Below, piece after piece: positions 1-34,646 of a stretch of DNA of 34,646 nt; position 1 is the stretch's first letter, and every line of letters starts with the position of its first letter. Under the pieces are notes generated by a model that was given only the letters and a program-made list of their open reading frames with translations, did not search any database and was not told the DNA's origin. Origin of the DNA: Bacteroidota bacterium (lineage in GTDB: Bacteria; Bacteroidota; Ignavibacteria; UBA10030); assembly GCA_016928255.1 (NCBI GenBank), contig JAFGLB010000115.1, positions 1-34,646 on the forward strand, written 5' to 3'. Both the position numbers and the translations under genes were made by a program.

Positions 1-1344
1 ATTTACCTTCGTGATATCGCATTGCTGATGGACCCGGGCATCCTGGAAAAAGGAAGCCCTTCATATTTTGTCAATGAGGCCATTACCAAAATTATCGGTA
101 TGCAGATGAGCAACGGCGCTTTTTCTTACTGGCCGGGAGGAGATTACGCTAACGATTGGTCTACGGTGTATGCCTCTCATTTCCTTGTTGAAGCAAAAAA
201 AGCGGGTTATGCGGTTCCGGATCAAACCATTGCTGCTGCCTGTCAGGCGATGCGCAATATTGCACGGGCGAAAACAACTTATGATTACACATATTATGAG
301 AAGAATAAAATTGCGGTAAAACGCATCGCTGATAAAAGCACCTTGTATGCGTTATATGTTCTGGCACTTGCCGGTAAACCGGAAAAATCGATTATGAATT
401 ATTTCCGTACTTCGGCGGCTTTACTTACCACCGATACACGTTACCTGCTTGGCGGAGCTTTTGCATTAAGCGGAGATCGAAAAGCTTACCTGGACATCAT
501 ACCTTCCCAGTTCTCATCGGAAGAACCGAAGCGGACGTCCGGTTATTGTTATGATTCACAGATTCGTGCAAATGCACTGATTTTGAATATCCTGCTTGAA
601 ACCGACCCTAACAATCCCAATATCGTCCGATATATGGATTATCTTTCTCAAGCTTACAAACGTGATTACTGGTACAGCACACAGGATAATGCTTTCACAC
701 TGCTCGGATTTGGAAAGATGGCGCGAAGGGCCGGCTCTGCAAATCTCAAAGGCACAATTACTATCGGAAGCAAACAGTATGCATACAGCGGCGGAAATAA
801 AAAATTCCAGATTGATGAATTCGGAAAAAATATGACGATCTCTCTTGAAGGAACAGGAAGATTGTACTACTCAATGACTATCGAAGGAATTAGAAAAGAC
901 GGGAAAATGCGCATTGAAGATAAAAACCTGAAAGTACGTCGTGAGTTCTTCGACAGGCAAGGAAATCCAGTTTCATTAAATGGAATCAAACAGAATTCAC
1001 TAGTTATTGTAAAACTATCAATTCATTCCGACGTAGATTATCTGGAAAATGTTGCCATCACTGATCTCCTTCCGGCAGGCTTTGAAATAGAAAATCCCCG
1101 GTTAACGGAAAATACGCAGTACAAATTCATAACATCCGAGGACACACCTGCTTATATAGATATCCGTGATGACAGAATCAATTACTATATAAATTTTTCC
1201 AGAGATCGTCAGCAGACATACTATTATCTAATGCGGGCGGTAACCCAGGGCGAATTTGTTTATGCGCCGATTGTTGCCGAAGCTATGTACGACGGCAATT
1301 ATTACTCTGCCTCGGGCGGTAGAAAGGTAAAAGTCATCGAATAG
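1..1344 (+). CDS. Alpha-2-macroglobulin family protein, C-terminal part (5' end outside window)
   Basis: The reading frame is open from base 1 (first codons read I-Y-L-R-D-I-A-L-L-M), so this is the last about 447 residues of a larger protein. The N-terminal part resembles the alpha/alpha-toroid (thioester-domain-like) region of bacterial alpha-2-macroglobulins, with the conserved stretch GAFSYWPGG followed by a tryptophan-rich Y-A-S-H-F helix. The last about 150 residues look like the terminal macroglobulin/receptor-binding-like beta domain (LLPAGFEIENPRL, then YYLMRAVTQGEFVYAPIVAE). Family members are large periplasmic or outer-membrane proteins thought to trap proteases, often beside penicillin-binding protein 1C. 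No thioester CxEQ is in the visible part; whether one exists upstream cannot be seen. The frame ends at TAG 1342-1344, followed by a hairpin. Confidence 0.85.
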   Translation: MYLRDIALLMDPGILEKGSPSYFVNEAITKIIGMQMSNGAFSYWPGGDYANDWSTVYASHFLVEAKKAGYAVPDQTIAAACQAMRNIARAKTTYDYTYYEKNKIAVKRIADKSTLYALYVLALAGKPEKSIMNYFRTSAALLTTDTRYLLGGAFALSGDRKAYLDIIPSQFSSEEPKRTSGYCYDSQIRANALILNILLETDPNNPNIVRYMDYLSQAYKRDYWYSTQDNAFTLLGFGKMARRAGSANLKGTITIGSKQYAYSGGNKKFQIDEFGKNMTISLEGTGRLYYSMTIEGIRKDGKMRIEDKNLKVRREFFDRQGNPVSLNGIKQNSLVIVKLSIHSDVDYLENVAITDLLPAGFEIENPRLTENTQYKFITSEDTPAYIDIRDDRINYYINFSRDRQQTYYYLMRAVTQGEFVYAPIVAEAMYDGNYYSASGGRKVKVIE

Positions 1345-1366
1345 AAAAGCTTAATATTTGTTGTCA

Positions 1367-1409
1367 GAACGTTCCCTTGAATAACCATTGGTACAGCAAG
1401 GGAACGTTC
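1367..1409. terminator. Perfect 13-bp inverted repeat between convergent genes
   Basis: GAACGTTCCCTTG (1367-1379) pairs with CAAGGGAACGTTC (1397-1409) around a 17-base loop. It lies between the stops of the alpha-2-macroglobulin gene (plus) and pdxJ (minus), so it can fold in both transcripts. There is no good U-tract on either side (AAATTATTTAA on the plus side), so a standard intrinsic terminator is not certain. Confidence 0.5.
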
Positions 1410-1412
1410 AAA

Positions 1413-2123
1413 TTATTTAACAAGACACATCATTTCCCGCACAGCCGAATCGAGTCCTGTAATAATTGCCCGTGCAATTACGGCGTGACCTATGCTGACT
1501 TCATCAATTTCTTTGATTGCAGCAATCGGGATTATATTTGAATAATCCAGGCCATGCCCCGCGTTTACCGTCAATCCAAAAGCTTTTCCGACAGCAGCTG
1601 CTTCCTGAATTCTGCAAAGCTGCTCTTTCTTTTCACTGCCTGAATTTGCCTCGGCATATTCTCCGGTATGTATCTCTATCATATCAGTACCGATGTCAGC
1701 CGATGCTCTTATTTGCGCTTCAACCGGATCAATGAAAAGGCTTGTCGGAATTTTGTATTTATGGAATTTTTTAATAACGCCTTCGAAAAATCTTTTCTGT
1801 TTAAGAATATCCAGTCCGCTCTCAGTTGTAAGTTCTTTACGCTTTTCAGGCACAAGTGTAACCAAGTCCGGTTTTGTTTTGACAGCTATGGCGATAATTT
1901 CTTCAGTCGCCGCCATTTCAAGATCGAGTTTCTTTTTTAAAGAAGAACGCAGGCGTTTTACATCATCATCCTTGATATGTCTTCTATCTTCACGTAAATG
2001 ACAAACAATGCATGCAGCTCCGATTTTTTCACAGAGGAGCGCCGCTTTTACCGGGTCGGGATCCGTTCCACCGCGTGCGTTGCGCAGTGTAGCCACATGG
2101 TCAATATTTATTGCCAGTCTCAT
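1413..2123 (-). CDS. pdxJ: Pyridoxine 5'-phosphate synthase PdxJ
   Basis: PdxJ condenses 1-deoxy-D-xylulose 5-phosphate with 3-amino-2-oxopropyl phosphate to pyridoxine 5'-phosphate, the last ring-forming step of the DXP-dependent vitamin B6 pathway (cytosolic TIM barrel). The protein has 236 residues, close to the family norm of about 240. Recognisable segments in order are INIDHVATLRNARGG at the N-terminus, CHLREDRRHI, LEMA, TLVPEKR, SLFIDP, EIHTGEYA, VNAGHGLDY and SIGHAVIARAI. The frame extends 29 codons further upstream, but ATG 2123 is chosen because it gives the family N-terminus MRLAINIDHV and is preceded by AAGGAAG about 10 bases upstream. It is monocistronic and divergent from the ACT-domain gene. 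Confidence 0.95.
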   Translation of the reverse strand: MRLAINIDHVATLRNARGGTDPDPVKAALLCEKIGAACIVCHLREDRRHIKDDDVKRLRSSLKKKLDLEMAATEEIIAIAVKTKPDLVTLVPEKRKELTTESGLDILKQKRFFEGVIKKFHKYKIPTSLFIDPVEAQIRASADIGTDMIEIHTGEYAEANSGSEKKEQLCRIQEAAAVGKAFGLTVNAGHGLDYSNIIPIAAIKEIDEVSIGHAVIARAIITGLDSAVREMMCLVK

Positions 2124-2463
2124 AATAATACACTTCCTTAAGAGTTTGAATAAAATAAATATAATCAATTTCTCAGTCGAATAGAACTTATAAGGAAGCA
2201 GGAAAATCACGGAAATCCTTCATTATTCAGCATAAACGACTTTGAAGTCTGTCAGATTTTTCAGCTATCAGATAACCAGCACCTAAAAAGCAGCCGGTCT
2301 GATTGATTGAACAGGATGGATCATTAAAAATCTTAATATTTAAACAACGAATCTTTTTTTAAACAGATAAAAATCTTGCGTAACGTTTATAGAAATCGTA
2401 TCTTCTTTTCAATAAAATGCAGGTTGATTCATCCTGCAATACTCTTTTAACGGAGACTCTCTT
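2124..2463. other. Divergent intergenic region between pdxJ and the ACT-domain gene
   Basis: This 340-base AT-rich stretch holds no convincing gene. It contains the pdxJ ribosome-binding site, a candidate plus-strand promoter (2376-2404), and a small stem TGCAGG (2418-2423) / CCTGCA (2433-2438) with a 9-base loop that would lie in the leader of the ACT-domain gene. A second short dyad, GACT-TTGA-AGTC, is at 2238-2249. Nothing else recognisable was seen. Confidence 0.6.
2376..2404 (+). promoter_or_regulatory. Candidate sigma-70 promoter of the ACT-domain gene
   Basis: TTGCGT (2376-2381) and TATCTT (2399-2404) are separated by 17 bases and would give a leader of about 55 bases containing the small TGCAGG/CCTGCA stem. 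This is a pattern match only. Confidence 0.35.
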
Positions 2464-2856
2464 ATGGATCACAAATTGAAGCTTCGTTTACTAGATGAAA
2501 AATTTGTCATCAGCAAACTGCCGCAATTTGCTGAACTTCCTTCCGTCTTTGCAAAAGGTGAATTATGCTTCGTAATGAGGACGGATGAAGACCTTACTAT
2601 CATCAGTCCGGAATTCATGGCACCAAATAATGTTCAGCAGGAAGTTGGTTACAGATGTTTTTGTACAAACCTGGATAACGCTCACAATGCATCGGGTATT
2701 CTGACTTCGCTTCTCAAACCGCTCTCAGAGGCCGAAATCAGTGTATTTGCAGTATCTACATTTCATTCCGATTATATCTTTTTACTGGAAGAGAATCTTG
2801 TGAAAGCAACTCAGGCACTTCAGCATGCCGGTCATGAGTTCGTACACGAAGAATAA
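2464..2856 (+). CDS. ACT domain-containing protein (COG3603-like)
   Basis: A 130-residue protein resembling small stand-alone tandem-ACT proteins related to aspartokinase regulatory domains (ACT_7 type). The C-terminal half shows the typical pattern: GILTSLLKPLSEAEISVFAVSTF, then a D-Y-I-F-L-L strand and a helix (ENLVKATQALQHAGHEF). ACT domains generally bind amino acids; no ligand can be read from the sequence. The start ATG 2464 has GGAG at 2452-2455, 8 bases upstream. The gene converges on the his operon with only 3 bases between stop codons. Its location suggests, but does not prove, an amino-acid-related role. Confidence 0.8.
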   Translation: MDHKLKLRLLDEKFVISKLPQFAELPSVFAKGELCFVMRTDEDLTIISPEFMAPNNVQQEVGYRCFCTNLDNAHNASGILTSLLKPLSEAEISVFAVSTFHSDYIFLLEENLVKATQALQHAGHEFVHEE

Positions 2857-2859
2857 AGC

Positions 2860-3462
2860 TTATTTCATCCGCTGCCGCAGTTCCTTTACAACATCTTCCA
2901 GCTTCATTCCCTGCTGCCGCAGAAGCACAAGAAGATGATATATAAGATCTGCCGATTCTTCTGCAACCCGTTTTTTTTCGCCTAGCACCGATGCAATAGC
3001 TACTTCCACCCCTTCTTCACCTACCTTTTGTGCAATACGCGGAGTACCTTCTTTGAAAAGTTTTGTCGTGTAGGATCCTTCAGGCATCTTTTGCCGGCGG
3101 TCGGCAATGATTTCTTCAAGCTTGCAAAACAAGCTTCCTGTATCGACAATTTCATCCTCGCCAAAACATGTAAATTGGTTTGTATGACAAACAGGGCCAT
3201 GAGGTATCGCCTTGACCAAAAGCGAATCGTCGTCGCAATCCTCTTTCATCGAAACATATTCAAGATAATGACCCGAAGTTTCGCCTTTTTGCCATAGACG
3301 TTTCTTTGTACGGCTGTAGAAAGTTACTTTTTTATCGGCAATGGTTTTTTCTACCGCTTCACGGTTCATGAATCCAACCATTAAAACCTGATTTGTTCGG
3401 GCATCCTGTATGACAGCAGGAACAAGCCCGTTCATTTTTTCAAAATTTAAATTTTCAATCAC
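2860..3462 (-). CDS. hisI: Bifunctional phosphoribosyl-AMP cyclohydrolase / phosphoribosyl-ATP pyrophosphatase HisIE
   Basis: The protein performs steps 2 and 3 of histidine synthesis, hydrolysing PR-ATP to PR-AMP and then opening the adenine ring to ProFAR. The 200 residues split into an N-terminal HisI domain (about 1-115), with [11 protein letters not shown] and the metal-binding Cys segment [12 protein letters not shown], and a C-terminal HisE domain (about 115-200), with EEGVEVAIA and [14 protein letters not shown], the MazG-like helical metal-binding acidic residues. It is the last gene of the operon and overlaps hisF by 4 bases. The fused form is common in enterobacteria and Bacteroidota. 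No terminator is visible after it; the convergent ACT gene ends 3 bases away. Confidence 0.97.
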
Positions 3463-4214
3463 ATTCGCACCGAAATATTGTTATTATGTAAGAATAATTT
3501 TAGTTCAGAAATTGATATTTTGTTGTAATGAAAAATACTTGCCGCCAATACAGCATCAGCTTTGCCCAATTGAATTGCATCCTTAACATGTTCAGGTTTA
3601 CCGGCTCCGCCGGATGCAACAAGCGGAATGGAGATACGTTCGGAAAGAGTGGACAGCAGTTCTATATCATAACCTGCGGTTGTGCCGTCACGATCCATAG
3701 ATGTTACCAGTAATTCACCTGCCCCGCGTTGAAAAACTTCGTTTGCCCAGGACAGTGCGTCCAACCCTGTCGATTCAGTCCCCGCCTTTGTCCATACTGT
3801 CCATGTATTTTTTGCCCGCTTTACATCTATCGCAACAACAACAGATTGCGAGCCGACACAGCTGCTTGCTTCATCTACAAATGAAGGCCGGGCAATTGCA
3901 GCCGAATTGACTGAGACTTTATCCGCACCGGCATCCAGAGCATTCTTGACATCATTTATTGAACTTATTCCGCCGCCGACAGTAAAGGGAATTTGAATTG
4001 CTGCCGCAACTCGTTCTACCATTTGTAAAAAAGTTTTTCTTCCTTCGAGTGTTGCGCTTATATCCAGAAATACCAATTCATCAGCACCTTCATCCGAATA
4101 CCGCGCCGCGAGCTCTACAGGATCGCCGGCATCGCGCAGCTGCAGAAAATTAGTGCCTTTTACTGTACGGCCGTCTTTTACATCAAGACACGGTATGATT
4201 CTCTTGGTCAGCAT
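3459..4214 (-). CDS. hisF: Imidazole glycerol phosphate synthase cyclase subunit HisF
   Basis: HisF is a TIM-barrel cyclase that uses ammonia delivered from HisH to convert PRFAR to imidazole glycerol phosphate and AICAR. It has 251 residues, the family size. The N-terminus [16 protein letters not shown] carries catalytic Asp11, and VVAIDVKR near residue 130 carries the second catalytic Asp. The phosphate-binding loops FTVGGGI and [12 protein letters not shown] are present. It overlaps hisI by 4 bases downstream and hisA by 7 bases upstream, consistent with translational coupling. Confidence 0.97.
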
Positions 4215-4936
4215 TCTTTATCGTTCATCGCAGCAAGTTCTTCAATCGATAATAGTCCTTCGTAAATGGCTTTACCCACGATAACTCCGTCAAGTTTGTA
4301 CTGCTTTAATGCCTGAATATCTGTAATTGCCGATATACCTCCCGAAGCAATGATCGACACTTGCGTAAAAGCGGATCTCAGATTCTTGAAGAATTCTATA
4401 TTGGCTCCCTCAAGCATTCCGTCCCGGGAAATATCCGTGCAAATAAATTCTTTTGCGCCTCTTCTTATCAGATCCAGTATAAATTTCATCGGCTCGAGAC
4501 GCGTATCCTCAAGCCAGCCGCTTATAGCCACGGAGCCGTTTTTTACATCCATACCGATGACGATGCGATCGGTGCCGAATTGCTGGACCCAGTATTCCAC
4601 CAATTCGGGAGATCTTGCCGCAATGCTGCCTATAACGGCACGCGATACTCCTATATCAATAAGCTGCCGAATCTCTTCCGTCGATCTGATGCCGCCGCCA
4701 ATCTCAACTTTTAATCCGGGTATGCCGCAGATGGAAGCAATCGATTTCCAGTTTACGACCTTTTTTTCTTTGGCTCCCTGTAAATCCACAACATGCAAAA
4801 ATCGGAAACCGGCTTTTGCAAACTGCCTGGCCACTTCTTCTGGAGATTCAGAATAAACGGTTTTTTGCCCGTAATCACCCTGGCGAAGCCTGACGCATTT
4901 ACCCTCATAAATATCTATCGCGGGAATAATCAGCAT
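4208..4936 (-). CDS. hisA: ProFAR isomerase HisA
   Basis: 1-(5-phosphoribosyl)-5-[(5-phosphoribosylamino)methylideneamino]imidazole-4-carboxamide isomerase, a TIM barrel homologous to HisF that performs the Amadori rearrangement ProFAR to PRFAR. The protein has 242 residues. [15 protein letters not shown] includes catalytic Asp8, VIGMDVKNG near residue 130 carries the second Asp, and the phosphate-binding loops [20 protein letters not shown] and IASGGIS are intact. It overlaps hisH by 7 bases and hisF by 7 bases. Confidence 0.97.
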
Positions 4937-5523
4937 AGCTCGACAAAATTTCTTAATAGTTGCAGACCCGTTGGTCCCGATTTTTCGGGATGAAATTGAA
5001 CACCGTAATAATTCTCATTTTTTAAAGCGGATGTAAACTGCACGCCATATTCCGTTGTGCCTATTGTCTCTGAAGTGAGGGGCACGTAATAAGAATGAAC
5101 AAAATAAAAATTTTCACCGTCTGCAATACACTTGAATAAAGGCATTTTGCTGTCATGGCGGACCTGATTCCATCCCATATGAGGGACTTTTAATCCTGTC
5201 TGTTCGTTTCCGAATCTTTTGCTTTCGCCTGCAAGCAGTCCGAGGCATTCTGTATTTCGTTCCGTTGTCCGTTCCAGAAGAAGCTGCATACCGAGACATA
5301 TTCCGAGAAACGGCACTCTGATTTGAATCAGCCAGTCTGTAAGGCCTGATTTAATCAATGCTTCCATCGCACTCCTCGCTTCGCCAACGCCTGGAAAAAT
5401 CAGTTTATCCGCTTTATCCAGTTCATGGTAATCACTAGAAATGAAATGACGGACATTAAGCCTGTTCAGTGCATTGCTCACTGAACGAATATTCCCTGCA
5501 CCGTAGTCTATTATACCAACCAT
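4930..5523 (-). CDS. hisH: Imidazole glycerol phosphate synthase glutaminase subunit HisH
   Basis: HisH is a class I glutamine amidotransferase that supplies ammonia to HisF. It has 197 residues starting MVGIIDYGAGNIRSV. The nucleophile is Cys76 in LGICLGMQLL, and the His178/Glu180 pair sits in VQFHPEKSG, so the catalytic triad is complete. The frame is open 31 codons further upstream into hisB, but the ATG at 5523 matches the family start and leaves a 13-base gap after the hisB stop. The ribosome-binding site is weak (AAGAAG), which suggests dependence on translation of hisB. Confidence 0.96.
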   Translation of the reverse strand: MVGIIDYGAGNIRSVSNALNRLNVRHFISSDYHELDKADKLIFPGVGEARSAMEALIKSGLTDWLIQIRVPFLGICLGMQLLLERTTERNTECLGLLAGESKRFGNEQTGLKVPHMGWNQVRHDSKMPLFKCIADGENFYFVHSYYVPLTSETIGTTEYGVQFTSALKNENYYGVQFHPEKSGPTGLQLLRNFVELC

Positions 5524-5536
5524 AAGAGAATCTTCT

Positions 5537-6628
5537 TTATAATACACCTTTTGTAGAAGGCAGTGTATCCGCATATAAATCATTTTTCGTAACTGCCTGA
5601 CGCAGAGCACGCGCAACAGCTTTAAATACCGCTTCTATTTTGTGATGATCATTTCTGCCGCTGACTTCAATATGAATATTCGCGCGCAAGCCGTCCGCTA
5701 AAGCACGGAAGAAATCTTCAGTCAATTCCGTCGGAAACTCGCCTACTTTCTCTCTTTCAAATGTAGCTTTAAATACACAGAACGGGCGCCCTCCCAAATC
5801 AAGAGCGACTTTGGCCAGAGATTCGTCCATAGGCAGAAGGAATCCATACCGTTCGATTCCGCGTTTATCTCCAAGCGCCTGCCTGATCGCATCGCCTAAA
5901 GCAAGTCCTGTATCCTCAACACTATGATGCTCGTCCACCTGAAGATCACCTTTTACACTTATATTCATGTCTATGCCGGAATGTTTGGCAAACAGAGTAA
6001 GCATGTGGTCAAAAAAACCGATACCTGAAGAAATTTTACAGCTGTCTATTCCGTCAAGAAAGATGTCAACCGAAATATCCGTTTCCATTGTTTTACGCCT
6101 GACAGCTGCAGACCTTGATTGACGAATAATTAAATTACATGCTTCAAGAAAACTTTTTGTTTTAAAATCAGCCTCCGTCGATGCATCAGATGTCAGACGA
6201 ACGGATTTGCAGCCAATATTCTTTGCCAACCGGACATCCGTCTCGCGGTCTCCGAGGACATAAGAACGGGAAAGATCGACTTGATTTATTTTCAGGAAAT
6301 CATCCACCAGGCCGGTTTTCGGCTTCCTGCAATTGCAGCCGTCTGCAGAACTGTGGGGACAGATGAATACACCGGCAAAATTTATTCCTTCTCCGTTAAG
6401 CAGGCTCATTATTTTTTTCTGTACAAGATCGTAAGATTGCCGTGGATAAGCCGGTGAACCGAGTTTATCCTGGTTTGATACCATAACCAGTTCGAATCCG
6501 CGGCTCTGCAGCAGACGGAGGCCCTGAATTACATTCGGGACAAACTCCAGTTTTTCCAGCGTATCTATCTGTTCATCGGGCGGCTCGATTATTATAGTAC
6601 CGTCCCTGTCAATAAATACAACTTTCAT
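5537..6628 (-). CDS. hisB: Bifunctional histidinol-phosphatase / imidazoleglycerol-phosphate dehydratase HisB
   Basis: A 363-residue two-domain fusion. Residues about 1-165 are a HAD-type histidinol-phosphatase: DRDGTIIIEP near the N-terminus gives the nucleophile Asp and the DxD pattern, VSNQD follows, a zinc-binding loop CPHSSADGCNCRKP sits near residue 110, and LGDRETD supplies the metal-binding acidics. Residues about 180-363 are IGP dehydratase, with the two manganese-binding histidine motifs (FFDHMLTLFAKHSG, DEHHSVEDTGLALG) and later SGRNDHHKIEA. It catalyses steps 6 and 8 of the pathway. It overlaps hisC by 4 bases (ATGA) with AAGGAG upstream. Many bacteria keep these as separate genes; the fusion is typical of enterobacteria and Bacteroidota. 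Confidence 0.97.
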   Translation of the reverse strand: MKVVFIDRDGTIIIEPPDEQIDTLEKLEFVPNVIQGLRLLQSRGFELVMVSNQDKLGSPAYPRQSYDLVQKKIMSLLNGEGINFAGVFICPHSSADGCNCRKPKTGLVDDFLKINQVDLSRSYVLGDRETDVRLAKNIGCKSVRLTSDASTEADFKTKSFLEACNLIIRQSRSAAVRRKTMETDISVDIFLDGIDSCKISSGIGFFDHMLTLFAKHSGIDMNISVKGDLQVDEHHSVEDTGLALGDAIRQALGDKRGIERYGFLLPMDESLAKVALDLGGRPFCVFKATFEREKVGEFPTELTEDFFRALADGLRANIHIEVSGRNDHHKIEAVFKAVARALRQAVTKNDLYADTLPSTKGVL

Positions 6629-7671
6629 TCATAGTACTCCTTCACAGTATTAATCAGCATTTCATTTTCGCGATGCGTGCCGACGGTAATTCTCAGGCAG
6701 TTCTCCAGCAGAGGTTCAGAACTTCGATTGCGCACTATGATTCCCTTGCCGGCCAATAATTTATAAAGAGCTCCAGCATCGGTGCAGCGGACAAGAATAA
6801 AGTTCGCATCTGAATGAAAAACTTCTTTTACACATAAAAGCTTATTCAATTCGCCGGAAAGCCACTCACGTTCCTGTATTATAGCGTCAACGGTCTGCCT
6901 GACTTCGACTCCTTTACTCAATGCCTGCAAAGTCATACGGCTTGTCAATGCGCTGATGTTGTAAGGCGATTTTACTTTCATTAAATAAGATATAATAACA
7001 GGGTCTGCAATGCAGTACCCGAATCGCACTCCCGCCAGTCCCCATGCTTTTGAAAGTGTCCTTAACACCACCAAATTTGGATAGTCAAGAACCATTTTTA
7101 CCAGGGATTCCGTTTTAGCAAAATCGATATAAGCTTCATCAACAATGACAATGGAATTTAGATCGCACAATGCCAGGATATCTTCGACTCGCAGCAGATT
7201 TCCGGTTGGATTATTCGGCGAGCAGCAAAAAATGAGCTTTGTACTTGCATCAACTTTCCGCTTCACTTCCCCTGTATTGATCTGAAAATCTTCAGTCAGC
7301 AGGCAGGAACGCACATCAACATCCTGGATAGATGCCGCAACGCGGTACATTCCGTATGTCGGCTCCAGCAAAACAATGGAATCCCATTTGGGTTCGCAGA
7401 ATACTCGGACTATCAAATCTATGACTTCGTCTGAACCGACGCCGATAAAGACATTTTCAAGTGCAACATCATTCATCGCCGCCAGTATAGTGCGGACTTC
7501 TCTTTGATACGGATCGGGATAACGGTTTAAAGTAAGATTTTCGGCTGTAACAACACTGCCGAAAGAATTCTCGTTTGCATCCAGCAAAACACCTGTCAGA
7601 TAATCCTGCCTTGCACTCCTGTATGGTTTTAATGCACGTATATTTTCGCGTACCAGCGATTCAATATTCAT
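6625..7671 (-). CDS. hisC: Histidinol-phosphate aminotransferase HisC
   Basis: A PLP-dependent fold-type I aminotransferase converting imidazole-acetol phosphate and glutamate to histidinol phosphate. It has 348 residues. It shows DANENSFGS and NRYPDPYQ at the N-terminus, CSPNNPTGN, VDEAYIDF, and the lysine motif RTLSKAWGLAGVRFG with PLP Lys near residue 207. C-terminal FILVRC and a GIIVRNR segment bind the substrate phosphate. It lies 38 bases after hisD and overlaps hisB. The ribosome-binding site is weak, and the 38-base gap is the largest within the operon downstream of hisG. Confidence 0.96.
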   Translation of the reverse strand: MNIESLVRENIRALKPYRSARQDYLTGVLLDANENSFGSVVTAENLTLNRYPDPYQREVRTILAAMNDVALENVFIGVGSDEVIDLIVRVFCEPKWDSIVLLEPTYGMYRVAASIQDVDVRSCLLTEDFQINTGEVKRKVDASTKLIFCCSPNNPTGNLLRVEDILALCDLNSIVIVDEAYIDFAKTESLVKMVLDYPNLVVLRTLSKAWGLAGVRFGYCIADPVIISYLMKVKSPYNISALTSRMTLQALSKGVEVRQTVDAIIQEREWLSGELNKLLCVKEVFHSDANFILVRCTDAGALYKLLAGKGIIVRNRSSEPLLENCLRITVGTHRENEMLINTVKEYYE

Positions 7672-7709
7672 AGAAAACTTGCTCTTATTTATTGGTTGCG
7701 TTACAGTAT

Positions 7710-9002
7710 TTATTTGGATGAAAGCCGGGAAGTAACTGCTCTGGCATGTGCCTGCAGTCCTTCTGTTTCGGCAAATGCAGTCAGCACCGGTGCGAGCACC
7801 GCAAGGCCTGCTTTGTCAATTAATTGAAACGTAATATATTTCTGGTAACTATCAAGCGAAACACCTCCTGTAAAACGAGCCGCACCGTTTGTCGGCAATG
7901 TATGATTCGTCCCTGAAGCATAATCACCTGCTGTAACAGGCGCAAAAGGTCCGATAAAAACAGAGCCTGCGCTGGTAACTGATTGTGCAAGCCGTTCGGC
8001 GTTATGAGTATTAATAATCAGATGTTCCGGTGCATAATCATTTGAAAACCGGACAGCTGATTCCAATGAATCGGCAATGACAATAAAACTTCTTTCCAGC
8101 GACGCAGATATGCAATTGTTGCGAGGAAATTCCCCGGCACGAGAAGGTAATATATGCATTATTTCATCGGCCAGTTTTTTACTGACAGTGACAAGCACAG
8201 CCTGTGCATCTGCATCATGTTCGCATTGTGAAATTAAATCGTATGCAACAACATCAGGATCGGCTGATTCATCCGCGATGACAAGAACTTCGGACGGTCC
8301 AGCCAGTAAATCAATTTGCGCTCCGCCGGGATCTGCCGATACAAACTGCTTTGCAGCAGTTACAAACCTGTTGCCGGGCCCGAATATTTTATCCACTTTT
8401 GGGATTGTCTCTGTTCCGTATGCCATCGCCGCAACAGCCTGCGCACCACCGACTTTATAAATTTCATCTATACCAACAATTGATGCCGCCGCTAAAACAA
8501 AATCATTTATTGAATTGTCCTTTTTCGGAGGCGAACAAAGAACTATACGTTTGCATCCTGCAATTTTCGCAGGAATGCCAAGCATTAATACCGTAGAAGG
8601 CAGCGGTGCGGAACCCGCAGGTATATACAAACCTACATTTTCTATCGGCCGCGGCTCGCGCCAGCATGTGACTCCCTTCATCGTTTCGATTTTCTGTGAA
8701 TTGCATTTCTGCGATTCATGAAATTTTCTGATATTACCGGCCGCCGCCGCGGCTGCATCAAGAAATTCAGGTGAAACCGATCTCTTAGCCGATTCGAATT
8801 CTTCAGCCGATACCCGAAGTGTCCTTATATTTGCTTTGTCAAACTTAAGGCTGTATTCATATACCGCGGCATCGCCGCGCTGCTTTATATCAGAACAAAG
8901 TTGTTTTACGGCCGCTTCGGTCTCGTTTTGAAATTGACTGCTGCGCTGCAAAAGAGCAAAACGATCCTGCTCTGTCAGTTTATTTTCGACATATTTTTTC
9001 AT
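7710..9002 (-). CDS. hisD: Histidinol dehydrogenase HisD
   Basis: A zinc enzyme that oxidises histidinol to histidine with two NAD+. The 430 residues match the family length. Conserved features are YIPAGSAPLPSTVLMLGIPA, the NAD-region segment VGGAQAVAAMAYGT, IFGPGNRFV, DLLAGPSEVLV, the zinc/active-site motif SQCEHDADAQA, DYAPEHLI (catalytic Glu-His), and GDYASGTNHTLPT. The start ATG 9002 overlaps the hisG stop (ATGA). Confidence 0.97.
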   Translation of the reverse strand: MKKYVENKLTEQDRFALLQRSSQFQNETEAAVKQLCSDIKQRGDAAVYEYSLKFDKANIRTLRVSAEEFESAKRSVSPEFLDAAAAAAGNIRKFHESQKCNSQKIETMKGVTCWREPRPIENVGLYIPAGSAPLPSTVLMLGIPAKIAGCKRIVLCSPPKKDNSINDFVLAAASIVGIDEIYKVGGAQAVAAMAYGTETIPKVDKIFGPGNRFVTAAKQFVSADPGGAQIDLLAGPSEVLVIADESADPDVVAYDLISQCEHDADAQAVLVTVSKKLADEIMHILPSRAGEFPRNNCISASLERSFIVIADSLESAVRFSNDYAPEHLIINTHNAERLAQSVTSAGSVFIGPFAPVTAGDYASGTNHTLPTNGAARFTGGVSLDSYQKYITFQLIDKAGLAVLAPVLTAFAETEGLQAHARAVTSRLSSK

Positions 9003-9874
9003 CTTATAATTATTTCAATAGGCACAACAATTATATCGCTGGCACCGGCCTCTTTAAGCTTTTCCATAACATCCCAGAATATATCTTCAGCCACGACCGT
9101 GTGGATGGCCACCATACCGGTTTGTGCAAGAGGCACTACAGTCGGACTTTTCAAGCTCGGTATCAGCCGTTTCAATTTCTGGACTGAGTTTGCAGGCGCA
9201 TTCATCATCAAATATCTTTTTCCGCCCGCTTCCTGAGAACCGCGCACGCGAATCATTAATCTCTCGATCACTTTTCTTTTGTTTTTGTCGTGCATAACAT
9301 CCGGATTGGCAACAAGCACGGCTTGAGATTCCATTACCATGCATAATGTCCGCAGGCCGTTCATTTTGGCCGTTGTTCCGGTAGACACGATATCGCATAT
9401 CACATCCGCAACATTTAGACTCGGCGCCAATTCAACCGAACCGCTGAGCTTTACAATTTCAGCTTTGATCCTGTTAGCATTCAAAAAGGATTTAAGAATG
9501 ACCGGATAAGTTGTGCCTATACGCAGTCCTTTCAGATCCTTAATTTTTCGTATTTGTGATTTAAGAGGCACGCTGATCATCAGCCTGCATCCGCCGAATC
9601 CAAGCATTGCCAGTCTATTTACTTTTGCTCTTCTTTCCTGAAGGATATTTTCTCCGATTATGCCCAGGTCGGCAACGCCATCCTGCACATATTCCGGAAT
9701 ATCGTCATCTCTGATTGCCAGAACATCCAGATCAAAATTACTGCATGGCGAGTACAGGCTTTGTTTCTGAAATTCAAAATTCAGTCCGCACGCGCGCAGA
9801 AGTCCCACTGAATCTTCCGTAAGGCGTCCATTTCTCTGTATTGCTATTTTCATCCGTCCATTCGTTGCGAGCAT
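8999..9874 (-). CDS. hisG: ATP phosphoribosyltransferase HisG (long form)
   Basis: HisG catalyses the committed step, ATP + PRPP to PR-ATP, and is normally feedback-inhibited by histidine. The 291 residues include the C-terminal regulatory ACT-like domain (about 215-291, LMMNAPANSVQKL through DIIVVPIEI), so it is the long form that needs no HisZ. Catalytic-domain signatures are KIAIQRNGRL, GVADLGIIGENIL, RIGTTYPVI and the PRPP loop DIVSTGTTAKMNGL. ATG 9874 is favoured because AGGA lies about 8 bases upstream. ATG 9853 (MKIAIQRNGRL) is an alternative and would also match the family. A palindrome sits directly against the start codon. Confidence 0.96.
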   Translation of the reverse strand: MLATNGRMKIAIQRNGRLTEDSVGLLRACGLNFEFQKQSLYSPCSNFDLDVLAIRDDDIPEYVQDGVADLGIIGENILQERRAKVNRLAMLGFGGCRLMISVPLKSQIRKIKDLKGLRIGTTYPVILKSFLNANRIKAEIVKLSGSVELAPSLNVADVICDIVSTGTTAKMNGLRTLCMVMESQAVLVANPDVMHDKNKRKVIERLMIRVRGSQEAGGKRYLMMNAPANSVQKLKRLIPSLKSPTVVPLAQTGMVAIHTVVAEDIFWDVMEKLKEAGASDIIVVPIEIIIR

Positions 9875-9892
9875 ACTTTATCCTAATAAAGT
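9875..9892 (-). promoter_or_regulatory. Palindromic candidate operator at the hisG start
   Basis: ACTTTA-N6-TAAAGT, a perfect 6-bp dyad, abuts the hisG start codon; the AGGA ribosome-binding site is in its centre. The same layout, CTTTA-N6-TAAAG followed by TATG, occurs at the start of the TrpR-family gene upstream. I infer a binding site for that regulator; an RNA hairpin presenting the ribosome-binding site in its loop is the alternative. Confidence 0.6.
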
Positions 9893-9909
9893 GTTAATGG
9901 CAAAAAAAA

Positions 9910-10194
9910 TTATTTTGTAGTCCGTTTAAGCATCATAGCATAGCCGCCCTTGCCTCTTTTAAGCCAGCGTCCCACGCGGGCGATAGTGCGAGTGCTGAGC
10001 CCTGTTTCTTCTTCTATTTGTGTATAAGGAATTCCGTTCGCCAGCATCCGGGCCGCTTTCCAGCGCTTGACAAATTCCTTGATCTCGTATTCGGTTAGAA
10101 GATCGCGGAAGAAACGCCGGCATTCATCCAGCGATTCAAGTCTAAGAATCGCAGTGTAAAGATCGTCTATTTCTCTTGTGCTTGGTTTTTTCAT
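9910..10194 (-). CDS. YerC/HisR-like TrpR-family transcriptional regulator
   Basis: A 94-residue all-helical protein of the YerC/YecD subgroup of the TrpR family. The dimerisation helices run about 8-50 (LYTAILRLESLDECRRFFRDL, then EIKEFVKRWKAARML). The helix-turn-helix follows: IPYTQIEEETGLSTRTIARV, ending in WLKRGKGGY, the typical subgroup ending. TrpR itself binds tryptophan as corepressor. YerC-type members next to his genes have been proposed as histidine regulators (HisR); the ligand is not visible in sequence. It is the first gene of the his operon, 35 bases before hisG. Palindromes at its own start and at hisG support autoregulation and control of the operon. Confidence 0.9.
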   Translation of the reverse strand: MKKPSTREIDDLYTAILRLESLDECRRFFRDLLTEYEIKEFVKRWKAARMLANGIPYTQIEEETGLSTRTIARVGRWLKRGKGGYAMMLKRTTK

Positions 10195-10195
10195 A

Positions 10196-10211
10196 CTTTA
10201 CTCAAATAAAG
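10196..10211 (-). promoter_or_regulatory. Palindromic candidate operator at the yerC-like gene start
   Basis: CTTTA-N6-TAAAG lies one base before the start codon and overlaps the last two bases of the -10 box and the expected transcription start. On the coding strand the 12 bases leading into the ATG are TGAGTAAAGTATG-like, closely matching the hisG site. This position is ideal for repression by blocking RNA polymerase. Confidence 0.62.
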
Positions 10212-10238
10212 AATAGCAAAAAATTAATTAAGTGTCAA
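10210..10238 (-). promoter_or_regulatory. Promoter of the his operon
   Basis: Reading on the minus strand, TTGACA (10238-10233) and TATTCT (10215-10210) are separated by exactly 17 bases. The -35 box is a perfect match and the -10 box matches 4 of 6. The expected start near 10203 leaves a leader of only about 9 bases before ATG 10194. Confidence 0.7.
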
Positions 10239-10969
10239 GCACTTTTTCAGATGAAGTCCATTTACTCAAGACAAACCATGTGAGGCCGGTTCCATCTGTT
10301 AATAATATCCGGCAAATTCCTCATCCAGTACCAATTATTGCTAAAATTTACATTAATTCTTGAATAATACAGCACTGATCCGTCAGTTTTTATCTCTTAT
10401 TATCCCTTCCTTAGACAATCCGATGTTGTCACAATTGTTTGTATTTTAGTAGCATTATGACTTAATAACTGTCAAAATCATCCAATTACTAATTTGATTT
10501 AAAACCGGATAATGACCTGTCATATCATGTATTTCAACCATTTATTCATTTTTTTATAAGCTAAACACACAAAGTCTAAATCTGGTAATATTCAATAATA
10601 TCACAATTGATATAACTGCCGAAACATTACTCTGAAAATCAATTAAAGCCAATTTGATATTAGAACATCAGTACAACGCAGCTGATACCACTTCCAAAAA
10701 TGAATCTTGTTTTTACAAGATCTGTTAAATAAGACACCAGTGTTCGTTTCCTTTTAATGAGCACATTAATTAAAATGCAATACTGCTTATTGGAAACAGC
10801 ATTAATATTCCTGATAAATTTTCAAATATACTAATATTTATCAAGCTTGGACTTGTTCGTTACTAAAAACTTTTATAATTTATAAAGAAGCAGTCTGCTC
10901 TCAGCATTAATTGCAGCATAAGATTATATTTAAATAACCCATCAACAGTCAATAATTGTGAACACAAAT
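10239..10969. other. Long AT-rich intergenic region between the his operon and etfB
   Basis: No convincing gene is present on either strand. Two foldable segments stand out. ATCTTGT-TTTT-ACAAGAT (10704-10721) is a 7-bp stem with a 4-base loop and no following U-tract. TGATAAAT (10812-10819) pairs with ATTTATCA (10836-10843) over a 16-base loop. A TATAAT box for etfB is at 10874-10879. No riboswitch class or tRNA was recognised. Confidence 0.55.
10853..10879 (+). promoter_or_regulatory. Candidate promoter of etfB
   Basis: A perfect -10 box TATAAT (10874-10879) lies within TTATAATTTATAA. The best nearby -35 is TTGTTC (10853-10858) with a short 15-base spacer, so the -35 assignment is weak. The leader to the ATG at 10970 would be about 84 bases. 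Confidence 0.35.
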
Positions 10970-11716
10970 ATGAAACTTGCAGTATGTATTAACCATGTAC
11001 CCGATACCGCGGCGAAGATTAATATCTCGGCCGATGGAAAAAATATCGACAAAACGGGAGTCAATTTTGTTTTTAATCCTTACGATGAATATGCCGTAGA
11101 AGAATGCCTCCGCCTGAAGGAAAAAAACGGCGGTGAAGTAATTGCCGTGTCCTTAGGGAGCGATGCAAACAAGGAAACACTTCGCAAAGCTCTGGCAATG
11201 GGAGTCGATAAAGCGGTTCTTTTAAAAGACGATTCGCCCAGGGATTCATTTTCAGTTGCACGGGCACTGGCTGATTATTTAAAGGAAATTTCGCCGGATG
11301 TGATTTTCTTCGGCAAGCAGTCGGTCGATTCCGACAGTGCTGTAGTCGGAGTCATGGTTGCCGAAATGCTCGGATTGCCTTCAGTATCGGTTGCCGTAAA
11401 ACTTGAAATCTCAAACGGTTCGGCTGTAGTTGAACGCGAAATCGAAGGCGGCAAAGAGAAAATCCGGACTTCATTGCCGGCAGTATTTACCGCTCAAAAA
11501 GGATTAAACGAACCGCGCTATCCTTCGCTTAAAGGAATTATGGCTGCCAAAAGCAAACCTATCGAGGAAAAAATTCCTGCAGCTGTTCAGCCTAAAGTCG
11601 ATGTCATCGCACTACGCAAGCCGGCCTCAAAGAGTGCAGGCAAGATCGTCGGTACGGATATCGGCGCCGTACCGGAGCTTGTCAGGCTGCTTCACGAGGA
11701 AGCAAAAGTCGTATAA
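10970..11716 (+). CDS. etfB: Electron transfer flavoprotein beta subunit EtfB
   Basis: EtfB pairs with EtfA to carry electrons from acyl-CoA and other dehydrogenases to the quinone pool; it binds AMP structurally (or FAD in bifurcating forms). It has 248 residues from ATG 10970, giving the family start MKLAVCINHVPDT. A GTG four codons upstream (10958) is possible. Typical segments are NPYDEYAVEECLRLKE, LAMGVDKAVLL, FFGKQSVDSDSAVVG, EMLGLPSVSVAVKLE, LPAVFTAQKGLNEPRYPSLKGIMAAKSKP. No Shine-Dalgarno site is obvious. etfA follows after 46 bases. No partner dehydrogenase is in the window, so the electron donor is unknown. Confidence 0.95.
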   Translation: MKLAVCINHVPDTAAKINISADGKNIDKTGVNFVFNPYDEYAVEECLRLKEKNGGEVIAVSLGSDANKETLRKALAMGVDKAVLLKDDSPRDSFSVARALADYLKEISPDVIFFGKQSVDSDSAVVGVMVAEMLGLPSVSVAVKLEISNGSAVVEREIEGGKEKIRTSLPAVFTAQKGLNEPRYPSLKGIMAAKSKPIEEKIPAAVQPKVDVIALRKPASKSAGKIVGTDIGAVPELVRLLHEEAKVV

Positions 11717-11762
11717 GCATTAATAACTGAATTTTTTAATCACATTTAAATATTCTACCTAT

Positions 11763-12737
11763 ATGAAAATACTCGCAGTTGCAGAACAGAGAGAAAATAA
11801 ATTCAAGAAACCGGCATTTGAAGTCGTGCATACCGCCCGGAAAATCGCAGACCAGACAGGCGGCGAGGCAATAGCACTCGTTATTGGCAGTCAAATACAG
11901 TCCATGGCGGCAGAATTGGGCGGATACGGAGCTCACAGAATAATTGCAGTCGACGAACCAAGGCTCGAAAAGTACTCATCCACAGCTTATTCAAAGGTTA
12001 TCGCAGAGATCGCAAAAAAGGAGCAGGCATCCGTGGTGCTTATTGCCGCAACGGCGATGGGCAAAGACTGTGCGCCCCGCGCGGCAGTTAAACTTGATGC
12101 CGGCATCGGTTCTGAATGCATAGCCCTGAAAACCGAAGGCAGCGATATAACAGCGACAAGGCCTGTATACGGCGGCAAAGCATTGACGGATATAAAAATA
12201 AATTCCGCGATAAAAGTATTTACGCTTCGCCCTAATGTTTTTGCTTCGGGCGACAGCAGCGAAAACAAGGCGGAAGTTGAAAAAGCGGAGATACCGCTGG
12301 CAGAATCGGATTTTTCATCTGTGACAGTGGAAACGCTTCAGGCGTCCGAAAAACTGGATGTGGCCGAAGCTGACATTGTTGTATCCGGCGGACGCGGGTT
12401 AAAAGCTGCAGAGAATTTTAAAATGGTTGAAGAACTGGCAAACACTCTTGGCGGTGCTGTCGGCGCATCCCGCGCGGTAGTTGATGCCGGGTGGCGGCCG
12501 CACAGCGAACAGGTGGGGCAGACGGGAAAGACCGTTTCACCGACGCTTTATATTGCTATTGCTATTTCGGGAGCAATTCAACATCTTGCAGGTATGTCCT
12601 CATCAAAATATATTGTAGCTATAAATAAAGACAAGGATGCGCCCATATTCCAGGCGGCAGATTACGGTATTGTTGCAGACGCATTTGAAATCGTTCCTGC
12701 ATTGACGCGGGAGTTAAAAAAAATAACGGGCAAATAG
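11763..12737 (+). CDS. etfA: Electron transfer flavoprotein alpha subunit EtfA
   Basis: A 324-residue EtfA. The N-terminal domain (about 1-190) has ALVIGSQIQSMAAELGGYGA and DCAPRAAVKLDAGI. The C-terminal FAD-binding domain (about 200-324) has VSGGRGLKAAENF, AVVDAGWRP, QVGQTGKTVSPTLYIA, SGAIQHLAGM, IVAINKDKDAPIF and ADYGIVADAFEIVP. This is the complete FAD-domain signature set of the common, apparently non-bifurcating type, although the distinction is not safe by eye. The start ATG 11763 lacks an obvious Shine-Dalgarno site. The nuclease gene begins one base after its stop, so the three genes are probably cotranscribed. Confidence 0.95.
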   Translation: MKILAVAEQRENKFKKPAFEVVHTARKIADQTGGEAIALVIGSQIQSMAAELGGYGAHRIIAVDEPRLEKYSSTAYSKVIAEIAKKEQASVVLIAATAMGKDCAPRAAVKLDAGIGSECIALKTEGSDITATRPVYGGKALTDIKINSAIKVFTLRPNVFASGDSSENKAEVEKAEIPLAESDFSSVTVETLQASEKLDVAEADIVVSGGRGLKAAENFKMVEELANTLGGAVGASRAVVDAGWRPHSEQVGQTGKTVSPTLYIAIAISGAIQHLAGMSSSKYIVAINKDKDAPIFQAADYGIVADAFEIVPALTRELKKITGK

Positions 12738-12738
12738 T

Positions 12739-13329
12739 ATGTCTTCAGAGGATCGAATTCAGGTAGACATATTAGGATTATCAAGCAGCCAGTCGAGCGG
12801 CGGCGCATATGCACTGATTTTAAAAGAAATACATGGAACACGCCGTTTGCCGATAATAATAGGCGCTTTCGAAGCACAGTCGATTGCCCTGGAAATGGAA
12901 GGGATCAAACCTCCCCGCCCGCTGACCCATGACCTGATGAAAAACATCATCGATTTACTGGGCGGAGAACTTATCGATGTTTGTATAAACGACCTCCGTG
13001 AAGGCACTTTCTTTGCCCGCCTGAATCTTGATACGCAAGAAATTGATTCGCGTCCCAGCGATGCAATTGCACTTGCTGTTCGTTACGGCGCGCCTATTTA
13101 TGTCGCCGAGAAAGTCATGGATGAAGCTTCATTCCTTTCTGAGGGAGAAGAAGGAGAAAAAGGAATTCCAACTGCATCCAAACCGGATCAGGCTGAAACA
13201 GCAAAACCTCCATTATCCAAACTGGAGCAATTGGAACAGCAGCTGGCCGAGGCTATTGCTAAAGAGAATTATGAAAAAGCAGCACAGATACGTGATGAAA
13301 TCAAACAGATGCAGGCACGCAATTCGTAA
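12739..13329 (+). CDS. Bifunctional nuclease family protein (DUF151) with C-terminal UVR motif
   Basis: The N-terminal DUF151/BFN domain (about 1-130) shows RRLPIIIGAFEAQSIALEMEG as one conserved block, then PPRPLTHDL, REGTFFARL, and DSRPSDAIALAVR with APIYVAEKVMDEA. The C-terminal segment (about 155-192, LEQLEQQLAEAIAKENYEKAAQIRDEI) is a UvrB/UvrC-interaction (UVR) helical hairpin, separated by a charged linker (about 133-155). Plant BFN homologues have dual RNase/DNase activity; the bacterial role is unknown, and TM0160 is a structural prototype. The fusion with UVR is typical of Bacteroidota and relatives. It starts one base after etfA. Confidence 0.9.
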   Translation: MSSEDRIQVDILGLSSSQSSGGAYALILKEIHGTRRLPIIIGAFEAQSIALEMEGIKPPRPLTHDLMKNIIDLLGGELIDVCINDLREGTFFARLNLDTQEIDSRPSDAIALAVRYGAPIYVAEKVMDEASFLSEGEEGEKGIPTASKPDQAETAKPPLSKLEQLEQQLAEAIAKENYEKAAQIRDEIKQMQARNS

Positions 13330-13381
13330 TCATAATCAATTTTACATATCCCGACTAACCATACATCTTTTTAACCTGCCC

Positions 13382-13387
13382 AGGAGG
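13382..13387 (+). promoter_or_regulatory. Strong ribosome-binding site that fixes a TTG start
   Basis: AGGAGG is 7 bases upstream of TTG 13395. It is among the best ribosome-binding sites in the window and identifies the TTG as the start of the TPR protein, giving a proper signal peptide. Confidence 0.75.
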
Positions 13388-13394
13388 AAAAACC

Positions 13395-14189
13395 TTGAAA
13401 AAAATACCGGTCGTCATTTTATTGATTGCTGTATTCGGTTTCATATCTGCCGATACACTTGAAGCATCAGGCGGCGACGATACCACTCAAGTCGTCCAGC
13501 TTATTTCGGAAGGCGATGAGTTTGCTGAAAAAGTTTTCGACAATAAAAAAGCCCTGGAGAAATATAAAACAGCGCTTTCTCTCTCTCCGGATAATTATGA
13601 AATACTGTGGCGCCTCAGCCGCACATACGTCGATATCGGTGAACACATGGCTGGCAGCACCGATGAAGAAAAACAAAAGCAGCTGGAGTATTACGAAAAA
13701 TCACGGGAATTTGCACAGAAAGCCGTCTCTATAAATCCATCGGGCGCTATGGGATATACACGTAATGCAATTGCCAGCGGCCGCATCGCTCTATTCCGCG
13801 GCGTATGGGAATCTCTTGATCTTGTTAAGCAGACAAAAGCTGACTGTGAAAAAGCAATTTCACTGGATCCAAAAGAAGCAACTGCATATTATGTTCTGGG
13901 GCGGACAAACGCCAAGGTCTGCGAGAAACCAAAAATTATCAGGTGGCCTCTCGGACTCGGCTGGGCCAATATGGACGATGCGGTAAAAAACTACGAAAAA
14001 GCAATCGAACTAAAACCCGACTTTATTATGTACAGGCTCGATTGCGCACGTGCCTATATAGAAATGGAAGAATATGAGAAAGCACGCACGCACCTGACAA
14101 AAATCGCATCTCTTCCTAAAAATGATGAAGATGACGATAACTTTAGGAAAGAAGCTGCTGAACTGCTGGAAAAAATAAAAGACGAATAA
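13395..14189 (+). CDS. Secreted TPR protein (RMDN-like)
   Basis: A 264-residue protein with an N-terminal signal peptide (KK followed by a hydrophobic run VVILLIAVFGFISA, cleavage near residue 20-25), so probably periplasmic or outer-membrane associated. It contains about four TPR-like repeats, for example ALEKYKTALSLSPDNYEILW, FAQKAVSINPSGAMGY, CEKAISLDPKEATAYYVLGR and YEKAIELKPDFIMYRL with EYEKARTHL. The pattern of a conserved LGR block and a WPLGLGW segment between repeats recalls the regulator-of-microtubule-dynamics (RMDN) type TPR family, which has many bacterial homologues of unknown function. It starts at TTG behind AGGAGG and ends just before an intrinsic terminator. Confidence 0.82.
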   Translation: MKKIPVVILLIAVFGFISADTLEASGGDDTTQVVQLISEGDEFAEKVFDNKKALEKYKTALSLSPDNYEILWRLSRTYVDIGEHMAGSTDEEKQKQLEYYEKSREFAQKAVSINPSGAMGYTRNAIASGRIALFRGVWESLDLVKQTKADCEKAISLDPKEATAYYVLGRTNAKVCEKPKIIRWPLGLGWANMDDAVKNYEKAIELKPDFIMYRLDCARAYIEMEEYEKARTHLTKIASLPKNDEDDDNFRKEAAELLEKIKDE

Positions 14190-14222
14190 TACATAAAACA
14201 AAGATAAGTCGGTAAAATCAAT

Positions 14223-14253
14223 ATCCCGGTATTTTTCAAATGCCGGGATTTTT
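14223..14253 (+). terminator. Rho-independent terminator after the TPR gene
   Basis: ATCCCGGTATTT (14223-14234) pairs with AAATGCCGGGAT (14238-14249), with one G-T wobble and a 3-base loop, followed by TTTTT (14249-14253). It ends the etfB-etfA-nuclease-TPR transcript. Confidence 0.85.
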
Positions 14254-14294
14254 ATATACACCGCACGGTGATAATATTACAATAGAACAGACTC

Positions 14295-14861
14295 ATGAAT
14301 CATATGAAAATTCTAAGTACTATTGTATACTGCATTTCAATCCTTTTCCTCTGCTATTTTACATACTCTCTTGCTACAATTTATCAGGAAAATGCCACCC
14401 GCAGCCAGGTATCCTTTTTTATCTGGGTCGTTGATACTATAGATCTTTTTATTCACGAAACCGGACACCTGGTATTTAAGATGTTCGGCAAATTCATGGA
14501 AATTCTCGGCGGCTCCCTGTTTCAAGTAATAATACCTTTGTCGGCTTTAATAGTATTCGGACGGGCTAATCCTAAAACAATTCCTTTCCTCTTTTACTGG
14601 ACAGGCCAAAGCACTGTCAATGTTTCAATTTATATCGGCGATGCCCCTTACCAGCGCCTCCAGTTGATCTCACGCGGTCTTATTCACGACTGGAGATGGA
14701 TATTTAACCGGACGGGAATGATGGAATATGCCGGAGACCTTGCTTCAATTGTCAATGCAATCGGTATCCTGATGTGTATAATTGGCATCGGCATCGGTAT
14801 ATATTTTATTGTAAAAGACTGCATCAATATCCTTTCACCTGCCGCAAATATCAAAAATTAA
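14295..14861 (+). CDS. Small membrane protein with HETGH metallopeptidase motif (M50-like)
   Basis: A 188-residue hydrophobic protein with about four membrane segments (roughly 6-28, 40-60, 75-90, 148-172). The zinc motif HETGH (His54, Glu55, His58) is inside the second segment (DLFIHETGHLVFKMFG) and is followed by GGSLFQVIIPL, as in intramembrane site-2 protease-like families. A third ligand is not certain; Asp116 (YIGDAP) or Asp132 (HDWRWIFNR) are candidates. It may be an M50B-type peptidase or an inactive relative; no substrate is known. ATG 14295 and ATG 14304 are both possible starts and neither has a clear ribosome-binding site. It appears monocistronic, bracketed by a terminator and the glnK promoter. 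Confidence 0.7.
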   Translation: MNHMKILSTIVYCISILFLCYFTYSLATIYQENATRSQVSFFIWVVDTIDLFIHETGHLVFKMFGKFMEILGGSLFQVIIPLSALIVFGRANPKTIPFLFYWTGQSTVNVSIYIGDAPYQRLQLISRGLIHDWRWIFNRTGMMEYAGDLASIVNAIGILMCIIGIGIGIYFIVKDCINILSPAANIKN

Positions 14862-14948
14862 TTCTCTATAACTGCTGTATTTTTTCGGCGAAAAACGGCG
14901 ATAATTGCCGCTTGTAATAAATAAATCATAGAAAATCTAACAAAATCA

Positions 14949-14976
14949 TTGACAATATAAATAAATTAATTATATT
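14949..14976 (+). promoter_or_regulatory. Promoter of the P-II/amt nitrogen operon
   Basis: TTGACA (14949-14954) and TATATT (14971-14976) are separated by 16 bases; the -35 is perfect and the -10 matches 5 of 6. The expected start near 14983 falls inside a 19-bp palindrome. No sigma-54 -24/-12 element was found. Confidence 0.65.
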
Positions 14977-14994
14977 ACCTTATTAATTAAGGTA
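14976..14994 (+). promoter_or_regulatory. Perfect dyad TACCTTA-N5-TAAGGTA at the nitrogen operon start
   Basis: TACCTTA (14976-14982) and TAAGGTA (14988-14994) form a perfect 7-bp dyad with TTAAT in the middle, beginning at the last base of the -10 box. The position is that of a repressor operator. It does not match NtcA (GTA-N8-TAC), TnrA/GlnR or NtrC sites that I know. No U-tract follows, so it is not a terminator. Confidence 0.55.
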
Positions 14995-15045
14995 TTACTG
15001 CTGTATAGCTTAAATAATAAAAGTGTATAAAACGGAGAATTTCGA

Positions 15046-15384
15046 TTGAAGAAAATTGAAGCTATTGTTCGTCCTCATGCAATTGATGAAATAAGAGAAG
15101 CGTTGATTAGCGCTGGATTTCTGGGAATGACTTTATCCGAGGTTCGGGGATTTGGCAGGCAAAAAGGCCATACTGAAGTATATCGTGGAGCTGAATATCT
15201 AGTCGATTTTCTGCCAAAAGTTAAACTCGAAATTATTGTAGCTGATAAAATGCTGGAAAAAGCTGTTTCGATTATAATACGGCATTCAAAAACTGGAAAA
15301 GTAGGAGATGGCAAAATATTTATTTACCCCGTGGAGGAAGCAATACGCGTTCGAACAGAAGAGGCCGGAGAAGATGCTCTATGA
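15046..15384 (+). CDS. glnK: P-II family nitrogen regulatory protein GlnK
   Basis: A small trimeric signal protein that senses 2-oxoglutarate and ATP/ADP and controls the ammonium channel and nitrogen enzymes. It has 112 residues, the usual length. The T-loop GHTEVYRGAEYLVDFLPK carries Tyr51, the uridylylation site, consistent with GlnD two genes downstream. The B-loop TGKVGDGKIFIYPVEEAIRVRT binds nucleotide. The start is TTG 15046 with GGAG at 15034-15037, 8 bases upstream. The gene overlaps amtB by 4 bases (ATGA), the classic glnK-amtB arrangement, so the protein most likely blocks this channel directly when ammonium is high. Confidence 0.96.
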   Translation: MKKIEAIVRPHAIDEIREALISAGFLGMTLSEVRGFGRQKGHTEVYRGAEYLVDFLPKVKLEIIVADKMLEKAVSIIIRHSKTGKVGDGKIFIYPVEEAIRVRTEEAGEDAL

Positions 15385-16607
15385 AAATTGATACTGGTGA
15401 CACAACTTGGATTTTAATCTCAACAGCTCTCGTGATGCTAATGACACCGGGTCTTTCGCTGTTTTACGGCGGAATGGTAAGGCAAAAGAACGTTCTAGGA
15501 ACCATTATGCAAAGTTTCGTTGCACTAGGTCTTGTTACTGTTCAATGGGTTATATTGGGCTATTCTCTTTCGTTTGGCCCAGATGTTAATGGAATAATAG
15601 GGAATCTTGACTGGATTTGCTTGAAAAATGTCGGTATGGAACCAAATCCGGATTATGCGGCAACAATACCTCACCAGGCTTTTATGATGTTCCAAATGAT
15701 GTTTGCAATAATAACACCGGCATTAATATCCGGGGCTTTTGCCGAGAGGTTTAAATTCAGCACATACCTGGTATTCGTTACGCTTTGGTCCACTTTAGTT
15801 TACGCACCATTGGTGCACTGGGTTTGGGGAACAGGCGGCTGGCTTCGTTCTTTTGGTGCCCTTGATTTTGCCGGTGGATTGGTTGTTCATATCAGCTCCG
15901 GAGTCTCTGCACTCGCGGCAGCAATTATAATAGGAAAACGCAAAGGTCACGGACATGAGCATATGCCTCCTCATAATTTAACGATGACTCTTCTCGGTGC
16001 TGCACTACTCTGGTTTGGCTGGTACGGATTTAACGGAGGCAGTGCAATAGCGTCGGGCGGTCTTGCTGTATCTGCGTTTATGACTACTCATATTTCAGCT
16101 GCTGCTGCCGTGCTTTCCTGGCTTCTCGTTGAATGGAAGCACCGCGGTAAACCGACTCTCCTTGGTGCTGCTTCAGGTGCAGTTGCAGGTCTGGTAGCAA
16201 TAACTCCAGCTTCAGGTTTTGTCGGCCCGATATCGTCACTTATAATTGGTCTTTGTGCCGGTGTTCTTTGTTATTATGGCGTTACAATTAAAAACTTTTT
16301 CGGATTCGACGATTCGCTGGATGCCGTAGGAGTGCATGGTGTTGGGGGAATATTCGGTGCGATTGCCACAGGTTTATTTGCTTCGAAAGCCATTAACTCT
16401 GCAGGAGCCGATGGATTGTTTTTCGGAAATCCTTCGCTTCTTGCTGTTCAATCACTTAGTGTCCTCGTTGCAGTAATTTATGCTTTTTCTGCAACATGGA
16501 TAATTTTAAAAATCCTTGATCGCTTTATGGGATTGAGAGTTCCGCAGGAAGAAGAAGTAGAAGGCCTTGATTTAAGTCAGCATGGTGAAAGCGGGTATAT
16601 ATTCTGA
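15381..16607 (+). CDS. amt: Ammonium transporter Amt
   Basis: An inner-membrane trimeric ammonium channel, 408 residues, about 11 transmembrane helices. Family signatures are MLMTPGLSLFYGGMVRQKNVL at the N-terminus, ITPALISGAFAERFKFSTYL, PLVHWVWGTGGWL, the periplasmic-facing DFAGGLVVHISSGVSALAAA, LLWFGWYGFNGGSA, and the twin-His region DAVGVHGVGGIFGAIATGLFA. The first pore His lies in VVHISSG and the second in GVHGVGG. The short cytosolic tail (QEEEVEGLDLSQHGESGY) has the typical ending. It overlaps glnK, its likely gate. Confidence 0.96.
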   Translation: MKIDTGDTTWILISTALVMLMTPGLSLFYGGMVRQKNVLGTIMQSFVALGLVTVQWVILGYSLSFGPDVNGIIGNLDWICLKNVGMEPNPDYAATIPHQAFMMFQMMFAIITPALISGAFAERFKFSTYLVFVTLWSTLVYAPLVHWVWGTGGWLRSFGALDFAGGLVVHISSGVSALAAAIIIGKRKGHGHEHMPPHNLTMTLLGAALLWFGWYGFNGGSAIASGGLAVSAFMTTHISAAAAVLSWLLVEWKHRGKPTLLGAASGAVAGLVAITPASGFVGPISSLIIGLCAGVLCYYGVTIKNFFGFDDSLDAVGVHGVGGIFGAIATGLFASKAINSAGADGLFFGNPSLLAVQSLSVLVAVIYAFSATWIILKILDRFMGLRVPQEEEVEGLDLSQHGESGYIF

Positions 16608-16681
16608 AAAATAAATTTGAACATATCAAGCAAATCTTCGAAAAGGAAGGAAATAGAATCCTCGGGCTGCACCATTCCGGT

Positions 16682-19243
16682 GTGGGTGGAATACGTATAG
16701 CCCTCGAGTTATCAAATCGTCAGGACAGATTTCTGCAGTCCACCTATGAACTCGTTGCAAACGGTTCAACAAATCTATCAATCGCTGCTTTGGGCGGATA
16801 TGGAAGAAAAGAATTATGCTTTAACTCAGATATCGATATATTATTCCTCACCGAAAATGAAGGGCATGAGGAACAAACAGAAAATACTATCCAAAAATTT
16901 TTACACAGTCTGATGGACTCCGGACTAAATATTGGACACTGTACCAGGAACATCTCCGATTGCATTAATCTGGATCCTGAAGATATTGAATCACGCATGT
17001 CGCTTTTCGAAAGCCGGTTCATCTGCGGAAACACACAGCTGTTTAATAAGCTGGTATCGGCAATATCAGAAAAAATCAGAAATACAGATAAAAAAACTTT
17101 TATACAGCAGATCTCTGATAAAACATACTTACGTCACGACAAATACGGAAATACGTCCAAATTGCTGGAACCAAACATTAAGAACAGCGCCGGCGGACTT
17201 CGTGATATTCATACGGTATTATGGATTATGCGCGGTACCGGCCTGCTAGGCAGGCTGGATAATCTGGATAAAAATGAGACGGCCGTTCTTCGCCTGTTAA
17301 AATCAGCATCGATAAAAAAACAATTCACTCCATCATTCCTGCGGGAGACCCGGGCCGCTTTTGATTTCCTGCTCCGCATACGCAACGAGATGCATATTCA
17401 ATCCGATATGCTGCATGATACACTGGAGTTCGGTATCCAGCCAAGTATTGCATCCGGATTGTTCTACCGGTCCCATGACAAGAGAAAAAAAGTCGAGTTA
17501 TTCATGCAGGACTACTACAAAACATCGCGCTGCGCTTCAGTGTTGTGCTCGCACGTAATCAGCTCTGCCAGAAGCAAATGGCTGAACGCTGCCGGTGAAA
17601 TTAGAATCCAAAAACCGCACGGCCCGTTTGTCCTGCGGAATAAGCAGATCGATCTGATAAAACGAAGCATTCCGATCTCAAATGAACTGCTGTTACAGGC
17701 ATTATTGCTGAAAAATGAAAGAAATCTTGATTTCTCTTTCAAGTTCGAAGAATCAATACAACACCATCGACATCTTATCAAGCCTCTAAAAAGCAGGAAC
17801 GAGACAGACCTGTTCAGGCTTCTTCTGCATCGTCCGAATGCGGTGGGTAGTTCAATAAGAAAAATGAATGAACTGGGTTTGCTGGCAAAATGGATACCGG
17901 AATGGAAACCCATGGTGTCTTTTTTTCAGCATAACCAGTATCATTTCTATACAGCAGACGAACATACTGTTATAATGCTTACCAACGCCGAGCTGCTGGA
18001 TCAGTCCATTTCTTCATTCGGAAGCGTCTTCAGATCTCTGCCCCGGAGAGATACTCTGTACCTCAGCTGCCTGCTTCACGATATCGGAAAACCCAGCCAT
18101 ATCGGAAAACATGAAATAAAAGGCGTATCTATTGCAAGACAGATACTTCGGCGATTAAATTACATTGACGTGGCGGAAGATGTGCAGTTTCTGGTCAGGC
18201 ATCATCTACTAATGGAACAGGTTGCATTTCGAAGAGATTTAAACGACACGCATACAATAATAGATTTTGCAAAGGTATTCGACCGTGTGGAACTTCTTGA
18301 TTACCTGTACGTTCTTACATATGCCGATCTCTCTGCGGTAAACCGCGGTGTATTAACAGAATGGAAAGAACTACTGCTGCGCGACTTGTATACAAAAACC
18401 AGGGCATTTCTTGTAAAAGAAATGACTGGTAAGCAGATTTCTACCTTAACAGCTCAGCAAACCGAACAAAAAAAGGACGATATTCTGAGAGCGCTTGTAA
18501 ACATATTTCCTTCTGAAGCCGTTGAAAGTCATATGGAGTTATTGTCCGATCCGTCGTACCTTTCGGCTTTTAAACCCGAAGAAATTGCCGCTCATGTGAA
18601 CACAAATCATTTAAGCGAAAAAGTCTCTGCACTTTTTCATCACTACGGCCGTTATTCGGAGATAACTTTTATATCAAAAGATTCGCGTGGAATGCTTTCA
18701 AAACTTTGCGGTGTCTTAACGGCAAATGACGCAAATATACACGACGCTTACGTGTTTACAAGGGGGGACGGGCTTATAATCGATAAATTCCGTGTCTCTG
18801 ATTTTATTTCACATAACGAAATATCTGAAAATGTATGCGATAAAATATCCAATGATATACAGGAAGTAATTGCCGGCCGAATTGATATCGCCCGTTTAAT
18901 CGAACGCCATTGCCGGCGATGGAAGCGCAAGGAAAAACCTCTGAATCTGAACACCAGGTGCAAGGTCGTTTTTAAAAAACATCCGAGATATACGCTTCTG
19001 GATATTTACGCTCCTGATACGCTGGGATTCCTATTCCGGATTACCGATGCAATTTCTCATCTTAAACTGAATATTGCATTCGCAAAAATTGCCACACGCG
19101 TGGACGGGATTGTTGATTCTTTTTATGTCCTGAACAGCAGCGGAAAAAAAATTACAACTCCTGAAAAAAAAGCAATAAAGAAAATAATTATTTCTGCCAT
19201 CAGCAGCGCAACCGCTTCGGAACTGGTTGCAGCTCATAAATAA
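16682..19243 (+). CDS. glnD: Bifunctional uridylyltransferase / uridylyl-removing enzyme GlnD
   Basis: GlnD uridylylates P-II on Tyr51 when glutamine is low and removes UMP when it is high. The nucleotidyltransferase motif is LGGYGRKELCFNSDIDILFL (about 37-56, Gly38/39, Asp50, Asp52). GGLRDIHTVLWI follows near 180. The HD domain is LLHDIGKPSHIGKHEIKG near residue 466, and two C-terminal ACT domains lie at about 655-730 and 768-845, for glutamine sensing. GTG 16682 is used because it is the only standard start codon after the preceding in-frame stop (TGA 16586). However, the frame is open back to 16589, and the N-terminal helix preceding it (RILGLHHSGVGG) looks like family sequence. CTG 16604 (overlapping the amt stop) or ATC 16658 (AAGGAAGG 7 bases upstream) could be the true start. 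Confidence 0.93.
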   Translation: MGGIRIALELSNRQDRFLQSTYELVANGSTNLSIAALGGYGRKELCFNSDIDILFLTENEGHEEQTENTIQKFLHSLMDSGLNIGHCTRNISDCINLDPEDIESRMSLFESRFICGNTQLFNKLVSAISEKIRNTDKKTFIQQISDKTYLRHDKYGNTSKLLEPNIKNSAGGLRDIHTVLWIMRGTGLLGRLDNLDKNETAVLRLLKSASIKKQFTPSFLRETRAAFDFLLRIRNEMHIQSDMLHDTLEFGIQPSIASGLFYRSHDKRKKVELFMQDYYKTSRCASVLCSHVISSARSKWLNAAGEIRIQKPHGPFVLRNKQIDLIKRSIPISNELLLQALLLKNERNLDFSFKFEESIQHHRHLIKPLKSRNETDLFRLLLHRPNAVGSSIRKMNELGLLAKWIPEWKPMVSFFQHNQYHFYTADEHTVIMLTNAELLDQSISSFGSVFRSLPRRDTLYLSCLLHDIGKPSHIGKHEIKGVSIARQILRRLNYIDVAEDVQFLVRHHLLMEQVAFRRDLNDTHTIIDFAKVFDRVELLDYLYVLTYADLSAVNRGVLTEWKELLLRDLYTKTRAFLVKEMTGKQISTLTAQQTEQKKDDILRALVNIFPSEAVESHMELLSDPSYLSAFKPEEIAAHVNTNHLSEKVSALFHHYGRYSEITFISKDSRGMLSKLCGVLTANDANIHDAYVFTRGDGLIIDKFRVSDFISHNEISENVCDKISNDIQEVIAGRIDIARLIERHCRRWKRKEKPLNLNTRCKVVFKKHPRYTLLDIYAPDTLGFLFRITDAISHLKLNIAFAKIATRVDGIVDSFYVLNSSGKKITTPEKKAIKKIIISAISSATASELVAAHK

Positions 19244-19261
19244 TAATCATACGTAATCGGC

Positions 19262-20002
19262 ATGGTTAAAATGAAAAATGAAGTCGTAAAATGGATTAAT
19301 GACCGGGTAAAAACCGCCGGAGCGGAGGGATTGGTTTTAGGATTGAGCGGCGGTATCGATTCAGCTGTCGTTGCCGCTCTATGTAATCTCGCATACCCCG
19401 GTAAAACGCTGGGTTTGATAATGCCCTGCGGCAGCCAGCCTGAAGACGAGAATTATGCAGGAATGGCCGCTGCAACTTTAAAAATAGAAACCGTGAAAGT
19501 CGTTCTGGATGAAGTATTCACAGTTTTTAAAAAGCTGCTGCCGGACAGCAGCGATATCAGGCATTACGGCAATATTAAATCGCGCCTGCGTATGATCAGC
19601 TTATACTATTATGCAGGCATTAATAATTACCTGGTAGCCGGAACAGGAAATAAAACAGAAATATCTCTTGGATATTTTACAAAGTACGGCGACGGCGGCT
19701 GTGATATTCTGCCTTTAGGCGATTTGTATAAATACGAAGTAAAACTTCTTGCTGAAGAGCTGGGCATTCCCCGGGAAATTATCGAAAGAAAGCCTACGGC
19801 AGGCCTTTGGAAAGATCAGACTGACGAAGATGAAATTGGCATACCGTACGACGAAATAGACAGCATCCTTGGTTCACTGCAGGGTAATAATAAATTGAAA
19901 GAAACAGATGCTGCCAGAACTGACAGAATTAAACAGATGATGAGAGTTACCGAACATAAAAGAATTCCAATACCCATATTTAAAAAAACGGAGGATTTGT
20001 GA
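19262..20002 (+). CDS. nadE: NH3-dependent NAD+ synthetase NadE
   Basis: NadE amidates nicotinic acid adenine dinucleotide to NAD+ via an adenylate. The 246 residues cover only the synthetase domain with no glutaminase domain, so free ammonia is the nitrogen source. The PP-loop SGGIDSAV is at about 30-37. NKTEISLGYFTKYGDGGCDI, LPLGDLYKYEV, and KPTAGLWKDQTDEDEIG with PYDEID are all the family signatures. The start at ATG 19262 is uncertain (ATG 19271 is an alternative; neither has a clear ribosome-binding site). Its stop overlaps the start of the next gene (GTGA), so translation is likely coupled. Its position among ammonia-assimilating genes fits its substrate. Confidence 0.95.
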   Translation: MVKMKNEVVKWINDRVKTAGAEGLVLGLSGGIDSAVVAALCNLAYPGKTLGLIMPCGSQPEDENYAGMAAATLKIETVKVVLDEVFTVFKKLLPDSSDIRHYGNIKSRLRMISLYYYAGINNYLVAGTGNKTEISLGYFTKYGDGGCDILPLGDLYKYEVKLLAEELGIPREIIERKPTAGLWKDQTDEDEIGIPYDEIDSILGSLQGNNKLKETDAARTDRIKQMMRVTEHKRIPIPIFKKTEDL

Positions 20003-21237
20003 ATAATGAATCATTTCAGTCTATAGGACTAAGCTTATACAATTTTCAATCCGCTTTGAACCAGAACGGAGAAAGCTTGCAGAGTTATCTCAACGAAAAT
20101 TATTTTCAGAAATGGATGGGAGACAGTTTGTACCACGTTCTTGCTTTACGCACGACCCTGGTTAATTCCATGCATAATTTCCTGACAAATTACGGACTTT
20201 TCAATATCGAGCGGGTATCAATGAGTCCAATTACCGACCCGCTTGCTCATGATGTAGAACATTCTCCTTCTATTTCATACAAAGGGCATTCGTATAAAAC
20301 AACTCATTCAATGATATATTCGAAGTTCCTCGCATGCATGAATCCGAAAATCAAAGGCATATTTGTCGATTCGCCCAATATACGTCTTGAGATTGAAAGT
20401 CCGGTCGGAAAACAAAGAGGAAAATACATAATTGATTTTTCACAGATGGATATAGAAATGAGAAGAAATCGTAATATCCAGATTGACGAATACAAAAAGG
20501 ATACCGGCAAAGTCACAAAGATACTTAAAGAAGATTTCGAAGAGGCGCTTCTTTTTTTTGAAAAATTGCTGATTCATGCTGTTACGGAATTGAACAATAA
20601 AAATGAATCCGATTTAAAAGCACTTGATATTGCAATTGATGTCCCGAAATCTCCTTTTCCCCGATTCAGAAAAGATGACGTATCGAATAAATACGGCATT
20701 AAAGATTACGAAAAGAAAGTCGGCGAAAATGTCGAGTCGCAATTTTTCTGGATAACAGGTCTAATGAGAGAAAATTATGATCTGATTTATCCGTATTTGC
20801 TGGATGACGGCGGCAAAATACCGATATCGAAATTCACTTCTGACATGATATACAACTACGATATCTGTGCAAAATCTATGAGCAGAAAGAGCAAAAAATA
20901 CGGAATGGCATGTGAAATACTTTCGGGAGCCATAAGAGAATGGCTGTACGAACCGATTATCGAACGCTTGATCGATAACAAGGTGCTGCTTTCACGCCCG
21001 AAATATTCAAATGGAAATATTGAAAATATCGACGAGATGGGCGGGTATGGACCGTTTTTGATGGCTGTCAATTCAAAAGATAAGGAAGGAAAATTCACAT
21101 TCCCCGATACTTTCGGCGGCGGGATTGGAATTGAACGGACATTGTACACTTTATGTTTAAACGAAAAAATCAAAAAAATAGATGATGTGACGCTGTTCGG
21201 CAAGAATCCCGATTCACATCCCATATATATGTTTTAA
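19999..21237 (+). CDS. Archaeal-type asparagine synthetase (AsnRS-like, AS-AR family)
   Basis: A 412-residue protein with the catalytic core of a class II (AspRS/AsnRS-type) synthetase but no recognisable N-terminal OB-fold anticodon-binding domain. Motif 2 is at about 121-154 (SPNIRLEIES, with Arg129 and Glu131, then DFSQMDIEM); motif 3 is GGGIGIERTLY (373-383, Arg380). The segment SPITDPLAHD and the GHSYKTTHSMIYSKF block resemble Pyrococcus abyssi AS-AR, which makes asparagine from aspartate, ATP and ammonia. It does not look like E. coli AsnA or AsnB. The start is GTG 19999 with GGAGG at 19990-19994. Neighbours (NadE, GltBD, Amt) fit an ammonia-using enzyme. I am fairly sure of the superfamily, less of the reaction. 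Confidence 0.75.
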   Translation: MNNESFQSIGLSLYNFQSALNQNGESLQSYLNENYFQKWMGDSLYHVLALRTTLVNSMHNFLTNYGLFNIERVSMSPITDPLAHDVEHSPSISYKGHSYKTTHSMIYSKFLACMNPKIKGIFVDSPNIRLEIESPVGKQRGKYIIDFSQMDIEMRRNRNIQIDEYKKDTGKVTKILKEDFEEALLFFEKLLIHAVTELNNKNESDLKALDIAIDVPKSPFPRFRKDDVSNKYGIKDYEKKVGENVESQFFWITGLMRENYDLIYPYLLDDGGKIPISKFTSDMIYNYDICAKSMSRKSKKYGMACEILSGAIREWLYEPIIERLIDNKVLLSRPKYSNGNIENIDEMGGYGPFLMAVNSKDKEGKFTFPDTFGGGIGIERTLYTLCLNEKIKKIDDVTLFGKNPDSHPIYMF

Positions 21238-21260
21238 TTCATCTGAAAGATGCTTAAAAA

Positions 21261-24200
21261 ATGAATAAGCAGTTATTTAAAGATTACCCGCTGTACGATC
21301 CGAAAAATGAACACGATGCCTGCGGAATCGGATTTATAGTAAATATCAACGCTGACCGCACGCATGATATTATTCTAAACGGCATTAGAATTCTCGCAAA
21401 CCTTTCTCATCGGGGCGCGAGCGGTTCAGATCCGAATACCGGCGACGGCGCCGGCATCACAATCCAGATCCCGCATAAATTTTTCGTCCGGGAATGCGAA
21501 AAGATAGGTTTTTCTTTGCCTCAGGAAGGCAATTACGGAGTAGGAATGATGTTCCTGCCGGTCGAACCCCAGGCGCGGTTTCAGTGCGAAGCCGCCGTTG
21601 AAAAAATAGCAGAGGAAGAAGGATTGACCGTAATGGGCTGGCGTGATACTCCGGTTGAAGCCGATGCAATCGGCCGGGTGGCGCGAGTTTCTCAGCCGTA
21701 TATTGAGCAGGTTTTTATCCGTAAAGCAGACGGAATGACACGGGAAGAACTTGACCGAAAATTGTACATAATCAGGAAAAGAGCGGAAACTGAAATTGCA
21801 GCTTCAGATATCAAGGATAAAGGCTACTTTTATATCCCGTCAATGTCGTCCCGAACAATCGTGTATAAGGGATTGTTATTAGCTCCGCAGATAGCGCGGT
21901 TTTATAAAGAACTGTCCGAACCGGATACAGTCAGCGCTTTATGCATGGTTCACCAGCGTTTCTCGACTAATACATTTCCAAGCTGGCAATTGGCGCATCC
22001 ATTCAGGTATCTCTGTCATAACGGGGAAATCAACACGCTGCGCGGCAATGTGAACTGGATGAATGCACGCCAATCTGTTTATAAATCGAAGGCTTTTGAA
22101 AATGACATTGAAAAACTTTTCCCGGTTATTCAGGAGAACGTGAGTGATTCAGCTGCTCTGGACAATGCAGCAGAATTGATAATGCTGAGCGGCCGCAGCC
22201 TGCCTCATGCAATGTCAATGCTTATTCCCGAGGCATGGGACGGCGCAAATGCAATGTCTCCCGAAAAACGCGCATTCTATGAGTATCATGCTACACTGAT
22301 GGAACCGTGGGACGGGCCTGCGGCCGTGGCTTTTACTGACGGGAAAATTATCGGAGCAACTCTCGATCGCAACGGCCTTCGCCCCGCAAGATACGCGATT
22401 ACGAATGACAACGTACTTATCATGGCCTCTGAAACAGGCGTGCTGGAAATAGAACCGGGTAATATTGGATATAAAGGCTGCCTTGAACCGGGGAAAATGC
22501 GTCTGGTGGATCTTGAGGAAAAACGTATAGTTCCGGATGAGGAGATAAAAACACGTCTAGCAAAGCGGCAGCCGTATTCAAAATGGCTTCAGGAAAACCA
22601 GATTCTGCTGGACAAACTTCCCGAACCGCCGCGAAAATTCGGATTCAATCCGGAAGATTTGGTGAAAAGACAGCGCGTTTTCGGTTATTCCGAAGAAGAC
22701 ATACGTATGATAATCACGCCTATGGTGGTGAACAGCGAAGAACCGGTCGGTTCGATGGGTTCCGACGTACCTATTGCCTGTCTGTCCGACAAGCCCCAGC
22801 TGTTGTTTAATTATTTCAAACAGAATTTTGCGCAAGTTACAAATCCGCCAATCGATCCGATCCGTGAACAATCTGTAATGTCACTAACAAGTTATATCGG
22901 AACCGAAGGTAATCTTTTGGATGAAGGGCCGCAGCAATGCCATACCTTGAAAATTCCTTATCCGATACTTACCAACCGTGAACTGGAAAAAATGCGCCGG
23001 GTTTCGCAGGGTGATTTCCTTGCAACAATGCTTTCGATGTTATACCGTGTTAAAGGCGGCGAGAGGGAGCTTGAACGTGCGCTTGAAGGTTTGTGCAGGC
23101 ATGCCTCGCTCGCTATAAAATCAGGGTACTCAATAATAATTCTTTCAGACCGCGGTGTTGACGAAGAATATGCGCCGATTCCAAGTCTGCTGGCGCTTAC
23201 AGCCGTACACAACCATTTAGTCAAAGAGAAAACCCGAACACGGGCAGCTCTGGTTATCGAATCCGGTGAACCTCGCGAAGTAATGCACTATTGCCTGTTG
23301 ATAGGTTTCGGCGCAAGCGCTATAAATCCATACCTGGCCATCGAGACGATAGAAGAACTCGTTAACAAAAAATATTTATCGGAAGGAATGACTTTCGAAA
23401 AGGCATTGAATAATTATTTAAAAGCTGTAAATAAGGGACTTCTAAAGACAATGTCCAAAATGGGCATATCTACTCTGCAGAGTTATCGTGGAGCTCAGGT
23501 TTTCGAAGCAATAGGTTTAAACAAAAAAATTGTTGAAAAATATTTCTCTGGGATTGCGACAAGAATCGGCGGAATAGGCTTGGATGTTCTTGCGGACGAA
23601 GTTAAAATGAAGCACGATTATGCATTTAAAAAAATCACCGGTGCAGATACTGATCTCACTCTTGGCGGCCGTTACCAGTTTCTTGTCAACGGTGAAAAGC
23701 ATATGATCAATCCCGCGTCTATTACAAAGCTTCAGCAAGCCGTAAGGCTTTCAAGTTATGAGAGTTATAAAGAATTTGCCCGGCAGTTAAACGATCAAAG
23801 CAAAAATTTGTATAATTTGCGCGGACTTATGGATTTTAAAAAGGGAACGCGAAGCATAAAGCTCGAAGAAGTCGAACCGGCAAAGGAAATCGTAAAAAGA
23901 TTTGTAACGGGAGCGATGTCGTACGGTTCGATAAGTAAAGAGGCTCACGAAACATTGGCTGTGGCTATGAACCGTGTCGGAGGCAAATCCAATACCGGTG
24001 AAGGTGGCGAAGAAGAGGTGCGTTTCAAACCTGACGCAGATGGAAAGATCCGGCGCAGTGCAATCAAGCAAATTGCATCAGGAAGATTCGGCGTATCGGC
24101 AAATTACCTTGTAAATGCGGATGAAATACAAATTAAAATTGCGCAAGGCGCAAAACCGGGCGAAGGCGGACAGCTGCCGGGACATAAAGTGGATTCAATA

Positions 24201-25811
24201 ATAGCACGGACAAGGCATTCGATTCCTGGGGTGCAGTTAATCTCGCCTCCTCCGCATCACGACATTTATTCAATCGAGGATCTGTCCCAGCTGATTTACG
24301 ATATGAAAAATGTCAATCCGCATGCAAGAATTTCCGTAAAACTTGTCTCGGAAAACGGCGTCGGTACGGTAGCTGCCGGAGTAGCTAAAGCACATGCCGA
24401 TGCCATACTTATCAGCGGAGATTCAGGCGGAACCGGTGCTTCACCGCTGTCTTCCATTATGCATGCCGGCATTCCATGGGAAATAGGACTTGCCGAGACA
24501 CAACAGGTATTGGTTCTTAACGACCTTCGCAGCCGTGTCCGTCTGCAAACAGACGGAAAACTGCAGACAGGGCGCGACGTAGCCATTGCAGCGCTGCTCG
24601 GAGCCGAAGAATTCGGTTTTGCTACAATGCCGTTGATCTCAATGGGATGTATTATGATGCGTAAATGCCACCTTAATACATGCCCTGTTGGAATCGCTAC
24701 CCAAAATCCGGATTTACGCGCAAAATTTCAAGGCACACCGGAAAATGTTATTAACTATTTTTTCTTCGTCGCAGAAGAATTGCGCGAAATTATGGCGCAG
24801 CTCGGATTCAGAACTGTTGATGAAATGATCGGCCGTGTTGACCTGCTTGAAATGAATAAAACATTGGAGCACTGGAAAGCAAAACATGTAGATCTTTCTT
24901 TCATACTTCATAATCCTTCTGCACCCTCCAGATTCAGCAGACGCTTCCAGATTATGCAGGATCATGGATTAAAAGATATACTGGATGATCAATTAATCAG
25001 TCAGTCAAAAGATGCGCTTGAAAAGCAGAAACAGGCGGAAATACATATGCCAATCCGGAATACAAACAGAACAATAGGTGCAATGCTGAGCGGTGAAGTT
25101 GCACGGCGGTACGGATCTGAAGGATTGCCTGACGATACGATAAAAATTTACTTTAACGGTTCTGCAGGACAAAGCTATGGAGCGTTTCTGGCAAAAGGCA
25201 TTACAATGTTTCTTGAAGGCGACGCAAATGATTATGTAGGAAAAGGGCTTTCAGGCGGAAAACTTATCGTTTATCCTCCAAAACAATCGCCAATCGTACC
25301 GGAAGAAAACGTCATTGTCGGAAATGTCGTTCTATACGGAGCAACAAGCGGCGAAGCATACTTTAACGGAAAAGCAGGCGAACGATTTGCAGTGCGCAAT
25401 TCAGGTGCAACGGCGGTTGTAGAATCCGTCGGTGCACATGGATGTGAGTATATGACTAATGGTACCGTAGTCGTACTGGGCTCGACAGGCAAGAATTTTG
25501 CAGCAGGAATGTCCGGCGGAATAGCTTATGTTCTTGACGAAACCGGCGAATTTGCCGGTTCATTATGCAACAGGCTTATGGTCGATATAGACCAGCTTAA
25601 CGATCAAGACAGAGAAAAAGTGAATCAATTGACAGAAAATCATTTTAATTATACTAAAAGTCCCCGTGCTCGTGCAATACTCGACAAATGGGCTCAATTG
25701 TCGCAAAAATTTGTAAAAGTCTTTCCGCATGATTATAAAAGAGTGCTTAATCAATCTAAAAGCATCATGAAAGAAAATATATCAATAGAAGAAATAGAAG
25801 AGGCGGTATAA
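21261..25811 (+). CDS. gltB: Glutamate synthase large subunit GltB
   Basis: GltB converts glutamine and 2-oxoglutarate to two glutamates using electrons from GltD. It has 1516 residues. The N-terminal glutaminase (to about 430) becomes active when the first 20 residues are removed to expose Cys21 (EHDACGIGF). The central domain lies about 440-780. The FMN-binding synthase domain (about 800-1240) has [23 protein letters not shown] and [11 protein letters not shown]. Three cysteines (1130, 1136, 1141 in [17 protein letters not shown]) bind the 3Fe-4S cluster. The C-terminal beta-helix domain (about 1260-1500) starts near [13 protein letters not shown]. gltD starts one base after its stop. The start ATG has only a weak ribosome-binding site. 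Confidence 0.97.
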
Positions 25812-25812
25812 A

Positions 25813-27234
25813 ATGGGTAAACCATCCGGTTTTTTAGAAATCAAACGTGAAACTCCAGCCAGGCGTCCCGTCGAGGTGCGTATAAATGATTGGAAGGATG
25901 TATACGAAAATTATTCAGATCAAAGTGTTGGAAATCAGGGCGCCCGGTGTATGGACTGCGGGGTGCCGTTCTGCCACACAGGATGCCCTTTGAACAATGT
26001 TATCCCGCGTTTTAACGATCTTGCCTATCGTAACCGCTGGAAAGAAGCAATTCGCATTTTACATTCGACAAATAATTTTCCTGAATTTACAGGCCATGTG
26101 TGTCCAGCACCTTGCGAGGCGGCCTGCGTTCTGGGAATCAACGAGCCGCCGGTAACAATCAAATTTATCGAGCAGGCCGTTATTGATCGTGCATTCCGTG
26201 AGGGATGGATTAAGCCTGAGAGTCCGGCAAATCGTACAGGTAAAACTGTTGCCATAATCGGTTCGGGACCGGCAGGACTTGCCGCAGCTCAGCAATTGAA
26301 TCGGGCCGGACATCGAGTGACAGTCTACGAAAAGAACGATCATGTCGGCGGTTTGATGAGATATGGAATTCCCGATTTTAAACTTGAAAAACATCTGCTG
26401 GACAGGCGAATTGAAATAATGCAGGCGGAAGGCATTGTCTTCACAACAAAATCGCATGTCGGCGTCAATGTTTCCGCGGAAGAGCTGCGCCGTTCCTATG
26501 ATGCTGTACTTCTATGCGGCGGCGCTGAAACACCGCGGGATCTCAATGTACCGGGACGCGACCTGAAAGGAATACATTTCGCCATGGATTTCTTAAAACA
26601 GCAAAACCAGCGCAATGAGGGTTTGATAATCGATAAAAGCAAAGAAATACTTGCAACAGGGAAACGCGTTGTTATTTTAGGCGGCGGCGATACGGGAGCC
26701 GACTGCCTCGGCACCTGCCACAGGCAAAAAGCTGCGTCAGTACACCAGCTGGAGATCATGCCCAAACCGCCGGATAAACGAGCATCCAGTACACCTTGGC
26801 CGATGTGGCCGCTGCAGCTTCGCAGCGAAAGTGCTCATGAAGAAGGCGGATTCAGAGAATGGTCTGTGTCAACTATAAAATTCGAAGGCGACAGCAGTAA
26901 AAATCTGAAAAGAATATGCGCTGTGCATGTCGGCCCTCCGCCGGATTTCAAACCGTCTGCCGGATCAGAATTTGCTTTAGATGCAGATCTTGTCCTGATC
27001 GCTATGGGCTTTACGGGTCCTGTTAAAAGCGGTCTGCTGGACGAATTGGGCATCGCACTCGATTCACGCGGTAATATTTCGACAGATACCAAATATATGA
27101 CGTCATTATCCGGAGTTTTTTCGGCAGGAGATATGCGCAGGGGGCAGTCTCTTGTTGTTTGGGCTATAGTAGAAGGACGAAAAGCAGCCCGGTGCATAGA
27201 CATTTTCCTTATGGGATCTTCTAACTTGCCCTGA
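25813..27234 (+). CDS. gltD: Glutamate synthase small subunit GltD (NADPH-binding)
   Basis: An FAD/NADPH flavoprotein of 473 residues that feeds electrons to GltB through 4Fe-4S clusters. The N-terminal domain has two Cys clusters (CMDCGVPFCHTGCPL near 48-60 and HVCPAPCEAAC near 96-106). The FAD Rossmann motif is VAIIGSGPAGLAAA (about 145-158) with VGGLMRYGIPDFKL, and the NADPH motif is VVILGGGDTGADCLG (about 286-300). The C-terminus VFSAGDMRRGQSLVVWAIVEGRKAA is the family signature. GAGG at 25800-25803 is its ribosome-binding site inside the gltB end. Confidence 0.97.
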   Translation: MGKPSGFLEIKRETPARRPVEVRINDWKDVYENYSDQSVGNQGARCMDCGVPFCHTGCPLNNVIPRFNDLAYRNRWKEAIRILHSTNNFPEFTGHVCPAPCEAACVLGINEPPVTIKFIEQAVIDRAFREGWIKPESPANRTGKTVAIIGSGPAGLAAAQQLNRAGHRVTVYEKNDHVGGLMRYGIPDFKLEKHLLDRRIEIMQAEGIVFTTKSHVGVNVSAEELRRSYDAVLLCGGAETPRDLNVPGRDLKGIHFAMDFLKQQNQRNEGLIIDKSKEILATGKRVVILGGGDTGADCLGTCHRQKAASVHQLEIMPKPPDKRASSTPWPMWPLQLRSESAHEEGGFREWSVSTIKFEGDSSKNLKRICAVHVGPPPDFKPSAGSEFALDADLVLIAMGFTGPVKSGLLDELGIALDSRGNISTDTKYMTSLSGVFSAGDMRRGQSLVVWAIVEGRKAARCIDIFLMGSSNLP

Positions 27235-27473
27235 CCGCAGTTATTGAAAAACCCCTGATTTCAAATATTTTTTTCAACTTCATGAAGGCCTTAAATTATT
27301 ACAGATTTTTTTGCTGTTAAGATTGATAATTAAATCGTATATTGTATATATGATCATTATTTCCAGTCATAATAGACTCACTCCTCCGTAGCTGTATATC
27401 CGCGTTTTTCGTGATATTTGTACACCATTTTTTCTTTCGTACCTTAAAACCTTTTTTATAAAAAAAACAAAAG
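27235..27473 (+). other. Intergenic region between gltD and prfC
   Basis: There is no gene in this 239-base stretch. A weak terminator-like stem, TTGAAA (27244-27249) / TTTCAA (27259-27264), is followed by ATATTTTTTT. A candidate promoter for prfC is TTGATA (27323-27328) and TATATA (27345-27350) with a 16-base spacer, leaving a leader of about 115 bases rich in A- and T-runs. Both are pattern matches only. Confidence 0.4.
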
Positions 27474-29099
27474 ATGAAAAAAAAAGAACTTGCCAGACGC
27501 CGAACTTTCGGCATTATCAGTCATCCGGATGCCGGAAAGACAACGCTTACTGAAAAGCTGCTGCTTTTCGGCGGTGCCATTCATACAGCCGGTGCGGTAA
27601 AAAGCAATAAGATTACAAAAACCGCGACTTCCGATTTTATGGAAATAGAAAAACAGCGCGGTATCTCTGTTGCTACTTCAGTCATGGGTTTTGAATATAA
27701 CAATTACAAGATCAATATACTTGATACTCCGGGTCATAAGGACTTTGCCGAAGACACATACAGAACTCTAACGGCTGTAGACAGCGTGATACTTGTTATC
27801 GATTGTGTCAAAGGTGTTGAGGAGCAAACACGAAAACTAATGAATGTCTGCCGGATGCGAAGTATACCGGTAATCATATTCATTAATAAACTTGACCGGG
27901 AAGGACGGGATCCGTTTTCTCTTCTGGATGAACTTGAAAGCGAACTCGGCATTCATACGCACCCGCTGACATGGCCTATAGGCATCGGCTTGCGGTTTCA
28001 GGGCGTATATAACTTGTACGAAAGGAAATTAAATCTCTTTTCGCCTAGCAAAACCCGCATTTCGGACGATATCATCGCAATCGGCAATCTCGCAAGCCCG
28101 AAGCTTGATGAGCATATCGGCAGCGATTCCGCTGAAAAACTCCGGGAGGAAACCGCAATTATTGAAGGGGTGTACGAGCCGTTCAATAAAGATCATTACA
28201 GTGATGCATATCTTGCTCCTGTCTTCTTCGGCAGTGCGATCAACAATTTCGGCGTTAAGGAGCTTCTGGACACTTTTGTGGAAATTGCACCGTCGCCGCA
28301 GCCGCGAGAAACCAATTTAAGAAAAGTGGAACCGTCGGAAGATGTATTCAGCGGATTTATTTTTAAAATTCATGCAAACCTTGATCCCAATCATAGAGAT
28401 CGCATCGCCTTCTGCCGTGTTTGTTCCGGCAGGTTTGAAAGGAACAAATATTATTATCATACACGTCTTGAAAAGGAAATTCGGTTTGCCACTCCAACCA
28501 GTTTTATGGCCAATGAAAAAAGCATAATAGATGACGCCTGGCCCGGCGATGTAATCGGGCTGTATGATACCGGATTTTTTAAAATCAGCGATACTCTCAC
28601 GGAAGGCGAACAATTTGTCTTCAAAGGCATACCGAGATTCTCGCCTGAAATATTCCGCCAGCTGATAAATAAAAATCCGTTTAAAGCAAAACAGCTGGAT
28701 AAGGGAATCCGGCAGTTGTCCGATGAAGGGGTTGCACAGCTTTTCCTCCGCCAGCAGGGTAATATTAAAATAGTCGGCACGGTTGGTGAAATGCAGTTCG
28801 AGGTTATTAAATTCAGATTACTGCACGAGTACGGGGCGGAATGCGATTTACAGCCAATGAATATTCATAAAGCGTACTGGTTTACTTCAAAGAACAGCGA
28901 ACAGTACGAACGGTTTTTAAATCTTCAAAACCTGCATATCGCATACGATAAGGACAATCACCCGGTTTTTCTTGCAGAAGGGTCATGGTCATTCAATATC
29001 GCACAGGAAATGTTTCCGGAAATTGAATTTCATCTTACATCGGAATTTAAAACCAACGAAGATGCAGTGCAGAGTATACAGCAATGGGGAGAAAAATAA
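27474..29099 (+). CDS. prfC: Peptide chain release factor 3 PrfC (RF3)
   Basis: RF3 is a translational GTPase that recycles RF1/RF2 from the ribosome. It has 541 residues (E. coli 529). G-domain motifs are [10 protein letters not shown] (P-loop, about 15-24), [13 protein letters not shown] (switch I), DTPGHKDF (switch II), [10 protein letters not shown] (G4). Other RF3-specific stretches are [15 protein letters not shown]-like [46 protein letters not shown] and [13 protein letters not shown] 27474 has no Shine-Dalgarno site and is followed by nine A bases. The gene ends before a strong bidirectional terminator. Confidence 0.96.
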
Positions 29100-29128
29100 T
29101 AAGTGCACATCTATTAATATTTCCAGAA

Positions 29129-29160
29129 AAAAAGCCGAAGTATTATCACTTCGGCTTTTT
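29129..29160. terminator. Bidirectional intrinsic terminator between prfC and the DUF4412 gene
   Basis: AAAAAGCCGAAGT (29129-29141) pairs perfectly with ACTTCGGCTTTTT (29148-29160) over a 6-base loop. U-tracts form on both strands, so it can terminate prfC (plus) and the convergent gene (minus). Confidence 0.92.
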
Positions 29161-29184
29161 ATGTCAGACCAGATTTATTTCACA

Positions 29185-29943
29185 TTACTCGTCACTGAAT
29201 TTTTGCTGAACAACTTTTTTGTATCCTGCGGGAATTTCAAATTCACCTGCTGGAATTGATTTTTTCTCGATTTTTGTAACTGTTGTCGAAATGCCTGAAA
29301 TCGTTGTTTCCAGCTGGAATCCTTCAATTTTCTTAAAAGCCTCCATCATTTCTTTAGCTTTCGGCATTTGAGCCGCCATCCGCTGGCTGAATTCTTTCAT
29401 ATCTTTTTCTAGACCGCCGATTCCGGTTACACCTGTTGTTGTCCATACGACACCGGCTTCTTTTCCATTCTCGTTTATTACATATTTAACGCATGAATAA
29501 CCGCATATTGTTTTCTTTTCGCCTGTTTTTTTTACGTCAATTTTTGAACTTTTTGCTCCCATCCCCATGCCACCCATCATTTTTTCCATTTGTTTTCTCT
29601 GTTCCGCAGGCATGTTTTTCATCTGCTCTTGCAGCGCTTCAAGCTGCTTATTTGCCTGTTTCACACTCGCTTCCATCTCAGAAAAAGTCATAGCCGTATA
29701 TTCTTTTTTCTGATTGTCAATCATATAAATCATTTTCTTGTCAAGCCGAAAAATGGTAATATTATTTCCTGTTGAACTCTTGAACATTTTTGGCGCATAG
29801 TACATAGAGGATTGCATCTCCTTATTGTCGCCCATAGACATCTTTGTAATGCTTTCCCAGTACAGACCCTGGCTTACAGCCGAGGAGACTGCGATCGCAA
29901 TTAGTACTGTCAGAACAAATATTTTTATTGCTAAAATTTTCAT
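29185..29943 (-). CDS. Exported DUF4412-like protein
   Basis: A 252-residue protein with an N-terminal signal peptide (MKILAIK then a hydrophobic run, cleavage probably after SAVS before QG), so periplasmic or outer-membrane associated. The body is a beta-rich DUF4412-like domain: WESITKMSMGDNKEM, YYAPKMFKSSTG, an IFRLDKKMIYMIDNQKKEY strand pair, then a charged methionine-rich helical insert at about 100-150 (KQLEALQEQMKNMPAEQRKQ, MMGGMGMG), then KTICGYSCVKYVI and IPAGEFEIPAGYKKV. Function is unknown. The frame is open 21 codons further, but ATG 29943 follows AAGGAG and gives the signal peptide. It is monocistronic. Confidence 0.82.
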   Translation of the reverse strand: MKILAIKIFVLTVLIAIAVSSAVSQGLYWESITKMSMGDNKEMQSSMYYAPKMFKSSTGNNITIFRLDKKMIYMIDNQKKEYTAMTFSEMEASVKQANKQLEALQEQMKNMPAEQRKQMEKMMGGMGMGAKSSKIDVKKTGEKKTICGYSCVKYVINENGKEAGVVWTTTGVTGIGGLEKDMKEFSQRMAAQMPKAKEMMEAFKKIEGFQLETTISGISTTVTKIEKKSIPAGEFEIPAGYKKVVQQKFSDE

Positions 29944-30024
29944 AATCTCTCCTTTTGTTTTATGATTTGTAAAACTCAAGTTAAGTGAATTGTTTATTAC
30001 TCTCAATATTTATTTAAATTATTT

Positions 30025-32799
30025 TTATCGAATCCAGGTAGTACCGCAAACCGGCTGCATCGGACAATTGCGGCATGTTTTGTTCAAATCCTGAGGAGGC
30101 TGAAACGGAACTTCCGGATCCAGTATTTCCTTAAACAGCAGGCTGAACAATTTCTCAATTTTATTGAAATCATTTATCTGGTCGTTCAGGTTTTCGTACA
30201 GCGGAACTTCACTTTTTATTGTTATTGTTGTCTCGCCTAAATACAAATATACAGGCCTGATTTGTTCTAAAGGTAGATTTACCGCGTTTTTGTAAAGCAT
30301 CAAATACAGCGGAAGCTGCAGGGATTGTATAGCATCTTCCCAGGTTGACCGGTCGTTAAAATCCAGTTTATCAAACCTGACTGGATTTTTTCTCTGGTTA
30401 ATGCCAGTCTTGTAATCCATTATAACGTGAATGCCGTTTCTTTCTTCAATCCTGTCGATACGCCCGGTACACTTAATCCCTTCTACAGGCGAAGTCAAAT
30501 CTTTTTCGAGAGCACGAATTATTACCGGTTCTTTTTCTATTACCTGCTTTTGGTATTCTGTAAGAAAGTCCTTCAACCTTGTTTGTATTTGATGTTTGAG
30601 AAGAAACGTTGTTCCTGCAGTTACCACACCGAATTTTTCTTCAAAGAGTCTCTCAATCAGTTCTTCCATACGTCTAATATCAAAATCGGACGCCTGCAGT
30701 CGTGAGTCTATCAATTGTGCGTAATAATTATTCAAAACCAAATGCACAAATTGGCCTATATCGCGCGCGTCAACATCGTCCGACGTTTCTTCTTTTTCAT
30801 CAAGTTTTAACACGTAGGTGTAATAGAACCTCAAGGGACAGCGTAAATACATATCCAGCATGCTTGCACTGAACGAAAAACCGCGAAGAACAGCAATGAC
30901 CTGTTCGGATTTTTCCATGGGCTTGACTGTATCATTCGTAAGATCCAGCCTGCAGTGCACCGCTTTAATCCGTTCCTGTACCGAACATCTGTTTTCCCTT
31001 TTCTCTTCTTCCCACAGCAATTTTTCAATAAAACGGCTTCTTGTTCTATCGCCGGCATCGTTATAAAAAAGAGTGACCTGCCTGGCACCGTGCACCAGTA
31101 GATTAAAATAGTATTCCATCAGCGTATCCCTGTCGCTTAACGTCTCTAATCCCAGACGTTTCCGCAATTCCTGAGGCAGGAGCATGTCGTTTGTCTCGCT
31201 TCCGGGCAGAACATCCTCATTAACATCAAGAATACATACATCATCGAACTGCAGGCCGCGTGTTTCGAGTAATCCAAGTACCTGCAGACCGCGCAGAGGC
31301 GTACCGGGGAAAGGAACATCCTGCGCTCCCACATACTGACGGAAAAACGTCAGGTATCCCTGAATATCCCTGAATGACGTGCCTGCAATTATCGAATTTT
31401 CAAGGCCCTGAAATACTTCTATCATCGCTTCGGCATAGCGGCGGAACATCGGATGCAGTCTTGCAGTGCTTGCTTCATATATATATGATATCAGCTCTAT
31501 GCATTTTCCGGCGAAATCGGAAATAGATGCAATGCTGTCGAACGCCCTTACTGTACTGTTGTGTATCGTATAAACATGCTGCTTTAATTGCTCCGGCGTT
31601 ATTACAGATTCATATTCATTCAAAACAAAAGCTGCTTTTGTAAATACTTCATCCCGGCTTTCAATGTCTTCAAGCGTCAAAAATTTTTTTGCTGTATCGG
31701 CCGATATTTTTTCTTCCATTGTGTGAAATAAAATACGCGTTATATCGGCGCGCTGATTCAAGCTTATGTTTTTCGTATATGGATGAAGAATAAATCTTAT
31801 ATACAAAGATGCAGGGAATACTCCATTTTGTTTTGCTGAAACAAGTTCAAGCAGGTTGTTTAAAAATCCGAATATAGGCGTCCGGATAAAAGGATATCCC
31901 AGGGCGATGTTGTATTGGTTCTCATCTATTAGCGAAAGGGACTGATGATAAACCGCAAAAAGAGATGCAGGTTCGGGAAGCACTACTACTGATTTCACAT
32001 CCGGAGTTTTGCCGTTCTTTATCTGCCTGTCGATATAACTCGTAAGCGCAAATACCTGGCCATGCGTATCAGCGGCCTTTATCAAATTGATTTCCGGTCC
32101 GGATTCGTTTCCGCCCGGCTTGTCAAACTGATAAACCATCCGAACTTTATCGTTTTTTTCGATTTCCTGAAAGATAATCTTTTCCGAATTGGTTTGCCTA
32201 AAAGGCATCGATATTATAATTTTATCATACTGATCAACGTTAATATCCCGTATTCGATCAGATACGCAGACATAGCGCATTGCACGCGTTGAATATCCTG
32301 ATTCCTTAACCAACGCATAAAATTGTTTATAATATGCCTGTAAGGAATAAAGCCTGTTGTGTGTCAGCGTGCTTAATTGTTCCTTAATAATTTTCTCCGG
32401 CAGGTGAGCGATATGCAGTTCTTCCAGCTCACTGTACAGTTTCATCCCGACAGGTAGAAATTCATCCAGCGCCGTGAAATATTCGCCGCCAAGCCGCTCA
32501 TCGAGTCCTGTGTGAACACGATGCAGGAGGGCAACTGCATCCATTTTCTCCAGATTTTTTTCTGATTCTGAACAGAGCTGCCGGTAAAGAGAATAAATAA
32601 AATCGTCGATAGAAAATATTACGGGGGGGATATAACCGCTTCTTAGCCCTACAGCGAGCTCCTTGCGGATAAAATGAGCGGGACGTTTGCCGGGAAAAAC
32701 AAGTGCGACGCGGGAAAAATCGTTTGTATCTTCCGATATCAAATCGACAATCGTTTTAATCAGCGAATCCTTCGGGCCTATGACAACTCGTTCATTCAT
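30025..32799 (-). CDS. addB: AddB-like PD-(D/E)XK nuclease with Fe-S cluster motif
   Basis: A 924-residue protein, partner of the AddA-like gene it overlaps by 4 bases (ATGA). Together they would form an AddAB/RexAB helicase-nuclease for processing double-strand breaks. The N-terminal region is an inactivated UvrD-like helicase with no Walker A (VALVFPGKRPAHFIRKEL instead). The C-terminal nuclease (about 640-924) has Cys654 (YLRCPLRFYY), the catalytic segment GRIDRIEERNG with VIMDYKTG, LQLPLYLMLY (QxxxY), and the cluster CRNCPMQPVC (Cys909, 912, 918). With Cys654 these make the four Fe-S ligands typical of AddB/Cas4/Dna2 nucleases. It is the last gene of its transcript visible here. Confidence 0.88.
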   Translation of the reverse strand: MNERVVIGPKDSLIKTIVDLISEDTNDFSRVALVFPGKRPAHFIRKELAVGLRSGYIPPVIFSIDDFIYSLYRQLCSESEKNLEKMDAVALLHRVHTGLDERLGGEYFTALDEFLPVGMKLYSELEELHIAHLPEKIIKEQLSTLTHNRLYSLQAYYKQFYALVKESGYSTRAMRYVCVSDRIRDINVDQYDKIIISMPFRQTNSEKIIFQEIEKNDKVRMVYQFDKPGGNESGPEINLIKAADTHGQVFALTSYIDRQIKNGKTPDVKSVVVLPEPASLFAVYHQSLSLIDENQYNIALGYPFIRTPIFGFLNNLLELVSAKQNGVFPASLYIRFILHPYTKNISLNQRADITRILFHTMEEKISADTAKKFLTLEDIESRDEVFTKAAFVLNEYESVITPEQLKQHVYTIHNSTVRAFDSIASISDFAGKCIELISYIYEASTARLHPMFRRYAEAMIEVFQGLENSIIAGTSFRDIQGYLTFFRQYVGAQDVPFPGTPLRGLQVLGLLETRGLQFDDVCILDVNEDVLPGSETNDMLLPQELRKRLGLETLSDRDTLMEYYFNLLVHGARQVTLFYNDAGDRTRSRFIEKLLWEEEKRENRCSVQERIKAVHCRLDLTNDTVKPMEKSEQVIAVLRGFSFSASMLDMYLRCPLRFYYTYVLKLDEKEETSDDVDARDIGQFVHLVLNNYYAQLIDSRLQASDFDIRRMEELIERLFEEKFGVVTAGTTFLLKHQIQTRLKDFLTEYQKQVIEKEPVIIRALEKDLTSPVEGIKCTGRIDRIEERNGIHVIMDYKTGINQRKNPVRFDKLDFNDRSTWEDAIQSLQLPLYLMLYKNAVNLPLEQIRPVYLYLGETTITIKSEVPLYENLNDQINDFNKIEKLFSLLFKEILDPEVPFQPPQDLNKTCRNCPMQPVCGTTWIR

Positions 32800-34646
32800 A
32801 CAGCAATCCGTGTACTCCTTTTGTCTATAAAAGCCAGAATGCCGGATATATCCTTCTTTTTATAACAGCTTCGGAGTATACTTGCATATTTTTCCAGTTG
32901 TTCCGTATAACCGGTTTTATCATCGCCTGTTTTATAATCAATTACCGTTATGCGGTCTGTATCAATTACAATACGATCCATTCGATAGAGCCTGCCGTCT
33001 TCGTCGACGAATTCCTGTTCATTCAGGACTATGCGTCCCGCCCGGGGATTGAACCATTGCTTAATTTCCGGAACAGTCAAAAATGCCGTAATTGTGTTCT
33101 TCAACTGCCGGATATTATCATATATCGCTTTATTCCCGGTTTCCTTTTTGATCAGTATATCGAGCATTTCTTCAAAGTTGTCGTCAATATATTGAATCTG
33201 GGACAGGATTGAATGAATACAATCGCCGCGCTGGCGTTCATAGATCGACAGTTTTTCCGAGCTTATCGAATCAAGGACGACAGAAACTGCAGAAAACATC
33301 TTCTCGGCTTTATTAATTACAGCAGTTTCTTTCTTCTCAACTTCCGGTTTTGCAGTCTGCTCGTACCCCTCCTGCGGCAGATATTTCGATGGTTCAGGAT
33401 AACTCTCATTTCTAATATCTATGATATACATTTCTTCTTTCGCACGTGTAAACGCCACATAGAGTTTATTAAGATCGTCTACATCCTGCTTCAACCTGTG
33501 CGCGTTATACAGATCCTGTAACTCATCGAGCATTTCAGCTTTATCGCTTGTAACATGCAAAAGCCGGACCCCATCCTCTTTTTCATCAATAATCTGTGCG
33601 CTATGCATCTTCTTCCCGTCGTATAGAAGAACGATAACAACGCGGTTTCCCAGTCCTTTTGCTTTATGAATTGTCATTACTTCCACTGCAGCTGCCCCGC
33701 GTGAAAGAACAAAATCCCAAAGATTGTCTTCGTTTTCCTCTTCGGTGAATGCAAGGAAGTCCTTTAAATTGTTCTGCCCCCTGTCTTCATAATTTTTTAT
33801 TACTCCCAGCAGCTTGGCGAGCGTTTCTTCCTCTTCATTCATAACAGTAAAAAGCTCGAAACGCTTGAGAATTTCTGTCGTCAGATCATATAGAGGCAGA
33901 TAACCGACTACCGAAAAAAGATATTCAAAATAATTATGCCACAAGAGTGGATATTGTTTTCTGAAGAATGTGTATAGAGGTGCCGATTCACTTTTCTGCC
34001 TGGCTTTCATAACGAATTCATGAAACTCATTGATATCCGGTGAACCCGATTTCCCTTTCAATATGCTCATAAACGTTTTACTCAGAATAAAAGATGCAAA
34101 TGCCATATTGTCGATCGGAGAATCAAGAAAGCGCAGCAGCGTAAGAATGTCGCGAGTAACTCTTCTGCTGCGAATATCAAGACTGCTGTGCGAAATAAAA
34201 GGGATTCCGGCAGTATTTAACCAGCTGCTTACTTCAATAACATCTTTGTTTTTCGGTGTAAGAATAACGATATCGCTGTAATCATAACCACGTTCACGGC
34301 AGTCAGAAATGACCTCCAGCAGTTTTGTTCGCTCCGGCAGAATGTTATTGTTGGATTCCAATATACTGACTTCCACATAGCCTTTGCCGCGTTTTTTTTC
34401 TTCCGCCTCCTGTATAAAATTTGATAACCCGCTTTCTTCCGGAGCTTTATTCTCGAAATGTTTCGGGACTATATCGTGAAATACAGTCCTGTTGAAATCC
34501 ACAATTCGTTCATAACTCCTGTAATTACAGATAAGTTCTTTTACCTGCGGAGGAGCCGACGGAAATACAGTCGTTTCCTTAACCTGTTTCATAATATGCC
34601 AGTCGGCATGTCGAAAAGTATAAATGGACTGCTTTGTATCTCCTAC
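32796..34646 (-). CDS. addA: AddA-like UvrD/Rep-family helicase-nuclease, C-terminal part (5' end outside window)
   Basis: The frame is open to the window edge and begins VGDTKQSIYTFRHADW, helicase motif III, so the N-terminal motor with Walker A is outside; about 616 residues are visible. Motif IV (CNYRS), motif V (VMTIHKAKGLGNRVVIV) and motif VI (KLYVAFTRAKEEMYI) follow. The C-terminal nuclease domain has YRMDRIVID, VIDYKTG and the EQLEKYASIL helix. This is the AddA/RecB layout. In AddAB enzymes AddA supplies the motor and one nuclease and AddB the other. Confidence 0.9.
   Translation of the reverse strand, partial: VGDTKQSIYTFRHADWHIMKQVKETTVFPSAPPQVKELICNYRSYERIVDFNRTVFHDIVPKHFENKAPEESGLSNFIQEAEEKKRGKGYVEVSILESNNNILPERTKLLEVISDCRERGYDYSDIVILTPKNKDVIEVSSWLNTAGIPFISHSSLDIRSRRVTRDILTLLRFLDSPIDNMAFASFILSKTFMSILKGKSGSPDINEFHEFVMKARQKSESAPLYTFFRKQYPLLWHNYFEYLFSVVGYLPLYDLTTEILKRFELFTVMNEEEETLAKLLGVIKNYEDRGQNNLKDFLAFTEEENEDNLWDFVLSRGAAAVEVMTIHKAKGLGNRVVIVLLYDGKKMHSAQIIDEKEDGVRLLHVTSDKAEMLDELQDLYNAHRLKQDVDDLNKLYVAFTRAKEEMYIIDIRNESYPEPSKYLPQEGYEQTAKPEVEKKETAVINKAEKMFSAVSVVLDSISSEKLSIYERQRGDCIHSILSQIQYIDDNFEEMLDILIKKETGNKAIYDNIRQLKNTITAFLTVPEIKQWFNPRAGRIVLNEQEFVDEDGRLYRMDRIVIDTDRITVIDYKTGDDKTGYTEQLEKYASILRSCYKKKDISGILAFIDKRSTRIAV

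Follow-up and report, generated by a model that had tools for sequence, protein, structure and literature searches.

A HisR-family gene, two predicted operators and a conserved T-tract in the histidine operon of an Ignavibacteria bacterium

The hisR-his locus

The window, that is, the whole 34,646-nt stretch of DNA from a Bacteroidota bacterium of the class Ignavibacteria that was analysed here, carries on its minus strand a gene for a 94-residue TrpR-family protein, followed by hisG and the remaining his genes (Table 1). The his genes after hisD were named by reading their translations, without a profile search. A gene on the plus strand (2464–2856) that reads as an ACT-domain-like protein is convergent to hisIE.

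Table 1. Features of the hisR-his locus in window coordinates.
Feature	Position	Strand	Basis or remark
hisR promoter -35, TTGACA	10233..10238	-	cTTGACA or cTTGCAT kept in relatives
hisR promoter -10, TATTCT, overlapping O1	10210..10215	-	TATACT in most relatives
O1, predicted HisR operator TCTTTA-N6-TAAAGT, covering the hisR promoter and predicted transcription start	10195..10212	-	
hisR (yerC-like, TrpR family), 94 aa	9910..10194	-	TIGR02531 and PF01371
T8 tract, ending 9 bp upstream of O2	9902..9909	-	
O2, predicted HisR operator ACTTTA-N6-TAAAGT, abutting the hisG ATG	9875..9892	-	
hisG, long form, 291 aa, with HisG_C domain	8999..9874	-	PF01634, PF08029, TIGR00070
Rest of the his operon, hisD to hisIE	2860..9002	-	ORFs
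hisD	7710..9002	-	Pfam/NCBIfam
hisC	6625..7671	-	named from translation
hisB, HAD and IGPD fusion	5537..6628	-	named from translation
hisH	4930..5616	-	named from translation
hisA	4208..4936	-	named from translation
hisF	3459..4214	-	named from translation
hisIE	2860..3462	-	named from translation

The 94-residue protein is a member of the HisR (YerC/YecD) family. Profile searches matched it to TIGR02531 (YerC/YecD; 85.6 bits with a cut-off of 42.2, E-value 2.4e-24) and to the TrpR family PF01371 (78.3 with a cut-off of 27, E-value 4.8e-22), and it matches the solved TrpR-like structures 3kor, 3frw and 3g1c in the PDB. The family was named HisR by Ashniev et al. (2022, PMC9413887). Alignment by eye indicated that the DNA-contacting residues Thr81 and Arg84 (TrpR numbering) are retained and that Ala80 is replaced by Arg, or by Thr in the f3 clade. 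The recognition helix reads STRTIAR, compared with STATISR in Firmicutes HisR.

On the minus strand, the dyad CTTTATTTGAGTAAAG (10211–10196) is followed by T and the hisR ATG, and the dyad ACTTTATTAGGATAAAGT (9892–9875), whose centre is a Shine-Dalgarno-like AGGA, is followed directly by the hisG ATG. These twin dyads had been pointed out in an earlier note on this DNA, and their coordinates are confirmed; we designate them O1 and O2. Their shared core, CTTTA-N6-TAAAG, has 2 exact matches in the window (expected number, 0.05), and none of 100 dinucleotide shuffles of the window contained two. The genome as a whole has exact matches at 6 places, including the hisR and hisG dyads, and none of the remaining 4 found by the genome-wide search is at a his gene start. 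The hisR promoter consists of the 2 hexamers of Table 1 separated by a 17-bp spacer, and its -10 box shares 2 bp with the O1 dyad, an overlap that the earlier note had also described. The hisR promoter is the only good one, and O1 overlaps both its -10 box and its predicted transcription start. The T8 tract upstream of O2 was absent from that note.

Conservation of the dyads and the T-tract

The protein is encoded in 27 of the 61 genomes searched for HisR (own genome included), and in 26 of the 27 the gene adjoins hisG; the 27th (L024) retains a hisG stub only. Seven family members are without hisR, and all 7 lack hisG too. Class-wide, 30 of 391 genomes have a protein above the family cut-off, and in the 3 HisR genomes outside the order the gene again adjoins hisG. 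The earlier note had proposed that CTTTA-N6-TAAAG be looked for upstream of yerC-like genes and hisG in relatives, and it is conserved at both. In all 26 scored genomes, O1 matches 9 or more of 12 positions (mostly 11–12), and it overlies a TTGACA/TTGCAT-N17-TATACT promoter in the relatives. O2 scores 10–12 of 12 in 24 of the 26, across a deep clade, and is lost in L011 and L012, which are sisters on the hisG tree. The dyad is retained though displaced from the ATG in 6 loci (L016, L018, L020, L022, L023 and L046), and a general start-codon context was rejected as an explanation of the dyads on the ground of such shifts. Among hisG loci without an adjacent hisR, no dyad of at least 11 of 12 was found, with one exception (L137) that begins at a contig edge.

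In 27 of 30 loci, O2 is preceded by a run of T6–T9 that ends 8–10 bp before the dyad. Conservation reaches 1.2–2.0 bits per column at -15 to -10, compared with approximately 0.1–0.4 at -9 to -5; the flanks of the tract and the spacer are poorly conserved, and the distance from the hisR stop to the tract varies from 0 to 15 bp. The distance from the tract to O2 is held where O2 moves off the ATG (L016, L022/L023). In background samples of 400 kb from each of two relatives, a run of 8 or more Ts between -45 and -19 preceded 1 of 303 genes in one and 1 of 280 in the other, which led us to reject a general start-codon context for the tract as well, and in each sample the combination of a T-run and a dyad match was hisG itself. 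Outside the HisR clade, the combination occurred at about the control rate (395 Bacteroidota genomes). The tract is degraded in L162, missing in L018/L020 though O2 is kept, and missing in L011/L012 together with O2, a joint loss that maps to one event on the tree. The T-tract is therefore not essential to O2, as L018/L020 demonstrate, and its co-loss with O2 is weak evidence because the tract losses represent few events on the hisG tree. An intrinsic terminator or attenuator at the tract was rejected: no hairpin of -8 kcal/mol or lower precedes it in any of 22 loci, compared with 21% of coding controls, and there was no notable Rfam match.

Several loci depart from this arrangement. In L007, the right half of O1 and the start codon lie in a 23-bp tandem duplication at the hisR start. 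In L024 (genome G008), the his operon has apparently been deleted from about hisG codon 17 to an ACT-domain-like gene, a relative of the one in the window; hisR, a weak O1, a T8 tract and O2 remain. O1, T8 and O2 are all present in L046, a Blastocatellia contig (JADGNW010000080.1) labelled Acidobacteriota that clusters with the window's order in the hisG tree, which points to horizontal transfer or mis-binning. The hisR gene also adjoins hisG, without an ACTTTA dyad, in 7 Acidobacteriota loci (L042, L043, L045, L048, L050, L061 and L066), a Peregrinibacterium (L047) and a deltaproteobacterium (L052). Several of these loci have another candidate operator, TGTTTTA-gTGTGt-TAAAACg, and there the recognition helix differs (STATITR, YR.I). 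With regard to further regulon members, none of the extra sites found in relatives (G012, genus g9) is at a gene recognisable as a his gene. In two g9 genomes, a 325-aa gene of unassigned function is closely preceded by CACTTTA-N6-TAAAG (L134 in G013:C82 and L130 in G028:C108), a possible extra site.

Predicted action of HisR at O1 and O2

The motif of both dyads is that of the HisR operator of most Firmicutes, Actinobacteria and Synergistetes, cacTTTAnnnnnnTAAAgtg (cacTTTA-N6-TAAAgtg; Ashniev et al. 2022, PMC9413887). Because the gene belongs to TIGR02531 and the motif is that of the published HisR operator, the interpretation in the earlier note, in which a YerC/HisR-type repressor regulates its own gene and has another site at hisG, is supported, and the conserved dyads and their absence from hisG loci lacking hisR agree with it. 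Judged by these comparisons, the dyads are very probably HisR operators, although the recognition helix of the protein departs from that of Firmicutes HisR. The HisR of the window would bind O1 and O2 with histidine as the signal; histidine-dependent DNA binding in vitro is described by Ashniev et al. for the Ruminococcus gnavus HisR only (PMC9413887).

The alternative that the dyads act as RNA hairpins hiding or exposing a ribosome-binding site is hardly credible; the earlier note had already thought it less likely for the first site. Most O2 copies could form a 7-bp stem with a Shine-Dalgarno-like loop (-2.6 to -4.5 kcal/mol); however, the stems are weak overall (-1.7 to -4.5 kcal/mol) and absent in L009 and L027, a T-to-C change disrupts the outer pair in several loci, the transcript at O1 would begin within the dyad, no Rfam element was found, and the dyad exactly matches the DNA operator of the adjoining regulator. 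Looping of the 320-bp DNA between HisR dimers on O1 and O2 is also very unlikely: the 2 operators are approximately 30 turns apart, but the spacing ranges from 320 to 374 bp with little helical phasing (R 0.33), and we know of no TrpR-family dimers that loop DNA.

Since O1 covers the -10 box and the predicted start, HisR bound there should block initiation by established repressor logic, so that histidine-bound HisR on O1 would repress initiation of hisR-hisGDCBHAF(IE). HisR would also occupy O2, between hisR and hisG, and it is likely that the 2 sites form an operator pair in which O2 acts within the operon. In the window, O2 overlaps a promoter match (TTGCCA-17-TAAAGT, 9 of 12), and hisG might have an internal promoter of its own, with TTGNNN at the end of the T-tract as the -35, a spacer of 16–17 bp and TAAAGT as the -10, for which O2 would be the operator. 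This spacing is kept in the relatives, most of which have the TTG, but -35 positions 4–6 are unconserved, unlike the T-tract. Moreover, the ATG directly follows TAAAGT in most loci, and transcripts would therefore begin within hisG. Codons 2–7 of hisG vary synonymously, which identifies the first ATG as the coding start, and most relatives have no ATG at codon 8. We therefore regard an internal promoter as improbable. Being without a usable promoter in most relatives, O2 would most likely serve as a roadblock for polymerase coming from the hisR promoter, and its action would place the his genes under tighter repression than hisR. The site that the earlier note placed at hisG is very probably a HisR operator, and it probably affects elongation instead of a promoter.

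The RNA 3′ end of a polymerase halted at a protein roadblock lies very roughly 14–18 bp upstream of the protein edge, a distance that is itself uncertain. At O2, the 3′ end would therefore be at or near the T-tract, with a register uncertain by several bp. Histidine-bound HisR would halt the polymerase with the RNA 3′ end in or next to the U8 tract, and the T-tract, 8–10 bp upstream of O2, would weaken the RNA–DNA hybrid in the blocked polymerase, which would then backtrack or release. We consider the chances evenly balanced that a roadblock at O2 is assisted by the T-tract in this manner. That O2 and the tract together constitute a ligand-gated, hairpin-free terminator is a more tentative proposal, falling somewhat short of an even chance.

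The tract might instead be a U8 enhancer of hisG translation recognised by the ribosome or S1, without a role for HisR and with the dyads alone as HisR sites. S1 can bind U-rich leaders, the tract is 26–39 nt upstream of the ATG, and the O2 loop often contains a Shine-Dalgarno-like AGGA, AAGG or GAG. By contrast, a tract–dyad spacing of 8–9 bp is kept while the ATG recedes in L016 and L022/L023 (few independent events), and comparable tracts are nearly absent from other genes. We regard an enhancer as unlikely.

Relation to known systems

The fold family, a corepressor-dependent operator and autoregulation are common to this system and E. coli TrpR. The latter has the operator TGTAcTnGTnnACnAgTACA, tryptophan as its ligand and a trpR gene apart from the trp operon; a regulator of this type, with that operator and a trp target, was rejected, since the window has ACTTTA-N6-TAAAGT at his genes.

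The HisR switch is a known type of regulation, and the protein family, operator consensus, his operon target and autoregulation are all shared with the HisR (YerC) regulons of Ashniev et al. (2022, PMC9413887). The locus described here differs from those regulons in (i) an extra operator at the start of hisG, within the hisR-his operon, and (ii) the conserved T-tract. In Pyramidobacter and Elusimicrobium, a single site is named for the hisR-his operon, and the HisR site of Proteobacteria is immediately upstream of hisR (PMC9413887); as far as the account in that paper goes, a similar second operator may also exist in Firmicutes. Its text does not mention Bacteroidetes, such a regulator is likewise missing from a paper on his genes across the Bacteroidota superphylum, and no earlier report of a HisR switch in Ignavibacteria was found in the literature searched. 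The new elements are thus the phylum (Bacteroidota, Ignavibacteria), to which the HisR histidine switch is extended, the two-operator hisR-his operon and the conserved T-tract by O2. The clade also allows the regulator, the promoter and both operators to be compared side by side.

Bacterial repressor roadblocks include those of LacI, PurR, GalR, CcpA and CodY, in which a repressor downstream of the start site blocks the elongating polymerase (PMC10310618). The hisR-his operon fits them in anatomy alone, and the descriptions of these roadblocks that were consulted include no conserved T-tract upstream of the operator (PMC10310618). A limited literature search found no bacterial precedent for a T-tract and a repressor roadblock together, and the locus, being compact, is a testable candidate for such a roadblock aided by a T-tract encoded in the DNA.

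We know of no ligand control of the yeast Pol I terminator, another related arrangement. In that eukaryotic system, a T-rich element and the Reb1 roadblock jointly backtrack the polymerase, and an RNA hairpin is also required (PMC12366685), whereas no hairpin is found here. The terminator resembles the present locus in that a T-rich element immediately precedes a protein roadblock, Reb1/Nsi1 (PMC12366685). If the proposed action of the T-tract and O2 is true, the hisR-his operon would contain a bacterial counterpart of this T-rich element and Reb1/Nsi1 roadblock.
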